Assembly: GCA_022827275.1 (NCBI GenBank)
Contig: JAJDTG010000016.1
Span: forward strand, 1 to 64,000
Reading direction: 5' to 3'
Source: Candidatus Dadabacteria bacterium
Lineage (GTDB): Bacteria; Desulfobacterota_D; UBA1144; Nemesobacterales; Nemesobacteraceae
DNA: 64,000 bases
Shown here in pieces: positions 1 to 64,000 of the stretch. Below the pieces are notes generated by a model. It was not told where the DNA came from. It was given only the letters and a program-made list of their open reading frames with translations, and did no database searches. The translations under genes and the position numbers were made by a program. How positions within the stretch are numbered: the first letter of the stretch is position 1; every line of letters starts with the position of its first letter.

Positions 1-28
1 TGGGGCTCTTTGCTGTACAATCTTCCAT
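1..28 (-). CDS. 5' end of a leftward gene (leaves the window)
   Basis: Only the first nine codons are visible, reading MEDCTAKSP. An AGGAGG ribosome-binding site sits 10 nt upstream of the ATG, which supports a real start. It lies 53 nt downstream of the stop of a 20-residue ORF on the same strand, so the two are probably co-transcribed. The product cannot be named from nine residues. Confidence 0.45.
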
Positions 29-81
29 GGCGGTGTTTCCTCCTGTTAAATAGATTTTAGAACATCTTTATCTAACCGGAT

Positions 82-144
82 TTACCAGGAAATGCCGCCT
101 CCTTTTTTAATTTGCGAAAGATTTAAAGCGTTATCTTCAGACAT
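82..144 (-). CDS. Tiny 20-residue peptide ORF, RiPP-precursor-like
   Basis: This ORF starts MSEDNALN and ends KKGGGISW before TAA. A GGGAG Shine-Dalgarno lies about 7 nt upstream of the ATG. The Ser/Asp/Glu-rich start followed by a Lys-Gly-Gly-Gly-Ile-Ser-Trp tail is the sort of composition seen in very short modified-peptide precursors. A second gene with its own strong ribosome-binding site starts 53 nt downstream and could be the modifying enzyme, but it runs off the window. The peptide call is inference; it could be a leader peptide or a chance ORF. Confidence 0.35.
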   Translation of the reverse strand: MSEDNALNLSQIKKGGGISW

Positions 145-207
145 AACTGTCTCCCGACTTTACCTGACAGCCGGATTCAGCAGCTTAAATCCGTGGTGGT
201 GTGGGAG

Positions 208-231
208 GGGAGAAATCGCGAGATTTCTCCC
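208..231. repeat. Hairpin with GCGA tetraloop
   Basis: Perfect 10-bp inverted arms (GGGAGAAATC / GATTTCTCCC) enclose GCGA, a GNRA-type tetraloop. It sits between the leftward peptide ORF and the rightward helicase and has no T-run, so it is not an obvious intrinsic terminator. It may act as an RNA structure in a leader or be a small REP-like repeat. Confidence 0.55.
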
Positions 232-257
232 TATCCCGATTGCCCTTTTGAAGCCGA

Positions 258-290
258 GACCCTAATTTCTTCCGGCCTGAAATTAGGGTC
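258..290. repeat. Hairpin with 12-bp perfect stem
   Basis: GACCCTAATTTC and GAAATTAGGGTC form a perfect 12-bp stem around a 9-nt loop, 26 bp from the GCGA hairpin. The pair of hairpins fills most of the 369-bp gap between the divergent genes. No coding sequence was recognised in the gap. Confidence 0.6.
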
Positions 291-449
291 CCCCCACCCA
301 ACCCGAGAGAAAGAGAAAAAACGAGCGTTTCAGTGGAAATAAAACCGCGTCCGATCAGGTCCGCTCTTCTCGTTAAGAAGATTGTCTGAATCAGTGTTGC
401 ACTTCGGAGTTCAATCGGTGATCAAATTTAATAAAGGGTGCTGGACAGT

Positions 450-502
450 TGTCGCATTTTTTGACACTTCTAGTAATACTTATTCCTAAAAACACTGCGA
501 CA
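450..502. promoter_or_regulatory. Inverted repeat spanning the helicase leader
   Basis: TGTCGCA (450-456) and TGCGACA (496-502) are perfect 7-bp inverted arms. The right arm abuts the helicase ribosome-binding site. Between them are a TTGACA (461-466) and an AT-rich stretch containing TAATACT, so a promoter is likely here, although spacing does not give one clean -35/-10 pair. The arms could bind a regulator or pair in the mRNA. Confidence 0.35.
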
Positions 503-513
503 GGAGATCAACC

Positions 514-2835
514 ATGGGATGTTTGCAGGACGAGTTGAGAAAATTTGACGCTCTGCGAGACGGCGACGCTGGCAACGACATCGTCGTTGATGCGACCCTC
601 GGTGCCATTTCTCCAACCTATGTCGACGGGACAGTGTTTGATCATTTGTCTCCGAAGTTGGCCGATGCCCTGCGCAAACGCGGTGTGGATCGTTTTTACC
701 AGCATCAAGCGGAGGCGGTGCTTAAGGCGTTAGGAGGCAATAACGTAGTTCTTCAAGCTCCCACGGCCAGCGGCAAGTCCCTTGCCTTCCAAGTGCCTAT
801 GATCGAGACGCTGCTCCGCGAAACCGACAGTCACGCACTCATGCTTTACCCGACCAAGGCGCTTGCGCTTGATCAGCGGGAACAGCTCAAGAGCCTTTCG
901 GACCGCGTCGGGGGTTGCGAAATCGAATCATGGTGGTACGACGGCGATACGGATCGGGAGCACCGCAAGTTGCTCAGAGAGAACCCGCCGCATATTCTCA
1001 TCACCAACCCGGACATGCTCCATAACAGTTTTCTGGGGCATGCCGATCAGTGGCAGAAAATTTTCAAAACCCTCAGGTGGGTTATCGTCGATGAGATCCA
1101 TGAATATCGAGGCTATTTTGGTTCCAACGTCTCGATGATTCTGCGGCGTTTCTCTCATCACCTTGCCCAGCAGGGTGTCCGCCCGCAATTTTTCCTATGC
1201 TCTGCTACCTGCGCCAACGCCGGGGAACACGCCCGCAATCTCACCGGGTTGCCCTTTGAGGAAGTAAACGCAAGCGACAGCATCCGGCCGCAGAGGCGAT
1301 TCTACTTCATACAACCGGATATACCGGACCACAAATACTGGGAGATCCTTCAGTTCCGGACGGCCAGGGCGGGTCTCGCCTGCCTTGCGAACGGAAAGTC
1401 AGTTCTTGTGTTTTGCCCGACGCGAAAGTTCGCCGAGGCTTGTTATCCGATTGCGATACGGGAGATTGAGGGGTATCGCAAGTCGGGCGCGGTTCACATC
1501 GACCCCAAGGCGGTCAAGGTGTTTCGTTCCGGTCTCAGCACAGATGAGCGCCATGATATCCAGGCTGGCCTCAAGAACGGTTCGGTGCGCCTGGTGTTTA
1601 CCACCAACGCTCTTGAGCTCGGGATTGACATAGGCGGACTTGACGGAGTCATTCTCGCCGGCTTTCCTGACAGCATGATGTCCGCGTGGCAGCGTATCGG
1701 GAGAGCTGGCCGCAACTGGGAATCCGAGGCGTTCGTTATCTATTACGCCCGCAACAACCCGCTGGACCGATTTTACGCTTCCAATCTTGGCACGTTTCTG
1801 AAGAAGCCTCTTGATGATCTCGTCGTCAACCCGGGGAACGAGGATTTGATCGAAAAGCATGTGCCGTCGCTCCTGTTCGAGACATCTGCTTTGGAAGGAG
1901 GGCGCGCAATCTTGGGTGAAGCTCTGCATGGCACTGCTGCGGCCAAACTGGAATCAGGTGCCCAGCCGGTACGAACCGGAAACTGGCGACCTCATTCCCA
2001 GCTAGATATCCGGGGTGGGGGTGGAGGCAGTTTTGAACTTATGGAGGGGGCGAATGTTGTCGGAACCTTGTCTGGCCAACAGCAGTTTCGCGAAGCATAC
2101 GAGCGGGCGATTTATATGCATGGAGGAAGGAAGTATCGCGTTGAGGGAATATCTTTCGCAGGTGGCGGGGGAGGAAAGATCGAACTGAGTTCTGCCGAAC
2201 CGTATCTGGTGACCAACGCGGCGACGTTCACGACAGTTTCCGAGCAGGACATCTACGACGGAAGGCGCTGGACATCCGGAGACATCGAAGTTCAGGCGTA
2301 TTACGGCAAGGTGCTGATCACAGAAGCGTTAATCTCCATCGAGGAAGTTGATGATCGCACTGGCGAAGTAAGAGATCAGTGGGTGCCCAAGGTCAATTCT
2401 GCCAAATTCGATAACGCGCATGCCTTCTGGGTTTGTCAGGAGACACAAACCTGTGAAGCGGATGTCGGAATCCCGGCCCTCCAGCACCTTCTCCGCGTCG
2501 GCGCCGTTTTCACCATTCCTCTTGACGCACACGACATCTTCCCGCACGCTGTTGTCAAGGACAGCAAAGCCTATATCGTCGAGACCTATCCCGGCGGAAT
2601 CGGTGTCGCTCGCAAAGCCCTCGAACGGTGGCGGAACATTCTCGAGACTGGAATCAGCGTTGCTGAATCATGCGGATGCGAAAAAGGGTGCCCAAATTGC
2701 ATCGTTCCGCCGAGGTCGCGAGAGAAACTCGATAAAGGCGCCGGTATAGCACTGGCGCGTTCACTGCTTATGGCCACGGAGAATTCTCACGACTTTGAGT
2801 TCGTCAATAATCTTTGGGAACGAGCCGGGACTTAG
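514..2835 (+). CDS. DEIH-box helicase with C-terminal DUF1998/MrfA zinc domain
   Basis: This 773-residue protein is a superfamily-2 helicase of the YprA/MrfA type. Visible motifs are motif I APTASGKS (about 82-89), DEIH (193-196), the SAT motif, and motif VI QRIGRAGR (393-400). The C-terminus carries the DUF1998 Cys cluster, with C641 and C647 and then a CxCxxxCxxC set at 720-729, expected to bind zinc. B. subtilis MrfA is a 3'-5' DNA helicase acting in mitomycin-lesion repair. AGGAG lies 7 nt before the ATG. No MrfB exonuclease or DISARM methyltransferase lies nearby, so repair versus phage defence is undecided. The family call is secure; the biological role is inference. Confidence 0.88.
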   Translation: MGCLQDELRKFDALRDGDAGNDIVVDATLGAISPTYVDGTVFDHLSPKLADALRKRGVDRFYQHQAEAVLKALGGNNVVLQAPTASGKSLAFQVPMIETLLRETDSHALMLYPTKALALDQREQLKSLSDRVGGCEIESWWYDGDTDREHRKLLRENPPHILITNPDMLHNSFLGHADQWQKIFKTLRWVIVDEIHEYRGYFGSNVSMILRRFSHHLAQQGVRPQFFLCSATCANAGEHARNLTGLPFEEVNASDSIRPQRRFYFIQPDIPDHKYWEILQFRTARAGLACLANGKSVLVFCPTRKFAEACYPIAIREIEGYRKSGAVHIDPKAVKVFRSGLSTDERHDIQAGLKNGSVRLVFTTNALELGIDIGGLDGVILAGFPDSMMSAWQRIGRAGRNWESEAFVIYYARNNPLDRFYASNLGTFLKKPLDDLVVNPGNEDLIEKHVPSLLFETSALEGGRAILGEALHGTAAAKLESGAQPVRTGNWRPHSQLDIRGGGGGSFELMEGANVVGTLSGQQQFREAYERAIYMHGGRKYRVEGISFAGGGGGKIELSSAEPYLVTNAATFTTVSEQDIYDGRRWTSGDIEVQAYYGKVLITEALISIEEVDDRTGEVRDQWVPKVNSAKFDNAHAFWVCQETQTCEADVGIPALQHLLRVGAVFTIPLDAHDIFPHAVVKDSKAYIVETYPGGIGVARKALERWRNILETGISVAESCGCEKGCPNCIVPPRSREKLDKGAGIALARSLLMATENSHDFEFVNNLWERAGT

Positions 2836-3012
2836 CGCCGGACGCTTCCTGGTCCGCAGACTGCGCCAAAGTCCGTTCGGGTTTCTCTGGTTGTTTATTA
2901 CGCGCTCAGTTCTGATCATGATGACTTTGTGTTCTGAATTATCTCAGTATAGTTGAGGGACTCTCTGTTTTTCACCAAACATGGTTTTTATTTATGACAT
3001 TTTGGACATCAG
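2836..3012. other. Intergenic region, no gene recognised
   Basis: This AT-rich spacer lies between the helicase and the FRG cassette. No terminator hairpin with a T-run and no confident promoter hexamer pair was found. The following small ORF starts at 3013. Confidence 0.5.
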
Positions 3013-3174
3013 ATGATAAAGTGCTTGAACATACTGAATTATGGAAGGTTCTCACGATTTGATTGGAATAGCTTGGTAAAGCAAGGGCAAGCAGCTTCTG
3101 AATTCAGGCGCCTGAAAATCCTCTTTGGGGAAGGTGGGATACGAATACATAGTAAGGATAATTCAATACCATGA
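3013..3174 (+). CDS. Small 53-residue ORF coupled to the FRG-TPR gene
   Basis: An open frame begins MIKCLNILNYGRF and ends SKDNSIP. Its TGA overlaps the ATG of the next gene in an ATGA arrangement, typical of translational coupling. A weak GGA lies about 7 nt before its ATG. The product is basic and has no membrane segment or known motif that I recognise. A perfect 14-bp palindrome TTCAGGCGCCTGAA (3103-3116) lies inside it. It may be a small partner or antitoxin-like protein, a coupling leader, or the 3' end of a decayed gene. Confidence 0.4.
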   Translation: MIKCLNILNYGRFSRFDWNSLVKQGQAASEFRRLKILFGEGGIRIHSKDNSIP

Positions 3175-4136
3175 ATGAACAAGGATTTATGTACCAAGAA
3201 ACGCAGGAAAAAATACGAGAAATACTCAGTGAATGCGCAGGAGGAAAATATATTTTTCGCGGTGAAGACAGCGAATACGAAAAAGTTTCCTCGAAACTGT
3301 ACAGAGAATTCGAAAAAGCTCATCTTGTTGATGATCATATGCTTGAGTCGGAGAGAATTACTGTTGGTGCCGCAAGGCGCCACGTCCGTCCCGACGCGTC
3401 TTATCTTGAAGTTCTGACAGAACTTCAGCATTACGGCGGAAAAACCACTCTGATTGATTTTACGCGGAATTTGTATATTGCCTTGTTCTTTGCATGTGAC
3501 AGGTATCTTGATAAACCCGGCAGGATCATTTTATTTGATACGACCGGAATGAAGATGAAGGAGCAGGTAGAGACAGGAAAAGCCTCCGGCGAAGACGCTT
3601 GCGAAATACTTCTCCCGCCGGGGAAAAACCTGCGTGCTGTTTTTCAAAGCAGCGTGTTTGTCCGAGCCGCCAGGGGTTATATAGAGAAAGAGAGATTCAG
3701 GGAAGTCAGAATCAAGGAGAGCCTTAAGGGGGAGATCCTGTTTTATCTTGAACACCATTATGACATAAAGCGCGACACGATTTATAACGACCTGCATGGT
3801 TTTATCAAGAACCGGGAGGACAACTATGTTCAGCAACAGTATTATGATCAGAAAATAGAAAAGGATAAATCTGCCGAATCATATTTCGCAAGAGGCACTG
3901 CGAGATTTGCTTCCGGCCACCAGAGAGAGGCGATACAGGATTTTGACGAAGCCCTAAAATTAGATTCCCGGCACTTCCGGGCGCTTCACCAGAGGGGTAT
4001 GGTCAAGGTTGTTTTGCGTGACCGCTCGGGCATAGAAGATTACAGGCGAGCCTTGGAAATAAGACATAATCCGGTAACTCTTGACTCTCTGCAGTGCGCA
4101 CTTGACCTTGAAGAAGATTACTGGGCGGGAAATTGA
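3171..4136 (+). CDS. FRG-domain protein with C-terminal TPRs
   Basis: This is a 321-residue protein. The FRG domain (PF08867) is seen from the signature Phe-Arg-Gly at 29-31 (YIFRGED), QHYGGKTT near 86 and LIDFTRN near 94-100 followed by ALFFAC. The C-terminal part (about 235-305) has two or more TPR-like units (RGTARFASGHQREAIQDF and RALHQRGMVKV). The biochemical function of FRG domains is not established; they recur in mobile and defence-associated contexts. It is the first of two adjacent FRG-TPR genes and overlaps a 53-residue ORF by 4 nt. The ATG at 3171 is the only start that keeps the FRG motif near residue 30, as in its neighbour. Confidence 0.85.
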   Translation: MNEQGFMYQETQEKIREILSECAGGKYIFRGEDSEYEKVSSKLYREFEKAHLVDDHMLESERITVGAARRHVRPDASYLEVLTELQHYGGKTTLIDFTRNLYIALFFACDRYLDKPGRIILFDTTGMKMKEQVETGKASGEDACEILLPPGKNLRAVFQSSVFVRAARGYIEKERFREVRIKESLKGEILFYLEHHYDIKRDTIYNDLHGFIKNREDNYVQQQYYDQKIEKDKSAESYFARGTARFASGHQREAIQDFDEALKLDSRHFRALHQRGMVKVVLRDRSGIEDYRRALEIRHNPVTLDSLQCALDLEEDYWAGN

Positions 4137-4260
4137 AGTGATAATCAGTCGGGGTTTTCGCCGAATTCTTGACAGTGATATTATTCAAATTCTGAAGATA
4201 TTCTTTTCTTGGTTTATTGCACCATTACAACTGGCTATGAATAAAACGGAAGAAAGCTTA

Positions 4261-5889
4261 ATGGACTTGCTAACTCGCTATGAGTTAGAAATCGAAAAAG
4301 CTGCGCGAGAGCGTTTCGGAGAAACCCCAACTTCTCTTATTTTTCGCGGTCAGAGCGACGAAAATTGGTTTCTCGACAGCAGCGCGGAGCGACGCCTGAA
4401 GAAATCGAGCCGTGAATTTAATGCGAAGGAATTGCTGAGATATCTGCGGGAGAATTTAATCGGTCCCGCGAAAAGAGAAAGTTACGACCGTCAAAACGGA
4501 AAGGAATTTTCAGACCTTGAACTTCTCGCCAAACTCCAGCATCATCAGGCAGCTACCTGCCTTATAGATTTCACTCACAATTTCCACATCGCGCTCTGGT
4601 TTGCCTGTGTGCCCAATGATGACAAAGACGGCAAAGTTTTTATCGTCGACAGTGGAAACCCCCGCCTGTTTGAAGATATTACACCGGAAAGGTCTGAAGC
4701 CTCGATTGAAGAAATTTTCAACGCAAGTGAAGAAGACAATTTTCCGTTTCAGAAAAAAGTGCTTTACTGGCAACCGCCTGCTCAGAGTAACAGGATTATT
4801 GCACAGCACAGTTGCTTCATTTTTTCTTCCGAGAAAATACCTGCCAGAGCCTATACGGAAATAACGATCAAAAAAAAAGACAAACCGCGTATTGAGCTAG
4901 CCCTGAAGCGCTACTACGGACTGGACAACAAAAGCGTTTACAGGGACTTCACGGGCTTTGCCTACGCCAACAATCAAGATCAGTTGCTGCAGAGAACACC
5001 CGCTCCGGTGGCATCTGAGGATTCAGTCGTTAAGATATTCACGTATATTCAAGCCAACGAGATGGCTAAACGAGGGGAATACGAGAAGGCTGTTAAAACC
5101 TATGACAGAGCAATAGCACTTGATCCAGATTTTGCTGATGCATACTACAACAGAGGTCTTGCGAAAATTCACTTGAAAGAATTTCAGGAAGCCATAGAAG
5201 ACTTTGATAAAGCTATAACCTTAAAGCCCGATGACATCTTTTGCTATTTAAACAGAGGAGTTGCAAGAGACCAGCTGAAAGAATTTCAGGGAGCCATAGA
5301 AGACTTTGATAAAGCTATAGATCTAGACTCCGAATACCCCTATTCCTACGTTAATCGTGGCATCGCAAAAGCCAGATTAGGAGAGCACAAAAAAGCCGTA
5401 GAAGACTTTGATAAAGCCATAGCCTTAAAGTCCGATGATGCAGCATTCTATTTAAATCGTGGCATCGCAAAAGCCAGATTAGGAGAGCACAAAAAAGCCA
5501 TAGAAGACTTTGACAAAGCTATAGAATTAAAGCCCGATGACGCGGAATCCTACTCCAATCGAGGGGAATCCAATAAAAAACTAGGCAACACAAAACAATC
5601 AGAAGAAGATTTTGCCAAGGCGGAAAAATTAAGGAGAAAAACGATGTCGAAAATGCGCCCTGAAAAACTGCGAGACATAAAGAACAGGTTGAAAAATTCT
5701 CACTGTGCTCTTTGCGAAAGTAACGAGCTAGAGATAGAGGCGCCTGAAGATCGGATACGGAGCATTTTTTCTCCCCATGGAGGAGATGCTTTTTCAGGAC
5801 TTATAATCGTCTGCAGAAAATGTAAAAACAGTTCTTACTATGACCTTGAGAGAGACTGCTTCGGGGATGCGATTACTTCGTCCTTTTAG
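4261..5889 (+). CDS. FRG-domain, TPR and zinc-ribbon protein
   Basis: From ATG 4261 the protein has 542 residues. GGAAG lies 8 nt upstream; this start places FRG at 28-30, matching the preceding gene. An upstream ATG at 4237 is possible but has no ribosome-binding site. Domains: FRG (28-30, QHHQAATCLIDFTHN near 93-107), about five TPRs (roughly 266-455), and a C-terminal zinc ribbon with CxxC pairs at 482/485 and 518/521. The TPR DNA is internally repeated with a 102-bp period. The layout suggests an FRG effector with a protein-binding arm and a nucleic-acid- or protein-binding zinc tail; that role is inference. Its codons are AT-richer than those in the housekeeping half. Confidence 0.82.
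   Translation: MDLLTRYELEIEKAARERFGETPTSLIFRGQSDENWFLDSSAERRLKKSSREFNAKELLRYLRENLIGPAKRESYDRQNGKEFSDLELLAKLQHHQAATCLIDFTHNFHIALWFACVPNDDKDGKVFIVDSGNPRLFEDITPERSEASIEEIFNASEEDNFPFQKKVLYWQPPAQSNRIIAQHSCFIFSSEKIPARAYTEITIKKKDKPRIELALKRYYGLDNKSVYRDFTGFAYANNQDQLLQRTPAPVASEDSVVKIFTYIQANEMAKRGEYEKAVKTYDRAIALDPDFADAYYNRGLAKIHLKEFQEAIEDFDKAITLKPDDIFCYLNRGVARDQLKEFQGAIEDFDKAIDLDSEYPYSYVNRGIAKARLGEHKKAVEDFDKAIALKSDDAAFYLNRGIAKARLGEHKKAIEDFDKAIELKPDDAESYSNRGESNKKLGNTKQSEEDFAKAEKLRRKTMSKMRPEKLRDIKNRLKNSHCALCESNELEIEAPEDRIRSIFSPHGGDAFSGLIIVCRKCKNSSYYDLERDCFGDAITSSF
5353..5539 (+). repeat. Near-identical 102-bp TPR-coding repeats
   Basis: Copies begin at 5353 and 5455. The first 45 nt (5353-5397 and 5455-5499) are identical, and the following 40 nt differ at only a few positions. 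A second, weaker pair lies at 5179-5218 and 5281-5320. The DNA-level identity shows recent duplication of TPR units rather than old protein-level repeats. Confidence 0.85.
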
Positions 5890-6028
5890 TTTTTGCGGAT
5901 TTGGGGGAAAGATGTGGACACACTTGTTGCACAATAGAAGCTTATGATTCTTACGTAGTTGATAAACCTTTATGAGTCAATCGGGTCCGTGGATGAAGCG
6001 CTACGGCCGCGGGCACGGGAGAATAGCG

Positions 6029-6847
6029 ATGGATAAGAAGAAGCGCAGAAATCATTCTGTGCCCAGAATGTTGTTGAGAAATTTTACGGACAAAGAGGGC
6101 AAGCTGTATTTTTTCGATAGACGCTTTGAGGAAAAGCGGATTCTGAAAACCACCCCGGATGCACTTTACCGGGAGCGTGATCTATACGTTGTTCGTGATG
6201 AGCACGGAAACATGGATGGTTCGGCAGAAGACCTGTTCGCCGAGTTTGAGAGAGAAGCCGCGCCGGTGTTTGACAAGATAATAACCGCGGTTCGGTGCGT
6301 AAAAGAACCGGTTCTGACTCCGTTAGAGAGACATGTCCTGGATCGTTACGTTTATTTTCAGTGGGCGCGCGTGCCGGATACGACTGGCCCTATTCTTGAT
6401 CACACCTTAAGCAGATTATCTCTCGAAGATCCTGAGATTAGCGATCTTTCTCCTCGGGAGCTTGCGGAGTTTGGAAAAGGTGTTAATGTCGAAAGCCTTG
6501 TCGGCGTAGTAACGAAACCGGGAGGCTGGATACTGTCCTATCTTCTGAGCAAGAGTCTTGCTTTCGTTCTAATACGCAGGAAGAACAAGAGCTTTGTTAT
6601 CGGAAGCAATCCCGTTTTGCAGGTGTTTCCCGAGCGCTCTGGCAACGAACCCAAGCCCTTTTTGGCGATGTGGTTTCCTATTGCGTATGATGTGGCCGTT
6701 GCCTATGGCGAAGGAGAGGAAGGTCTTATGGAATTTACAGAAAACCGGGAGCTTCGCCGTTTTAACGAAAATGTTTTCAAGCAGAGTCGGGGGATTGCCG
6801 GGCGTTCGGATAAGCTTATCGCTTCTCTTGCCGACGTGAAGATATGA
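6029..6847 (+). CDS. DUF4238 family protein
   Basis: This 272-residue protein belongs to DUF4238 (PF14022), recognised from the N-terminal HSVPRMLLRNF (HxVP...NF), the early FFDRR and the central QWARVPD. The function of the family is unknown. ATG 6029 is preferred because GGGAGA lies 7 nt upstream; the open frame extends to 5972 without a ribosome-binding site. It follows the two FRG genes on the same strand and may belong to the same cassette. Its C-terminal tail (GIAGRSDKLIASLAD) reappears in a broken copy near 21,930-21,990, showing that this family has been duplicated in the region. Confidence 0.8.
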   Translation: MDKKKRRNHSVPRMLLRNFTDKEGKLYFFDRRFEEKRILKTTPDALYRERDLYVVRDEHGNMDGSAEDLFAEFEREAAPVFDKIITAVRCVKEPVLTPLERHVLDRYVYFQWARVPDTTGPILDHTLSRLSLEDPEISDLSPRELAEFGKGVNVESLVGVVTKPGGWILSYLLSKSLAFVLIRRKNKSFVIGSNPVLQVFPERSGNEPKPFLAMWFPIAYDVAVAYGEGEEGLMEFTENRELRRFNENVFKQSRGIAGRSDKLIASLADVKI

Positions 6848-7054
6848 GCGTCTGTCGGCTGAGTTTCTTTTGATTTGGCTTTGGTGAAGTCTGTTTTTAT
6901 TCGCGATGGCTTGGAAATCACCCGAATTACGAAGATTATTTGCACCACTTGAAGCGAGAACGGGCATTTTAGCAACGCATACTTTTGGTGTTTTTAACCC
7001 GCATTTCTCAGTGCGCCGCGGAAAGGAGTATCTTCCTGCGCGCTGTTTCTGGAG

Positions 7055-8458
7055 CTAACCGTAATATAAGTCACCGTCTGTGATGTGGAGGGGCAGTTGA
7101 GAGTGTGATGCCGTTGCCGCAACCACTGCCCGGTTATCTTTCAGAATCTCTTCAATAAGTATTTCCAGATTCTTGGTGTCCTGCGCGTAAGCGCCGATAT
7201 ACCCGGAGCGGATAAGGTCAAAAAAGGCTGTCTGACGAAGATACCGACCGTCAAGTGCGTCGAAACTGATTCTGAACGCACCCCTCGGACCTATGCAGGC
7301 CGGGTCGTTTTGCAGCACCTCGAAGTGGTCAATCGGCATCGTTATCGGGCTTTTGCCCAGAGACGCGTCCCGCCGCACGAATTTCAAGTAAAAAGCCTGA
7401 GGATTAATGCGGTATTCATACGGTTCGGGCGGCTGAGAGAAACGAAAACTTTTCATGCGGTTGATCTGTTTTCCGAACTGATCATCTGGTCGGTAAATCC
7501 AGTCAGTGCCGTTATCCTCTCGCGTGGGTTCAAGCATCTTGTACTGCACCATGACAATGTTTCGTTTGATCAGGTTCAGGTAGATCAGGTCGACGCCGAA
7601 AACTTCTTCGAGCGGATTCCTGTTGGCGGTAATGACTTCGAGCCGCTCCCGTCCTTTTTCGAAAACGGCGCGCCCGGTAAGATCGCTTGAGGTCAAGGCA
7701 AACTCCGGGATATGGCGTGCGTCATGTTCAATAACCGCGTCCTCGCGTATGGGAACGCGGCCAAGGGCGGTCGGGCCTTCGGTTTCAACGCTTGTCGCGG
7801 TGTCATGGGGCGTCAAGCGGAATACCCGGAGGGCTGAATTCACCGCATCTTGCTGAAGGGCTTTGTTGTCTGAGTATTTCGGTGGATCTTCGAGTCCGGA
7901 AGCCGCCCTGCGCATTTCATCTTTGTTTCCCCTGATTTCCGCCAATTTTTTGACCAGGTGCACGCTCAGCATGGGCGAAAGACAGACCAGGCGCTTCCGG
8001 TTTCCCAGGCGGCGGCGCAGGTCGGAGGCGAAATGTTTATCGGTTACCAGGGCTATGATGGATTCTTCTTCATCCGGGGCGATTGGACGGGCGTTTCCGA
8101 TCATCAGGCGTGACTCGAATGTTGTAACCGGACTTTTTCCGACCGCTGAACCGAAATATGTTCTCTTCTTTCCCCGGTGGTCTTCCGTAATCAGCAGACA
8201 GGCGGTGGGTACTCGTAGTTCTCGCAGTGTTGCGCGGGGAAGAGCGATTGAAAACGAGATGGTTTCGCTGCTTGTTTGCGAGGAAAGAGTTTCGTGCTGT
8301 TCGCTGTCAAGCCTCAGTACCGCGAGAGGGTGTTTCCGCACGAGTTGTTCCAGTTTCTTGAGCCAATGTTCTTGCATCGCGCTTTCCCGTTTTTCAGGAA
8401 CTATACCCGTTTTCAGAGAAGCGATGGCGTGTTTCGCGCTCGATGAAGACCGTTTCAT
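7055..8458 (-). CDS. Putative PD-(D/E)xK-like nuclease, companion of the Avs-like gene
   Basis: This 467-residue protein is not assigned to a named family. Residues 280-307 resemble a restriction-endonuclease-like core: ANRNPLEEVFG, then VDLIYLN with D290, a hydrophobic strand and QYK at 305-307. This gives an E...D-x14-Q-x-K arrangement. The N-terminal half (30-180) has no motif I can name. It lies 51 bp downstream of the Avs-like gene on the same strand and is probably co-transcribed. The start is uncertain: ATG 8458 has little upstream support, and an internal ATG at 8377 (MQEHWLKKLEQ) is equally plausible. The nuclease call is inference from motif spacing. Confidence 0.6.
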   Translation of the reverse strand: MKRSSSSAKHAIASLKTGIVPEKRESAMQEHWLKKLEQLVRKHPLAVLRLDSEQHETLSSQTSSETISFSIALPRATLRELRVPTACLLITEDHRGKKRTYFGSAVGKSPVTTFESRLMIGNARPIAPDEEESIIALVTDKHFASDLRRRLGNRKRLVCLSPMLSVHLVKKLAEIRGNKDEMRRAASGLEDPPKYSDNKALQQDAVNSALRVFRLTPHDTATSVETEGPTALGRVPIREDAVIEHDARHIPEFALTSSDLTGRAVFEKGRERLEVITANRNPLEEVFGVDLIYLNLIKRNIVMVQYKMLEPTREDNGTDWIYRPDDQFGKQINRMKSFRFSQPPEPYEYRINPQAFYLKFVRRDASLGKSPITMPIDHFEVLQNDPACIGPRGAFRISFDALDGRYLRQTAFFDLIRSGYIGAYAQDTKNLEILIEEILKDNRAVVAATASHSQLPLHITDGDLYYG

Positions 8459-8509
8459 TGCCTACATGTCCGCTACGTCAAGACGAGCAGCATGCTTAGA
8501 AACACCGCA

Positions 8510-11500
8510 TTACAAGTGATATAATACATAGCGTTTCGAATCCTTCAGGGCATCTGGTTTGCGTTCGGAGATAGACTTATAGTGTGCCCGCGTCTCTTTA
8601 ATAAGAACACACAACATCTTTTGATAACAGTCGCAGACCTCAGTCAGAAAATCAAGGCGAACCTGCAACCTTACTCCAAAAGAAAGTTTTTCCCGATTAT
8701 ATTCTTCGCTATGGCATCCTTCCTGCCAAGATTCATATTTGGCTATAGTTTCACCATTTTTAATGAGATTAAACCCTTCAAACGAGAGATTGAATTCATC
8801 TATTATGAATGACGTTAATGTGCAGATACTCCAGTACCCAAGAAACCCCTTAGGGTTCTGGTGCTTGGCAACAAGCGGAATACATTCGTCGCCGATATCC
8901 AAGAGTGATTTCCCCCTTTCCATCAAGATATTGCTGGCTTGTTCCAAGGTTAGGGCCATCTCGGACTCAGGCAAGATTCGCTCTGTCAGCATTTCCAGTT
9001 CGTCCACCTTGTGAGACCCGCCGTACACCTGCCGGGGAATCAGTACTGCTCGTTGCAACATTGTTTGTCTGTAAGGCACATTGTATTTCTCCTCCTGAGA
9101 TAAAGCTCTATCCTCAAACACAGTCACCCAGCAGGTATCTTGCTGCAGATTTCTCGTGTTTGCGACCCGGAAGGATTCGACCGCTTCGAGTTCTCCGAAC
9201 CACTCTTCCTTGTCAGCCACTCTAAGCGGTTCAATGTCCGAGGGGCGAGTCCTTATGTTGTCTAAGACATGTTCGGGATCAACCAATTGTATTGTCTTCC
9301 AGAGGTAGTTAACTTGAAAAGCATCCAGCTTCAGCTTTTCCACCGCTTCGTCCAAGATGTCCCAGACCATCTCGGCAACTAGCTCCTGAAATTCAGTTGT
9401 GGTCCATGCAACCGGCCAGCCTCGGGGATGTACTTTTCCATCCCAGTTGTCTTCAAGACGGGACTTTTCCTCATCCATCGACCAGTTCTGGAGATCAAGG
9501 CGCTCTTCAACCGCGGCTGCAAGGCTCCCGGGCTTTACCTGAAGAATTTTTTCGATCAATGTTAATTGGTCCGAGAAATGAAACAGAGTGTTCCGATTGA
9601 GAAATTCTTGGAAAACAGAACTTGGATTGGATTGCATCCTGTAGGTCGAGTGCGAGATGGCAGTTGAATACTTTCTGTCAATATCTTCTACTGCTTCTGC
9701 AACTGCAGATTCCAAAGCTGAAGTCTGGCTGATACATCGGAAAATGCGTACTATCGATTGACGGCAAAGAAAATCCTCTCTGTCAAGCAGTTTAACAAGT
9801 GTCCGCTGGTGCGGTGCCAATACATGCGGACTCCAGGACGCGACTACGTGAATAATCATCAGCAGGCGACGAAAAAGCCTCCCGGAAGCAGACAGCGTTT
9901 TGCTGACAAGCATGGGGACTACGCTCTGAGGCCGTGCGACGGCCAGTTTCGCTAATGCCCGGATTAACTTATTGCCACGATCAATGTCTGGAGTCCCCAA
10001 CTCGTTAACGGCAAACTCCAGAATAAGCTGATTCTCGTTAAAAGGTCGCACTGCGGAATTTTTCAACCACGAATAGTTATTTTCCTCAGGCATTTGTGCA
10101 AACATGCTTTCACAGTGTGTCAGGAAATTTTCGAAAACCGCTTCAAGCATTGGTGATTTGTCAAGAACATCCAAGCCCAGTGCTGCGATGATCGGCGTGT
10201 CGTAACCACCTTCTGAACCTCTCGCCGAATTACAGCACTTTTGCAACAGATAGCCCTCAGCCGCAACCCTGTTTACTCTTGCTATAGAGGAAAGCAAGTG
10301 GATGCTTTCTGGCCCTCGGTAGAATCCTCTAAAGAAAACATAAGCCATACCGAGGCATTTTATGGCATTGTCTTGGTCGCCGAAATCCGAAAAACGGTCC
10401 GCCAGACGCTCCATGACACCTGAATCGAACCAGGGCTTCTGCAATTCGGCATATTCCATGATTAAAAGGAGGGTATCCCGGGAGACTGCCTCCTGTATAT
10501 GATGCCGTAAAACCGAATCCCTCAGGTCCGCTTCGTAGAAATGTTCGTTCTGATTTTCTAACTTTTCGAATATCGTAAGAAATTCAGAGAATGACGCTTT
10601 GCATTTCTCAACCACATCCTCTCCGGTTACGGTTTTTCCATCCAGCATGAAGTCCGATTTACGGTAGCCGCTTGATCCTGTATCGTTTTCACTTTTTTCA
10701 TCCGAATCGGGAAGAATGGAAAACTCCTCCTTAAGGAAATCCGGCCAACGCCGGGGGGAGATCTCAGTCTGGAGAAAGCGCCTGAAACGATTTTCGAACT
10801 CCCCTCTGACATCTTCTGAGCACGATTTACCAACAAGGTTTACTAAGTGTTGCCGAGCCTCGACGGGATCATCAAACAGCGATTCGCTAAGACACCACAA
10901 GTACTCAGGGTCTCCGTCAACTGCGCTTAGAATATATTCCTTCAGGCAGTCTTCCATCTGCCATCTTGCCGCCGACTGAGAAAAATGCTCGAACAATTTG
11001 AATGCCGCCTGACGGTCGACCTCAAGAACGGCGGAAAAAGCCATTTCTGGGAACCATTTTGTTTCCCGACCGTCGGTCAGGTGCGGCATCCAGCCCACCA
11101 TCCGCAGGACGCGAGTGCACCTTTCAAGTGCCTTTTCAGGATAACGTTTGTTCACCAGTTTCAGAATATCTATAAGGTACGAAAGAGTAATATCCTTGTG
11201 GTAACCATAAATGAGCGAGGAGTGGACTCCGTAGCTAAGCCACCTCTCCGCATCTTCCCGCATGCCGCACTTGGCCATTATAGCCGCAAGTCGCATGAAA
11301 TGACTTGACCTGTTGTCACCTTTCAGCATTGTTGATTTCTCGTATGTGGCTGCGCAGCTCTTCAGGATGGAGGCAAGCTTGGTTCGCACCATGGAATTTT
11401 CCGCTAGAGTATCCCACAGGTTCAATTCAAATTCATAATCCTCCCGGTATTCACTAATTCCGAAGTGCGTGTTCCATAGAAGAGAATCTCGCAGAGAAGC

Positions 11501-14500
11501 CAGCTTTTCAACCCAGGAATCTAATTTGTCGGGAAAGCGTTTCCGCACCTCTTCGGTCAGCAGGCCGATTGTGAAAGGCAGCAGAGCTCTTACGATATCA
11601 ATCAGTTCAACAATCCTCTCATCCTTTCCCTGCTCGGCGTGCGCAAGCAGGTCAATGCTTTCGCACGCGTCCGCATACCAGTTGTTCGTATCGTTCCTGA
11701 ACGACATGGCAATGCAACGGCAAGCCTTAAGGAGATGACGAAGAACAGAGGTCCAAAGCATTTGCGAAATACCGACGGTTTCGCAGAGATTCGCATAGGG
11801 GCCCTCGTTATCTTCATAGGCCAAAACTATAAACGAGTATGCGTAGTGCCTGAGTATCGGATCTTTCCATCTTAAACTGCTTGTGCGGTTTGTTTCCGGA
11901 GCTTCGATAAGCCCCGCAATGGCGGATACATCGGAAGCGGGCATACCGGCTTTAGCGGCATAGAAAGCCAGCTCTACGTTACCGCAAGGAGATTCCTGTT
12001 CCACATATTCCGTTACGGCAGTCCGCAGATCTTCAAGAAGACCGTGGCGGGCGAGTGCCCGGATCAGCAGATAGCGCACTAAACGATTCGGGAAGAGCTT
12101 CTTCACGCGCTTAAGTCGGTTCCACTTCTCCGTATGTTCGAACTGTACAAGCGCGTCAATGTAGTCTGACAGATGAGGTGCGTATCCAGGTGCATAGGAA
12201 TCGGCGATTTGCAGAGCGCCGGGATTAAGCTCAAAACTGGAAAGCCACCGAAGCGAACATGCAGGACTCTCCGAGTAGATGCCCAGACACCGGGCAATAC
12301 CGGTAACCTGCGAGTGCAGTTCTTCTCCGCCGTATTGGTCAACATCTTCAAACTCATCCATGAATACGCCAAAAAGCCGCCGTCCCAGTTCCCGTTCGCC
12401 GATATCGGCAAGTGCCGATATGACGGCAAGCGAAGTTCGGTTGTCGACCATCCAACAGTCCGTCTCCGGTGAATAAGCGAAGGAAATCACGTCCTTCTCC
12501 CGGCCAAGAGCAATAAGGGCGTCGGCAATAAGGGTTCTGTCAAGATAACTCTCAAGACGTTCCTGAGTTCTGTATTTCAGCGAACCAATTCGACTTAGTT
12601 CAACTATGTCCCGTGCTTTGAACGCCGATTCCAAAGCCCAGTCCATCGCGTCCAGTATCTCTTCGGATGGCCTGTAACTCAAAAGGGCGCGGTCGACAAA
12701 ATCAGCATTCACTTCCTCAAGCACATAAGCGTAGTCACCAAGTTCATAACAGTATTCAAAGACATGCCCGAACCACTTGGGAGAACCCTTGCTTGTCTTC
12801 AGAAAGCCCGCAATGTTTTTCCTTATTTCCTTTAACCAGTCATCATCCAGCTGACTGATCACGAATTCGCGGAAACTGTTATGAAATACGGACATCCTGT
12901 CCTCGGAATGCCTTAAGAGGTGACTCACGAGCTTGTACGCGTCTTCAAACTGAGGTCGGCTGAGAGAACGCTGAATGCTGTAGAGCTCTCCCTTGTTCAA
13001 GGAAAACCGCAGGCATGCCATTACGCCACAGAGATGCCTTGCGCCTGATGCGCCCGCACGGTCAAGCTCTTCCCACAGAAGGCGATAGTAGTTCTGAATA
13101 TCTCCGTCTGTTGCCGGGGCGAGGGATTCTACGGCATCTGGCACCGCTTCGGCGGACAGAAGGACTTCTGCGGCATACTGCAGATACAGCGGAAGTCCCT
13201 CGCACTTCCTGTGAATATCGGCAATATCGGCATTTGAAAGCCCTTGTATCTTCCGCTTGTTTTCCAGGTAATCTTGCGTCTCTGAGCGTGAAAACAACGG
13301 CATCTGGATGTGGGTTCCGGGGCACTCTCTTGCACGATTGAGAAAGTGAGGCCAATTGTGCAGTTCCTGGGTGCTCACGACGAAAGCGACACCTCTGGGA
13401 ACATCCGACGGCAGTGTGGATATCACTGTATCTGTTATTTCCCGTCCAAAGCGTTCAGCGTGGTCGAGCCCGTCCAGGAAAATTACAAATCGTTTGCCTT
13501 GCTCGATGAAAAACTGCCCTAGCGTATTCAGACATTTGTAAAAGTTCTGTTCGCCGTAGTCAAACCGTCGTTCCAGAATGCTTGGATATTTATCTTGGAA
13601 CTCGTTTAACAGGTTCGCACGGAGGGTTTCCGCCTTGACGCGCACTTTCTGATCATTGTCGTTTATTCCGACAAAACAGTAGTACCTCAAGACCTCATGC
13701 TTAGCCGGATTGAGCGCATTGAAGTATTCTGTCAGTGAGGTCGACTTTCCGCTGCCGGGCAAGCCGGCGACGACGAGATACCCTCCGTCAGCTTCCGGCA
13801 ATGCCTTGTCCATCTGGTCCGAAAGAGATTTGCGCTCAACGAAGTGTTTGTGATTGACAGGAAATACTTGCGGAATGAGCAAACTACTCTGGAATTTTTG
13901 CAGCAGTCCGTCAACCAGTTCAGGAGTAATCGGATCTCTGGAAAGAATCGCATGATTTTTAACGGTTTCCTTAAGGCTGAAAAATATTGCGGTATCGGAG
14001 AACCCCAGTTCCTTGTCCAGAAGAAAGGTCTTAATATGTTGCTCCAGATCCTCCAATGTCGGCTGTCTGACGCGGAACCGGAAGGCTTTTAGGAATTCCC
14101 GGAAGGAGTCAGAATCCAGTCCCGAGGCGGATTTCAGTAGCGAACGCAGTTTCTTTGCGTCACCCCGTTTGCGATCTTGAATCACTTCCGGTCTGAATGC
14201 CCCGTTACCGTCATCCGTCAGAAGTTTAACGAGAGCTGGATCAAGAGCGCGGTTGGAGAAGAGGCAGGCGGTTAATTTGTGTTCCGGGAATTTTTCCCGC
14301 ATTGCGTTCCAGCTATCCGAAAATTTCCTGAAATTCACCGGGCTTTCGGGGTCGGTAAAATTGCTGTGTTCATAGACATCGAGCGGATTGACCGCGTATT
14401 TGACTTGGCAGGCAGAGATTTCAGTTCCTTGAAACAGAACAATGTCATCGAGCTTTCCGGCATCTTTGTACTCAAGGAAAATCTTGAACGGCTTACGATC

Positions 14501-14593
14501 TATATAGTTCTCCAGCACAAGTCGCAGAGCAGTCAGATCCTGATATTCATCCCCCTTTCTTCGGGAACTGCCTTTTTTGTTTGTTTTAGTCAT
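8510..14593 (-). CDS. Giant Avs-like STAND NTPase with N-terminal Cap4/DUF4297-like nuclease
   Basis: This 2027-residue protein has the layout of antiviral STAND (Avs) ATPases. Residues 1-230 form a nuclease-like domain: KGDEYQ with E16, LDD with D50, and QVKY with Q63 and K65. This is a D-x12-Q-x-K restriction-fold pattern as in Cap4/DUF4297. A NACHT-type NTPase follows, with Walker A GLPGSGKS (277-284) and Walker B FVIFLDGLDH (369-378, D374/D377). From about 600 to the end it is helical repeat-like sequence, the expected sensor. In characterised Avs proteins the C-terminus recognises phage portal or terminase and oligomerisation activates the N-terminal effector. Which ligand this one senses cannot be read from sequence. 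GC is lower than in the housekeeping half. Confidence 0.85.
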   Translation of the reverse strand: MTKTNKKGSSRRKGDEYQDLTALRLVLENYIDRKPFKIFLEYKDAGKLDDIVLFQGTEISACQVKYAVNPLDVYEHSNFTDPESPVNFRKFSDSWNAMREKFPEHKLTACLFSNRALDPALVKLLTDDGNGAFRPEVIQDRKRGDAKKLRSLLKSASGLDSDSFREFLKAFRFRVRQPTLEDLEQHIKTFLLDKELGFSDTAIFFSLKETVKNHAILSRDPITPELVDGLLQKFQSSLLIPQVFPVNHKHFVERKSLSDQMDKALPEADGGYLVVAGLPGSGKSTSLTEYFNALNPAKHEVLRYYCFVGINDNDQKVRVKAETLRANLLNEFQDKYPSILERRFDYGEQNFYKCLNTLGQFFIEQGKRFVIFLDGLDHAERFGREITDTVISTLPSDVPRGVAFVVSTQELHNWPHFLNRARECPGTHIQMPLFSRSETQDYLENKRKIQGLSNADIADIHRKCEGLPLYLQYAAEVLLSAEAVPDAVESLAPATDGDIQNYYRLLWEELDRAGASGARHLCGVMACLRFSLNKGELYSIQRSLSRPQFEDAYKLVSHLLRHSEDRMSVFHNSFREFVISQLDDDWLKEIRKNIAGFLKTSKGSPKWFGHVFEYCYELGDYAYVLEEVNADFVDRALLSYRPSEEILDAMDWALESAFKARDIVELSRIGSLKYRTQERLESYLDRTLIADALIALGREKDVISFAYSPETDCWMVDNRTSLAVISALADIGERELGRRLFGVFMDEFEDVDQYGGEELHSQVTGIARCLGIYSESPACSLRWLSSFELNPGALQIADSYAPGYAPHLSDYIDALVQFEHTEKWNRLKRVKKLFPNRLVRYLLIRALARHGLLEDLRTAVTEYVEQESPCGNVELAFYAAKAGMPASDVSAIAGLIEAPETNRTSSLRWKDPILRHYAYSFIVLAYEDNEGPYANLCETVGISQMLWTSVLRHLLKACRCIAMSFRNDTNNWYADACESIDLLAHAEQGKDERIVELIDIVRALLPFTIGLLTEEVRKRFPDKLDSWVEKLASLRDSLLWNTHFGISEYREDYEFELNLWDTLAENSMVRTKLASILKSCAATYEKSTMLKGDNRSSHFMRLAAIMAKCGMREDAERWLSYGVHSSLIYGYHKDITLSYLIDILKLVNKRYPEKALERCTRVLRMVGWMPHLTDGRETKWFPEMAFSAVLEVDRQAAFKLFEHFSQSAARWQMEDCLKEYILSAVDGDPEYLWCLSESLFDDPVEARQHLVNLVGKSCSEDVRGEFENRFRRFLQTEISPRRWPDFLKEEFSILPDSDEKSENDTGSSGYRKSDFMLDGKTVTGEDVVEKCKASFSEFLTIFEKLENQNEHFYEADLRDSVLRHHIQEAVSRDTLLLIMEYAELQKPWFDSGVMERLADRFSDFGDQDNAIKCLGMAYVFFRGFYRGPESIHLLSSIARVNRVAAEGYLLQKCCNSARGSEGGYDTPIIAALGLDVLDKSPMLEAVFENFLTHCESMFAQMPEENNYSWLKNSAVRPFNENQLILEFAVNELGTPDIDRGNKLIRALAKLAVARPQSVVPMLVSKTLSASGRLFRRLLMIIHVVASWSPHVLAPHQRTLVKLLDREDFLCRQSIVRIFRCISQTSALESAVAEAVEDIDRKYSTAISHSTYRMQSNPSSVFQEFLNRNTLFHFSDQLTLIEKILQVKPGSLAAAVEERLDLQNWSMDEEKSRLEDNWDGKVHPRGWPVAWTTTEFQELVAEMVWDILDEAVEKLKLDAFQVNYLWKTIQLVDPEHVLDNIRTRPSDIEPLRVADKEEWFGELEAVESFRVANTRNLQQDTCWVTVFEDRALSQEEKYNVPYRQTMLQRAVLIPRQVYGGSHKVDELEMLTERILPESEMALTLEQASNILMERGKSLLDIGDECIPLVAKHQNPKGFLGYWSICTLTSFIIDEFNLSFEGFNLIKNGETIAKYESWQEGCHSEEYNREKLSFGVRLQVRLDFLTEVCDCYQKMLCVLIKETRAHYKSISERKPDALKDSKRYVLYHL

Positions 14594-14621
14594 TGCGGAC
14601 TAACTGTATTCTATACGCTGT

Positions 14622-14687
14622 TCAACCGGAATCGCCGGACAAAAGCCATTTCTTAGTGCCTAGTTTCAAACTTGAAACCACGGTCAT
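14622..14687 (-). CDS. Possible 21-residue leader ORF of the Avs-like gene
   Basis: MTVVSSLKLGTKKW... ends at TGA, 28 nt before the Avs-like ATG. AAGGAG lies about 5 nt upstream of this ATG; another in-frame ATG (14693) is too close to it. The ORF sits immediately downstream of a good promoter and so is probably the first thing translated on the Avs mRNA. It could be a leader that sets translation of the large gene, or a chance ORF. Confidence 0.3.
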   Translation of the reverse strand: MTVVSSLKLGTKKWLLSGDSG

Positions 14688-14707
14688 ATACATTCTCCTT
14701 AGATTTG

Positions 14708-14735
14708 ATTACAGTGGTTATCTGAAAAACTTCAA
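14708..14735 (-). promoter_or_regulatory. Promoter of the Avs-like operon
   Basis: On the minus strand, TTGAAG (14735-14730), a 16-bp spacer and TGTAAT (14713-14708) form a sigma70-like promoter. Transcription would begin near 14701, just ahead of the AAGGAG of the small leader ORF. Confidence 0.5.
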
Positions 14736-14824
14736 GATTTCTTTTCTCGTCGTGTTGTTTGTATGTGGGGGATTACACTAGATTGTTTCGTGTCTGAGAA
14801 TCGCAGACGAACGTTTCTGATTAA

Positions 14825-14830
14825 TATACT
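14825..14830 (+). promoter_or_regulatory. Putative -10 box for the divergent small-protein operon
   Basis: TATACT lies 15 nt before the ATG of the 48-residue ORF. No good -35 was found at 16-18 bp. It is divergent from the Avs promoter, about 110 bp away. Confidence 0.3.
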
Positions 14831-14845
14831 AGAAAAATACGCTTA

Positions 14846-14992
14846 ATGTGTTGTCTAAAATTCGGGATCCATTTCTCTATACGAAAAGACGGGATATGGG
14901 AGAAGCTGAAAGAGAAAATAGGCGGAAGGCTCCCGCTCCCGATACTAGTTGAATTGGCAATGAACATGTTGCGTAGGGAGGAAGGATTGTGA
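14846..14992 (+). CDS. Small 48-residue protein coupled to the membrane protein
   Basis: The open frame starts MCCLKFGIHF and ends NMLRREEGL. Its TGA overlaps the GTG start of the next gene by 4 nt (GTGA), indicating translational coupling. The product is basic, with an apparently amphipathic stretch (IWEKLKEKIGGRLPLPILVELAMNML) and no recognised family. Position and coupling suggest a small partner of the membrane protein, opposite the Avs-like operon. It is too short for a family call. Confidence 0.45.
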   Translation: MCCLKFGIHFSIRKDGIWEKLKEKIGGRLPLPILVELAMNMLRREEGL

Positions 14993-15732
14993 GTGATGTT
15001 TATTTAAATGTTCTTGGTAGTGTTTTAGGGGGATTTATTGCGATAGTGCTTCTTGAGATTTTGAATTTCGTTCGAAAGTCTTATTTTTCTTGTTTCGTAT
15101 TATGGGACATGGTGTCCACTTACCAAAATGTCAAGGATTCCAAGAAAGCCGAATCACTTCACACAGGGGAGAGTTTTGGTTTTTCAAATTTCCGAATTTA
15201 CCAGATTAATGAGTTGGTTCACCACTTAGCGATATGGCGCTCCACGGCCAAGACATATCCTTTACATCGAAACGTCTCAAGTCTAATCTATGAAATAGAG
15301 TGTTTTATGAGTTTCATGAAGATACCAAACATCGACTGTGAAAAAGATGTGGACAGATTCAGGAATCTGCACAGTTCGGAAATAAATGGCGTTATAACCC
15401 GGGTGCTTCATGAACTAGAGGTTGTCAACGATATTTACTATAAAAAGTTGAAAAAATGGGAAAAGTTTTTCACAAAAAAGGAAAAAAGAGAGAAGGCTAA
15501 GGAAGTTTTAAAGAGGTCTAGCGGGAAGATGACTATTGTGTTTCCGAATAATGAGTTTGCGGAAAGGTTTTCTGCTGGAATACGTTCTAAGGGGCTTTTC
15601 TTCAGCAGTGGTATCATCCTTCCCCGCACACATACATTTGGGGAGCAAAAACGAGACACTAGCCGATTTTGGGAACAGAAGCAAAAAACTAATAGGTTTT
15701 GGGAACAAACACAAGACGCTGGGAAATCCTGA
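14989..15732 (+). CDS. Single-span membrane protein with C-terminal FWEQ repeats
   Basis: This is a 247-residue protein starting at GTG with GGAGG about 7 nt upstream. Residues 9-29 (VLGSVLGGFIAIVLLEILNF) form one transmembrane segment, leaving a large cytoplasmic domain that ends in a lysine-rich helix (about 155-180). The extreme C-terminus repeats an 11-12 residue unit (FGEQKRDTS, FWEQKQKTN, FWEQTQDAG). Reading the DNA after the last repeat in another frame gives RWEILKNTTNIFEKILGFF and a stop near 15,810, so a frameshift in the repeats may have shortened the protein. The family is unknown. It lies divergent from the Avs-like gene and could be an accessory or membrane partner; that is inference. 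Confidence 0.6.
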   Translation: MSDVYLNVLGSVLGGFIAIVLLEILNFVRKSYFSCFVLWDMVSTYQNVKDSKKAESLHTGESFGFSNFRIYQINELVHHLAIWRSTAKTYPLHRNVSSLIYEIECFMSFMKIPNIDCEKDVDRFRNLHSSEINGVITRVLHELEVVNDIYYKKLKKWEKFFTKKEKREKAKEVLKRSSGKMTIVFPNNEFAERFSAGIRSKGLFFSSGIILPRTHTFGEQKRDTSRFWEQKQKTNRFWEQTQDAGKS

Positions 15733-15743
15733 AGAACACTACC

Positions 15744-16006
15744 AATATCTTTGAGAAAATCCTCGGATTCTTTAAACTTGAACCTGAATCAATGATGCTT
15801 GGGCAACAATGAAGCATTAAAGGAGATGTCTTGTAGAACGGTCGTAAGAATAGGGAACCGGACCTAAGGAATCCTGGGGTAGAGGTTATGCATATAGAAA
15901 CGAAAAAATTAAAAGAGTGGAAACTGGTCTTACGACTGCTGCTTGGGGATGACATTGGAGAAATTTAGTCTGGAAATCACATAAATATGAATATCTTTGA
16001 GAAAAT
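15744..16006. repeat. 17-bp direct repeats in the gap before the DUF4143 ATPase
   Basis: AATATCTTTGAGAAAAT occurs at 15744-15760 and 15990-16006, framing about 230 bp with no confident gene (one 26-codon ORF at 15888-15968 was considered and rejected). Both copies can encode NIFEKI. The pattern fits a duplication, or the scar of an insertion or rearrangement. Confidence 0.5.
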
Positions 16007-16009
16007 ACC

Positions 16010-17254
16010 ATGCAATACGTGAAGCGCAGATTATCCGACAAGATTCTGTTTTCCCTGAAAAACAGCCCTGTCGTTTTTCTTAAAGGGCCACGCCAGTCAG
16101 GTAAAAGCACCCTCGCGCGGATGCTTATGCGTGATGATTATCCAGCTGAATATCGCTCTTTTGATGATGAGTCGCAACTGGCTGCTGCCAGGCTTTCTCC
16201 AGAAAAATTTTTAACTAGCCTAAAGGGTCCTGCGGTCATTGACGAAGTTCAGATGGTGCCTAGTCTGTTCCGCGCCCTTAAACTCGCTGTCGATGAAACT
16301 CGCTTCAGGGATAAGAAACGGAGCAACGGCATGTTCCTTCTGACGGGTTCGGCGAATATTGCAGTTTTGCCCGAACTCTCAGATTCCCTGGTCGGGCGCA
16401 TGATTGTTAAGACTCTTTATCCGTTTGCCGCCTGCGAGATTTTCAAAGGGAAGGGCGATTTTCCCGAGAGGTTGTTTTCGCTTGATTTCGCCGAGGCCAA
16501 GGACACCCCGTCGGTGAACGACGCAATCCGGTTGGCTACATTTCCTGAAATATCGGGAAAACCCGAGCGCGAATGCGGCGAATGGTTTGACAGCTATCGG
16601 ATGACCATTCTTCAACGTGAGGCGCGCATAATAGGCGAGGTTGAAAAGATCGATCTTCTGCCGAGATTGCTTGGAATCCTGTCGGCGCGCGCGGGCGATC
16701 TTATGAACGATGAGAGTATCGCCCGCGACATGAGGCTTAAACTCGCTGCAAGTAAAAAATATCGAGATGTTCTAAAAGCGATGTTCTTGACCCATGATGT
16801 TTTGCCTTGGTACCGCAACATCGGCAAACAGCTGGTTAAATCTCCGAAGGGCTATCTTGTAGACACTCTTCTGCTTTGTCATTTGCTTGGCTGGGATTTG
16901 GCGAAAATGCGCGAACGCAGGCCTGAACTCTACGGTCATGTTGTTGAGAATTTCGTGGCCTCCGAACTCCTCAAGCTGTTGTCCTTCTCCGGTATCCGCA
17001 CTGAACTGCACTATTTTCGCACAGACAGTGGCGAAGAGGTGGATTTTGTTCTGGAACGTCCGGACGGTTCGCTTGCTGGCATTGAGGTTAAAACATCGGA
17101 CCGCGTTAATTCGGACGATTTCAAAGGCTTGGAAACGCTTCGGGATATTACTGAAGATGATTTTGCTTGCGGCGTTGTGTTGTACGCAGGAAACAAAGTA
17201 GTTTCCTTCGGAGAAGGGCTTCTGGCGGTTCCGCTCTCTGCGCTCTGGCAGTGA
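16010..17254 (+). CDS. AAA+ ATPase with DUF4143 C-terminal domain
   Basis: This 414-residue protein carries Walker A KGPRQSGKST (25-34), Walker B VIDEVQ (about 80), a LLTGSANI sensor motif, and a C-terminal DUF4143 region with GEEVDFVLERPDG followed by AGIEVK, a restriction-fold-like D...E-x-K pattern. Proteins of this ATP-binding family are common in accessory DNA; their function is unproven. A second, diverged member lies at 21,983-23,137. No strong ribosome-binding site precedes ATG 16010. A 40-codon ORF overlaps its stop by GTGA (17251-17373) but was not accepted as a gene. Confidence 0.85.
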   Translation: MQYVKRRLSDKILFSLKNSPVVFLKGPRQSGKSTLARMLMRDDYPAEYRSFDDESQLAAARLSPEKFLTSLKGPAVIDEVQMVPSLFRALKLAVDETRFRDKKRSNGMFLLTGSANIAVLPELSDSLVGRMIVKTLYPFAACEIFKGKGDFPERLFSLDFAEAKDTPSVNDAIRLATFPEISGKPERECGEWFDSYRMTILQREARIIGEVEKIDLLPRLLGILSARAGDLMNDESIARDMRLKLAASKKYRDVLKAMFLTHDVLPWYRNIGKQLVKSPKGYLVDTLLLCHLLGWDLAKMRERRPELYGHVVENFVASELLKLLSFSGIRTELHYFRTDSGEEVDFVLERPDGSLAGIEVKTSDRVNSDDFKGLETLRDITEDDFACGVVLYAGNKVVSFGEGLLAVPLSALWQ

Positions 17255-17478
17255 AACTTTCTCTTCCACACGAAATTATGCGCGCAAAGCGGCAACAGAG
17301 AATTGTCGGCGCTTTCAGGGGCTTGACAAAAATGCTTCAGGGCGGATTTATTATAAATGCTGTTCGGGCTTGAGCTTGCTTGAACATCCATTGCGAGTGG
17401 AAAATTGTCTGGACGGCTGAATTTTCTCTGTGTCGTGTTTCGGGATGAAAAACTAGGCTTTAAGCCATATAGACTGAA

Positions 17479-18522
17479 ATGAATCCTGATAGTGTTGATA
17501 AAATTACATCCCACTGTTTAGCCACAGGAACAGAGCCCCTTTTTGGGTTGTTCAGACTTCCTGAAGAGCTGGATGAGGTGAAGGATTCTCTGATTGATGA
17601 AGTAAAGGAATCAGGAGACGGGTTTGATATTGAAAAATATGCACATCTCCCGAATCAGCCGGAACTTTGGTTCATTATTGAGAGAATTAAGAAATCCATA
17701 GAGGAAAAATACGTGGAATCCTTTCTGGACTTTGACCGGTTCATTGAAAATTTCAGTGACAATTTCCCTCAGCTGGCCGATGAAGTGGAAAAGACTGGCC
17801 GCGACCGGGGGCTCCTGAGCATCGGAGAAGAATTTCTTCCTGACAAGGGCTATCCGTTTGTTCAGTGGCTTGAGTCCGAGGAGAACGCCTTTTTTATTTC
17901 AAGATCACTGCCTGGCGCTTCCAACGGGACTCTCCAGCTCTCGGAAAGCTTGCTTTTCCTGATCAGGAATCCAAAGATAAAACTTAAGATAAGGCCTGAC
18001 TGTTTCAGAAAGCAGCCGGTTTCGGATGTTTTCCCGCATTCTGAGCTTGCGCACTGGTACGGCAGGCCGTTCAGTCTGAAGTGGGTCGGGGAGCTTCGGG
18101 GCGAAGAATCGGCGGAGCATGGTCCCGGCGATTCTTCTCTCGATGGACACTGCACTCAGTTCCTCTGGTCTTCGAAGAAAGACGCGGTGGTGCAGTTCAG
18201 CATGGAGGAGTTACCACATAAAGCTGAAGGGAGCCTAGAACAGGCGGATGAAAGAGTACTTACGAGGTTTGTTCACGCAATATTCGATCCGGCAAAAGAA
18301 ATTTTTACTCACCTTGACGGAGCTGTGCGTATATACGATAAATCCGATTACGAGGACCGGATTTTCCGCCGAAAAAATCTCAAGAATTGCGATAAAAGCT
18401 ATCACAAAGCCAAGATATTTCGCGTTGACGGTGAAATTGACTATGAGGCATTTCGTCACGTTGTCGGAGCGTTTTACAAATGGAATCGAATGCCGATTGA
18501 ATATTTTGAGAGGTCCGCTTAA
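17479..18522 (+). CDS. Hypothetical protein, 347 residues
   Basis: I do not recognise the family. The product is acidic and apparently soluble, with no signal peptide, membrane segment or NTP-binding motif visible. Aromatic-rich segments occur in the middle (DKGYPFVQWLES, LAHWYGRPFSLKWVGEL) and at the C-terminus (VVGAFYKWNRMPIEYF). TATAGA lies 5 nt upstream of the ATG, compatible with a near-leaderless transcript. A 49-bp gap separates it from an XRE regulator on the same strand, so the two may form an operon with this gene in the position usually held by a toxin. Confidence 0.6.
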   Translation: MNPDSVDKITSHCLATGTEPLFGLFRLPEELDEVKDSLIDEVKESGDGFDIEKYAHLPNQPELWFIIERIKKSIEEKYVESFLDFDRFIENFSDNFPQLADEVEKTGRDRGLLSIGEEFLPDKGYPFVQWLESEENAFFISRSLPGASNGTLQLSESLLFLIRNPKIKLKIRPDCFRKQPVSDVFPHSELAHWYGRPFSLKWVGELRGEESAEHGPGDSSLDGHCTQFLWSSKKDAVVQFSMEELPHKAEGSLEQADERVLTRFVHAIFDPAKEIFTHLDGAVRIYDKSDYEDRIFRRKNLKNCDKSYHKAKIFRVDGEIDYEAFRHVVGAFYKWNRMPIEYFERSA

Positions 18523-18571
18523 ACAGCGGCCGCATTGACCTTGCGGTCAGGAGAAAGAGGGGAGAGGGATC

Positions 18572-18853
18572 GTGAAAGAGAAAAACATCGGAACATCTTT
18601 TGACAGCTGGCTGGATGAAGAGGGTATCAGGCAGGAGGTTACCGCTAACGCGATAAAGCGCGTATTGGCACACCAAGTGGCGGCGGTGATGACAAAAGAT
18701 GGTCTTACAAGGACTGCCATGGCGCGGAGAATGCGCACCAGCCGTGCCACTCTCGACCGTTTGCTGGATGCGGAAAACGGGTCGGTTACCTTGGCAACAT
18801 TGCAGAAAGCCGCCACGGCGGTCGGACGTGAAGTGCGTCTGGATCTCGTGTAG
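18572..18853 (+). CDS. XRE-family HTH regulator (HigA-like antitoxin)
   Basis: This 93-residue protein starts at GTG behind a GGAGAGGG ribosome-binding site. A Cro/C1-type helix-turn-helix is seen around residues 45-85 (TRTAMARRMRTSRATLDRLLDAENGSVTLATLQKAA split over helices 2-5). Such proteins are usually the second gene of HigBA/RelE-type modules, but no RelE/HigB-like toxin lies upstream. It is therefore either an orphan antitoxin or the regulator of the unknown 347-residue gene before it. Confidence 0.75.
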   Translation: MKEKNIGTSFDSWLDEEGIRQEVTANAIKRVLAHQVAAVMTKDGLTRTAMARRMRTSRATLDRLLDAENGSVTLATLQKAATAVGREVRLDLV

Positions 18854-18892
18854 ACGCAGTTTCAAAAGCCTTCACTGTATGCAGTTGCTAAG

Positions 18893-19060
18893 ATCACTCT
18901 TCACCGCTGCTATGCTCAATTCGAGTTAATTCATCCTTTCATGGGCTGCAACGGTCGGATCGGTCGAATACTCATACCCCTGTTTTTATACAAGAAGCAA
19001 GTCCTGCCGCAGCCGATGTTTTGCTTGAGCGAGTACTTGGAGAGCAACCGGGACGAGTAA
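18893..19060 (+). pseudogene. Fic-family fragment with damaged active site
   Basis: An open stretch of 55 codons reads ...CYAQFELIHPF, then MGCNGRIGR, then LIPLFLYKKQVLPQP and LSEYLESNRDE before TAA. This is the core of a Fic protein, but the expected HPFxDGNGRxGR has become HPFMGCNGRIGR, losing the metal-binding Asp. No N-terminal half or start codon is present upstream, where the XRE gene ends 40 bp away. It is a remnant of a fic gene; an unrelated intact fic lies at 25,309-26,502. Confidence 0.8.
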
Positions 19061-19086
19061 TGTGAACGACTGCGGTTGATTTCAAA

Positions 19087-19557
19087 GTGGGGGGATTGGA
19101 ATGGGTATTATTTCCGCCAAATATTATATGCTTGGACGACCTCGCAATGAGAAAATTTGCCACGCGTCTGGAGAATGACACAAAAACTGAAGGGACCCGG
19201 GAAATCCGCCATTTCTACCTTTCCCGAATTGAATTTCTTCGGGAAGAGGCAACTGCGGAAGGCGTAATTTTCAACAAGGATTCCGAGCGGGACTTCTGGA
19301 CATTTATCGAGCTGTTTCCGTTTATTCGCAGGGGAAGCCTGTTCCTGATGGACAACGGGAACCTTCGAGCCGTCTGGGACGACGATGAAGGTAACCTTCT
19401 CGGCATTCAGTTCTTGGGAAACTCCCTGGCCCGGTATGTTGTCTTCAAACACCGCGCGGAAGATGGACCCGTCTCGCGAGTTGCCGGAACCGACACGCTC
19501 AAAGGTGTGAATGCCCGGATTAAAGCATTTGAACTGGAAATTCTACTGTCTTTATGA
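19087..19557 (+). CDS. Hypothetical protein, first gene of a decayed pair
   Basis: From GTG 19087 the product has 156 residues; an alternative ATG at 19147 (MRKFATRLEND) would shorten it by 20. No named domain is recognised. Its TGA overlaps an ATG by 4 nt, starting a partner ORF (19554) that begins ALPGNDHIVRYMKPS. Pairs of this kind, with a second gene containing DHVVRYVKPS, are familiar to me as hypothetical two-gene units in other bacteria, but I cannot name them. Because the partner is frameshifted here, this gene may no longer be functional. Confidence 0.55.
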   Translation: MGGLEWVLFPPNIICLDDLAMRKFATRLENDTKTEGTREIRHFYLSRIEFLREEATAEGVIFNKDSERDFWTFIELFPFIRRGSLFLMDNGNLRAVWDDDEGNLLGIQFLGNSLARYVVFKHRAEDGPVSRVAGTDTLKGVNARIKAFELEILLSL

Positions 19558-19679
19558 ACGGCAAAGCTCTACCGGGAAATGATCATATCGTCCGCTACAT
19601 GAAACCGAGCAGGCCCGGCAGGTGGAGTCGCTCCGCAGTTTTGTGTTTTCCGGGATTGATAATGCTGGCGCAGGGGTAA
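19554..19679 (+). pseudogene. Frameshifted partner gene of the hypothetical pair
   Basis: The ORF starts MNGKALPGNDHIVRYMKPS, a good match to the start of the partner family, then changes to low-complexity residues and stops at 41 residues. Reading the following bases in another frame gives AGGVAPQFCVFRD and a stop, where related proteins usually continue as VxxxAFxLR with a further SVNWLE-type motif. The simplest view is a frameshift followed by loss of the 3' end. Confidence 0.5.
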
Positions 19680-19701
19680 CAAGTGTCAAGAAAGTTTTGA
19701 G

Positions 19702-19785
19702 TAGCCTGCGGGCTTTTCCAATCTGTTTGTATAGCCTGTTTTCTGTTTCAGGCTACACAAAATGCTTTGTGCCAACCTCAGGCTA
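19702..19785. promoter_or_regulatory. Four TAGCCTG half-sites with exact two-fold symmetry
   Basis: TAGCCTG occurs at 19702-19708 and 19732-19738; its inverse CAGGCTA occurs at 19749-19755 and 19779-19785. Both direct spacings are 30 bp, and inner and outer pairs share the same centre (19743.5). The intervening bases are not complementary, so protein binding is more likely than a long hairpin. The array lies about 100 bp upstream of the abiEi promoter. AbiEi proteins are known to repress their own operon by binding inverted repeats, making this a candidate operator. Confidence 0.55.
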
Positions 19786-19889
19786 CACGAAACGGCTCGT
19801 CCCTGTTTTTTACGGGAGAAGGCTATCTGGTTGATAACTTCGGTGACAACTTCCGAGGTAGTAATACTATTAGGAATTTAATTGACCTC

Positions 19890-19918
19890 TTGCATGTTTT
19901 TTGAAAAAAAGATATACA
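19890..19918 (+). promoter_or_regulatory. Promoter of the abiE operon
   Basis: TTGCAT (19890-19895), a 17-bp spacer and TATACA (19913-19918) form a sigma70-like promoter 41 bp before the chosen abiEi start. Just downstream, AAAGGG and CCCTTT form a short inverted repeat (about 19921-19943) overlapping the expected transcript start. Confidence 0.5.
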
Positions 19919-19959
19919 GAAAAGGGAAAATTAGTTACCCTTTCCGTAGAGGCAAAACA

Positions 19960-20523
19960 ATGAAGATGTCGGCGCTCATCGAATTTCTGGATCTGCTGTC
20001 AGAAAACGGGATATACGCTTTCACCAACAGAATGATCCGGAACGTTTTCCCGGGCGAACCGGAAGAAAACTTGAAAAAGACGCTTTCGAGGGCCGTGTCG
20101 GCCCGCCTGGTCGAAAGAGCCTGCAGGGGCGTGTATCTGTATGCGCGCGCAAACTCCTCCAACGCCTACAGGCTTGAATCAGTCGCGGCCGCGCTTCGCG
20201 GCGGAAAGTACTCTTACGTAAGCCTTGAGACGGCTCTTTCGGAATACGGAATAATAAGCCAGATGACACTTGGCCACCTGACTGTGATGACGACGGGCAG
20301 GAGCCAGAAGTACGTCACGCCCCATGGAACCATAGAGTTCACCCATACTTCGCGGCCGGAATCCGAGATTGTACGCAATACCTTCTGGCAGGACGGAAGG
20401 CCGCTTAGGGTGGCGAACCCTGAGACGGCTTTTGAAGACCTGAGGCGCGTGGGGCGCAACACTCACATGGTCGACATGGAAACTTATCACGAGGTGGCCC
20501 ATGACCGCGATTCCGTTAACTGA
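19960..20523 (+). CDS. abiEi: AbiEi-family antitoxin of a type IV toxin-antitoxin system
   Basis: This 187-residue protein starts at ATG 19960 with AGAGG 7 nt upstream; the open frame extends to 19882 without support. It has an N-terminal winged-helix region (about 1-75, FLDLLSENGIYAFTNRMIRNVF and RACRGVYLYAR) and an AbiEi C-terminal region (YVSLETALSEYGIISQ, PHGTIEFTHT). AbiEi antitoxins repress their own promoter and block AbiEii without stably binding it. It overlaps the toxin gene by 23 nt. The symmetric TAGCCTG array upstream may be its operator. Confidence 0.85.
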   Translation: MKMSALIEFLDLLSENGIYAFTNRMIRNVFPGEPEENLKKTLSRAVSARLVERACRGVYLYARANSSNAYRLESVAAALRGGKYSYVSLETALSEYGIISQMTLGHLTVMTTGRSQKYVTPHGTIEFTHTSRPESEIVRNTFWQDGRPLRVANPETAFEDLRRVGRNTHMVDMETYHEVAHDRDSVN

Positions 20524-21412
20524 AAGGGTGAAAAGAATTATCGAGACCGCTCCGGCCTTGGCGCCGCTACGCCCCGTAATCGAAAAGGAACTCGTCCATT
20601 ACGACATTTTTTACGTCCTGCAGCAAAAGGCCCTGATGTCTGCCGGGATGGCTTTTGTGGGCGGTACGTGCCTGCGCCTCTGCTACGGGTCAAACCGGTA
20701 CAGCGAAGATATCGATTTTCACGCCGGAGAGGATTTTAAGCCAGGGGATTTTGACAGGTTCCGATCCGAACTCGAACGTTACATATCGGATCGTCACGGG
20801 TTTGAAACCGAGGTGAGGAGTCCGAAAGATCTGAAAAAAGACACCGGTTCCCCGGGCAGCCGGGTGAGCACCTGGAAGATTATCATAAAGACCGGCGGGG
20901 ACCGGAAAGATCTTCCCCGGCAGCGGATCCACATAGACGTCGCGCGTCTTCCCGTGTACGAGGCCTCGCCCCGGATTATCAGAACCAATTATCAGGATCT
21001 TCCGGACGGCTACGGCACAATGTTCGTTCGGTGCTCTTCTCTTTCCGAAATACTGGCCGACAAGCTGGTCGCGGTACCCGCGCGCGGCAGCATAAAAGCC
21101 CGGGACTTGTGGGACATACTGTGGTTGCAGCAGAAAGGCGCCGTGCTGAGGCCCGATCTGATCAGGTTGAAAATTGCGGATCACGGGATAACCGAAGATT
21201 ACAAGGCTTTTCTGGAAGACAGGATCGACGGAATGGCGGGGTATTTCGAAAAGCAACTGTTTCAGCAGGAAATGTCGAGGTTTCTTGACAAGGCGGAATT
21301 GTCGGAAACGGCTGCCAAACCGGAATTCGTTGCTTCCCTGGGTGCGCATATCGCGGACACGCTGACAGGCGTTCACGGGGCCCTGTACTCTTCAAAAAAA
21401 ACCGCCCGTTGA
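20501..21412 (+). CDS. abiEii: AbiEii/AbiGii-family nucleotidyltransferase toxin
   Basis: This 303-residue protein is a minimal nucleotidyltransferase of the AbiEii type. The signature GGT at 54-56, followed by Arg 66 and SEDIDF at 68-73, gives the GGTxLxxxxG...RxSxDIDF motif. A second region around 195-215 (ILADKLVAVPARGSIKARDLWDI) is the conserved DKLxA...R..KDxxD block. AbiEii homologues transfer nucleotides to target RNAs (the MenT relative modifies tRNA) and cause reversible growth arrest or abortive infection. All key motif residues are present, so the toxin looks active. It overlaps the antitoxin gene by 23 nt. Confidence 0.88.
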   Translation: MTAIPLTERVKRIIETAPALAPLRPVIEKELVHYDIFYVLQQKALMSAGMAFVGGTCLRLCYGSNRYSEDIDFHAGEDFKPGDFDRFRSELERYISDRHGFETEVRSPKDLKKDTGSPGSRVSTWKIIIKTGGDRKDLPRQRIHIDVARLPVYEASPRIIRTNYQDLPDGYGTMFVRCSSLSEILADKLVAVPARGSIKARDLWDILWLQQKGAVLRPDLIRLKIADHGITEDYKAFLEDRIDGMAGYFEKQLFQQEMSRFLDKAELSETAAKPEFVASLGAHIADTLTGVHGALYSSKKTAR

Positions 21413-21656
21413 GCCTTTATAGCGTGGCAACAAACGCAAAGGGGCGATCATGCGTTAAGACGCCGGGTGGGGCCGCAGCCCCAGCGTGCAAGGTGACGCA
21501 CTCCCGGACGCTTGTAATCTATCCATTATTCCTAATTTCGTCACCCCGTGGTTTCGTCAAGAAGCAAAATGAACCTGCTTCCCGCACAATAACCTAAAAA
21601 TACCTCGACATAATAACCTAAATATCCCAAGGCCGAATCATCGTGACTAAAGTGTA
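21413..21656. other. Intergenic region after abiEii, no gene recognised
   Basis: GC-rich then AT-rich spacer with no ORF that looks coding and no clear terminator. It precedes the diverged repeat at 21657-21745. Confidence 0.5.
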
Positions 21657-21745
21657 TTTCTCTTTGGTAGAAACTGGCAATTCAGCTGTTCTAAACCTGT
21701 AAACAATGGAGTTTCAATACCTGACTATGTCGAATAGGGAGTTTT
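21657..21745 (+). repeat. Copy A of a diverged ~88-bp repeat flanking the second DUF4143 ATPase
   Basis: This tract aligns with 23265-23351: both run TTTCTCTT, CAATTC, AATGGA(G/A)TTTCAATACC, then TATGTCG and GAGTTT, at roughly three-quarters identity by eye. The two copies flank the leftward ATPase gene in the same orientation. In both, the second half reads as the start of a small protein (MSNREF / MSDKEF). Confidence 0.65.
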
Positions 21746-22000
21746 CGGGATTCCTTGTCCCGAGGGATTTTAAAGGCGGATTCGTGTTAAGCCGATGCTT
21801 TACTGTTGCCGATCCGGTTGCCCCGGACGTAGCAATAACACCGTACTTTGCCCGCGGTCAGGAGAAACTCGCTGAACCTGAAGACCCGGCTGCAAGAAAG
21901 ATAAACGAGGAAATTTTCAGACAAAGTCAGGCAATTGCCGGACGTTCAGACAAGTTAATCGCTTCTCTTGCTGAAATTCCACCTAAGGAACATTCTGCAA
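21706..22000 (+). pseudogene. Decayed DUF4238 gene (internal deletion)
   Basis: The reading frame ends in RKINEEIFRQSQAIAGRSDKLIASLAEI, closely matching the C-terminus of the DUF4238 protein at 6029-6847 (RRFNENVFKQSRGIAGRSDKL...). DVAITPYF likewise matches DVAVAYG there. The HxVP start and the middle of the family are missing, leaving about 95 codons. Its 3' end runs into the 3' end of the leftward ATPase, so arrival of that gene or a deletion probably destroyed it. Confidence 0.7.
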
Positions 22001-23137
22001 AAGTTGCTTGGCGGCAATCGCGTGAACCTGTTTGTCAAGCGCGAAGCTCTCCGTGCCCGCGTGGATAATATCTATTCTGGTCAGCCCCAGGTCACGCAGG
22101 GCCGATCGCATCGAGCGGGTGAAGGCGGGAGCCGTGGTGCGTTTTATCTCGAAACCGCGAAGACGGCCGCCTTGGTGCACCACAAGGTCGATTTCCGGTC
22201 CCGAATGAGTTGCCCAGAAATAGCATTGCCCATCCTCGACCCCGAGCGCCCGAATCAGGGTTTCAACGATGAAGCCTTCCCAGGACGCTCCTACCTTGGG
22301 GTGGCGCTCAAGCTCAGCGTGAGTGGCTACGTTGAGGAGATTGTGAAGTATCCCTGAATCACGTATGTAAATCTTTGGCGATTTCACCTGGCGCTTGCCT
22401 GTGTTGGCGCTCCAGGGCTTGAGGGTTCGCACCATGAACGTCGCCTCAAGCACATCAAGATAGCGGCGCACGGCGTGGTGCGAAACACCGAACGCGCGGG
22501 CAAGTTCCGAACCGTTCCAGATTTGCGCGTGATAGTGGGCGAGCATTGACCAGAAGCGGTCAAGAGTCGCGCTCGGTATTCTGATTCCGAGCTGGGGAAT
22601 GTCCCGCTCAAGAAAATCCCGGATGAAAAACCGCCGCCACTCGTAGCTTTGCCTGTGACTGCGCGCGGTGAACGAACGGGGGAACCCGCCTCGAAGCCAG
22701 AGAAGGTCGGCCTTGCTTTCGCCGACTTCGGACAGGGAAAACCCGGGAAGCTGGTAGTAGCCAATCCGCCCGGCCAGGGTTTCCGAGCTTTGGCGCAGCA
22801 GTTCGGGAGACGCGCTGCCTAGAACAAGGAAGCGGGCGGGTCGGCGGGGGCGATCCGACAGCACGCGCAGAGTGGCAAAAAGGTCGGGCCGCCGCTGAAC
22901 TTCATCAAGCACCACGAGGCCGCGCAGGGAAGAGAGCGCGAGCAGGGGGTCGGAAAGGCGCGAGAGATCGGCGGTGGATTCGAGGTCGAAGAAATGAGTC
23001 GGACCTTTTCGGAGCCGGGCAACCTCGCGGGCCAAGGTCGTTTTGCCTACCTGGCGGGCTCCCAGCAGGGCGACGACCGGATTGTGGGAAAGAAGCCGGT
23101 TCAGTTCTTTTAAATGTTGGGGACGTTTAATCATCAT
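21983..23137 (-). CDS. AAA+ ATPase with DUF4143 C-terminal domain (second copy)
   Basis: This 384-residue protein has Walker A LGARQVGKTTL (about 26-36), Walker B LVVLDEVQRRPDLF, sensor LVLGSASPEL, a winged-helix-like middle (SELARAFGVSHHAVRRYLDVL) and a DUF4143 tail with GPEIDLVVHQGG then GFEIK. It differs clearly from the 414-residue ATPase at 16,010, so this is not a recent duplicate. TATAAT lies 5 nt before the ATG and a 17-bp inverted repeat overlaps the promoter, indicating regulation and a leaderless transcript. It sits between two diverged repeats and against a broken DUF4238 gene, marks of insertion. Its biological function is unknown. Confidence 0.85.
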   Translation of the reverse strand: MMIKRPQHLKELNRLLSHNPVVALLGARQVGKTTLAREVARLRKGPTHFFDLESTADLSRLSDPLLALSSLRGLVVLDEVQRRPDLFATLRVLSDRPRRPARFLVLGSASPELLRQSSETLAGRIGYYQLPGFSLSEVGESKADLLWLRGGFPRSFTARSHRQSYEWRRFFIRDFLERDIPQLGIRIPSATLDRFWSMLAHYHAQIWNGSELARAFGVSHHAVRRYLDVLEATFMVRTLKPWSANTGKRQVKSPKIYIRDSGILHNLLNVATHAELERHPKVGASWEGFIVETLIRALGVEDGQCYFWATHSGPEIDLVVHQGGRLRGFEIKRTTAPAFTRSMRSALRDLGLTRIDIIHAGTESFALDKQVHAIAAKQLLQNVP

Positions 23138-23142
23138 GCGGA

Positions 23143-23186
23143 ATTATACCATGAAAATTGGATGCCTGCCATCCAATTTTCATGGT
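23143..23186 (-). promoter_or_regulatory. Promoter with perfect 17-bp inverted repeat
   Basis: Arms at 23148-23164 and 23170-23186 are perfectly complementary (core CATGAAAATTGGATG / CATCCAATTTTCATG) around a 5-nt loop. On the minus strand TATAAT (23148-23143) begins at the inner edge of the repeat and ends 5 nt before the ATPase ATG. A regulator bound to the palindrome would cover the -35 region, so autoregulation or host control is likely. Confidence 0.6.
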
Positions 23187-23264
23187 TGCCGGAAACCGCG
23201 GGCGGGGAATTCTCCACTTTTTCTGACCGGCCACCCAACCCGGCGGTTTGAGGTCCCGGTTGCT

Positions 23265-23351
23265 TTTCTCTTGAGGGAGTCTGACAATTCGGTTATTCAA
23301 AACCCATAAATAATGGAATTTCAATACCCGATATGTCGGATAAAGAGTTTC
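23265..23351 (+). repeat. Copy B of the diverged repeat, with a decayed ORF
   Basis: This tract is the partner of 21657-21745. The downstream bases keep an open frame of about 70 codons (MSDKEFPRETAAS...) with no ribosome-binding site and no recognised family, so I treat 23,187-23,638 as debris rather than a gene. The copy lies on the far side of the ATPase gene, upstream of the TolC-family gene. Confidence 0.55.
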
Positions 23352-23638
23352 CAAGAGAAACAGCCGCGTCGGTCAGGCACATGGCAAGACTATTGCCCCG
23401 CCTTCAATATGGTTGTTACGAAAAACGACATCGTGGAGGAAGGCCGGCAGAGAATAAGGAGACGTGGTTCAGGAATTTTCTGGATTTCTTTGCGTTTCGC
23501 AAGGCAGCGCAGGGCCTGAAATTAGGCTTTTTCCGGTTTTCTCAGTAAATTTTTACCGCGGATTCGGGGAGGATGACGAAGGATCCGGGCCGGGGCCCGA
23601 AACGCCGGGGGCCGGTTCCAACGCAACGGAGCATCTCG

Positions 23639-25201
23639 ATGTCAAAACGCTTTAATATCTTTCTGGTTTTTGCCGCGTGTTTTCTTTTCGCCCCGGTCGG
23701 GGCGGATGCCCTTACGCTTACGCAGGCGAAGATAATGGCCCTTGAGAAAAACCACGATATAAGGGTCTGGAAGCTCGGCGTCGACGCCGCACGCGGGGAG
23801 CACAAGAGCAGACAGGGGGTCTATGATCCCGAGATAAGCTTCATGACTTCCTACGCCGACACGAAAAATCCCACTGCCAGTGCTTTCATAGAGGACGGAA
23901 TAATAAACGCCGAGGTTTTCTCCTTCGGAAGCGAACTCTCCGGAAAGCTTCCTACCGGAACCTTCTACAAGCTCTACGATCTTGAAGTGTCGAGGGCCGA
24001 GACCGATTCTCCGCTTGAGAGCCTGAACCCTTCGTGGTCCGCGAGCCTTGGTTTCAGCGTGGGACAGGAACTGCTCCGCGGCTTCGATATAGCTTCTAAC
24101 AGGGTGTCCGTGGTGCTCTCGAGAAAGGACAGGGACATATCCGTTTACGAATTCGAGCGCATGGTGGCGAAGACGCTTTTTGATCTTGAGAGAAGCTACT
24201 GGGGAGTAGTGGCCGCTGCCCGCGACCGCGACCTTGAGAAAAAAGCCTACGATCTTGCCCTGGACCTTGAGAGAAGAACCGGAATACAGGTGGAGGTCGG
24301 GGTTCTGCCCAGGGTGGCCCTAACTCAGGCGCGCTCCGAGAGCGCCGCCAGGAAGGTGAGAATGATAAACTCTGAGAACTCCTACGAGGCCTCTATGGAT
24401 GCGCTTAAGAACCTGCTTGTTATCCCCCTGGAGGAAGCCGTTGAACTGCTCGAGGTAACCGACTCCATGCCGACTGCATACGAACTGCCTTCGGAGGCCG
24501 TGTCCGTGGTGCAGGCGTTTGAGAAACGCCCCGAGATGCGCCGGGCGGAGCGGGAAATGGAGAAGGCGCAAGCACTCAAGACCTTTTACTCCCGCCAGAG
24601 GCTGCCGCGCCTCACAGTCGAGGGTCGCTTGGAGTATCTGGGCCTCGGAGGCTCTGAGAACCCCGACAGGCTTGTTTTCGGGGGGCTTGACAGCGTGTCC
24701 CCGCGCTTTGCCGATTCCTCGCATGCCTACGACAGCATCGTCGACCGTGATTTTCCGAACTGGAGCGTGACTGGAAGACTCAGCTTTCCCGTTTTCGGAA
24801 GAAAGGCCGGGGGCGACTACGCGAAGGCCCGTGCCGACTATGACCGAAGCGTTATAAGCTACCAGAAGCAGAAAGATGCCGTGCGTCTTGACGTCAGAAA
24901 CGCCATAAGGGAAATTGCAAGCAGCCAGAAGAGGATGGAGGCTGCCCTGCTTTCCACCAACTTGGCCAGGGAGGTGCTCGGAAACGAGGAGGAGAAGTTC
25001 AAGGCGGGACTTTCCACCACGAGAGAGATTCTCGAAGCTCAGAGGGATCTCATAAGCGCCGAGGCCAACTACATAAGTGCTTTTGCCAGCCACCGGATAG
25101 CCCTTGCCGATCTTGAGCGTGCGAGGGGGACGATGATAGAGAGCAATTCTTTTCTCATAGAGAACCACTCGGACATCGGGTCTTATCTTGAGGATGACTG
25201 A
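23639..25201 (+). CDS. TolC-family outer-membrane efflux protein
   Basis: From ATG 23639 the product has 520 residues, with GGAG 7 nt upstream; the open frame to 23573 is rejected because ATG 23639 gives a clean signal peptide (MSKRFNIFLVFAACFLFAPVGADA). The mature part begins LTLTQAKIMALEKNHDIRV, the usual start of OEP/TolC proteins (PF02321), and has two long alpha-helical hairpin repeats ending AHxIALADLERARG-like (SHRIALADLERARG). TolC-like trimers form the outer-membrane duct for RND, ABC or type I export systems. No inner-membrane pump or adaptor gene is adjacent, so its partner is elsewhere. Confidence 0.88.
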   Translation: MSKRFNIFLVFAACFLFAPVGADALTLTQAKIMALEKNHDIRVWKLGVDAARGEHKSRQGVYDPEISFMTSYADTKNPTASAFIEDGIINAEVFSFGSELSGKLPTGTFYKLYDLEVSRAETDSPLESLNPSWSASLGFSVGQELLRGFDIASNRVSVVLSRKDRDISVYEFERMVAKTLFDLERSYWGVVAAARDRDLEKKAYDLALDLERRTGIQVEVGVLPRVALTQARSESAARKVRMINSENSYEASMDALKNLLVIPLEEAVELLEVTDSMPTAYELPSEAVSVVQAFEKRPEMRRAEREMEKAQALKTFYSRQRLPRLTVEGRLEYLGLGGSENPDRLVFGGLDSVSPRFADSSHAYDSIVDRDFPNWSVTGRLSFPVFGRKAGGDYAKARADYDRSVISYQKQKDAVRLDVRNAIREIASSQKRMEAALLSTNLAREVLGNEEEKFKAGLSTTREILEAQRDLISAEANYISAFASHRIALADLERARGTMIESNSFLIENHSDIGSYLEDD

Positions 25202-25308
25202 TCCGCCTGAACGGTGCTGAGTCCGTTTCTTTTTATCGTCGGTATAACAGACGTATCATGGAAGGATGATCGCAATCCGCTCGGATAACCCCGATTTCCG
25301 CCGCAGCG

Positions 25309-26502
25309 TCATATCGAATGATGATCTATGGGTTCCGTTCCTTCGCTCAGGATGTCAAGATAGTCTTCATATACGAATATCTGCCCGCGGCCTTTTCCGG
25401 TAACCTCATTCAGGATGCCAAGCTCCTGCAGGTGCTTTAAGGCCTTTCTTATTGTCGGCCGGGAAAGTTCGAGACTTCTGTGTGCGTCCGGGACGGATAT
25501 GACGGGCATTCTCTGCAGGAACCGGTAGACCTGGAACACCGACGAGGCGGGGCGGCCCAGCTGTTCGATCCGGCCGTGGTCGCGTTTGGATAGATCCAGT
25601 ATTTTGTGGGCTGTCTCGGAGGCCTGCACCGAGGTGTGGACTACGGCCTCTAGGAAAAACTCAAGCCACGATTCCCAGTCGCCGGTTTCGCGCACGTGCT
25701 GCAGCAGGCTGTAGTAAAGATAACGATGGGTCTTGAAGTACAGGCTGAGATACAGAAGAGGTTCCGCCAGAATGCCCTTCGCGCATAAAAGAAAAGTTAT
25801 CAGGAGCCTGCCGAGGCGGCCGTTGCCGTCTAAAAACGGGTGAATCGTCTCAAACTGCAGATGAATTAGTCCCGCCTTGACGAGCGTCGGCATGTCGAGC
25901 GAGTCGGCGTGAATGAAATTCTCAAGGTCAGACATCAAGTCGCGTACGCGTTCCTGCGGCGGCGGAACGAAAACGGCGGTCGCGGGGTGCGGGCCTCCGA
26001 CCCAGTTCTGCCGGTCGCGCAGTTCCCCAGGGCTTTTCTCCCCGCCGCGCACTCCGGACAGTAGTATCCGGTGAATGTCGCAGATCAACTCAAGGGAAAT
26101 CGGAGCCCCCTTTTCCCTGATCCGCTCAAGGCCATGGTTCATGGCTCTTACGTAGTTTGAAACTTCGAGAACATCTTGACTCGAAGGTCTGCCCAGATCC
26201 TCCTTGCTCTCGTAGAGAAGCAGATCGAAAAAGGAAGACTGGGTTCCCTCTATCTGGGATGAAAGCAGTGCCTCCTTCCGGGTGTACATGTAGATGAAAA
26301 AATGGGGATCGGGAAGTATTGAAGTTATTCCGTCCAGGCGACCCAGGTTCTGGTTCGCTTTTTCCAGCAGTCCGTGGAACCTGTCGACCCGCACGGTCGG
26401 AACGGGGGGAAGGGGCGGAGGTACGAACGCGTTGATTGTCTGCCCCTGAAACGGAGTTTCCACCATTTCTCCCAAGCGGGACGGTTCCGGTTTGAAATCC
26501 AT
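25309..26502 (-). CDS. Fic-family protein with intact active site and C-terminal winged helix
   Basis: This 397-residue protein carries a complete Fic motif HPFLDGNGRLGR (211-222). An SxxxEG inhibitory motif at 81-86 (SSQIEG) lies in the N-terminal helix, as in autoinhibited Fic AMPylators. The N-terminal Fic_N region (about 30-110) and a C-terminal winged-helix (about 325-380, RMPVISVPDAHRSLELSRPT) complete the usual architecture. Such enzymes transfer AMP or similar groups to target proteins; the target is unknown here. The start is preceded by an array of repeated AAAGAAAGGAT elements, and the winged helix is an obvious candidate to bind them. The intact gene contrasts with the fic remnant at 18,893. 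Confidence 0.88.
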   Translation of the reverse strand: MDFKPEPSRLGEMVETPFQGQTINAFVPPPLPPVPTVRVDRFHGLLEKANQNLGRLDGITSILPDPHFFIYMYTRKEALLSSQIEGTQSSFFDLLLYESKEDLGRPSSQDVLEVSNYVRAMNHGLERIREKGAPISLELICDIHRILLSGVRGGEKSPGELRDRQNWVGGPHPATAVFVPPPQERVRDLMSDLENFIHADSLDMPTLVKAGLIHLQFETIHPFLDGNGRLGRLLITFLLCAKGILAEPLLYLSLYFKTHRYLYYSLLQHVRETGDWESWLEFFLEAVVHTSVQASETAHKILDLSKRDHGRIEQLGRPASSVFQVYRFLQRMPVISVPDAHRSLELSRPTIRKALKHLQELGILNEVTGKGRGQIFVYEDYLDILSEGTEPIDHHSI

Positions 26503-26511
26503 TCTTATTAA

Positions 26512-26752
26512 ATATCCTTTCTTTACAGTTTTGCTTAAGAAAGGATAACCGGAAAAACTTTCTTAGCAAGTCTTCTTAAGAAAAGATACCCCTAAATTTT
26601 TCTTTACTGTGTTTTTAAGGAAAGGGTTCTTGCTTTAAAGTTCGCATAAAGAAAGAAAACCCCGAAAACTTTTCTTTAGCCGAATTCCAAGGAAAGCTTC
26701 CTTTCTCTACAATTTCCTTAAAGAAAGGATATGCCCGAATCCTTTCCTAACG
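26512..26752. repeat. Array of AAAGAAAGGAT-like half-sites upstream of fic
   Basis: At least eleven related half-sites of the type TTAAAGAAAGGATA occur in 240 bp in alternating orientation. Forward copies start near 26534, 26575, 26613, 26645, 26688 and 26716; inverted copies lie near 26513, 26557, 26597, 26667, 26700 and 26737. Several forward/inverted pairs are 21-23 bp apart, two DNA turns, giving diverged units of about 30-43 bp. The array fills the gap between fic and purH. It looks like a multi-site operator or a diverged minisatellite. The unit is too variable for a CRISPR repeat. Confidence 0.7.
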
Positions 26753-26761
26753 GGGCGCCAT

Positions 26762-28327
26762 TCAGTGCTTAAAGTGCCTTTTCCCGGTAAAGACCATCGC
26801 CATTGAGTGCTCGTCGGCCGCGGTGATCACCTCGGCGTCCCTTACCGATCCCCCAGGCTGCACTATTGCGGTAATCCCCGCCTGCGCCGCCTCGTCAACT
26901 CCGTCTCTGAAAGGGAAAAACGCGTCTGAGGCGAGAACCGAACCGTCTGTCGGCGTTTTAGCCTTCATCCCGGCGATCCTTACGGAATCGACCCTGCTCA
27001 TCTGCCCCGCCCCTATGCCTACCGTCTGGAGGTCTCTCGCGTAGACAATGGCGTTTGACTTGGTGTACTGACAGACTTTCCAAGCGAACCGAAGATCGGC
27101 CATCTCCTCGGGTGTGGGCTTTCTCTTGGTCGGGATCTTTATCTCTGAAAAATCATCTCCCGATCCCCTGTCGCTTTGCTGTATGAGCGCGCCGCCAGTC
27201 ACTTTCTTTATGTCCCAGGCGCCTGCCCCGCCGATATCCATGCCTCCCGTGAGAAGCACCCGGAGGTTTTTCCTTGCCGAAAGCAGCATGAGCGCCTTTT
27301 CTGAAAAACCGGGGGCTATCACAACTTCTGAGAACATGCCGGCTATCTCCTCGGCCGCGGTCTCGTCAACCTCCCTGTTAAAGGCGATTATTCCTCCGAA
27401 AGCGCTTTCCGGGTCGCACTCCCTTGCCCGGGAGAATGCTTCTGCGGGAGTGTTGCCGAGCGCCGCTCCGCAGGGATTGTTGTGCTTCACTATTACGCAT
27501 GCGATCTCTTCAAACTCCCTTACGAGCTCGAAGGCGGAGTCAGTGTCGTATATGTTGTTAAGGGAAAGCTCCTTCCCCTGGAGCTGCCTGGCGTTCGCGA
27601 CGCAGTGCGACCCGGCTATGTCGCCCTCCGTGTAGAAGGCCCCCAGCTGGTGGGGGTTCTCCCCGTAGCGAAGATCAATCTTTTTTTCGAGGTAGAGGGT
27701 GTAGGTCGCCGGAAGCGGGTTTCTTTCGCCGTCAGGTTCGAGGGACGAGAGATAGTTCGATATCGCTGCGTCGTACCTCGAGACGTATGAGAAGGCCTTT
27801 GCCGAGAGGCGGAAACTGGTTTCGGGAGAGATTCTCCCCTTGTTTCTGCGAAGCTCCCTGAGCACGGCGCCGTAGTCTTCGGGATCGGTGAGCACGGTTA
27901 CCGACGCGTGGTTTTTCGCCGCGGCCCGAAGCATGGCCGGCCCCCCTATGTCTATGTTCTCTATCGCTTCGGAAAACGTGGTCCCCTCTTTCGCGGTCAC
28001 TTCCTCAAAAGGGTAGAAGTTGACAACCAGCATATCTATCGGTTCTATGGAATTCTCGGCCATCTCCTCGCTGTGGCGCTCATCGTCCCTTATTCCGAGA
28101 AGACCCCCGTGGATTTTGGGATGAAGTGTTTTCACCCTTCCTCCCAGTATTTCGGGAAAACCCGTGTAGTCCGATATTTCCGTCACTTTTGCCCCGCCGT
28201 CCCTGAGCCTTCTGGCGGTCCCTCCGGTTGAGAGCATCTCAACGCCTAGTTCCCCGAGGCCTTTTGCTAGCGCGGTTATCCCCTTTTTGTCGTAAACGCT
28301 TATCACCGCTCTTTTTATCTTTGTCAT
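26762..28327 (-). CDS. purH: Bifunctional AICAR formyltransferase/IMP cyclohydrolase
   Basis: This 521-residue protein is full length for PurH, which catalyses the last two steps of IMP synthesis: formylation of AICAR with 10-formyl-THF, then cyclisation. The N-terminal cyclohydrolase (MGS-like) domain starts KRAVISVYDKKGI and includes LSTGGTARRL and KTLHPKIHGG. The C-terminal transformylase contains the catalytic KHNNPCGAA and ends TGKRHFKH. AAGGAG lies 9 nt before the ATG. It is monocistronic as far as the window shows and is the first clear housekeeping gene after the accessory region. Confidence 0.97.
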   Translation of the reverse strand: MTKIKRAVISVYDKKGITALAKGLGELGVEMLSTGGTARRLRDGGAKVTEISDYTGFPEILGGRVKTLHPKIHGGLLGIRDDERHSEEMAENSIEPIDMLVVNFYPFEEVTAKEGTTFSEAIENIDIGGPAMLRAAAKNHASVTVLTDPEDYGAVLRELRRNKGRISPETSFRLSAKAFSYVSRYDAAISNYLSSLEPDGERNPLPATYTLYLEKKIDLRYGENPHQLGAFYTEGDIAGSHCVANARQLQGKELSLNNIYDTDSAFELVREFEEIACVIVKHNNPCGAALGNTPAEAFSRARECDPESAFGGIIAFNREVDETAAEEIAGMFSEVVIAPGFSEKALMLLSARKNLRVLLTGGMDIGGAGAWDIKKVTGGALIQQSDRGSGDDFSEIKIPTKRKPTPEEMADLRFAWKVCQYTKSNAIVYARDLQTVGIGAGQMSRVDSVRIAGMKAKTPTDGSVLASDAFFPFRDGVDEAAQAGITAIVQPGGSVRDAEVITAADEHSMAMVFTGKRHFKH

Positions 28328-28419
28328 GAATTAAAGCTCCTTTTCGGAATCGGGGGCGTGCCTCGGATGGAAAGGAATAATTGAGATTATCACAGCCACC
28401 CGGATTTTCAATTCTCCGC

Positions 28420-28448
28420 TTACAAATAATCCGGTTTTTCGGTACAAT
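28420..28448 (+). promoter_or_regulatory. Promoter of mlaD
   Basis: TTACAA (28420-28425), a 17-bp spacer and TACAAT (28443-28448) precede the MlaD start at 28489 by 40 bp, giving a leader of about 34 nt with a GGAG ribosome-binding site. Confidence 0.5.
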
Positions 28449-28488
28449 ACCAAAGATAAGGCGCGTCCGTTGCGCCTGGAGAGCACAG

Positions 28489-29265
28489 ATGGAAAAACAG
28501 AGATCGGCTCGACTCAAGGTAGGGATTTTCGTTCTGGCATCGATCGCTATATTCGTTTACGGAGTTTTTACGATAAGCGGCCAGGAAGAGCTCTTTGAGA
28601 GGGAGTACAAGGTAAAGACCTACTTTAACAACTCTGCGGGGCTCCTCGAAGGTGCCTACGTGCGACTCTCGGGAGTGGGCGTGGGGTCGGTGTCATCCAT
28701 CAGTTTTTCAGACGATCTTTCCCTCGGGAAGGTCCAGGTCGTAATGGAAATAAACAAGCGGGCGCTTGCCAGGATCTCTAAGGACTCCCACGCCACGATC
28801 AAGACCGAGGGGCTTCTGGGAGCGAAATTCGTCGAGATCGTTCCCGGCCAGGGAGACAGCATAGGCAGGGCTCGCGACGGGATCGTTATCAGGGGCTACA
28901 CGTCGCCCGAGATGCAGGAGATAATAAGCCAGTCAGAGGAATTCGTTACGAACCTCACGGCTATCTCCAGAAATCTCGACAAGATAGTGGAGGCGTTTGC
29001 GGATGAGAAGCAGGAGGGCTTTCTGCATACTCTAATCTACGACGAGCAGTTTGCGGCCGACATGCGGAATTTCTCTTCCAACTTGTCCGAGGTTTCCCGG
29101 ATGATCAGGGAAGGAGAAGGCTCGGTTGGGGCGCTTGTAGTGGATCCCTCGGTTCACGACGCGCTTAAAGGGGTGCTCGGGGAGGCCGAGAGAAACAGAT
29201 TTGTTCGCTCCGCCGTTAGGTATATGATAGAAGAAAAGGAAAAGAGAGCGTCGGGAGAGCGTTAG
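28489..29265 (+). CDS. mlaD: MCE/MlaD-family lipid-transport protein
   Basis: From ATG 28489 (GGAG 7 nt upstream) the product has 258 residues. One N-terminal transmembrane anchor (KVGIFVLASIAIFVYGVFTI) is followed by an MCE domain (about 40-120, VKTYFNNSAGLLEGAYVRLSG and IKTEGLLGAKFVEI), then a periplasmic helical tail. MlaD-type proteins form hexameric rings on an ABC permease (MlaFE) and move phospholipids between the membranes. No mlaE, mlaF or mlaC is adjacent, which is unusual since they are normally clustered; the partners may be elsewhere. Confidence 0.85.
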   Translation: MEKQRSARLKVGIFVLASIAIFVYGVFTISGQEELFEREYKVKTYFNNSAGLLEGAYVRLSGVGVGSVSSISFSDDLSLGKVQVVMEINKRALARISKDSHATIKTEGLLGAKFVEIVPGQGDSIGRARDGIVIRGYTSPEMQEIISQSEEFVTNLTAISRNLDKIVEAFADEKQEGFLHTLIYDEQFAADMRNFSSNLSEVSRMIREGEGSVGALVVDPSVHDALKGVLGEAERNRFVRSAVRYMIEEKEKRASGER

Positions 29266-29344
29266 GGTTCAAGCGAACCTTGTTTCCGGCGACGTCTGGA
29301 TATTGAATCAGATTGAATCAGAAAGTCTTAAGGAGGTAATAGAA

Positions 29345-30109
29345 ATGTTAGCTAGAAGGTTTTTGGTTTTTTTGATTGCTTTAGTTTTCTGCGCCGTGCC
29401 GCTCACGGCCACGCACTCGGGCGAGCCCCCGGCCAAGTCGGCTTCGCTTCCGGGCCCGCAGCTCGTAACCGGCGCGTGGATGTTCATTGCGGGCTACAAG
29501 GCTGATCCGGAGGTCCTGAAATCAATGCTTCCGGCGGGTCTTAAGCCCCATCCGAACAATCACGTGGTCATAAACATGTACACGGTTCCTGACAAGAACC
29601 AGACTTCGGGATTCGGGGCGTACACGCTCACTTATCTCACGATCGAGCTTGAAGGTCACGACTCGTACGTGATGGATTCCGATATAACCTATCCGGGAAG
29701 GTACTTCGTTCACTACTATAACAGCTCCCCCAAGATGAGAGAGTTCACCAAGCCCGTCGGCATTCCTGCCCAGGAGGGAATGACCACCACCGTGGTGGAG
29801 AACGGAGTGCTGAAGACAAAACTTGAAATCGGCGGACAGTCGATGATCGAGGCCACGGCCGAGGTAGGAAGCGAGCTCGGAGGGTTCGGCGGAGGACACC
29901 TTAACTACTTCGGGTTTATGAAGAACAAGGGAGTGGTCAAGTACCCGATTCCCTGGAACGGGGGAACGGTGTCCATGGCTAACCCGAAAATAACGTTCAC
30001 AGCTCCCGAGGGCCATTCGCTTCACAAGCTTAAGCCGCTTGGGGACCCAACCTGGGCTATCTGGACCAAGGGAAGCTTCGTCTACCCACAGTACCAGGTA
30101 GTTAACTGA
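29345..30109 (+). CDS. Exported acetoacetate-decarboxylase-like protein
   Basis: A perfect AAGGAGGT lies 7 nt before ATG 29345, giving 254 residues (the open frame extends 14 codons further upstream). A signal peptide is visible (RRFLVFLIALVFCAVPLTATHSG). The mature part resembles the acetoacetate decarboxylase fold family (PF06314), with VINMYTVPD, GAYTLTYLTI, PGRYFVHYYNS and KPVGIPAQEG, but I cannot confirm the Schiff-base lysine. Export would be unusual for a metabolic decarboxylase, so it may be a fold relative with another role. A strong terminator follows directly. Confidence 0.6.
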   Translation: MLARRFLVFLIALVFCAVPLTATHSGEPPAKSASLPGPQLVTGAWMFIAGYKADPEVLKSMLPAGLKPHPNNHVVINMYTVPDKNQTSGFGAYTLTYLTIELEGHDSYVMDSDITYPGRYFVHYYNSSPKMREFTKPVGIPAQEGMTTTVVENGVLKTKLEIGGQSMIEATAEVGSELGGFGGGHLNYFGFMKNKGVVKYPIPWNGGTVSMANPKITFTAPEGHSLHKLKPLGDPTWAIWTKGSFVYPQYQVVN

Positions 30110-30132
30110 AGGTAAGGCAAGTACAGTTTTGA

Positions 30133-30178
30133 GGGTTGTATCCCGAAGCTTCTCGCTTCGGGGTGCAACCCTTTTTTT
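30133..30178 (+). terminator. Intrinsic terminator
   Basis: GGGTTG plus TCCCGAAGC pair with GCTTCGGGG plus CAACCC across a short internal bulge, around a 5-nt loop, and are followed by seven T residues. It ends the acetoacetate-decarboxylase-like transcript 15 bp before the next gene. Confidence 0.85.
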
Positions 30179-30192
30179 CCCCGAAAACCCCA

Positions 30193-30807
30193 ATGACGAG
30201 ATCGGATTACCCCGTTTTATTCGTAATAAGCGAGATAAACGCGTTTTTCGTACTGCTTCTTTTCTTTACGCTTCGCGCCGAGATGCCCGGAGTATACTCC
30301 ACGCTTGCGGGAGTGCAGTGGGGGCTTTTCATACTGAGTCCCGTGATCCACTTTCTTTTTCTCCGGTTTTTCTCCCGTTGGTCCTCGCTTGTCCAGTTCG
30401 CGAAGTTCTGCATGATAAGCTTTTCAAACCTCGTGATCGACTTCGGGATACTCAACCTGCTCATCTATTACTCCGGGGTGGCCGAGGGGGTTCTGTACTC
30501 GGTTTTCAAGGCGGCTTCCTTTATGCTGGCGAACGTTAACGGGTACGCGTGGAACAGGTTCTGGACGTTTCAAAGCAATGGGGTCGAGGGGTGGATGAAC
30601 CAGTTAATAAAATTCTTCGCCGTAGTGGGCGTGGGGCTTGTGATAAACGTTGCGGTCGCTTCCTACGTGGTCGCCGAGTTCGGCGGTTCGGGAGGGTCCA
30701 TCTCCTCCACGGTGTGGGCCAACATAGGAGCCGCGGTGTCTTTGGTTTTCACGCTTTTCTGGAATTTTTTCGGCCTTAAGTATCTGGTTTTTGAGAAAAG
30801 GTCTTGA
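30193..30807 (+). CDS. GtrA-like membrane protein
   Basis: From ATG 30193 the product has 204 residues; an upstream extension to 30136 would run through the terminator and is rejected. Two N-terminal membrane spans (about 5-55) precede a four-span GtrA domain (PF04138), seen from FAKFCMISFSNLVIDFGIL, KAASFMLANVNGYAWNRFWTF and the closing FWNFFGLKYLVF. GtrA proteins are thought to flip or hold undecaprenyl-linked sugars for cell-surface polysaccharide or wall modification. No glycosyltransferase is next to it. Confidence 0.75.
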   Translation: MTRSDYPVLFVISEINAFFVLLLFFTLRAEMPGVYSTLAGVQWGLFILSPVIHFLFLRFFSRWSSLVQFAKFCMISFSNLVIDFGILNLLIYYSGVAEGVLYSVFKAASFMLANVNGYAWNRFWTFQSNGVEGWMNQLIKFFAVVGVGLVINVAVASYVVAEFGGSGGSISSTVWANIGAAVSLVFTLFWNFFGLKYLVFEKRS

Positions 30808-30877
30808 TTGGTTCTGGTTTTTGCGGAAAAAATCAGCTTCTTAATTAGCCTTTCTTTGTATCGGCAAAAAAATCCTT

Positions 30878-31023
30878 TCAGAAGGTTTCCAGCAGGAAGT
30901 TTCGTAGTTCGTCATCGGCGTTGACCGGTCTCTCCGGTCCTGATTTGCTGGGTCCAAGAGACTTTATCTTATCAAGAAATTGCGCAAGCGCCTCGCCGTC
31001 CCGAATCGGGCGGATTTGATATT
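30878..31023 (-). pseudogene. Coding remnant, about 48 codons
   Basis: One minus-strand frame stays open from a TAA at its 5' end to TGA, reading IRPIRDGEALAQFLDKIKSLG and ending DDELRNFLLETF. The composition looks protein-like, but there is no start codon or ribosome-binding site. It is probably the 3' end of a lost gene between gtrA and the tRNA. The rest of 30,808-31,067 shows nothing. Confidence 0.35.
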
Positions 31024-31067
31024 AGCGTGGGGACACAGGTTAAAAAGCGGTTCGTGGGAGTGTTGAG

Positions 31068-31141
31068 AGCGGGCGACGGGATTCGAACCCGCGACCCTTG
31101 GCTTGGGAAGCCAATGCTCTGGCCAGCTGAGCTACACCCGC
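31068..31141 (-). tRNA. tRNA-Gly (anticodon CCC)
   Basis: The minus strand folds as a complete tRNA. The acceptor arms are GCGGGTG and CGCCCGC, the anticodon stem is TTGGC/GCCAA around loop TTCCCAA, and the T-loop is GGTTCGAATCC. The anticodon is CCC, reading GGG. The discriminator is U73, as usual for bacterial glycine tRNAs. CCA is not encoded. No integrase gene or duplicated 3' tRNA end was seen beside it. Confidence 0.95.
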
Positions 31142-31228
31142 AATACCCAGAGGACTCTATACGGATATTGCTTACAAATCAAACCCGGCACCGCGGAGGC
31201 TCTCCAGATAAGCAGCTCACGTTTCAGA

Positions 31229-31234
31229 TATAAT
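31229..31234 (+). promoter_or_regulatory. -10 box of the murQ operon
   Basis: A consensus TATAAT ends 7 nt before the GTG start of murQ, placing the transcript start at or next to the start codon. No matching -35 was found. No Shine-Dalgarno fits between them, so the mRNA is probably leaderless. Confidence 0.5.
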
Positions 31235-31241
31235 ATTCCCC

Positions 31242-32165
31242 GTGGAGAAGACTCGCCGGACAGGACACCTGCTCACAGAGAAAATAAACCCGAGGACAGT
31301 CAGCATCGATGAGCTTTCATGTTCTGAGATCATCGATCTTATAAGCGGGGAGGACCGGGAGGCGTTTGAGGCCGTTTCCAGGGAAAAAGATTCCATCTCC
31401 CGGGCGGCGGAAATGGTTTTCCGCTCCCTTGAGCGCGACGGCAGGGTTTTTTTCGTCGGGGCGGGGACAAGCGGGCGGCTCGGGGTGATGGAGTCTGCCG
31501 AGTGCCCGCCCACTTTCGGAACGGACCCCGAGACGGTGCAGGCGGTTATGGCGGGAGGGCGGGATGCGGTATGGAACTCGGTCGAGGGTGCGGAGGATTC
31601 CGCTACGGCTTCCGTGGAAGCCCTGCGCGACAAGAAACTCTCGGGGGACGACGTGGTCCTGGGGATCGCGGCGAGTTCCGGTACGCCGTTTGTGATATCG
31701 GCCCTTGAATATGCCAAGACGGTTGGTTGCGCAAGCATACTTGTATGCTCCAGCGAGCCGGAGAACGTACCGGCCGACCTGGTCATAACCCTTCTTGTCG
31801 GTCCTGAAGTTATAGTGGGTTCCACCAGGCTCAAGGCCGCTACCGCTACCAAGATGGTCCTTAACATGGTTACGACGACCGCAATGGTGCTTCTCGGGAA
31901 AACTTACGGGAACCTGATGGTTGATCTTAAACCCACGTCGTCAAAGCTTGTCGACAGGGCAAGGAGAATCATAATGGACATATGTGGCGTGGGAGAAGAA
32001 GAAGCCGCCTCGCTTTTCCGGGAAGCCGGCGGGAATCTCAAGGTTGCCGTGGTAATGAAACTTGGTGGTCTCTTGCCTGAGGAGTCTGTCGAACTGCTGC
32101 GGGAAAACGGTGGGTACTTGAAGAAGACCCTAAGGAGCATATCCCGCTCGGCGGGGAATTCGTAA
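31242..32165 (+). CDS. murQ: N-acetylmuramic acid 6-phosphate etherase
   Basis: This 307-residue protein matches MurQ, which cleaves the D-lactyl ether of MurNAc-6-phosphate to give GlcNAc-6-phosphate. The SIS-domain signature is visible: FVGAGTSGRLGVMESAECPPTFG split around residues 67-89, and GIAASSGTPFV near 145. LTEKINPRT at the N-terminus is typical. It is the first gene of a peptidoglycan-recycling operon with anmK and nagZ. GTG 31242 is the start, with TATAAT 7 nt upstream and no ribosome-binding site. Confidence 0.95.
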   Translation: MEKTRRTGHLLTEKINPRTVSIDELSCSEIIDLISGEDREAFEAVSREKDSISRAAEMVFRSLERDGRVFFVGAGTSGRLGVMESAECPPTFGTDPETVQAVMAGGRDAVWNSVEGAEDSATASVEALRDKKLSGDDVVLGIAASSGTPFVISALEYAKTVGCASILVCSSEPENVPADLVITLLVGPEVIVGSTRLKAATATKMVLNMVTTTAMVLLGKTYGNLMVDLKPTSSKLVDRARRIIMDICGVGEEEAASLFREAGGNLKVAVVMKLGGLLPEESVELLRENGGYLKKTLRSISRSAGNS

Positions 32166-32223
32166 CTGGCCCCATGTGCATTCTGCCTGCTAAATTCTTT
32201 TTTCATCAGGTAACTTTTTCCGC

Positions 32224-33405
32224 GTGAACTGGCTCCGTCAGATAATTTCGAAGAAGGAAAAACTGGCCGTCGGTCTCATTTCCGGGACTTCGATGGACGG
32301 TATTGACGCGGCGCTTGTAAGAATTCGCGGCTCGGGAGAGGATACGGAAGTACAAATTGAGGAATTTATCTGCCGGGAATACTCTGATGCCGCAAGGAAG
32401 CTTCTTCTCTCGCCCGGCACCCTGAACATCGCCTCGCTGTCCGATCTGAATTTCCTGCTCGGCCAGGAGTTTGCCGCGGCGGTCTTTGATCTTCTCCGGA
32501 AAGCGGCACTCAAAACGACCGAGATTGACCTAGTGGGCACCCACGGTCAGACGCTTTTCCATAACCCCCCTTCTCTGGGACAAGAAGTTTCCTCGACCCT
32601 TCAGCTGGGCGAAGCGGACGTTATCTGCGAGGCTACGGGAATTACCACGGTGGGAGATTTCAGAACGAGAGACATGGCGGCAGGCGGAGAAGGAGCTCCC
32701 CTTATCCCCTACGTCGACTACCTGCTGTTTTCCGGAACCGGTAAAAACGTAATTGCCCAGAACATAGGGGGCATTTCCAACTGCACTCTGGTCACGGGAA
32801 AACTCGGGGAGACCATGGCGTTCGATACGGGCCCCGGCAATTCCCTGATCGACTCGGTGGCGCACCTCGCCTCGGGCGGCGAGAAGAGTTTTGACGAGGA
32901 CGGCGCAATAGCGAAGCGGGGTTCGGTTAAAGAGGATCTTCTGCGCAGACTCATGAAAAACCCATATTTTGATATAAAACCTCCTAAATCAACCGGCAAG
33001 GAACTTTTCGGAGAGGAAATGGTCACAAGGCTTTTTTCACTTGCTGAGAAAAAGGATGTCTCTCTTCCCGATCTCCTGCGCACGCTCGTCGAGTTTACCG
33101 TCTGTTCGATAGTTTCTGCCTACGAAAGATTCGTTTACCCCCACGCGGATGTGGAAGAAGTCGTGCTGAGCGGCGGCGGGGCCAGAAACCCCGTAATAGT
33201 CTCCAGGCTTCGCGAAAAGCTCGCCCCGACGCGACTATGCCTCTCGGATGAATACGGCATTCCCGCAGATGCCAAGGAAGCTCTGGGATTCGCGGTGCTC
33301 GCGAATGAGGCCGTGTGCGGGAACCGGGCGAACGTGCCGGGGGTCACGGGGGCCCGAGATGCCACGGTTCTCGGAAAAATCTCGATTGGGAAGAACGTCT
33401 TGTAA
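32224..33405 (+). CDS. anmK: Anhydro-N-acetylmuramic acid kinase
   Basis: This 393-residue protein is AnmK, which opens the 1,6-anhydro ring of anhMurNAc with ATP to give MurNAc-6-phosphate, the MurQ substrate. Visible motifs are GLISGTSMDGIDAALV (about 17-32), GTHGQTLFHNPP, the VGDFRTRDMAAGGEGAPL block, and GGGARNP near 320. Starts at GTG. The next gene begins 1 bp after its stop, so the operon is tightly packed. Confidence 0.95.
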   Translation: MNWLRQIISKKEKLAVGLISGTSMDGIDAALVRIRGSGEDTEVQIEEFICREYSDAARKLLLSPGTLNIASLSDLNFLLGQEFAAAVFDLLRKAALKTTEIDLVGTHGQTLFHNPPSLGQEVSSTLQLGEADVICEATGITTVGDFRTRDMAAGGEGAPLIPYVDYLLFSGTGKNVIAQNIGGISNCTLVTGKLGETMAFDTGPGNSLIDSVAHLASGGEKSFDEDGAIAKRGSVKEDLLRRLMKNPYFDIKPPKSTGKELFGEEMVTRLFSLAEKKDVSLPDLLRTLVEFTVCSIVSAYERFVYPHADVEEVVLSGGGARNPVIVSRLREKLAPTRLCLSDEYGIPADAKEALGFAVLANEAVCGNRANVPGVTGARDATVLGKISIGKNVL

Positions 33406-33406
33406 A

Positions 33407-34924
33407 ATGTATGAGAATCCCTCCGTTTTTTCGTCAAAAGATCTCCCCGCGCCCCGGCGCGCGGCACAGTTTATTATGCCGAGAATCGATTTCCGGGATC
33501 CCGCTTCGGTCAAGCGGGCGGAGCGTCTCGTGCGAGATTTCTGCGTTTGCGGTTTCATAATATTCAACGGGGATGTCGAGCGGGTGAGAGAGACCACGCA
33601 TAGGCTTGCGGCTCTCTCCGAGCTCCCGCTTTTTTTCGGCTGCGATGTTGAAAGGGGCCTCGGTCAGCGGGTTTCGGGGGGAACTCTTTTTCCTTTCGCG
33701 ATGGCTCAAGGGGCAATGGATGACGAGGAGCTCTTAAGATGTCAGGCAATGATAACGGCCCGGGAGATGAGATACTGCGGGCTCAATCTAGCGTTCGCCC
33801 CGGTTCTTGACGTGAATTCCGAGCCGCAAAACCCGATAATAAACGCAAGGGCGTTCTCGGATGATCCCGCGGTTGTCTCGAAACTGGGCGGGATTTTCGC
33901 GGAAACCATGCAGAAAGAAGGAGTGCTCGCCTGCGCGAAGCATTTCCCCGGTCACGGGGCGACCCTCGAGGATTCCCATGCCTGCCTCCCCACCGTCGAA
34001 AGGTCTCTTGAGCGTCTCAAGGAATCGGATCTTCTGCCTTTTAGGGAAGCGATCGCGAAAAGGCTTCATTGCGTGATGCCTGCCCATGTCTGTTTTCCTG
34101 CCCTTGATCCGCTCGGAGTTCCCGCCACTCTCTCGGAATCGATTCTGCGTGGTCTTCTGCGCGGAAGACTCGGATTCAACGGCCTGGTCGTCTCGGATTC
34201 CTTCAGGATGGACGCGCTTGGAGGAGAGGAGCGGGAGGAGGAAAACATTCTCGCGGCGCTCGCAAGCGGGGTGGACATAGTTCTTGACCCGAGGGATCCG
34301 GAGGGATTCCTCGAAAGACGGGCAGAGGACGACTTTTTCCAGGATCCCGCCCGGGGAGAGTCTCTCTCCAGAATATCCTACTCGAAGGGACTTTTCGCCT
34401 CGGGCGAAGAAGAAGCTCCGGCTCCCGATTTTAATAAAAACCGTGAGGAGGCGGGGGAAATCGCCCGCCGCTCGGCCTGCGTTGTTCGAGGAGAGAGGCT
34501 TCGCGACGAAAAAGTCTCGGTCTTTCACTTTGGCAAGGAAGACACGGATGAGCTTCTGGCCGGACTTTACGAGGGATTCTCCGAGGGAGCGGTGACGGTG
34601 GAGAAGAGCTTTCGCTGTCCCGAGCAGCCGCCAGGGGGAGATGTCTCCTCGCTTGTACTTGTTTTGTCTGTCGCGCCCGCAGGATGGACGGAGAACTGCA
34701 TTATTCCCCCGGCGACAGCCGATTACGTAAACGCCCTTTCTTCCTTTCCGGGTGAAAAAATTCTGCTTACCTTCGGCTCTCCCTATCCCGCGGCCGAATT
34801 TCCCTTTTTCGATACCGTGATCTCGCTCTTTGATTCCTCGCGCGCTGCGGGCCGGGCGGCCGCGGAAATCCTTACGGGAGAGAGGAGGTCCACGGGGAGA
34901 CTTCCGGTGAGGACAGGTCAATGA
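33407..34924 (+). CDS. nagZ: Glycoside hydrolase family 3, NagZ-type beta-N-acetylhexosaminidase
   Basis: From ATG 33407, 1 bp after the anmK stop, the product has 505 residues; the long upstream extension lies inside anmK. GH3 motifs include CDVERGLGQRV, FAPVLDVN, KHFPGHGATLEDSH (the NagZ histidine loop) and the nucleophile-containing VVSDSFRMDAL. NagZ removes GlcNAc from anhydro-muropeptides, feeding AnmK and MurQ. It is longer than the compact ~340-residue proteobacterial NagZ by a C-terminal region of about 150 residues of uncertain role. Its stop overlaps the next start by ATGA. Confidence 0.88.
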   Translation: MYENPSVFSSKDLPAPRRAAQFIMPRIDFRDPASVKRAERLVRDFCVCGFIIFNGDVERVRETTHRLAALSELPLFFGCDVERGLGQRVSGGTLFPFAMAQGAMDDEELLRCQAMITAREMRYCGLNLAFAPVLDVNSEPQNPIINARAFSDDPAVVSKLGGIFAETMQKEGVLACAKHFPGHGATLEDSHACLPTVERSLERLKESDLLPFREAIAKRLHCVMPAHVCFPALDPLGVPATLSESILRGLLRGRLGFNGLVVSDSFRMDALGGEEREEENILAALASGVDIVLDPRDPEGFLERRAEDDFFQDPARGESLSRISYSKGLFASGEEEAPAPDFNKNREEAGEIARRSACVVRGERLRDEKVSVFHFGKEDTDELLAGLYEGFSEGAVTVEKSFRCPEQPPGGDVSSLVLVLSVAPAGWTENCIIPPATADYVNALSSFPGEKILLTFGSPYPAAEFPFFDTVISLFDSSRAAGRAAAEILTGERRSTGRLPVRTGQ

Positions 34925-36663
34925 AACTCCACGCCGTAGACTGGATGCTGCTTGGCCTCTACCTGGTTTTTTCTCTGGGGGTGGGCTTTTATTTTTCAAG
35001 GAGGGCGTCCGGGAGTCTTTCAGACTATTTTGTTTCGGGGCGGGGGCTTCCCTGGTGGCTTCTCGGAACCTCGATGGTCGCCACCACTTTCGCTGCCGAC
35101 ACCCCGCTTGCTATAACCGGGTGGATAAGGACCGAGGGGATATGGAAGAACTGGTTCTGGTGGAACTACATCTTCAGCCACGCGCTTGTGATAGTGGTTT
35201 TCTCGAGGCTCTGGAGAAGGGCGCAGGTGATAACGGACAATGAGCTCATAGAGCTTCGCTATGGGGGCCGCCCGGCGGCGTTTCTCCGGGGGTTCAAGGC
35301 GTTTTATTTCTCGACGATTTTCAATTTCATAGTGATGGGGTGGGTGATAACCGCGATGACCAAGGTGTTCGAGGTTTTTTTCGGAGTGGGGCAGATATAC
35401 GCGGTTTCGCTCTGCGTAGGGATCGTGCTTGTCTACACGGTTTTCTCCGGGCTCTGGGGTGTCGTTATAACGGATTTCGTGCAGTACGCGATAGCGCTCG
35501 GCGGCACGGTCATACTCGCGGTCGTGGTCATAAATTCTGAAGCAGTCGGAGGGTACGGACAGTTCGTAAGCAAAATCGCGGAGCTTCCCCCCGAGCAGAC
35601 CTCCATGTTCATCACGCAGCCTGCCGGCACCGAAGAGTTTTTCTCCTCTGACTTTTTCACATTCCTTGTTTTCATGACTGTTGTCTGGTGGTCTTCCCAC
35701 AACGCTGACGGCGGAGGCTACTTCATACAGCGCCTCTCCTCCGCAAAAGACGAGAGACACGCCCTTGCGGGCACGGCGTGGTTCGCGCTTAACCATTACG
35801 TGCTTCGCCTCTGGCCGTGGGTTCTTGTCGCTCTGGCTTCAGTTGTAATCTTTCCCGAGGCGGCCGGGGTGGCAGGCGGGGACGACGAGTCGGTGTACCT
35901 CGTGATGATAAGGGACTTTCTTCCGCCGGGTCTTCGGGGTCTTCTGCTGGTTTCCTTTCTCGCGGCGTTTATGTCCACGGTATCGACGCACCTTAACTGG
36001 GGAGCCTCGTATCTCGTGAACGATCTTTACAGGAGGTTCGTGCGCCGGAGCGCCCCGCAGCGTCATTACGTGGCGGTCTCCAGGATCGCGACCGTGGCGC
36101 TTGCCGTTATTGCGGGCGTTGTGGCGCTTCAGATAAAGAACATAGGGGACGCCTGGATATTTCTCTGGGCCATGAGTTCGGGAATTGGCCTCGTGCTGAT
36201 ACTCAGGTGGTTCTGGTGGAGAATAAACGCCTGGAGCGAGATAGTGGCGCTTGCATCGTCGCTTGCGACCATACTGGTTCTGATTCTCTACACCGAGGCC
36301 AGGGGCATTCCGCTTGAACTGCGCCACCAGATACTTGTTGTTCCCGTCTCCGTAACTTGCTGGGTTGCTGCCACTTTCGCCACCGCTCCCGAGTCCTGGG
36401 AAAAACTCTCGGAGTTCTACTCGAGGGTAAGGCCCCCGGGCTTCTGGTTGCCCGTCCGGAAGAGGGCGGGGATTGTGCCGGGGCGGGGAGTGCTTTCTTC
36501 CGTTTTTCTTAACTGGTCGCTTGTCGTGTCCTTTCTTCTCTGCTTAATGATAGGGACGGGCAAGCTCGTTCTGGGAGACGGCCAAACCGCTCTCTGGCTT
36601 CTTTGCGGTTCGGCGCTTGCGCTTGCCCTAATCCTTCGCCGCCGCGGCAGTTTTTTCCGCTAG
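34921..36663 (+). CDS. Sodium:solute symporter (SSS) family transporter
   Basis: This 580-residue polytopic protein has about 13 hydrophobic spans. The N-terminus WMLLGLYLVFSLGVGFYFSRRA, SLSDYFVSGRGLPWW and TSMVATTFAADTPL is typical of the SSS family (PF00474). Its ATG overlaps the nagZ stop by 4 nt, so it is translationally coupled to peptidoglycan recycling. The substrate cannot be read from sequence. Context suggests a cell-wall sugar or muropeptide breakdown product, and no AmpG homologue is seen in the window. Confidence 0.85.
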   Translation: MKLHAVDWMLLGLYLVFSLGVGFYFSRRASGSLSDYFVSGRGLPWWLLGTSMVATTFAADTPLAITGWIRTEGIWKNWFWWNYIFSHALVIVVFSRLWRRAQVITDNELIELRYGGRPAAFLRGFKAFYFSTIFNFIVMGWVITAMTKVFEVFFGVGQIYAVSLCVGIVLVYTVFSGLWGVVITDFVQYAIALGGTVILAVVVINSEAVGGYGQFVSKIAELPPEQTSMFITQPAGTEEFFSSDFFTFLVFMTVVWWSSHNADGGGYFIQRLSSAKDERHALAGTAWFALNHYVLRLWPWVLVALASVVIFPEAAGVAGGDDESVYLVMIRDFLPPGLRGLLLVSFLAAFMSTVSTHLNWGASYLVNDLYRRFVRRSAPQRHYVAVSRIATVALAVIAGVVALQIKNIGDAWIFLWAMSSGIGLVLILRWFWWRINAWSEIVALASSLATILVLILYTEARGIPLELRHQILVVPVSVTCWVAATFATAPESWEKLSEFYSRVRPPGFWLPVRKRAGIVPGRGVLSSVFLNWSLVVSFLLCLMIGTGKLVLGDGQTALWLLCGSALALALILRRRGSFFR

Positions 36664-36687
36664 CGGCTTCAATATTTCCCCTTTCTG

Positions 36688-36696
36688 TGGTATATA
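36688..36696 (+). promoter_or_regulatory. Extended -10 promoter of nuoI
   Basis: TGG followed by TATATA forms an extended -10 element. The predicted transcript start (about 36703) falls after the first ATG (36698) and just before the second (36707). Confidence 0.4.
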
Positions 36697-36697
36697 G

Positions 36698-37318
36698 ATG
36701 GTTGCTATGGCTATTAACGTAAAAGTGCTTGAGCGGCCGCGGCTTTCTTTCTGGGAGAAGCTTTACATTCCCCAAGTGCTGAAGGGCCTTATGATCACCA
36801 TAAGGCACATCACGAATCACCAGCCGATAACCGTGAAATACCCGGAGGAGGTAAAGGCGCTTCCCGAGAACTACCGGGGGCTTCACGTGATGCCCGCCGA
36901 TGACGAGGGCGAGATAAGGTGCGTTGCGTGCAAGCTCTGCGAGATCGCGTGTCCCACCCAGGCTATCTCCATAGTTTCAGAACCCGCAGACGATTACGGA
37001 ATCGAGAGAAGGCCAAAGGTATACAATATAGATTTCATGCGCTGCGTTTTCTGCGGCTTCTGCGTCGAGGCCTGCCCGTGCGACGCGCTCAGGATGGGAA
37101 TGAAGTACGAGCTCTCTTCGTATAACCGCGCGGGACTCGTTCACACCAAAGAGGTTTTCTTCGACCCGAATGTAAAAAGCGACGCCCCGAGGGACAACGC
37201 GAACTTTCTTTACAAGATGGGCAAGGGGGAGATACTCGATTCTCCTGAAGAAATTTCAAAAATAATGGGACTGGACGGTACCTACTCCCGAAAGCCCGGC
37301 TCCCCGCAGGCCACGTAA
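36698..37318 (+). CDS. nuoI: NADH-quinone oxidoreductase subunit I
   Basis: This ferredoxin-like protein of up to 206 residues has two 4Fe-4S motifs, CVACKLCEIACP and CVFCGFCVEACP, as in NuoI, which carries clusters N6a and N6b in the arm of complex I. The N-terminus (FWEKLYIPQVLKGLMITIRH) is the usual membrane-associating helix. It stands alone here, between the symporter and a nucleotidase, whereas nuoI normally sits in a nuoA-N cluster. ATG 36698 is given, but ATG 36707 (MAINVKVLERP) fits the promoter better. Confidence 0.92.
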   Translation: MVAMAINVKVLERPRLSFWEKLYIPQVLKGLMITIRHITNHQPITVKYPEEVKALPENYRGLHVMPADDEGEIRCVACKLCEIACPTQAISIVSEPADDYGIERRPKVYNIDFMRCVFCGFCVEACPCDALRMGMKYELSSYNRAGLVHTKEVFFDPNVKSDAPRDNANFLYKMGKGEILDSPEEISKIMGLDGTYSRKPGSPQAT

Positions 37319-37333
37319 CGCGGGGAAGAGATA

Positions 37334-39121
37334 ATGTCACCTCGCAAGAAAACCGACTTTGGTTCCGCGAGACTTTTCTTCACGCCGCTTCTTCTGGTCC
37401 TGCTGGCCGCGCTGGCCGCGGCGTGCGGGAACGGCGGGCGAGACGTTTTCACGCTCACCGTTCTGCACAGCAACGACGGGGAATCCAACCTGATTGACGA
37501 GATAAGCGGCATCGCGAGATTTGCCACCGTGGTTAAGAACCTTAGGGATGAGGCCCTGCGGTCGGGCGGAACCGGCAAGCGGGGCGTGGTTCTTCTTTCA
37601 TCCGGCGATAATTTTCTCGCGGGCCCAGAGCTAAACGCGAGCTTCCAGGAAGAAACGACCGTATTCGACGCGCTGGGTCTTCGCCTGATCGGTTACGACG
37701 CGCTTTGTATCGGGAACCACGAGTTTGATTTCGGGGCGGATTTTCTAGCTAGGTTCATAGCCGCGTTCGGCGGCGATGCGCCTTTTCTAAGCGCGAACCT
37801 TGATTTCTCGGGAGAAACCGTTCTCTCCGATCTTGTGGACAGAGGGTCCGTCGCCCCTTCGGTCGTTTTGGATGTGAACGGGAAAAAGGTCGGCATTGTG
37901 GGAGCGACAACCCCGTATCTCCCATTCCTATCATCTTCGGGAAACGTAAGGGTGGACCGTGACGTCGTCGCCTCGGTTCAGCGGGAGATTGACCGCTTGG
38001 AAAATCGCGGGGCAGGCGTAATCATCATTCTGAGCCACTTGCAGTCGGTTGAGGAGGATATTGGTCTCGCCGGGCGGCTGAGAGGAGCCGACCTCATCAT
38101 AGCGGGCGGCGGCAACGAACTTCTGGCCAACGACGGTGACCCGCTTCACCCCGATGACGGCAAGGACGATATATTCGGTCCCTATCCCCTTATGACGGAA
38201 GACGCTGCCGGAAGAAAAATTCCGATCGTGACGACAGGAGGCGGCTACAGGTATGTAGGGAGAATAATCCTTCATTTTGACGGGGAAGGGGATCTGCTCT
38301 CCGTCGATCCCGAAAGTTCCCCAGTAAGGGTCGTGGGAGGGGAGAAAGACGACGCCGTGGCGAGGGATCCGGACATCTCGGCGCAAGTTGAGGATCCGGT
38401 AAGGGAATCGGTTGCCGCCCTTCGCTCAAACGTAATCGGGAAAAGCGAAGTGGGTCTGAACGGACTCAGGGCTCACGTGAGGACGCGGGAAACCAATCTG
38501 GGCAACTTGGTTGCCGACGCGCTCCTTGAGACCGTGAGGCGGATGGAAAGCGCAGCGCGTAGCACGTGGACAGTCGCCCTTCAGAACGGCGGCGGCATGC
38601 GTAACGGTTCCGTCATAGCAGCCGGGGATGTAACGGAGCTTGACACCTTTTCCGTGCTTCCGTTTCCGAACTTCGTGGCCGTCGTTCCCGGCGTAAGTCC
38701 TTCGCGGTTCAAGGCGATTCTCGAAAACGCCGTATCGAACGTCGATCGCTTGGATGGAAGGTTCGCCCAGGTTGCGGGATTCAGATTCACTTACGACCCG
38801 GACGGCACGGCGCAGGTTATCGATGCCGACGGAAACATCGCGGTGGCCGGCTCCAGGGTGGTCGATGTCGAGATTGAAAACGGCCCGGTTCTTGTCAGGG
38901 GTGGCGTAGTGAACGGATCAGCTCCCGATATAGATGTCGTCACCGTTGATTTTCTTGCCAGAGGAGGCGACCAGTATCCGTTCGGGAACACGGACTTCAA
39001 TGTCCTCGGGGTATCGTACCAGCAGTCCCTGTTTCGTTTCATAGGGGATACCCTTGGCGGCCTGATATCTGCCGATGACTATCCGCCGGGCGGCGAAGGG
39101 AGGATAACGGCGGTACGGTAG
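37334..39121 (+). CDS. 5'-nucleotidase / UshA-like lipoprotein
   Basis: This 595-residue protein has a lipoprotein signal peptide ending LAALAAAC, so it is probably membrane-anchored in the periplasm or at the surface. The calcineurin-like metallophosphatase domain shows VLHSNDGE, SSGDNF and GNHEFDFG; the C-terminal 5'-nucleotidase domain (PF02872) starts near 380 and has ETNLGNLVADALLE and NGGGMRNG. The usual first motif reads HSNDGE here rather than HTNDxHG, a substitution at a metal-site histidine position worth noting. It would hydrolyse nucleotides or UDP-sugars. It starts 15 bp after nuoI. Confidence 0.88.
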   Translation: MSPRKKTDFGSARLFFTPLLLVLLAALAAACGNGGRDVFTLTVLHSNDGESNLIDEISGIARFATVVKNLRDEALRSGGTGKRGVVLLSSGDNFLAGPELNASFQEETTVFDALGLRLIGYDALCIGNHEFDFGADFLARFIAAFGGDAPFLSANLDFSGETVLSDLVDRGSVAPSVVLDVNGKKVGIVGATTPYLPFLSSSGNVRVDRDVVASVQREIDRLENRGAGVIIILSHLQSVEEDIGLAGRLRGADLIIAGGGNELLANDGDPLHPDDGKDDIFGPYPLMTEDAAGRKIPIVTTGGGYRYVGRIILHFDGEGDLLSVDPESSPVRVVGGEKDDAVARDPDISAQVEDPVRESVAALRSNVIGKSEVGLNGLRAHVRTRETNLGNLVADALLETVRRMESAARSTWTVALQNGGGMRNGSVIAAGDVTELDTFSVLPFPNFVAVVPGVSPSRFKAILENAVSNVDRLDGRFAQVAGFRFTYDPDGTAQVIDADGNIAVAGSRVVDVEIENGPVLVRGGVVNGSAPDIDVVTVDFLARGGDQYPFGNTDFNVLGVSYQQSLFRFIGDTLGGLISADDYPPGGEGRITAVR

Positions 39122-39127
39122 TCCGCG

Positions 39128-40975
39128 CTAAAGCCAGTCGTCTTCAAATTCATTGTCCGGGCGCTGGTGAAATGCCCCGGTGTCCAGATTGTTTTTAAAA
39201 CCCCTGAATTTAAGCAGTCCGGAGATCGCGGGTTTTATCTTGCTTCTTTCGACCACGAGGTGAACCCCCCCGTGTTCCTCGTAGAACTCAGAGGACATTA
39301 TTTTCGGGTCGACGCCGCGCCCGCCGCTCGTAAGCTTCACAACCCGGTCTCCGGCAAAAGCGATGGTAGCTTTTTTCTCCGCTATTATGAAATCTCCCTG
39401 GACCGAGTAGCTCGCAAGGGCTCCTCCGGTTGTCGGGTGACCGAGTATGGAGATATTCGGAAGCCCGTGTTCTTTAAGCTTCATAATCGCTGATATGGTT
39501 TTAGCCATCTGATAGAGCGCCACGGTACCTTCCTGCATCCGGGCTCCTCCGCTTACCGTTATCGTTATCAGGGGAAGCCTGTTCTCTATGGCGTAGCTGA
39601 CGACTCTGTTCATCTTCTCGCCGAAAACGGAACTCATCGACCCGCCCATAAAACGAAAGTCACAGACCGCTATCGCCACAGGGATGCCGAACATGGTCCC
39701 GTAGCCCGTTACAAGGGAATCCTTGGAGTCGGTTTTTCCGGCGAGTTTCTGTATTGAAGACGAATAGTTAAAGAATTTGTAGATCGAATCCACGTCCTCA
39801 AGGGAAAGGCCCGGTTCTATCTCGTGAAAGGATGCCTCGTCCAGAAGAAAGTCCAGATAGTCATCGGAACTAAGTGCTTCGGGACGGCTGCAGTAAGGAC
39901 ACGAGGAATTGTTCGCGTGCAGTTCCTTTTTCGTAAGCTGTTTCTTGCAGCCGGGGCGTATGATTTTTCCTTGGCCGTCCTTTTCGTCGTTGCAGAAGTG
40001 GGGTTCCGATCCGTAGATGGCTATCTGCATTTCCGAAATGTCGGGGTTTTCCTTTCTTCCGCTGAAGTAGTTGGGAAGCCAGGCCTTTATTTTCTTTGCG
40101 ATTCCCCCGTAGATCCTCTGCTGTTTTTTTATCCGCCCGCACTTCTCGATTTTCCTGCGCAGTTCGTCGCGCAGGTGCCTCACGTCGAAACGGTCAACTT
40201 CCTTGGAGGCGGCGGTTAGGGAAGCCTGCAGGTTCTTCAGGGTCGAGGGGATGTAATTGTTTCTTGCAAGAGAAGCTTCTTTTACTACCTCGTCTATTAT
40301 TCCGTATTTCTTCATGTGGGTCGCCGTGGGCTGCAGCACTTCAAGAGCTTCCGCCACTTTGTCCGCGCTTCTGAAAAGAATGGCGGAGCATCCTTCGGCC
40401 GTTATTACGGAATATTCGGCTCGCGAGAGCATCAGTCTCCTGTGTCCCAGCTGTATCGCTATCGCGCCGCCGCTCCCTCCGAGCCCGAGCACTGTGGTTA
40501 TTGTTTTCGTTCTTATGGAAATCATCTTTGACTGGCAGTAGGAAATCAGCCAGGACTGAAGTTTTTCGGCCGAGTATTCATAGGGGTCTCCGCCAATAGT
40601 GTCAATGAATGTATAGAGCTTGAGACGGTGCTGCTCGGCGTATTTCATCATGCACAAAGACAGCCCGTAGCCGTCGGCCTTGACCATTCCATAGTTAAGC
40701 GTAGTCCTTTCTTTTTCGCTTGAGGGGGTCTGCTGGGCTATTATGGCCACTTCCTCACCGGTGCCCTCGAATACGGCCGTACCCACTATAACGGCGGGAT
40801 CGTTAGCGAATTCGATCTTCTTGCCCGAAGGGGCGTGGATAAAGTTCCTGAACCCATAGAGCTTATTCCAGGGAGTGAAGTTGGTGAAGATGGTTCCGAT
40901 CAGGTGCTTTGACTTGATCCTGTCGTAGCTCTTTGCCTCTTCGTGGGCCTGAAGTATTTTTGCCGTTGATGCCAT
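39128..40975 (-). CDS. Acetyl-CoA carboxylase carboxyltransferase, fused alpha (AccA) and beta (AccD)
   Basis: This 615-residue protein joins the two carboxyltransferase subunits. Residues about 60-280 match AccA (TFIDTIGG, LGLGGSGGAIAIQLGH, YSVITAEGCSAILFRSADK). Residues about 300-610 match AccD, with a Cys4 zinc site, FMGGSMSSVFGEKM, SGGARMQEG and HPTTGGALASY. The order is alpha then beta, the reverse of PccB/yeast-type carboxyltransferases. The zinc site has a long insert between its first two cysteines (C...PGC) instead of CxxC. It transfers carboxyl from biotin to acetyl-CoA to make malonyl-CoA. accB and accC are not in the window. Confidence 0.92.
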   Translation of the reverse strand: MASTAKILQAHEEAKSYDRIKSKHLIGTIFTNFTPWNKLYGFRNFIHAPSGKKIEFANDPAVIVGTAVFEGTGEEVAIIAQQTPSSEKERTTLNYGMVKADGYGLSLCMMKYAEQHRLKLYTFIDTIGGDPYEYSAEKLQSWLISYCQSKMISIRTKTITTVLGLGGSGGAIAIQLGHRRLMLSRAEYSVITAEGCSAILFRSADKVAEALEVLQPTATHMKKYGIIDEVVKEASLARNNYIPSTLKNLQASLTAASKEVDRFDVRHLRDELRRKIEKCGRIKKQQRIYGGIAKKIKAWLPNYFSGRKENPDISEMQIAIYGSEPHFCNDEKDGQGKIIRPGCKKQLTKKELHANNSSCPYCSRPEALSSDDYLDFLLDEASFHEIEPGLSLEDVDSIYKFFNYSSSIQKLAGKTDSKDSLVTGYGTMFGIPVAIAVCDFRFMGGSMSSVFGEKMNRVVSYAIENRLPLITITVSGGARMQEGTVALYQMAKTISAIMKLKEHGLPNISILGHPTTGGALASYSVQGDFIIAEKKATIAFAGDRVVKLTSGGRGVDPKIMSSEFYEEHGGVHLVVERSKIKPAISGLLKFRGFKNNLDTGAFHQRPDNEFEDDWL

Positions 40976-41208
40976 AATGTACTCTGTGCTGATCGCTTAG
41001 CAGATTCGCTACATATATAATTATATAATCAAATCTGTCTATGAGAAAAAGAATCCGTTTTTCCGAGAGCCTGGTTTCTGCGGTTTTTTGCGAATGCAGA
41101 AACCGTGATTCGTTGCCCCACACTCAATGAATCCTCAATGCCAAAATTGGCCGTGGAACTCGGCAGAGATTTTGTGGGGAAAAATCTGGATATTGCGGAT
41201 TTCTTTTT
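40976..41208. other. Intergenic region with AT-rich promoter area and a 9-bp hairpin
   Basis: An AT-rich tract (about 41010-41035, ATATATAATTATATAAT) upstream of the accA-accD fusion is its likely promoter. GGTTTCTGC (41073-41081) and GCAGAAACC (41096-41104) form a 9-bp inverted repeat between the two leftward genes. No coding sequence was accepted here. Confidence 0.45.
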
Positions 41209-41532
41209 CTATGCGGTGAAAGACTGTCCGCAGCCGCAGGAACCGGTCGCGTTAGGGTTTTCGATCGCAAAGCCCTTTCCGTCAAGACCGTCCTTGAAAT
41301 CAAGAACCGATCCGTCGAGATAGGTGTAACTGATCTCGTCGATAGCGACCTTTATGCCGTCGGACTCGATCAAATTGTCTCCTTCATCGGTTTCGTCGTC
41401 AAATCCCATCTCGTAGGAAAACCCGGAACAGCCCCCGGGCACTATCCTTACCCTGAGAAACGCGTTTTCGATGTCGTCTTCGGCAAGCAGCCTTTTTATT
41501 TCATCTACGGCTTTGGGAGTTACGGAAAACAT
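41209..41532 (-). CDS. HesB/IscA/ErpA-family iron-sulphur carrier
   Basis: From ATG 41532 (AGAGG a few nt upstream) the product has 107 residues; the longer open frame to 41781 is rejected because the A-type family starts here (MFSVTPKAVDEIKRLL). The three conserved cysteines are present: one in VPGGCSGFSYEM and two in SCGCGQSF. A-type carriers bind Fe-S or iron and deliver clusters to apo-proteins; LipA, NuoI and NuoE in this window are the kinds of clients expected. A good promoter lies 50-78 bp upstream. Confidence 0.93.
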   Translation of the reverse strand: MFSVTPKAVDEIKRLLAEDDIENAFLRVRIVPGGCSGFSYEMGFDDETDEGDNLIESDGIKVAIDEISYTYLDGSVLDFKDGLDGKGFAIENPNATGSCGCGQSFTA

Positions 41533-41581
41533 ATTTCCTCTGCCTCCTCGCAGTATAAATTTCTTTACCACTCCACCCAAC

Positions 41582-41610
41582 AAAATACATCTGCCGGGGA
41601 CAATTGTCAA
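41582..41610 (-). promoter_or_regulatory. Promoter of the iron-sulphur carrier gene
   Basis: On the minus strand, TTGACA (41610-41605), a 17-bp spacer and TATTTT (41587-41582) form a near-consensus sigma70 promoter with a leader of about 40 nt. Confidence 0.65.
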
Positions 41611-41639
41611 AGCGGGGGCGGAAAAACTGCCCCGCCGGT

Positions 41640-41669
41640 TTGCCCGCCCGCCCGGATTTACTGTATAGT
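41640..41669 (+). promoter_or_regulatory. Promoter of the Xaa-Pro peptidase gene
   Basis: TTGCCC (41640-41645), an 18-bp spacer and TATAGT (41664-41669) point to a transcript start at about 41676, next to the GTG at 41677. It diverges from the iron-sulphur carrier promoter. Confidence 0.5.
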
Positions 41670-41676
41670 TTTCGGC

Positions 41677-42807
41677 GTGAGCAGAACCGCCTACCTTATA
41701 ATCGATTCGAGCGAGCGCAACTCGGATCTTTACCACAGAACCGGTTTTTTCGTTCCGGATCCCGTTATTTTTTTCGAGCACGACGGGGAAGGGACACTGG
41801 TTCTCAGCGACCTTGAACTTGAGCGGGGAAAAAAAGAGGCAAGAGTAGAGCGGGTTGTCTCACTCGGGGAGTGGGTTGCCAAGATTCGCGACGGCAAGAG
41901 AAAAAGGCCCGGTATTGCCGAGGTGGCTGCGGCAATCCTCAGGCAGAGAGGGATAAGGAGCCTGATTGTCCAGAGGCATTTTCCGGTTTCCTATGCCGAC
42001 GCGCTTCGGGGAGCCGGTTTTTTCGTCAAGATTGCGAAAACGGATTTTCTTTTTCCCGGGCGTCTCAGGAAATCCCCGGCAGAAGTTTCACTCATAAGGA
42101 AGGCGCTTCACTCTACGGCATGGGCCATGAGGATTGCTATTTCAATTATATCGGATTCAGTGGTGAAGGGTTCCGTGCTTTACCGTGACGGCAAGCCCCT
42201 TACCTCCGAGACAGTGCGCTCCGCCGTAAGCTCCTATCTTGCCGCACGGGGGTATCTGGCTTCGAACACTATAGTGGCCGGAGGGGTTCAGGGTTCCATG
42301 CCCCACGAGAAGGGATCAGGTCCTCTTAAGGCCGGATGGCCGGTGGTGATCGACATTTTCCCGAGGTCTCAGGAAAACGGCTATTTCGGAGATATGACGA
42401 GAACGGTTGTTAAGGGTGAGCCCTCGGCTGAACTTTTGAGGATGTACGATACGGTTTTACGCGGCCAGAAAATCGCGTTTTCCATGATAAAGGATGGCGT
42501 GAGATCAAAAGATGTGCACGGCGCGGTAATAGATTTCTTCACGGAACGGGGCTTTCCGACCACGGCTTCGGGGTCTGGAAGTCCTCAGGGCTTCATACAT
42601 TCCACTGGACACGGACTCGGGCTTGACATTCATGAGCCGCCGAGGATCGGTCCCGGAAGCGAGATTCTGAGAGAAGGAAATGTTGTTACGGTCGAGCCCG
42701 GTCTTTACTACGAACATCTCGGGGGAATCAGGATAGAGGATGTGGTTCTGGTCACGCGGGACGGAAACAAAAATCTGACCTGGTGTTCGAAAAGATTTCG
42801 GGTTTAA
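41677..42807 (+). CDS. M24-family Xaa-Pro aminopeptidase
   Basis: This 376-residue protein has an N-terminal creatinase-like domain and a C-terminal pita-bread metallopeptidase domain. Metal-binding residues are visible in VVIDIFPRSQ, GDMTRTVV, HSTGHGLGLDIHEPP and VVTVEPGLYYEHLGGIRIEDVV. These enzymes remove N-terminal residues preceding proline in the cytoplasm. The GTG start with no ribosome-binding site and a -10 box 7 nt upstream suggest a leaderless transcript. mazG follows 15 bp downstream, so they are probably co-transcribed. Confidence 0.9.
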   Translation: MSRTAYLIIDSSERNSDLYHRTGFFVPDPVIFFEHDGEGTLVLSDLELERGKKEARVERVVSLGEWVAKIRDGKRKRPGIAEVAAAILRQRGIRSLIVQRHFPVSYADALRGAGFFVKIAKTDFLFPGRLRKSPAEVSLIRKALHSTAWAMRIAISIISDSVVKGSVLYRDGKPLTSETVRSAVSSYLAARGYLASNTIVAGGVQGSMPHEKGSGPLKAGWPVVIDIFPRSQENGYFGDMTRTVVKGEPSAELLRMYDTVLRGQKIAFSMIKDGVRSKDVHGAVIDFFTERGFPTTASGSGSPQGFIHSTGHGLGLDIHEPPRIGPGSEILREGNVVTVEPGLYYEHLGGIRIEDVVLVTRDGNKNLTWCSKRFRV

Positions 42808-42822
42808 GTTGCCCCAGGGACT

Positions 42823-43593
42823 ATGGAAGAAAAAAAGACTTTTGAGGATATAGTTTCGCTTGCGAGACGTCTCCGCGCTCCGGGGGGCTGTCCATGGGAC
42901 AGGGAGCAGACCCTCGGGTCCCTTCGCGCTTATGTCCTTGAAGAGGCTTACGAAGTGATACAGGCAATAGAGCTTGGGGACACGGAAGGGCTCATAGAGG
43001 AACTTGGAGATTTTCTCTTCCAGGTTGTTTTTATTTCCCAGATAGCGAACGAGGAGGGGAAATTCGACGTGGGCGACGTCACCCAGAGACTCCATGACAA
43101 ACTCATAAGAAGACACCCTCATGTGTTCGGGGAGAAAAAGGCCAAGGACGCTGAAGAGGCCTTGAGGACCTGGAACGCCGAGAAACTCAAGGAGAAAAAG
43201 GGGAAGCCCGATCTGGAGGAAATACCGAGAGCCATGCCCTCTTTGATGAGAGCGCAGAGGGTAGGCGAGAAAGCGGCCCGCGTAGGGTTTGACTGGAGGG
43301 ACATTTCATCAGTTCTTGCTAAGGTAAAGGAAGAAGTGGCCGAGCTTGAGCGGGAAATCGAGGCCGGCGAGAAAGACAGGTCTCGCGAGGAGTGGGGAGA
43401 TCTAGTTTTTTCCGTCGTGAATCTGGCAAGACATCTTGATATCGACGCCGAAACCACATCTCACGGGGCCGTCGAGAAGTTCATAGAGAGATTCTCCCGG
43501 TTCGAAGAGAAAGCGCAGGACGGGGAAAAAGAGATAAACGCTCTTTCCATGGAGCAGATGGACGAGATCTGGGAAGAGGTAAAAAAGACATAG
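42823..43593 (+). CDS. mazG: Nucleoside triphosphate pyrophosphohydrolase
   Basis: This 256-residue protein has two MazG domains, as in E. coli MazG. The first contains GGCPWDREQTLGSLRAYVLEE with EEAYEV and EELGDFLFQVV (the ExxE...ExxD metal site); the second has VKEEVAEL and EEWGDLVFSVVN. MazG hydrolyses NTPs and dNTPs to monophosphates, cleaning the nucleotide pool and lowering alarmone levels. It lies 15 bp after the peptidase gene. Confidence 0.95.
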   Translation: MEEKKTFEDIVSLARRLRAPGGCPWDREQTLGSLRAYVLEEAYEVIQAIELGDTEGLIEELGDFLFQVVFISQIANEEGKFDVGDVTQRLHDKLIRRHPHVFGEKKAKDAEEALRTWNAEKLKEKKGKPDLEEIPRAMPSLMRAQRVGEKAARVGFDWRDISSVLAKVKEEVAELEREIEAGEKDRSREEWGDLVFSVVNLARHLDIDAETTSHGAVEKFIERFSRFEEKAQDGEKEINALSMEQMDEIWEEVKKT

Positions 43594-43661
43594 TTTTTCT
43601 TGAGTTGTTTCGGGTATTGTCCGGTAGCTTTAAAGAGAATTTGCGGTAAAGGAGAAGGTAA

Positions 43662-44564
43662 TTGAGATACGCGGCAGGCAATACGTGTTTTTGGTTTGTA
43701 TTGGTACTTTTCGTGGTTGGTTCGTCATTGGCTTTGGCCGAGGACAAGTTTTATATTGGGCTTGAAGCGGGTTTTTCAAAGTCTGGCGATCTGAACGTTT
43801 CCCAGTCCCTGATTGATCACCCGACCCGATGCGATTCGTTTCTTTATCCTTCTGGAGCGACTCCACCGACGGACACGGAGTGTACCACCGAAAAAACAAC
43901 TACCATTGCGAACGTGTTTGCCCCCGGTGCCGGTTTCGTGGGAGGCGCGACCCTTGGTTACGCATTCGGCAACGGGCTGCGTTTTGAGGCGGAGTATCTA
44001 AACCGCCGCCAGAGCTCGCAGAGAAGGCTCGCGCGCCTTGGTTCCGGCGGCGAAACGTTTGATCAAAAGGAGAGCGAATGGGACGAGAACGACCCTCCTT
44101 CAGAACGCGTGTATGACTTAAGGGCTCATCATTTCTTCCTGAATGTCTACTACGACCTGCGCAACGATTCGCCTTTTACGCCCTATATCGGAGCGGGCGC
44201 GGGCCTGGGTTCGACGGAAATGCGTTACTCGGCCAGATTCCTGCGCGGGGACGCCCTAGGTGCGGAACCGTGGCAAGTGGCCGCGGCGGGCACGCTCAGC
44301 TACATAGACACGGAGCTTGGAAAAACCAGGTTCGGTTTTCAGGTTGCGGGAGGAGTCGACTATGAGCTTGGCGACAATCTTTCGGCCGGCGCCAAGGTCC
44401 GCTGGACGCGCCTTGGCGGTTTTGACCGGGACGACGTGTCCTGGACACTGGTAAGAGGCCACGAATCCATACGCGCCGACGGCGTTACCCCGCTTACGGC
44501 CGATTTCGAAGTGGATGACATAGACAACTGGACCTTCACGGTTGGGTTAAAGTATTATCTCTGA
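43662..44564 (+). CDS. Outer-membrane beta-barrel protein (P44/Msp2-like)
   Basis: This 300-residue protein starts at TTG, supported by AAGGAG 8 nt upstream. A signal peptide (WFVLVLFVVGSSLALA) precedes alternating beta-strand sequence: FYIGLEAGFSKSGDLN, GGATLGYAFGNGLRFEAEYLNRR, HHFFLNVYYDL, PFTPYIGAGAGLGS and the C-terminal WTFTVGLKYYL, ending in an aromatic/Leu as barrels do. This matches the surface-antigen Msp/P44 or OmpA-barrel-like family. Function is probably structural or adhesive. It converges on apgM with a 10-bp overlap of the 3' ends. Confidence 0.82.
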   Translation: MRYAAGNTCFWFVLVLFVVGSSLALAEDKFYIGLEAGFSKSGDLNVSQSLIDHPTRCDSFLYPSGATPPTDTECTTEKTTTIANVFAPGAGFVGGATLGYAFGNGLRFEAEYLNRRQSSQRRLARLGSGGETFDQKESEWDENDPPSERVYDLRAHHFFLNVYYDLRNDSPFTPYIGAGAGLGSTEMRYSARFLRGDALGAEPWQVAAAGTLSYIDTELGKTRFGFQVAGGVDYELGDNLSAGAKVRWTRLGGFDRDDVSWTLVRGHESIRADGVTPLTADFEVDDIDNWTFTVGLKYYL

Positions 44565-45781
44565 CCCGCCTGCTCCTGTCCGGCGACAAGCGTTCCCATG
44601 AGCTTCCAGCCTTCCTCGACGAAGATTCCGCTTGAGGCGGCGCTGTCCTCGGTGTAGACAAGCGAGCCGTTTTTTACCGAGCGGTTCGCGGAATCAAGTA
44701 TGGCGAAGGGGACGGGCTCGTTCGAGTGGGTTCTGAGGTCTATGGGGGTGGGGTGGTCCGAGAGCACAAGCACCCTGTATTCGCCGAACTGCTCCATACC
44801 CGCAAGCGCTGGCCCCACTACCTTCTGGTCGAAATCCTCGATCGCCTGTATCTTGAGGCGGGCGTCTCCCACATGCCCCGTCTCGTCAGGCGCCTCTATG
44901 TGGATCATGGCGAGGTCCACGCGGTGCAGCGACTCAATCGCGCCGCTCACCTTTCCCGCGTAGTTCGTGTCAAGATACCCGGTCGCTCCCGGAACCTCGA
45001 TCACTTCCATCGCCGCGAATACGCCTATTCCCTTTACGAGGTCGACCGCCGATATCACGGACCCGGTGATTCCGTAAAGCTCCTGAAGTGACGGCATGTC
45101 GGGTCTTGTTCCCTCGCCCCAGAGCCATATGGAGTCGGCGGTGTTTTCCCCCTCGGCCCTTCTTTTTGCGTTCACGGGGTGATCCTTCAGTATCCCGCGG
45201 GATTTCTCCATGAGGCCGAGGAGTTTCTCCGCCCCGTCTCCCGAAGGAAGCCAGGGGGCGATTTCCTTTCCGGAAATGTCATGAGGCGGGGTTGTGCTGA
45301 TACCGCTGTTTCCTCCGCGCCAGAGAAGAAGATGCCTGTAGCTTACCCCCTGGCTCAGCGAAAATTCCGCCCCGTCGAACTCTTTTTTCAGGTCCTCGAT
45401 TATCCCAGTCGCGTCTTCGTCCGTTATGTGCCCGGCGCTGTAGTCCTCCATGACCATCCGGCCGTCTCTCTCCGCGAGGGTTACAAGGTTGCAGCGGACC
45501 GTGACGTCCCTGTCCCCGAGCGAAACCCCGATGCTCGCGGCTTCAAGGGGGGATCTTCCCGTGTAGTATTTCGTGGGGTCATAGCCCAGCACCGCCAGGT
45601 TTCCCACGTCGCTTCCCGGGGGAAGAGGATCTGGAATGGTCTTTGCGATCCCGAAAATCTCGGCCCGCTTCGCTATCGCGTCAAGGTTAGGGGTGTCGGC
45701 GACCTCGAGCGGAGTCCTGCCCTCAAGCTCAGGGAGCTTGTGGTCGGGCATGCCGTCGCCTTGGAGGATGAGGTATTTCAC
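44555..45781 (-). CDS. apgM: Archaeal-type cofactor-independent phosphoglycerate mutase
   Basis: This 408-residue protein is of the ApgM family of the alkaline-phosphatase superfamily. The metal-site motifs are LQGDGMPD at the N-terminus, PPGSDVGNLAVLGYDP with the phospho-acceptor serine, and HIEAPDETGHVGD and LSDHPTPIDLRTHS near the C-terminus. It interconverts 3- and 2-phosphoglycerate. It begins at GTG with no clear ribosome-binding site. The family is typical of archaea and scattered bacteria such as deltaproteobacteria, which helps place the organism. The 3' end overlaps the outer-membrane protein gene. Confidence 0.93.
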   Translation of the reverse strand: MKYLILQGDGMPDHKLPELEGRTPLEVADTPNLDAIAKRAEIFGIAKTIPDPLPPGSDVGNLAVLGYDPTKYYTGRSPLEAASIGVSLGDRDVTVRCNLVTLAERDGRMVMEDYSAGHITDEDATGIIEDLKKEFDGAEFSLSQGVSYRHLLLWRGGNSGISTTPPHDISGKEIAPWLPSGDGAEKLLGLMEKSRGILKDHPVNAKRRAEGENTADSIWLWGEGTRPDMPSLQELYGITGSVISAVDLVKGIGVFAAMEVIEVPGATGYLDTNYAGKVSGAIESLHRVDLAMIHIEAPDETGHVGDARLKIQAIEDFDQKVVGPALAGMEQFGEYRVLVLSDHPTPIDLRTHSNEPVPFAILDSANRSVKNGSLVYTEDSAASSGIFVEEGWKLMGTLVAGQEQAGQR

Positions 45782-45821
45782 AGGAAAAAGAGGGTATACG
45801 CAAATTCAGGGGAATCAAGAC

Positions 45822-46205
45822 TCAGGATATGTCGGCGGCGTATTTTTTAAGATCGGAGAGGTCTATGATTTTGAGCACCGATTCGTGGGTTGACTGCAGA
45901 AAAACCGGCGGAGCCACGCCGCCGTCAAGCGCCTCTTTCCAGCGAAGCGCGCAAAGACACCATCTGTCTCCGGGCCGGAGTCCCTCGAAACCGAACTCGG
46001 GGCGGGGGGTTATGAGGTCGTTCCCCCTGGATTTCGAAAATTCGAGAAATTCCTCCGTCATTTCCGCGCAGACCAGGTGAAGCCCCACGTCCTCGACCGC
46101 CGCCCTGCAGCATCCGTCCCTGAAAAATCCGGTCATCGGGTCCGTGCTGCATTCCTTTAGCTCTTCGCCGAATATGTTCTTTTCTTCAGTTTTCATTCCG
46201 TACAT
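45822..46205 (-). CDS. DUF2237 family protein
   Basis: This 127-residue protein has the complete DUF2237 (PF09996) signature: LKECSTDPMTGFFRDGCC, EDVGLHLVCAEMTEEFLEFSK, GNDLITP, GLRPGDRWCLCALRW and APPVFLQSTHE. The conserved Cys, His and Asp suggest a metal site, but the family's function is unknown. Starts at ATG 46205 or 46196. It is divergent from aroA with TATAAT on each strand of the shared intergenic region (46235-46240 for this gene). Confidence 0.9.
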   Translation of the reverse strand: MYGMKTEEKNIFGEELKECSTDPMTGFFRDGCCRAAVEDVGLHLVCAEMTEEFLEFSKSRGNDLITPRPEFGFEGLRPGDRWCLCALRWKEALDGGVAPPVFLQSTHESVLKIIDLSDLKKYAADIS

Positions 46206-46262
46206 TCGGTAAAAGGCTGCGCCTTACGGTAAATATTATATATTGTTTTACCGAGTTAGGTA

Positions 46263-46268
46263 TATAAT
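46263..46268 (+). promoter_or_regulatory. -10 box of the aroA-cmk operon
   Basis: Consensus TATAAT ends 13 nt before ATG 46282, giving a predicted leader of about 7 nt, too short for a normal ribosome-binding site. Confidence 0.45.
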
Positions 46269-46281
46269 TCTCAGTCAGAAG

Positions 46282-47571
46282 ATGTCGGATTTCATACTCA
46301 AGGAAAAAACCCGCACATTTGCCGGAGAGATAACCCCTCCCGGGGATAAGTCCATTTCCCACAGGACAATCATTCTGGGCTCGCTCGCAAGGGGAAAAAC
46401 CAGGGCGAGCGGGTTTCTGGCTTCCCAGGACACCTTTGCTACGGTGAACGCTTTTAGAAGCATGGGGATTGAGGTGGAAGTAGATGCGGGAGAAGTGGAG
46501 ATTGAGGGAAAGGGGCTTTTCGGCCTCAAAGAGCCCCGCAAGGCTATAGACGCTGAGAACTCGGGGACCACCGCCAGGCTGCTCACGGGAGTTCTGAGCG
46601 CCCAGAGCTTCCGCTCAACCATCACCGGGGATGATTCACTGCGCCGCCGTCCCATGTCGAGGGTAACCGTACCGCTTCGCAGCATGGGGGCCAGGATCTC
46701 GGGAGAAGGAGAGGTCCTTCCGCTTCATATAACAGGCTCGGAACTTCGGGGAATAGACTACGTCTCTCCCGTGGCGAGCGCGCAGGTAAAGTCCGCGATT
46801 CTGCTCGCAGGACTCTACGCCGCGGGAGGAACCAGCGTTACGGAACCCGAAAGAACCCGGGATCATACCGAAAGGATGCTGCGCTACTTCGGGGTTCCGG
46901 TTGAGGTAAGCGGAACACGTGTCTCGGTGAGCCCGGGAGCGGAGTTTCCGGGGGCCGACCTTGAAATCCCCTCGGACATCTCATCGGCGGCTTTTTTTAT
47001 CGTCGCCGCGCTCATAAACCCGGGATCGGAGATCATGGTAAAAAACATCGGACTTAACCCGCTTAGGACCGGGGTGCTCGATATCCTGCGGGAAATGGGG
47101 GCCGATATCTCGGTTGAGAACCGCCGCGAGTGCTGCGGGGAACCGGTAGGGGACCTGATTGCCCGCCACGGTGCGCTTCGCGCCGTACGCATAGATGGGG
47201 AGTCTGTGTCGCGGGCCATAGACGAGCTTCCCGTTATTTCCGTGGCCGCGTGTTTTGCCGAGGGCGAAACGGTGATAAGCGGCGCTGGGGAGCTTCGGGT
47301 AAAGGAAACCGACAGGATAAGCGCCATGACGGGGGAGCTTTCGAAGCTTGGCGCGGACATATGGGAAACGCCGGACGGCATGATTATAAACGGCACGGAC
47401 AAGCTTCGCGGCGCCCGGTGCGAGAGCCGCGGAGACCACCGGGTCGCCATGTCTCTTGCCGTCGCTGCCACACGGGCCCGGGGAGAGACGGTGATCGGGG
47501 ACGCCGGATGCGTTTCCATTTCGTTTCCTGAATTCTTCCCGCTTTTCGAGACTCTTTTAGACTCCAAATGA
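46282..47571 (+). CDS. aroA: 5-enolpyruvylshikimate-3-phosphate synthase
   Basis: From ATG 46282 the product has 429 residues, the usual length. The longer frame from 46243 would start upstream of the TATAAT and is rejected. EPSP-synthase motifs are PPGDKSISHRTIILGSLA (phosphate-binding), AENSGTTARLLTGVL, GDDSLRRRPM and VKETDRISAM. The enzyme joins shikimate-3-phosphate and PEP in aromatic amino-acid synthesis. Its TGA overlaps the cmk ATG by 4 nt; aroA-cmk-rpsA is a widespread bacterial cluster. Confidence 0.97.
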   Translation: MSDFILKEKTRTFAGEITPPGDKSISHRTIILGSLARGKTRASGFLASQDTFATVNAFRSMGIEVEVDAGEVEIEGKGLFGLKEPRKAIDAENSGTTARLLTGVLSAQSFRSTITGDDSLRRRPMSRVTVPLRSMGARISGEGEVLPLHITGSELRGIDYVSPVASAQVKSAILLAGLYAAGGTSVTEPERTRDHTERMLRYFGVPVEVSGTRVSVSPGAEFPGADLEIPSDISSAAFFIVAALINPGSEIMVKNIGLNPLRTGVLDILREMGADISVENRRECCGEPVGDLIARHGALRAVRIDGESVSRAIDELPVISVAACFAEGETVISGAGELRVKETDRISAMTGELSKLGADIWETPDGMIINGTDKLRGARCESRGDHRVAMSLAVAATRARGETVIGDAGCVSISFPEFFPLFETLLDSK

Positions 47572-48242
47572 AACAAGACGGCGACAATATCGTTACCATT
47601 GACGGACCTTCGGGAGTGGGGAAAAGCACCGTTGCCAGACGAATTGCCGAAATGCTCGGTTTCTCGTGTCTTGACACGGGCGCCATGTACAGGGCCGTGG
47701 CGCTTAAGACAAGCGAGCAAGAGATTGACCCGCGCGATTCCGCTTCGCTCTCGCGGCTGCTTTCCGGGACTGCGGTGGAATTCTCTGCGGAGGGTCATGT
47801 TCTTCTTGACGGGCGTGATGTCTCGAAACTTATAAGGACGGAGAAGATATCTTCTCTTTCCTCCGAACTCGCGGAGCTTGCCGAAATAAGGGAATTTCTC
47901 GTCGGGATTCAGAGAAAGATCGGGGAGGGGGGAAACATAGTTGCCGAGGGGAGGGATATGGGGACCTATGTTTTTCCCGGGGCAAAATATAAATTCTATC
48001 TTGACGCTACGGTTGCCGAGAGAACGAAAAGGAGATTCCTTCAAAACAATCGGGAGGATATTCCCACCTCGGATGTTGAAGACGAGCTTCGCAGGAGGGA
48101 CCGTCGTGACACGCTTCGTGCGCAGAATCCTCTTCGTCCTGCCCCGGATGCCGTGGTGATAGATACGACTCTAATGAGTGCAGAAGATGTGATTGCGGCG
48201 ATATTTCTTCGCACAAAAGATATCTCCCTCCGCGGCGATTGA
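47568..48242 (+). CDS. cmk: Cytidylate kinase
   Basis: This 224-residue protein has the P-loop DGPSGVGKSTVARRIAE (about 9-25), LDTGAMYRAVAL, VAEGRDMGTYVFP and a basic lid RRDRRD. Cmk phosphorylates CMP and dCMP. It overlaps aroA by ATGA and precedes rpsA by 99 bp, the conserved order. Confidence 0.97.
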   Translation: MKQDGDNIVTIDGPSGVGKSTVARRIAEMLGFSCLDTGAMYRAVALKTSEQEIDPRDSASLSRLLSGTAVEFSAEGHVLLDGRDVSKLIRTEKISSLSSELAELAEIREFLVGIQRKIGEGGNIVAEGRDMGTYVFPGAKYKFYLDATVAERTKRRFLQNNREDIPTSDVEDELRRRDRRDTLRAQNPLRPAPDAVVIDTTLMSAEDVIAAIFLRTKDISLRGD

Positions 48243-48341
48243 AAAAGATTTTTCTTCCCGAGACCTCTTTTCATTTTAAGCAGTTTTCATGTAACCTTGC
48301 CCTTATTAGTAAAAGACTGATGGCGAAGGCGGCTAAACAAA

Positions 48342-50051
48342 ATGACTCAGGATAATGATATTACAGATTCTAATGAGAAGAGCTTTGAGGAGTTACTTGA
48401 TGAAAGTATGGAATCGCGTTTGAGCGAACCCGAGAACGGGGAAATAGCGAAAGGAAGGGTAATAAGGGTTGATTCCGACGCTGTTTTCATAGACCTCGGG
48501 TTTAAGTTCGAGTGCATAGTTCCCATAAACCAATTTCTAAACAAAGACGGCGAATACGAAGTCTCGGTAGGCTCGGATATAGAAGTTCTGGTCGAAAGAC
48601 CTAACCCGAACACCGTCAGGGCCTCCAAACAGAAAGCAGACCAGATAAAAGAAAAAAGAGCGATCGAGGAGAAATTCAAGAACAAAGAACCGGTCGCCAC
48701 GAAGATCCTAAACAGAGTTAAGGGCGGTTTTAACTGCGATATAGGACGGAACGCTCCATTCAAGGTCTTTCTTCCCGGTTCCCAGGTCGGCCTGCGACCG
48801 GTTGCGGATTTTGACGAGATGGTGGGCCAGACGATCGAAACCCGCATTATTCAGAACAACGATAACGGCATAGTAGTGTCGAGAAGGGTGATTCTCGAGG
48901 AAGAGAGGGAGGAGAAGAAAAAGGAGACGCTTGCCACCATCTCGGAAGGCCAGACTGTTCCCGGAAACGTGGTGAAGATAATTGACGCCGGCGCTTTTGT
49001 GGACATAGGGGGCATAGAGGGTTTTGTCCCGATAGGAGAACTCTCTTGGGGGAGGGTAAGGCACCCGGGGGATGTCCTTAAAGAAGGCGAGGATATCCAG
49101 GTCAAGATTCTCCGCCTTGAGATCGAAAACGGGAAAATAACCCTCGGGGTGAAACAGACCACCGAGGACCCGTGGGAGAGCATACAGGAGAGATACAAGG
49201 TCGGCGACAGAGTCAGGGGCAAGGTGGTCTTCGCGGCGGAATTCGGCGTGTTCGTTGAGCTTGAACCCGGGATAGAGGGACTTGTACACGTAAGCGAACT
49301 CTCCTGGGTTAAGAATTTCCGCCATCCAAGCGAAGTAGTTTCAGTCGGAAGCGAAATAGAAGTCGCGGTTCTGGGAGTAAAGCCAAGGGAAAGAAGAATT
49401 TCACTTAGCCTCAAGCAGATACAGGAAAACCCATGGGATGAGTTCAAGCGGGACAATCCTCCTAACACTAGGCTTAGCGGAACCATAAGGAACGTCACGG
49501 AACTCGGAGTTTTTGTCGAAGTTGCCCCGGACATGGTCGGGCTCGTGCGCCCGGAAAATCTGAGGTGGGAGAGCGAAATCAGCCCCCTTGAGATTTTCTC
49601 AGGCGAAGACGTGGGAAAGGAGATAGAGCTTGTTGTGCTGAATGTCATACCGAGGCAGAGAAAAATCGGACTTGGAATCAAGCAGCTTACCCCGGACCCG
49701 TGGAACAAGGTGCTCCGGGACTACAAGGTTAACGAGACTGTGGTCACCTCCAAGATAGAGGAAATTCTCGAAAGCGGAGTCACCGTGGCGCTTGCCGACG
49801 ACGTGAGGGGATTTTACGCCATCCGCGAATTCCAGGGTGAGGAGTTCAGCAAGGAGTCCATTAAGGTCGGAGACGAGATAAGCGGCTTGGTCACAGGTTT
49901 TAACAAGCCTAAGCATCAGGTGAATCTCAGCCGCAGAAGGCTTGAGAAGAAACAGGAAAAAGACACAATGAGAGACTTTGCGTCTTCCCAGCAGGAGAGT
50001 TCCTCCAAGCTCGGGGACATCCTGAACGAAAAACTCAAGGCCCTTGACTGA
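48342..50051 (+). CDS. rpsA: 30S ribosomal protein S1
   Basis: This 569-residue protein has six S1 OB-fold repeats, as in full-length Gram-negative S1. Repeat starts are visible as GEIAKGRVIRVDSDAVFIDLG, GQTVPGNVVKIIDAGAFVDIG, GDRVRGKVVFAAEFGVFVELE and NTRLSGTIRNVTELGVFVEVA. S1 helps unfold and dock mRNAs on the 30S subunit. The start lacks a Shine-Dalgarno (GGCTAAACAAAATG), which is also typical of rpsA in other bacteria. An ATG at 48320 opens an 11-codon ORF that overlaps the rpsA start. Confidence 0.97.
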   Translation: MTQDNDITDSNEKSFEELLDESMESRLSEPENGEIAKGRVIRVDSDAVFIDLGFKFECIVPINQFLNKDGEYEVSVGSDIEVLVERPNPNTVRASKQKADQIKEKRAIEEKFKNKEPVATKILNRVKGGFNCDIGRNAPFKVFLPGSQVGLRPVADFDEMVGQTIETRIIQNNDNGIVVSRRVILEEEREEKKKETLATISEGQTVPGNVVKIIDAGAFVDIGGIEGFVPIGELSWGRVRHPGDVLKEGEDIQVKILRLEIENGKITLGVKQTTEDPWESIQERYKVGDRVRGKVVFAAEFGVFVELEPGIEGLVHVSELSWVKNFRHPSEVVSVGSEIEVAVLGVKPRERRISLSLKQIQENPWDEFKRDNPPNTRLSGTIRNVTELGVFVEVAPDMVGLVRPENLRWESEISPLEIFSGEDVGKEIELVVLNVIPRQRKIGLGIKQLTPDPWNKVLRDYKVNETVVTSKIEEILESGVTVALADDVRGFYAIREFQGEEFSKESIKVGDEISGLVTGFNKPKHQVNLSRRRLEKKQEKDTMRDFASSQQESSSKLGDILNEKLKALD

Positions 50052-50062
50052 GGGGTGGCGAA

Positions 50063-50962
50063 GTGAGAGTTCCCGACCTCAGTTTTTTTCTTAAGACCGC
50101 TCTTTCGCTTCTGGTTATATTCCTTGTCGGTTTTGCGGGAATCCTAATAGGAGCACTGCTTTCTGATCATAACCAGACCCCCAGCGGGGACGGGGTGGCT
50201 GTGGTAAACATCGACGGCATAATAATCAATCCCGACCCCTATATTAAAAGCATAAGAAAAATACGCGAGACCGATTCCGTAAAGGCTGTTGTGGTAAGGG
50301 TAAATTCCCCGGGAGGAGCAGTCGCGGCTTCCCAGGAAGTATACGAGGAACTCAGAAGTCTGGGCGAGGCAATGCCGGTTGTGGCCAGCATGGGAACGGT
50401 TGCCGCCTCGGGGGGTTACTATATCGCCTGTGCGGCTGCCACGATTTATGCCAATCCCGGCACCGTGACCGGCAGCATCGGCGTGATAGCGCAGTTTGCA
50501 AGCTACGAGCAGCTGCTTAAGTGGGCGAAAGTGGAAGTCGAGGTCATAAAAAGCGGGGAGTTTAAGGATCTTGGCTCGCCGCTTCGCAAAATGCCCGAGG
50601 CGCAAAAGGCTTACCTGCAGACGCTTATAGATGGTGCCCATTCCCAGTTCAAGGAGATGGTTTCCGAGAGAAGGAATCTTACCCCGGCGAAAGTCGCTTC
50701 GCTCTCTGACGGAAGGATATTCATCGGAAGTCAGGCAAGGGAACTCGGCCTTGTTGACCGCATCGGGACTCTTGAGGCCGCGATTGCCGAGGCGAGGAAG
50801 CTGGGGGGCCTAGATGAGGATTCGTGGATCAGGGAGTATCCCATGAAGAAAAAAACGCTGCTTGATTTCGTTCTTCCCGAAACTCTGTCTGAGCGCGTGA
50901 CCTTTGTCTCTCCCGTGAGAACCGGGTTCGGTCTCTACTACATAACCGACGTGGTCTACTAG
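50063..50962 (+). CDS. sppA: Signal peptide peptidase SppA (S49 family)
   Basis: This 299-residue protein starts at GTG, 11 bp after rpsA. An N-terminal membrane anchor (LKTALSLLVIFLVGFAGILIGALL) precedes the S49 domain: VVVRVNSPGGAVAASQEVYEEL, the nucleophile region GTVAASGGYYIACAA, and the lysine region GEFKDLGSPLRKMP. SppA degrades signal peptides left in the membrane after secretion. The single-domain short form is like the B. subtilis enzyme. Confidence 0.93.
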   Translation: MRVPDLSFFLKTALSLLVIFLVGFAGILIGALLSDHNQTPSGDGVAVVNIDGIIINPDPYIKSIRKIRETDSVKAVVVRVNSPGGAVAASQEVYEELRSLGEAMPVVASMGTVAASGGYYIACAAATIYANPGTVTGSIGVIAQFASYEQLLKWAKVEVEVIKSGEFKDLGSPLRKMPEAQKAYLQTLIDGAHSQFKEMVSERRNLTPAKVASLSDGRIFIGSQARELGLVDRIGTLEAAIAEARKLGGLDEDSWIREYPMKKKTLLDFVLPETLSERVTFVSPVRTGFGLYYITDVVY

Positions 50963-51117
50963 ACGGGGCCTCCGCTTATTCCATATCAATCTCCTTGCCC
51001 TACAATACTTATGCGGGGCTTGATTTAGCTGGTATTTTCCCGAAAAACCGATATTCTACAGTGTAGTGCCGCTTGTCGGACCACGCTGGTTTAGCGAAAC
51101 CGTTTTTCAAACAACCG

Positions 51118-51483
51118 ATGAAACATGTAAAAAGATTTTTTCTCTTGGTCGTATGCTGTTTCGTGGCCCTTTTCTTCATTCAGAACCTTGAGATAGCAAC
51201 GCAGGTGTTCAGAGTCGAGCTGGGTTTTTTCTCCTTTAAGGGGACATGGGCGGTTTACAATGCCGGGATAATAGGAGCCTCGTTTCTTCTGGGCGCTTTT
51301 GTTTTTTTTCTGCTGAGTTTTGCCAGAGGACGTTCCGCAAAGTCCGAGTTGAAGCGGAGCAGGGAAACCGTGAAGAATCTCGAGAAAAAAGTCGGGAAAC
51401 TGGAGGTGGAGCTTCTGCAGAACAAGCCTGCCGGCTACCAGGAGCAATCTTCTCCCCGTGATATATTCAGGGCGCCGAAATGA
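51118..51483 (+). CDS. lapA: LapA-domain membrane protein
   Basis: From ATG 51118 the product has 121 residues. Two transmembrane spans (FFLLVVCCFVALFFIQNL and AGIIGASFLLGAFVFFLLSF) flank a short loop with NLEIATQVF, matching the LapA/DUF1049 family. A coiled-coil tail follows (LKRSRETVKNLEKKVGKLE). In E. coli LapA works with LapB to control LpxC and LPS synthesis; lapB is not seen here. Its stop overlaps the lipA start by ATGA. Confidence 0.8.
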   Translation: MKHVKRFFLLVVCCFVALFFIQNLEIATQVFRVELGFFSFKGTWAVYNAGIIGASFLLGAFVFFLLSFARGRSAKSELKRSRETVKNLEKKVGKLEVELLQNKPAGYQEQSSPRDIFRAPK

Positions 51484-52451
51484 GATCTGCCATCACTCAA
51501 ACCCGGATGCCTGCTCGTACGGGGACCCGCAGGAAACCCGAGTGGATAAAGGCAAAAATCCCAAGCGGTCCGAATTATACCAAGCTTAGAAGCTTGGTGC
51601 GCGAATTTGGCCTCCACACCGTGTGCGAGGAGGCGAAGTGCCCGAACATAGGGGAGTGCTGGGGGGCTGGAACACTAACCTTCATGATTCTGGGGGATGT
51701 CTGCACGAGAAGCTGCGGCTTCTGCCACGTGAAAACGGGAAAAGGCGGCGAACTCGACTGGGAAGAACCCGCCAGGGTGGCTGCGGCGGTCGCGGAGCTT
51801 CGGAAAAACAACGCGCGGGTTACGCATCTGGTTATAACTTCGGTAAACAGGGATGACAGAAACTACGAAAGCGCCTGTATCTTCGCACAGACCGTAAACG
51901 AAGTAAGGAATAGCGCCCCGGGGGTAAAGATCGAAGTTCTCATCCCGGACTTCAAGGGGGAACCCGAGGCGATTCACAAAGTTATAGCGTCATCTCCCGA
52001 TGTTTTGAATCATAATATTGAAACCGTTCCGAGACTCTACTCTCTTCCGCAGAAAACCCAGTCAGGAAGAACCAGGTCCGTGAGGCCGCAGGCGGTCTAC
52101 GGCAGATCTCTTGAGCTTCTTTCGCTGTCCGCGAAAATGGGGAAGCCCGGGATGCTTACCAAGTCAGGCATTATGGTCGGTCTCGGGGAGAGTTTTGAAG
52201 AAATCGTCGAAACGCTTAAGGATCTCAAGCGCGCCGGCTGCGACATAGTTACAATAGGACAGTATCTGCAGCCCACTATAGACCATATACCGGTATCAAG
52301 GTTCTACCATCCCGTCGAGTTTGAATCTCTTAAAGACTACGGAGAGAAAATAATCGGTATTCCGCATGTGGAGGCGGGACCGCTTGTCAGGAGCTCTTAC
52401 CACGCGGAAAAACAGGTTCTTGATCTCTCCGACGCAATGACCGGGACATAA
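51480..52451 (+). CDS. lipA: Lipoyl synthase
   Basis: This 323-residue radical-SAM enzyme inserts two sulphurs into octanoyl-carrier proteins. Both cluster motifs are present: the auxiliary CEEAKCPNIGEC and the radical-SAM CTRSCGFCHV (CxxxCxxC), plus the C-terminal RSSYHAE serine motif that ligates the auxiliary cluster. It overlaps lapA by 4 nt. lipB is not adjacent. Confidence 0.97.
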   Translation: MRSAITQTRMPARTGTRRKPEWIKAKIPSGPNYTKLRSLVREFGLHTVCEEAKCPNIGECWGAGTLTFMILGDVCTRSCGFCHVKTGKGGELDWEEPARVAAAVAELRKNNARVTHLVITSVNRDDRNYESACIFAQTVNEVRNSAPGVKIEVLIPDFKGEPEAIHKVIASSPDVLNHNIETVPRLYSLPQKTQSGRTRSVRPQAVYGRSLELLSLSAKMGKPGMLTKSGIMVGLGESFEEIVETLKDLKRAGCDIVTIGQYLQPTIDHIPVSRFYHPVEFESLKDYGEKIIGIPHVEAGPLVRSSYHAEKQVLDLSDAMTGT

Positions 52452-52622
52452 GGGACATTAAAAAACAAACCAGTTGCGACTCGGAATTACGCGTAAAAAC
52501 AAAATGGCGCGTTTTACCGTGGAGGGGCATGCGCGATTGGGGGAATGGGGAATCTGCTGGGAAGCGCTGAATTGAGATTGGGAAGCGGTAAGGGGTTCTT
52601 GGCGCCGGTTAAGATTTCATTC
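52452..52622. other. Convergent intergenic spacer, nothing recognised
   Basis: The 171 bp between the convergent lipA and nitrilase genes contain no ORF of note and no clear terminator hairpin with a T-run. Confidence 0.5.
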
Positions 52623-53744
52623 TCAGTTAAAAAGTTCTTTAAGTTCTTCTACAATTGCCTCAAGTTTGTCCTCGGAAACCCCGTAGCTGTCTGAAATTCT
52701 TTTTATTTCCTGGGAGGATATCCGAGGCTCTGCGGTTTTTTCCGCAATGGGTTCCCGTTTCTCCCTGTCGATGAGAAGTTTGGCCACATCCCACCTTGAA
52801 TAATGCCCTAAGGAGTCGAAAACAGCTTTTACCGCCTTTATCTGGTTCGCGTAGCAGTCGGCGTAGAGGATTGCGTCTTTTTCGAAGTGAGGTTCAAAAA
52901 GGTATCTGCCGGCTGGGTTGACGATAGAGCTTCCTCCCCTGGCCCAGTCGTAATTCATGTGGTTACCGTCGCGCACATAGTGCCATCTCTCCGGGAAATC
53001 ATCGTCGTCAAGATAACCGCAGGCGCTTAGCACGAACGCCCCCGATTCAAACGCGTGAACCCTTATGAGCGGCTGCACCGTGCACCCCGCTCCCGGATCT
53101 TCCGTTTCGGCCGCAAGCAGCTTCTCGTCTCCCCTCTTCCAGTTCCCCGGCCACACCGCCACATGGAAGTCCTGTCCGCTGTGAACCATCGCGGCCCTTA
53201 CGAGAACCATATGATTTTCCCAGCAAACAAGCCCTCCTATTCTTCCTATGTCGGTGTCGTAGGTGGTTATGTCACTTCCGTCTCCCTGGCCCCAGTAGGT
53301 TCTCTCTGTGTAGGTGGGCATGAGCTTTCTGTGCCTGCCGAGCACCTTGCCTTCACGCGATATGAAAAGAAGGGAGTTATAAACGGTGCGGCTTCCCTTG
53401 CGGTCGTCAAGCTCATTGCAGCCTATTACCACGTGAGCGTCGGCGTCCCGGGCGGCTTCTGCGAGCATCTCGGTGTCGTCCCCGGGAATCACTATGGAGT
53501 TATCCTGGAGTGCGATCATGAAATCCGTCCAGTCGTGCGGGGGGGTTTCGTAGCCGACTGTGTAGTAGGCCGGGTAGCCTGGTATGAATGCCTCGGGGAA
53601 TGCGATAAGCTCCGCTCCGTTATCCCCCGCTTCCCTTATCACGCGACAGGCTTTCTCAAGAGTCCGTTCCTTGTCCATGAACACGGGAGCCGTCTGTGCA
53701 ACCGCGACTTTTACTTTTTCCCTGCCGCCTAGAACTTTTCTCAT
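52623..53744 (-). CDS. Nitrilase-family carbon-nitrogen hydrolase
   Basis: This 373-residue protein has the Glu-Lys-Cys triad in context: IAFPEAFIPGYP (Glu), HRKLMPTYTERTYWGQGDG (Lys) and GLVCWENHM (Cys). The YWGQGDG and C-terminal GGSSIVNPAGRYLFEP segments match true aliphatic/aromatic nitrilases (EC 3.5.5) more than amidases. It would hydrolyse nitriles to acids plus ammonia. It lies 22 bp downstream of a small hypothetical gene on the same strand. Confidence 0.88.
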   Translation of the reverse strand: MRKVLGGREKVKVAVAQTAPVFMDKERTLEKACRVIREAGDNGAELIAFPEAFIPGYPAYYTVGYETPPHDWTDFMIALQDNSIVIPGDDTEMLAEAARDADAHVVIGCNELDDRKGSRTVYNSLLFISREGKVLGRHRKLMPTYTERTYWGQGDGSDITTYDTDIGRIGGLVCWENHMVLVRAAMVHSGQDFHVAVWPGNWKRGDEKLLAAETEDPGAGCTVQPLIRVHAFESGAFVLSACGYLDDDDFPERWHYVRDGNHMNYDWARGGSSIVNPAGRYLFEPHFEKDAILYADCYANQIKAVKAVFDSLGHYSRWDVAKLLIDREKREPIAEKTAEPRISSQEIKRISDSYGVSEDKLEAIVEELKELFN

Positions 53745-53766
53745 GAGCCTCGGGCCGCAGGCGTAC

Positions 53767-54168
53767 TCAGGTTATTATCCTGCTTCCGCCCTGGGGTCCT
53801 CCTTCGCTTTGTCTCTGCTGGTTCTGCTTGGCTCTCGCGTAGACAAGAGCGAAGAATTTCTCCTTGAAGTCGTTGTCAAAGGCGCATACCCCTGGGATTA
53901 TGTATCCCATGAGCGCTATCTGGAGAAAGTATTCGGTGTTTGCCTTGAGAAAGGACTCGTTTATCTCGCCGCCGTAGGCCTGTGCGAAATTCTGGTATAT
54001 CTGGTTTCCGAGCTCGGTCGCTATCTCTACGACGCTTTTTGACTGGCCGGATGCCTGATGGGCCGCTACTCCGAGGTTAAAGGCCATGTTTATGGAGTTC
54101 ATAAAGTTGTCTTCTACTTCCTCTTGTGACTCTGTTCCCTCTTGCGGCTTTGTGTTTTCTTCTGACAT
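53767..54168 (-). CDS. Hypothetical helical protein, 133 residues
   Basis: I do not recognise the family. It has an acidic, Glu/Gln-rich start, a central region with FNLGVAAHQASGQSK and FLQIALMGYIIPGVCAF, and a Gln/Gly-rich tail. The start is well supported by GGGGGA 7 nt before the ATG. It is probably co-transcribed with the nitrilase gene downstream and diverges from the cupin gene, with TATAAT-like elements on both strands between them. Confidence 0.6.
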   Translation of the reverse strand: MSEENTKPQEGTESQEEVEDNFMNSINMAFNLGVAAHQASGQSKSVVEIATELGNQIYQNFAQAYGGEINESFLKANTEYFLQIALMGYIIPGVCAFDNDFKEKFFALVYARAKQNQQRQSEGGPQGGSRIIT

Positions 54169-54261
54169 TTTAATATCCCCCGTTTTTGTATGGTTAAATT
54201 GTCCTAACGTATTATATTATATTGCTGCTTTGATTTTAACAATTCTGCTGGAGGAAAATCC

Positions 54262-54735
54262 ATGAAAGCTGATCACCTTATACAGAGACTCGGACTGAAA
54301 AAGCTTCCCGGTGAGGGGGGATACTACAAAGAGACCTACAGAAGCGATGAAATGGCTGGGGAAGACCGCAGTCTTTCAACTGCTATCTACTACCTTATAA
54401 CCTCAGAGGCGAATTCCAAGATGCACAGGGTGAGTTCGGACGAGATTTTCCATTTTTATTTCGGCGATCCGGTCCAGATGCTGCTTCTCTATCCTACGGG
54501 AGAATCGAGGGTAGTGTTCATGGGGGATAATCTTCCCTCCGGCCAGAAAACCCAGCTTGTGGTTCCCAAGGGAACCTGGCAGGGCGCAATGGTGGTGGAG
54601 GGGGAGTACGGATACGCTTTCATGGGAACTACGATGGCTCCCGGGTTTGAGTTTGAGGATTTCGAACTCGGCGCTCAGGAGAGCCTTCTGCTGAGGTTTC
54701 CCCAGCACGAGATCATGATACGGGAGCTTGCGTAA
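54262..54735 (+). CDS. DUF985 cupin protein
   Basis: This 157-residue protein starts with GGAGGA upstream. It matches the cupin_5/DUF985 family (PF06172): LGLKKLPGEGGYYKETYRS, TAIYYLIT, the metal-site-like HRVSSDEIFHFYFG, and VVPKGTWQGA with GFEFEDFELG. The family is a small beta-barrel possibly binding sugar nucleotides or metal; no reaction is established. Its end overlaps the DCC-family gene. Confidence 0.9.
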   Translation: MKADHLIQRLGLKKLPGEGGYYKETYRSDEMAGEDRSLSTAIYYLITSEANSKMHRVSSDEIFHFYFGDPVQMLLLYPTGESRVVFMGDNLPSGQKTQLVVPKGTWQGAMVVEGEYGYAFMGTTMAPGFEFEDFELGAQESLLLRFPQHEIMIRELA

Positions 54736-55153
54736 ACGGGAGATAGATATTCTGGGGTCAGAAAAACCGGTGATTTTCTTTGACGGCGTGTGCGGTTTCT
54801 GCAACAGGTTCGTCGATTTTGTAATGTGGGCAGACAGTAGTGCGGAAATATTCTTTTCTCCCGTGCAGGGAGAGGCCGCCGCTGAGTTCTCTCTTCAACA
54901 AAACGAGCCTCCGCGCGAGTGGAAGATTGCCTACGTTGACGAAAAGGGAGTTTACGAGGGCGCCGACGCCGTTTTGCTCGTCCTAAGGAGGCTTGGGGGG
55001 ATCTGGAAGCTTCCCGCCCTTTTTATTTATATTCCCCGGCCGGTAAAGGATTATTTTTACGGGATTGTGTCAAAGAACCGCTACCGCATTCTTGGCAAGA
55101 GGGATACCTGCCGCGTCCCGTCTCCTGAGGAGAGGGAAAGGTTTTTACCTTGA
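54728..55153 (+). CDS. DCC-family thiol-disulphide oxidoreductase-like protein
   Basis: This 141-residue protein (DUF393/DCC family, PF04134) has FFDGVCGFCNRFVDFV with the CxxC pair, KDYFYGIVSKNRYRILGK and the C-terminal DTCRVP. It is a thioredoxin-fold redox protein of unknown substrate. The TTG start at 54728 overlaps the cupin gene; a GTG at 54768 would remove 13 residues and still keep the motif, so the start is uncertain. Confidence 0.85.
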   Translation: MRKREIDILGSEKPVIFFDGVCGFCNRFVDFVMWADSSAEIFFSPVQGEAAAEFSLQQNEPPREWKIAYVDEKGVYEGADAVLLVLRRLGGIWKLPALFIYIPRPVKDYFYGIVSKNRYRILGKRDTCRVPSPEERERFLP

Positions 55154-55215
55154 GTGCTTTTTTGATAAATCCCCCGGTGTATGTATATTGAAGCGGAGGA
55201 GAATTTTCACTTCAG

Positions 55216-55848
55216 ATGCCTTCACTTGAAGAACTTGTTTTAGCCGACGAGACAGCCAGCGAAATAGCGAACGCGAGCGAAATCGCCAGGGAGGAATGGG
55301 AAAAGATAAGGGTTTCCCTGGCTCTTTGCGGGGATACGGGAGATTACTGCGGGGATGACTTCATGCTCGGAACGATTTCCGGGGAAACGATAACGCGCGA
55401 GCCGCTTGGGAGTCCGACGAAATCCGTTTCGGTTTACTCCCCAACTTATTATCCGATGTATTTCGTGAAGAATCTGCGCAAGTTCCGGGAGAAGCTTCCG
55501 GAGAAAAATTACCGCACGACGGAAGCCCTCTACGTCTACGTCGAGCTTGTTAACGCGGCGGCGCTGCGCCTCGGCCTCGAGGGAACGTTGGCTATGGGGT
55601 TTGCTAGCGGCTACGCGAACGTAAGAACGGGCTGGATCGCGGAGAAGGGACTTCCGGAGCAGAGCGCCGTATTCTCCGAAATGTTTTTTTCAGACAGGCC
55701 GAAGAACTACGACTGGGATTTTCACTGGACTTCTGTCAGGCGGAAATTCGCTGAAATCTACGAAAAATTCGTCGCCTGGCAGCACTCCCCCGCCCTCTAC
55801 CTTGAGGAGTCAAAATCCAAGGCGGTCGTAAAGCCTTTTATAGTCTAG
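55216..55848 (+). CDS. Hypothetical protein, 210 residues
   Basis: I cannot assign a family. The protein is soluble-looking, with FMLGTISGETITREPLG, a Tyr-rich middle (SPTYYPMYFVKNLRKF), LGLEGTLAMGFASGYANVRTGW and a Trp-rich end (YDWDFHWTSVRRKF). GGAGGAG lies 14 nt upstream of the ATG, rather far. It converges on dnaB with a 4-bp overlap of stop codons. Confidence 0.6.
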   Translation: MPSLEELVLADETASEIANASEIAREEWEKIRVSLALCGDTGDYCGDDFMLGTISGETITREPLGSPTKSVSVYSPTYYPMYFVKNLRKFREKLPEKNYRTTEALYVYVELVNAAALRLGLEGTLAMGFASGYANVRTGWIAEKGLPEQSAVFSEMFFSDRPKNYDWDFHWTSVRRKFAEIYEKFVAWQHSPALYLEESKSKAVVKPFIV

Positions 55849-57200
55849 ACGAATCCCTCTTCGAGTTCGTCCGAAGGATTCTCGAAGCTCGGAACCCCGT
55901 TTTGCTCAAGAAACACAAGCTTCACAGTGCCCGTGGGCCCGTTTCTCTGCTTCCCGATTACGAGTTCCGCCATGCCGTCTTTTTCCTCGGGGTTTTTTCT
56001 GTATATGTCCTGGCGGTGAATGAAAAGCACTACGTCTGCGTCCTGTTCTATGGCGCCGCTCTCCCTGAGGTCTGAGAGCTGGGGACGGCGGTCGGTTCTG
56101 GCTTCGGTCTGGCGGCTTAACTGGGAGATACCTATTACCGGAACGTCAAGCTCCTTGGCGAGTGCCTTTAGGGCACCCGAGATCTCCGCTATTTCCCTTT
56201 CCCGGGTTTCATTTCTCGAACTGCCTCTCATGAGCTGCAGATAGTCGACCACGATCAGGTCGAGGCGGTTGTCTTTTTTCAGCCGTCTCGCCTTCGCCCT
56301 TATCTCGAGTACCGTAAGTGCCGGGGTGTCGTCTATGAAGATGTTTGCGCTTGCGTACCTCTCGGCTGAATCAAACAGCCTCTCCAGGTCGTTATCCCTT
56401 ATGTAACCGCTTCGCATCGCCGAAAAACTGACTTTCGAGTTTATGGAAAGAAGTCTCAGCATGAGCTGCTCTTTCGTCATCTCAAGCGAGAACATGGCGA
56501 CTGAAAGATCTTCGTTCAATGTGGCATTGCTTATTATGTTAAGGCAGAGAGATGTTTTCCCCGCCCCGGGGCGCGCGGCGATTATCACGAGATCCGATTT
56601 CTGGAGACCCGAGGTCAGGTGGTCGAGTCTCTCAAAGCCGGTCCTTATGCCGGTTATGAGCTCCTTTTTCTTGTAGAGCCGCTCGATATTGTCTATCGCC
56701 ACCGGCGCAAGATCCCTCGAGTGCCAGAAGCTTGGCTTTATCTTGTTCTGGGCAATGTCGAGGATTGACTGCTCCGCCCTGTCCAGGAACTCGTCAACTT
56801 CGATGTCGGGTCCGTACCCGCGGTGCGCTATGTCGGTTGCGGTGAGCACCAGTTTTCTCAGAACGGACTTGTCTTTTACTATCCTTGCGTAATGAGCGAC
56901 ATTCCCCGCCGTGGGAACGGTCGAGACCAGGTAGGTGAGGTAGGCGGCCCCCCCGATTTCTTCTACGGCGCCCTTGGAACTCATCAACTCATACAGGGTG
57001 AGAACGTCGATGGGGGTGCCCTCCCTGTCGAGGTCTATCATTGAGTTCATTATCTTGGAGTGGTTTTCGTTATAGAAGTCCTCGGCTATGAGAATTTCGA
57101 GAACTTGGTTTATCGAGCTGCTTTCGATGAGTATGGAACCCAGTACCGCGCGTTCAGCCTCCTCGTTGCTCGGGAGGGGGGATTTCGTCATATTCTCCAT
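55845..57200 (-). CDS. dnaB: Replicative DNA helicase
   Basis: This 451-residue protein is full length for DnaB. The N-terminal domain starts SNEEAERAVLGSIL; the RecA-like C-terminal domain has Walker A AARPGAGKTSLCLNI, the H2-type SLEMTKEQL, Walker B LIVVDYLQLMRG and the DLRESGAIEQDADVV arginine-finger region. It unwinds DNA at the replication fork as a hexamer. No intein is present, although DnaB is a common intein host. Confidence 0.97.
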   Translation of the reverse strand: MENMTKSPLPSNEEAERAVLGSILIESSSINQVLEILIAEDFYNENHSKIMNSMIDLDREGTPIDVLTLYELMSSKGAVEEIGGAAYLTYLVSTVPTAGNVAHYARIVKDKSVLRKLVLTATDIAHRGYGPDIEVDEFLDRAEQSILDIAQNKIKPSFWHSRDLAPVAIDNIERLYKKKELITGIRTGFERLDHLTSGLQKSDLVIIAARPGAGKTSLCLNIISNATLNEDLSVAMFSLEMTKEQLMLRLLSINSKVSFSAMRSGYIRDNDLERLFDSAERYASANIFIDDTPALTVLEIRAKARRLKKDNRLDLIVVDYLQLMRGSSRNETREREIAEISGALKALAKELDVPVIGISQLSRQTEARTDRRPQLSDLRESGAIEQDADVVLFIHRQDIYRKNPEEKDGMAELVIGKQRNGPTGTVKLVFLEQNGVPSFENPSDELEEGFV

Positions 57201-57240
57201 CGTTCGAGGTTTTCTCCTGTTCCACCTGTCCGATGGTTTT

Positions 57241-58569
57241 TCATTCTTCTATCAGAACCACTCCCACGTCCATGACGTTCGTTCCCGTGCTTCCGGTCTT
57301 TATAAGGTCGCCCAGGGTTTCAAAAAAAGAGTACGAATCGTTGTCGGCAAGATGGTCTCTCGCGCTTATGCCCATCGATCTCGCTATCAGGCGTGATTGT
57401 CCGTCGCATATCGCCCCGGCGGCGTCTGTGGGACCGTCTATCCCGTCAGTTCCGGCGAAAAGCCCCACTATTCCGCTGCTCCCTATTATCTCAAAGCAGA
57501 AGGAAAGGGCGGTCTCAGTGTTGCGCCCGCCGCGTCCCCGCCCCGTGACGTTCACGGTCGTCTCTCCCCCGAAAAGTATGCAGGCGGGTTTCTTGACGGG
57601 TTTCCCGAACCTTTTTATGTCAAAGGAAATTCCCGCAAGCACCTTGGCCACCTCCCTCGCCTCTCCGGATATCTGGGAGGAGAGAAAAAGCGTGTTATAC
57701 CCCATTTTCTTCGCCATCTTCTCCATTGAGATTATTGCCTTGTGATTGTTTCCGACAACAACCGTGGTGGCTCCGCTACGTTCGTACTGCTCGCGGTCTA
57801 TCGTGGGAGAAGTGTTTTTTTCCCTTCCTCTTTCAAGATGCACCACCACCTTGGGGGGGATTCTGTGCTCAAGCTCGAGTGCCTCTATGACCCGCCACGC
57901 GTCCTCGTAGGTAGTGGTGTCAGGAACCGTGGGTCCCGAAGCTATGAATTCAAGCCGGTCGCCCACGACGTCTGAGAGAATCAGCGTGATGACCTGCGAG
58001 GGCAGGGCCTTTTTAAGAAGCCCCCCTCCTTTTGTCTGCGACATTTTCTTCCTCACGGTGTTAAGGCCGTAGGTGTCGACTCCGCTCAGCATCAGTCTCT
58101 GGGTGACTGCTCTTTTGTCCTCTATTGTGAGCCCCTCGCTCGGCATCGCGAGTATCGAGCTTCCGCCTCCCGATATAAGGAAAATCACAAGATCCTTCTC
58201 TCCTGATCTTTCGAGAAGCGAGACTGCTTTTTTCGCTGCCTCGACGCTTTTTCTGTCCGGTACCGGGTGAGAGGAGAGATGAAAATCCATTTTCTGAAAA
58301 GCCTGCTCGGAACGGACGTTTGATACCACGATTCCCTCGGTTATCCGCTCGCCGAGAAGTTCCTCAACCGCCGCGGCCATGGAGGACGCGGCCTTTCCGA
58401 AGGCCACGACGTACACCGACTCGAAATCGGAGAGATTGAAGCTCTCCCCTCCGACCTTGAGTTGCTTGCCCTTGAGTTTGATATGCTCCAGAACGCATTT
58501 TCCCGGGTCGGCTTCTTTCAGCGCCTGGTCAAAGAGCTCCCTCGCGTCCTTTCTCAGTTTCTCGCTCAT
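57241..58569 (-). CDS. Glycerate 2-kinase (GckA/TtuD type)
   Basis: This 442-residue protein matches the DUF4147/MOFRL glycerate kinase type-2 family: VVAFGKAASSMAAAVEE, LISGGGSSILAMP, LILSDVVGD and C-terminal GRGRGGRNTETAL and GTDGIDGPTDAAGA. It phosphorylates D-glycerate to 2-phosphoglycerate, linking to the ApgM step of glycolysis. The ATG overlaps the nuoE stop by 4 nt, an odd pairing of a respiratory subunit with a glycerate enzyme. Confidence 0.92.
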   Translation of the reverse strand: MSEKLRKDARELFDQALKEADPGKCVLEHIKLKGKQLKVGGESFNLSDFESVYVVAFGKAASSMAAAVEELLGERITEGIVVSNVRSEQAFQKMDFHLSSHPVPDRKSVEAAKKAVSLLERSGEKDLVIFLISGGGSSILAMPSEGLTIEDKRAVTQRLMLSGVDTYGLNTVRKKMSQTKGGGLLKKALPSQVITLILSDVVGDRLEFIASGPTVPDTTTYEDAWRVIEALELEHRIPPKVVVHLERGREKNTSPTIDREQYERSGATTVVVGNNHKAIISMEKMAKKMGYNTLFLSSQISGEAREVAKVLAGISFDIKRFGKPVKKPACILFGGETTVNVTGRGRGGRNTETALSFCFEIIGSSGIVGLFAGTDGIDGPTDAAGAICDGQSRLIARSMGISARDHLADNDSYSFFETLGDLIKTGSTGTNVMDVGVVLIEE

Positions 58570-59042
58570 CCCCTTTTCCTGATCTCATCAACTATTCTGT
58601 CAACTTCCGATTCGGTAAGGTTCTCGTAAAGAGTATCGTCTACGAGCATGGCGGGGGCAGTGCCGCAGGAAGCAAGACATTCAGCTTCGAGAAAAGTTAT
58701 CTTTCCGTCGGCTGTTGTTCCGCCGGTTTTTACCCCCAGGCGCTTGCAGAGGTGATGTTCCAGTCCCTCGGCTCCGCGAAGTGCGCAGGAGAGGGTTCTG
58801 CAGAGCCACATAACGTGAGTCCCCACGGGTTCTGTGAAAAACATGGTGTAAAATGAGGCAACGTTCTGAACCGAAGAGGCCGGGATATCGAGCACCTCGG
58901 CGACTTCTTCCATGGATTCGGTGGAAAGCCAGCCGAATTCGTTCTGCACTTCCCGCAGGACGGGAATAAGCGCCGAAAGCCTGGTTTCGTGGTCATCCAA
59001 TATTTGTTGTATCTTATCTCTGAGCCTGGGGGGGAAGGGCAC
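58566..59042 (-). CDS. nuoE: NADH-quinone oxidoreductase subunit E
   Basis: The start is taken as GTG 59042 because a perfect AGGAGG lies 6 nt upstream; an earlier GTG at 59057 overlaps that ribosome-binding site. The product has 158 residues with the thioredoxin-like 2Fe-2S fold: EFGWLSTESMEEVAEVLDI, VASFYTMF, and the ligands CRTLSC and CLASCG. NuoE carries cluster N1a of complex I, usually with NuoF and NuoG. Here nuoE is coupled to a glycerate kinase and separated from nuoI by about 21 kb. Confidence 0.92.
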   Translation of the reverse strand: MPFPPRLRDKIQQILDDHETRLSALIPVLREVQNEFGWLSTESMEEVAEVLDIPASSVQNVASFYTMFFTEPVGTHVMWLCRTLSCALRGAEGLEHHLCKRLGVKTGGTTADGKITFLEAECLASCGTAPAMLVDDTLYENLTESEVDRIVDEIRKRG

Positions 59043-59151
59043 TCCGAACCTCCTCACTACTTACAAGCTGGAAATTAAAAACTAACATGATTTAGAGCGG
59101 CGGGCAAGGCGCTTGGGATGCGTGGCGGGGGAGCGGGGATTTAAACCGCAA

Positions 59152-59179
59152 TTGAAGCTCGCAGGAAGGCGGTTAAAAT
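59152..59179 (+). promoter_or_regulatory. Promoter of the cobalamin adenosyltransferase gene
   Basis: TTGAAG (59152-59157), a 16-bp spacer and TAAAAT (59174-59179) put the transcript start near 59186, next to ATG 59188, again suggesting a leaderless mRNA. Confidence 0.45.
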
Positions 59180-59187
59180 TTTTTCGG

Positions 59188-59763
59188 ATGCCTAAGAAAA
59201 GAATTACTACTGTTTACACTGGTCTTGGAGATGACGGGAAAACCTCGCTTCTGGGCGGAAAAAGGGTGAGGAAATCATCGCCGAGGGTAAGTGCGTACGG
59301 CGAAGTGGACGAGCTTAACTCGGTTCTGGGAGTTGCCTTCACAAAAGCGAGCGATCCCAGGGTTAAGGAGCTTTTGCGGGAAATACAGAACGCGCTTTTC
59401 ATCGTGGGGAGCGACTTGGCGACCCCGCGGGATTCGACTTTTTCCCCGCCGAGAGTGACTGCGGAGATGGCGAAGCGCCTTGAGGAACGGATAGATGAGT
59501 TTTTGCCCGAGGTCGGGGAGCTCAGGGAGTTTGTTCTGCCGGGAGGGGCGGAGGGTGCCGCTTGGCTTCATCTTGCCCGCACGGTGTGCAGGAGGACCGA
59601 GAGGGGCGTTGAGGCATTCTTCGGGGACTCCGATGAGGGGGGCAAGATTCTGGTTTATCTTAACCGTCTCTCGGATCTTCTTTTCGTTCTTGCGAGGGTA
59701 GAGAACAAGGTCGCGGGGACGGGGGAGATCTTCGTTGATTTCGGACGGGGCGAGGACGGGTAA
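59188..59763 (+). CDS. PduO-type ATP:cob(I)alamin adenosyltransferase
   Basis: From ATG 59188 the product has 191 residues. Family motifs are the ATP-binding VYTGLGDDGKTSLLGG, SAYGEVDELNSVLG, FVLPGG and the C-terminal ARTVCRRTER and YLNRLSDLLFVLAR. The enzyme adenosylates cob(I)alamin to coenzyme B12. This is the PduO fold, not CobA/BtuR, so the symbol cobO is avoided. The stop overlaps the next ATG (TAATG). Confidence 0.95.
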   Translation: MPKKRITTVYTGLGDDGKTSLLGGKRVRKSSPRVSAYGEVDELNSVLGVAFTKASDPRVKELLREIQNALFIVGSDLATPRDSTFSPPRVTAEMAKRLEERIDEFLPEVGELREFVLPGGAEGAAWLHLARTVCRRTERGVEAFFGDSDEGGKILVYLNRLSDLLFVLARVENKVAGTGEIFVDFGRGEDG

Positions 59764-60401
59764 TGGATGAAGGCGTAGCTATAACGAATCCCGAGATTGA
59801 AGACTACATTCTCTCTCTCTACCCCCGCGTCCACGAGGTTTTTTACGAAATGGAAAAGCGGGCGGAGGGAAGCGACGTGAAAATAGTGGGGCCTCTTGTG
59901 GGGAGGTTTCTTTCGCAGATATGCTTTCTGCGCAGGCCTCAAAGCATTTTCGAGATGGGTTCGGGGTTCGGGTATTCGGCCCTCTGGTTCTCTCTTTTTT
60001 TGGGTGACGGGGGCATGGTAACCTGCACGGACTGGCTTGAGGAGAATGCGGAGGCGGCGCGCGGGTACTTCACGCGGGCCGGGCAGATTCGCAAGCTCCG
60101 CTTTGTCTGCGGGGACGCGCTCGACGTACTGGCGAATTCGGACCGTAAATTTGATATGATATTCAATGACATAGACAAGGAGAACTATCCGCGGGTTATC
60201 GAGCTTGCGCGGGAGAAACTTAACCCCGGGGGCATGCTCATTACCGATAACGTGCTTTGGGGAGGGAGGGTTCTTGGCGGCGGAGGCTCCGAGAGCACAG
60301 AAGGGGTCTTGGAGTTTAACCGGCTTTTGTTCTCGGACCCGGAGTTTTTCTCGACGGTGGTTCCCCTTCGCGACGGGGTGGCGCTAAGTGTCAGGATTTA
60401 A
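59763..60401 (+). CDS. Class I SAM-dependent O-methyltransferase
   Basis: This 212-residue protein matches the COMT-like O-methyltransferase_3 family. The SAM loop is FEMGSGFGYSALWF, followed by CTDWLEEN, DMIFNDIDKENYP and ITDNVLWGGRV, where DNVLW is characteristic. The substrate is unknown. It is translationally coupled to the adenosyltransferase gene. Confidence 0.9.
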   Translation: MDEGVAITNPEIEDYILSLYPRVHEVFYEMEKRAEGSDVKIVGPLVGRFLSQICFLRRPQSIFEMGSGFGYSALWFSLFLGDGGMVTCTDWLEENAEAARGYFTRAGQIRKLRFVCGDALDVLANSDRKFDMIFNDIDKENYPRVIELAREKLNPGGMLITDNVLWGGRVLGGGGSESTEGVLEFNRLLFSDPEFFSTVVPLRDGVALSVRI

Positions 60402-60428
60402 CAGATATTTGTTTCTTGGAATCCCAAA

Positions 60429-63044
60429 GTGAAAGAACTTGAGACTACTGAAAATGAGCTCCTGACTTTTTTTACGGACTCCTACGAGCATATACGCAGG
60501 CGCCATTACGCGAGGAGAAAGAAGAACAAGGCCCTCATAGGCTACGAGCTTGCCCAGGAGAGGACAGCGGTCGTGGACGAGTTCATCAAGCGGGCCCTTT
60601 CGCGGTACGGTTACCCGGAACTCGAAGGTGTCTCCATAGTGGCTCTCGGGGGTTACGGCAGAGAAGAGCTTTCCCCGTACTCCGACATAGATCTTCTTTT
60701 TCTTCACAAAAAGGGCTCGAAGGACCTGGCCGAGGAGGTAGTGGAGCGGCTTCTTTACCTTCTCTGGGACACTAAGATGGATGTGGGGAACTGCACGAGA
60801 AGTCTTGAGGAGTGCAGGGAACTCTCAATGGACAAAAACGACGTTACCATCCTGAGTTCTCTTCTCGACTCGAGGTTCATATGCGGGGACAGGGCTCTTT
60901 ACGACGAACTTGAAAACGAAATTTACGGCGAGGTTCTCCCCAAGATTTCACACGATTTCATAAGGAGAAAAATAGATGAAAGGGACGTAAGGGGAGAGAG
61001 ATACGGGAAAACCCTCTACATCCTGGAGCCTAACGTTAAGGAGGGAAGAGGAGGGCTCAGGGAGTTCCAGACGGCGATGTGGGTAGCCCAGGCAAGCTAC
61101 AAGGCCAAAAGTTTCGAGGAGGTGCTCCAGAGGGGTTTCATCTCGGAGAGGGAATACGGGGTGATGCGCAAATGCCTTAACTTCCTTCTGCTCGTGCGTG
61201 CGCAACTGCATTACCAGGCGAAAAGAAGGGAAGACAACCTGAGTTTCGAACTTCAGCTCCAGGTGGCGAAATCCTTTGGCTACAGGGACGGAAATCTGCG
61301 GGCGGTGGAGAAGTTCATGAGGATTTACTACCTTCGCGCCGCAGTGGTGGTGCAGCATTCCCGAAGGCTGACGGAAAAATGCACGAGGGCCTACGCGCGA
61401 AGGAGACTCACCAAAAAAGCCGTCCACCTTGACCACGGGTTTACGATACGGGGCAAGTACCTCTCCGTGACGAGCAGAAACGTTTTCAGTGAGGACTTCT
61501 GCAATTTCCTGCGCGCGTTTGAATACGCTGACCGCCACTCGGTCGAATTCACCGAATACCTTGAACTTCTCATGGGTGAACAGGCAACCCGCATAGACGA
61601 GAAGGTCCGAAACGACCCGGAGTTCAACAGGATGTTCCTGAGGCTCCTGCGTTTCGGAAAGGATGTCTCGAAAATGCTGCTCAAGATGAACGAGATGCGC
61701 CTTCTGGGTCGCCTCATTCCGGAATTCGGGAAAATAGTCTGCATGGTGCAGTTTGATTCCTACCACGTCTACACGGTCGACATACACTCCATATTCATGG
61801 TCAGAGAGATCGAAAGGCTTATAAATTATGAATACGAGAAGAAATTCCCCTTTCTCACCAAAGTCACTGAAACCCTGGTGAAAAGACATGTTCTTTTTCT
61901 CGCCTGCCTTTTCCACGATATGGGGAAGGGACAGGGGGGAAGCCACGCGCAGAAAGGGGCCGCCATGATCCCGAAGATAGCCGAGAGGATGGGTCTTAGC
62001 GCCTCCGACGCGGAGCAGCTTGAATTCCTGGTGAGACATCACTTGGCCATGGTTCATTTCTCCCAGAGAAGGGATCTTGACGACCCGGTCGTTCTGAAGC
62101 GGCTGGCCAAGTCCATTCCCGACGAAGAAACACTCTCTCTTCTCTACCTGCTGACTTTCGCGGACATAAGATCGGTCGGTCCCGACGTGTGGAAAGACTG
62201 GACGGGAATGCTGCTCCAGGAGCTCTACGTGAAGACCCTTCGACAAATGTCGGCGGGTACGTACCGGCGTAAAACCGACGAGGAATGGATGCAGAAGATG
62301 ACCTCGGACATAGTGGCTGACGCCGACGGAGAGATTCCCGAGCGCGAGGTGAGAAAAATATTGAAGAAAATGCCGGTTTCCTACTTCAGCCAGTTTTCAA
62401 GACAGAACATTTTACGCCACGTGAGGTTGCTCGACTCCATTGAGGGAAAGTTCGCGACGGAGGTAATCTGCTACGAGGAATACGACGAGTTTACTGTCTG
62501 TGCTCCCGACAAGAAAGGAATATTCTCGGTGTTCTGCGGGATTCTGAGTGCGAACGGACTTAATATCCTGGGAGCAAGAATCGTAACCACGCTCGACAAG
62601 AAGGCGTTTGATGTTTTCTATGTGGAAAGGACCGATTACCTGACCGAAGAGGAGTATGGCGAGGTGTGGAAAAAGGTCGACAAAAATCTCAGGAAGGTGC
62701 TTGACGGAGATACTGAGGTTGACGATCTGGTTGAGAGGAGGAAGAGAAACTATTCCTCCTATGGAAGGAAGGTTCCCGAGTATCCTCCGGAAATCGTGTT
62801 TGACAACGAGTCTTCAGATAAGGCGACCGTGATAGAGGTTTACGCCCACGACCGGGAGGGGCTTCTCTACAGCATCACGAAAACAATTGCCGAGATGGAT
62901 CTTTCGATTGATTACGCCAAGGTTTCGACCAGGGCGGATCAGGTCGCCGATACGTTCTACGTGCGTGACTCGAGAGGGCGCAAGATAAGCGGTGACAAGA
63001 AACTCAAAAAGATAGAGAATTCTCTTATATCAGCGGTGAACTAG
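60429..63044 (+). CDS. glnD: Bifunctional uridylyltransferase/uridylyl-removing enzyme
   Basis: This 871-residue protein is full length GlnD, the nitrogen sensor that uridylylates PII under nitrogen limitation and removes UMP when glutamine is high. It has an N-terminal nucleotidyltransferase domain with GGYGREELSPYSDIDLLF, a central HD domain (FLACLFHDMGKGQGG), and two C-terminal ACT domains (CAPDKKGIFSVFCGIL and YAHDREGLLYSITKTI). It starts at GTG behind GGAA. No glnB or glnK is seen in the window. Confidence 0.96.
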   Translation: MKELETTENELLTFFTDSYEHIRRRHYARRKKNKALIGYELAQERTAVVDEFIKRALSRYGYPELEGVSIVALGGYGREELSPYSDIDLLFLHKKGSKDLAEEVVERLLYLLWDTKMDVGNCTRSLEECRELSMDKNDVTILSSLLDSRFICGDRALYDELENEIYGEVLPKISHDFIRRKIDERDVRGERYGKTLYILEPNVKEGRGGLREFQTAMWVAQASYKAKSFEEVLQRGFISEREYGVMRKCLNFLLLVRAQLHYQAKRREDNLSFELQLQVAKSFGYRDGNLRAVEKFMRIYYLRAAVVVQHSRRLTEKCTRAYARRRLTKKAVHLDHGFTIRGKYLSVTSRNVFSEDFCNFLRAFEYADRHSVEFTEYLELLMGEQATRIDEKVRNDPEFNRMFLRLLRFGKDVSKMLLKMNEMRLLGRLIPEFGKIVCMVQFDSYHVYTVDIHSIFMVREIERLINYEYEKKFPFLTKVTETLVKRHVLFLACLFHDMGKGQGGSHAQKGAAMIPKIAERMGLSASDAEQLEFLVRHHLAMVHFSQRRDLDDPVVLKRLAKSIPDEETLSLLYLLTFADIRSVGPDVWKDWTGMLLQELYVKTLRQMSAGTYRRKTDEEWMQKMTSDIVADADGEIPEREVRKILKKMPVSYFSQFSRQNILRHVRLLDSIEGKFATEVICYEEYDEFTVCAPDKKGIFSVFCGILSANGLNILGARIVTTLDKKAFDVFYVERTDYLTEEEYGEVWKKVDKNLRKVLDGDTEVDDLVERRKRNYSSYGRKVPEYPPEIVFDNESSDKATVIEVYAHDREGLLYSITKTIAEMDLSIDYAKVSTRADQVADTFYVRDSRGRKISGDKKLKKIENSLISAVN

Positions 63045-63065
63045 GGGAAAAGGCGGGCGGTTTTG

Positions 63066-64000
63066 ATGAGCGCAGAAATTATTGACGTAGAGTGTGATTT
63101 TCTTGTTGTGGGCGGGGGGCTTGCGGGTCTTTACGCCGCGGTGTGCGCGTCTTCTCTTGGCCGGTGCGTGGTGGTAACCAAACAGACCCTCGTGCAAAGC
63201 AATTCATACTGGGCTCAGGGAGGAATCGCGGCTGCGGTCGACCCCGAGGACTCGCCCGTCTTTCACAAAGAGGACACGGTTGCCGCGGGAAGAGGGCTTT
63301 GCGATGGTCGCGCCGTGCAGATTCTGGTCGAAGAAGGTAGGGAGAGGGTCGCGGACCTCATAAATCTCGGCATGAAGTTCGATTCCGACGACAGCGGTCT
63401 TCTGCTCGGCCTCGAGGGGGGCCACTCGAAAAGAAGAGTCCTTCACGCGGGAGGCGACTCAACGGGGAAGGAGATGATCGAGTTTCTCATCTCTTTTGTG
63501 AGTTCAAGCGAATCGGTAACCATTCTGGAGCTTGTCACCGTTACCGACATAATCTCAGACGGGGAAAGATGCTACGGCGTCTGGGGGTACGACGAGGGAA
63601 GGGAAAGCTACGTGAGAATTTCTTCTCCCTGCACCATAGTTGCCACCGGTGGCGCGAGCGCCCTTTACAGGAGGACCACCAATCCGGAAGGAGCCTCCGG
63701 GGAAGGCATATCGCTTGCCTGGAGAGCGGGGGCCGAGATCTCCGACATGGAGTTCGTGCAGTTCCACCCCACTGTTTTCAGCGGCAAAAAAGGCGATGCA
63801 TTTCTTCTCACTGAGGCGATACGGGGGGAGGGGGCCTATCTTCTTAACGCCCGGGGCGCGAGGTTCATGGAACGCTACAGTCCCCTCCTTGAACTTGCGC
63901 CGAGAGACGTGGTCTCAAAGGCGATTCACAGTGAGATGAGATCCTGCGGAGAAGACTACGTGTATCTCGATCTATCCCATATGGACCCCGGATTCGTAAG
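63066..64000 (+). CDS. nadB: L-aspartate oxidase, 5' part
   Basis: An open frame from ATG 63066 runs to the window end without a stop. It shows the FAD-binding FLVVGGGLAGLYAAV, KQTLVQSNSYWAQGGIAAAV, the substrate loop HSKRRVLHAGGDSTG, ATGGASALYRRTTNPEGASGEG split over two segments, and MEFVQFHPT, all diagnostic of NadB. It oxidises L-aspartate to iminoaspartate in NAD synthesis. About 311 of the usual ~530 residues are present. Starts 22 bp after glnD. Confidence 0.93.
   Translation, partial: MSAEIIDVECDFLVVGGGLAGLYAAVCASSLGRCVVVTKQTLVQSNSYWAQGGIAAAVDPEDSPVFHKEDTVAAGRGLCDGRAVQILVEEGRERVADLINLGMKFDSDDSGLLLGLEGGHSKRRVLHAGGDSTGKEMIEFLISFVSSSESVTILELVTVTDIISDGERCYGVWGYDEGRESYVRISSPCTIVATGGASALYRRTTNPEGASGEGISLAWRAGAEISDMEFVQFHPTVFSGKKGDAFLLTEAIRGEGAYLLNARGARFMERYSPLLELAPRDVVSKAIHSEMRSCGEDYVYLDLSHMDPGFV

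Follow-up and report, generated by a model that had tools for sequence, protein, structure and literature searches.

A row of alternating half-sites before a SoFic-type fic gene as a probable self-operator

CccR of Yersinia pseudotuberculosis represses its own gene through one inverted pair of half-sites, footprinted as AGATAATCAT-N26-ATGATAATCT, and in the CccR dimer the DNA-binding helices stand 70.2 A apart (PMC9755527); its N-terminal domain is DUF4172 (PMC10628234). In CbFic2 of Coxiella burnetii, which like the protein described below is a Fic protein with a C-terminal helix-turn-helix, DNA binding leads to dimerisation and switches AMPylation to deAMPylation; it was assayed on random DNA, and a specific site or operator is not known (PMC10628234). 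For SoFic, DNA binding was unshown as of the same paper (PMC10628234). EcSofic is a dimer whose C-terminal domain affects activity. Downstream of it lies a small gene for an antitoxin, AS1, and the paper on it describes no operator; it reports that wild type Sofic is difficult to clone with a single lac operator and that auto-inhibition is seemingly incomplete (PMC12249575).

We analysed a stretch of 64,000 nucleotides, as a whole called the window, in which a gene of this kind follows purH (Table 1). Judged by model match and domain order the window Fic is a SoFic-type anti-phage defence protein, of one family with SoFic and EcSofic: it matches the PADLOC SoFic model PDLC03963 over residues 22-387 (E=7.4e-122), while its score of 152.9 against the NCBIfam SoFic equivalog lies under the 550-bit cut-off. 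Pfam finds the Fic_N and Fic domains and no separate helix-turn-helix match, but the phmmer alignment to solved SoFic chains extends to residue 390 and thereby covers the winged helix. The catalytic motif HxFx(D/E)GN(G/K)R is intact as HPFLDGNGRLGR. The N-terminal inhibitory motif of Fic proteins is (S/T)xxxE(G/N), and SSQIEG fits it. A counterpart of the AS1 gene downstream of EcSofic is not evident in the 107-bp gap of the window.

The gap between purH and fic holds a 237-bp array of a 12-bp half-site, T[A/T]A[A/G]GAAA[A/G]GAT, which starts 11 bp past the purH stop and has about 32% GC in a neighbourhood of 55% GC. The half-sites alternate strictly in orientation (13/13), with start-to-start distances of 20, 21, 10, 21, 20, 21, 10, 21, 19, 21, 20 and 21 bp, read from purH to fic and thus along the minus strand. 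It should be noted that 13 is the number obtained by a parse on spacing and 11 the number of unbiased matches. Matches to TAAAGAAAGGAT, a consensus derived from the array itself, number 11 at 9/12 or better (Markov shuffles mean 1.7, max 8) and 9 at 10/12 or better (mean 0.25, max 3). As this consensus is not independent of the array, repeats were also sought de novo, from k-mers and without it, and 11 were found (shuffle mean 5.8, max 9; 0/60 as high). The 11 unbiased matches share a 10.2-bp phase (R = 0.96; 0/2000 random placements), which puts all half-sites on one face of the helix and hence points to a bound protein more than to a folded RNA. The half-site nearest fic lies 11 bp before the ATG and overlaps the sole SD-like AAGGA. 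An earlier note on this DNA had described at least eleven alternating half-sites filling the gap before an intact fic gene; the 13 sites, their strict alternation and the shuffle tests bear out the first part, and our reading of the 397-aa gene the second.

Table 1. Features of the purH-fic region, positions in the window
Feature	Positions	Strand	Sequence	Remark
fic, intact, SoFic-type	25309..26502	-		397 aa; Fic_N + Fic + C-terminal winged helix
C-terminal winged helix codons	25348..25548	-		about residues 319-385; presumed array binder
Catalytic motif codons	25807..25842	-	HPFLDGNGRLGR	
SSQIEG codons	26245..26262	-		
Operator-like array	26514..26750	-		13 alternating inverted half-sites, one helix face; spacing parse and consensus matches
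Half-site 1	26739..26750	-	TTAGGAAAGGAT	nearest purH
Half-site 2	26719..26730	+	TAAAGAAAGGAT	12/12
Half-site 3	26698..26709	-	TAGAGAAAGGAA	
Half-site 4	26688..26699	+	CAAGGAAAGCTT	weak; one turn from half-site 3
Half-site 5	26667..26678	-	TAAAGAAAAGTT	
Half-site 6	26647..26658	+	TAAAGAAAGAAA	
Half-site 7	26626..26637	-	TAAAGCAAGAAC	
Half-site 8	26616..26627	+	TAAGGAAAGGGT	one turn from half-site 7
Half-site 9	26595..26606	-	TAAAGAAAAATT	
Half-site 10	26576..26587	+	TTAAGAAAAGAT	
Half-site 11	26555..26566	-	CTAAGAAAGTTT	weak
Half-site 12	26535..26546	+	TTAAGAAAGGAT	
Half-site 13	26514..26525	-	TAAAGAAAGGAT	12/12
purH	26762..28327	-		upstream neighbour of fic, same strand

Like CccR, the window fic has inverted half-sites in its own upstream region. 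CccR, on the other hand, has a single pair with a 26-bp gap, whereas here there are 13 half-sites at start-to-start distances of 10 and 19-21 bp, and the N-terminal domain is DUF4172 in CccR and Fic_N in the window Fic. With so many half-sites at one- and two-turn spacing, we would expect a way of working like that of CccR on a different type of operator. We consider it most likely that the array is the operator of fic, to which dimers of the SoFic-type protein would bind by their C-terminal winged helices and so repress the gene. In the purH-to-fic direction every reverse-to-forward junction measures 21 bp (two turns), and junctions of the other kind measure 19-20 bp (two turns) or 10 bp (one turn); as the first is constant and the second variable, a single dimer probably spans the former and dimers probably pack against each other across the latter. 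The helix distance of CccR corresponds to 20.6 bp of B-DNA (3.4 A per bp). Up to about six dimers would then line one DNA face over the promoter and start region of fic, and cooperative repression would hold down the level of a toxic, AMP-transferring defence enzyme until the need arises. Binding, the dimer assignment, repression and cooperativity are all steps of the operator model that we infer, and the failure to find any sigma-70-like promoter in the array counts against it, as does the 26-bp gap of the single CccR pair, which has no like among the gaps of the array. In toxin-antitoxin autoregulation, cooperative binding to repeated operators likewise holds a toxic gene down; in that case DNA is bound by the antitoxin, whereas in the window Fic enzyme and presumed repressor are one polypeptide.

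Rows with a lineage-specific half-site and regular spacing precede most of the related fic genes examined. The half-sites differ from that of the window, being AACTAACATAA in one genus-level lineage and ATCCGTCAAT, TTATTGCAGGAT, TTTAAGCCAA, TTATTCCATT and more before other SoFic-type genes; TTATTTAAGC is the half-site of another Fic lineage, and TTATATTAAA stands before a SoFic-type gene in 40-bp tandem copies. The geometry is common to them: inverted half-sites alternate, and copies of the same orientation are about 31 or 41 bp, three or four turns, apart. On alphaproteobacterial plasmids the series >12<19>22< begins 85-92 bp before the start codon (Azospirillum, Aminobacter, Paracoccus and Roseomonas; partly Rhizobium, Agrobacterium, Sulfitobacter and Methylocystis). 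From one Fic lineage to the next the half-site changes and the geometry stays. Upstream of one further SoFic-type gene (L031, G012:C13) six near-identical 40-bp copies of TTATATTAAACACAGCCTTTAATATAGACGTATAAGTCAG form a very regular operator-like array.

These rows were scored by a chain statistic on alternating inverted 10-mers in which the distance from site i to i+2 is 30-32 or 40-42 bp. Among the first 35 SoFic-type loci, p<=0.05 was reached upstream in 22/35, downstream in 3/34 and internally in 0/35. A simple count of inverted pairs had been a weak discriminator (11/35 upstream vs 3/34 downstream) and was dropped for this spacing-aware test. As the distance classes were picked after some loci had been seen, the parameters were frozen for a new set of 80 SoFic-type loci on viral contigs, forming 37 clusters at 75% identity that are still related below that level and not fully independent. 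Here p<=0.05 was found upstream in 26/37 (22 of them at p<=0.01), downstream in 2/35 and internally in 1/37, and control promoters stayed at chance level (3/78 upstream of purH, 3/80 upstream of other ORFs). Chains of at least four sites precede 17/37 of the new clusters and 0/158 of the controls; about 30% of the SoFic-type clusters are negative in the chain test, which counts against the operator reading. The comparison of upstream regions that the earlier note had proposed as a check favours its idea, with arrays before most SoFic-type genes and not before control promoters in general. Among eighteen other Fic genes no chain was as long as four sites; 7 genes reached p<=0.05, 6 of these with a single inverted pair, which is reminiscent of CccR. 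No match came from E. coli genomes searched with a Citrobacter fic. Another type of Fic in the same genus, that of the MWIHEH-type fic genes (L318, L321, L326-L330), has one inverted pair, TTCACCGCATA-like, upstream, which resembles the CccR operator in site number.

Fic itself need not be the binder: a different transcription factor could bind the array and control fic. As Fic binding is something that we infer, this reading keeps some standing, but we hold it to be improbable. No regulator gene lies between array and fic, and the motif follows the Fic protein. The closest fic cluster found, 64% identical and on unrelated contigs (L238 and relatives), has the half-site AAAGAAAGGAT, the same motif, and its spacings of 23, 18, 23 and 8 bp, measured on a 10-mer, equal the 21, 20, 21 and 10 bp of the window array measured on the 12-mer. 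Across 37 lineages half-site similarity goes with winged-helix similarity (Mantel r=0.28, p=0.0002), also given catalytic-domain identity (partial Mantel r=0.18, p=0.0006), and the recognition helices do not vary inside a half-site group but do so from group to group. From the shared half-site and this co-variation the half-site apparently belongs to Fic and not to purH. The proposal of the earlier note that the winged helix could bind the array, making autorepression possible, gains comparative support from these relatives, from the co-variation and from the SoFic-wide arrays.

Somewhat less probable still is an element of purH or of the tolC-purH junction (a terminator, an architectural element or the site of another regulator) next to which fic happened to land. 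This was our first working view, dropped once the arrays of other fic genes had been seen. Taken alone, the genus members with an array after purH and no fic would make it a purH feature. In most genomes of the genus array sequence trails purH regardless of what comes next, which may be fic, a HigA-like gene or an AAA ATPase, or may be missing altogether, and the first palindrome can fold at -11 kcal/mol. Recognisable array sequence, in some cases well conserved, is kept at purH without fic in at least nine genomes of the genus. It stands beside a HigA-like gene in G004, G008, G013 and G009, beside an AAA ATPase in G002 and beside tolC alone in G010; G006 and G005 have a degenerate array after purH and G007 has none, and same-genus genomes without fic at purH have shorter copies. 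Well-kept orphan arrays of the Fic half-site lie on the 3' side of purH in L023, L024, L025, L026 and L027, with fic absent. Such arrays count against the operator reading in that they need a story of loss or another use.

Against a purH element, the closest Fic relatives share half-site and spacings on unrelated contigs, SoFic-type genes generally have such arrays, and purH genes of the sister genus and of the order have none. An intrinsic terminator (GC-rich stem plus T run) was not found in the array, the stems are weak, the RNA fold of the whole array is unremarkable (z -1.4) and the one-turn pairs are unable to form good hairpins. In the purH tree the fic-less carriers G010, G004 and G002 fall outside the G000 and G001 clade, with several forks weakly supported. 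The simplest reading of this tree would be an ancestral fic with its array beside purH, with repeated loss or replacement of fic and erosion of the array from the fic side, and the fic-less arrays would then be orphan operators left after fic loss or replacement. A broken fic with a AACTAACATAA operator-like array still upstream (L021, G011:C7) is consistent with arrays outliving fic. The tolC-purH interval is a hotspot (25201-26764 in the window; loci L032, L033, L181 and L183-L186), and its cargo across the genus includes fic, HigA-type genes, a small PIN-like gene, AAA ATPases, an ImmA-like protein and an MNT/HEPN-like pair. G003 has the 3' end of an orthologous fic, 81% identical, next to a tRNA gene where the contig ends (L036, G003:C49, 9810-10133), the region upstream being absent from the assembly; fic may thus lie at another place in G003.

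A functionless decayed repeat, a minisatellite or mobile palindromic element, would agree with the higher-order 72-bp period of the array and with its varying length among relatives, but is quite unlikely. The second genome with an orthologous fic, G001 (protein 86% identical), keeps the array at 78% identity with few small gaps, more than the fourfold-degenerate sites of fic (59%) and of the purH end (61%); as AT-rich make-up lifts chance identity somewhat, the evidence for selection is good though short of perfect. Kept thus in a second species, the array is not the strain-specific minisatellite that the earlier note had set against its own idea. The 10.2-bp phasing and the spacings are kept despite divergence, the geometry recurs with unrelated sequences before other SoFic-type genes, and no second copy of the array was found elsewhere in 14 genomes of the genus; a dispersed palindromic repeat was rejected on the same search. 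An AT-rich, helically phased array would also suit intrinsic DNA curvature or silencing by an H-NS-like nucleoid protein, but this is very improbable, as the half-sites are lineage specific and a wedge model predicts the array to be straighter than shuffles (294/300 at least as curved). An RNA hairpin array was also rejected, since pair counts among related sequences were only slightly above shuffles, with no clear compensatory support, besides the fold value above. A replication origin or terminus was discarded, GC skew being positive across the region (4-kb scale), near zero at the array and not reversed, and Rfam gave one weak chance match, outside the array.

Returning to the operator of fic, we speculate by analogy with CbFic2 that it might double as a DNA antitoxin, storing several inactive or reverse-running SoFic dimers whose unbinding in phage attack would give active enzyme and derepression at once, an idea we regard as a long shot. 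The proposed self-operator array would be a widespread new form of the CccR-type autorepression operator. We found no description of multi-site arrays before fic in the literature (open-licence papers; an earlier description elsewhere is possible), so that the novelty seen by the earlier note holds for the arrays but not for operators as such, a single pair before a Fic-HTH gene being known from CccR. A widespread self-operator of fixed geometry and lineage-specific sequence would be a directly testable answer to how SoFic enzymes are kept from doing harm before infection, the many natural pairs of Fic and site are material for reading the winged-helix code, and the array could serve as a promoter-side marker for locating SoFic-type genes.

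Two further loci were observed. The fic gene of Thermus pVV8 (L230) overlaps with a DUF1156 gene. On plasmid pAA04 of Aminobacter aminovorans (L219, 1195-3561) a SoFic-type gene immediately precedes Hachiman HamA and a DEAD/DEAH helicase, and this Fic might also regulate the downstream defence operon.
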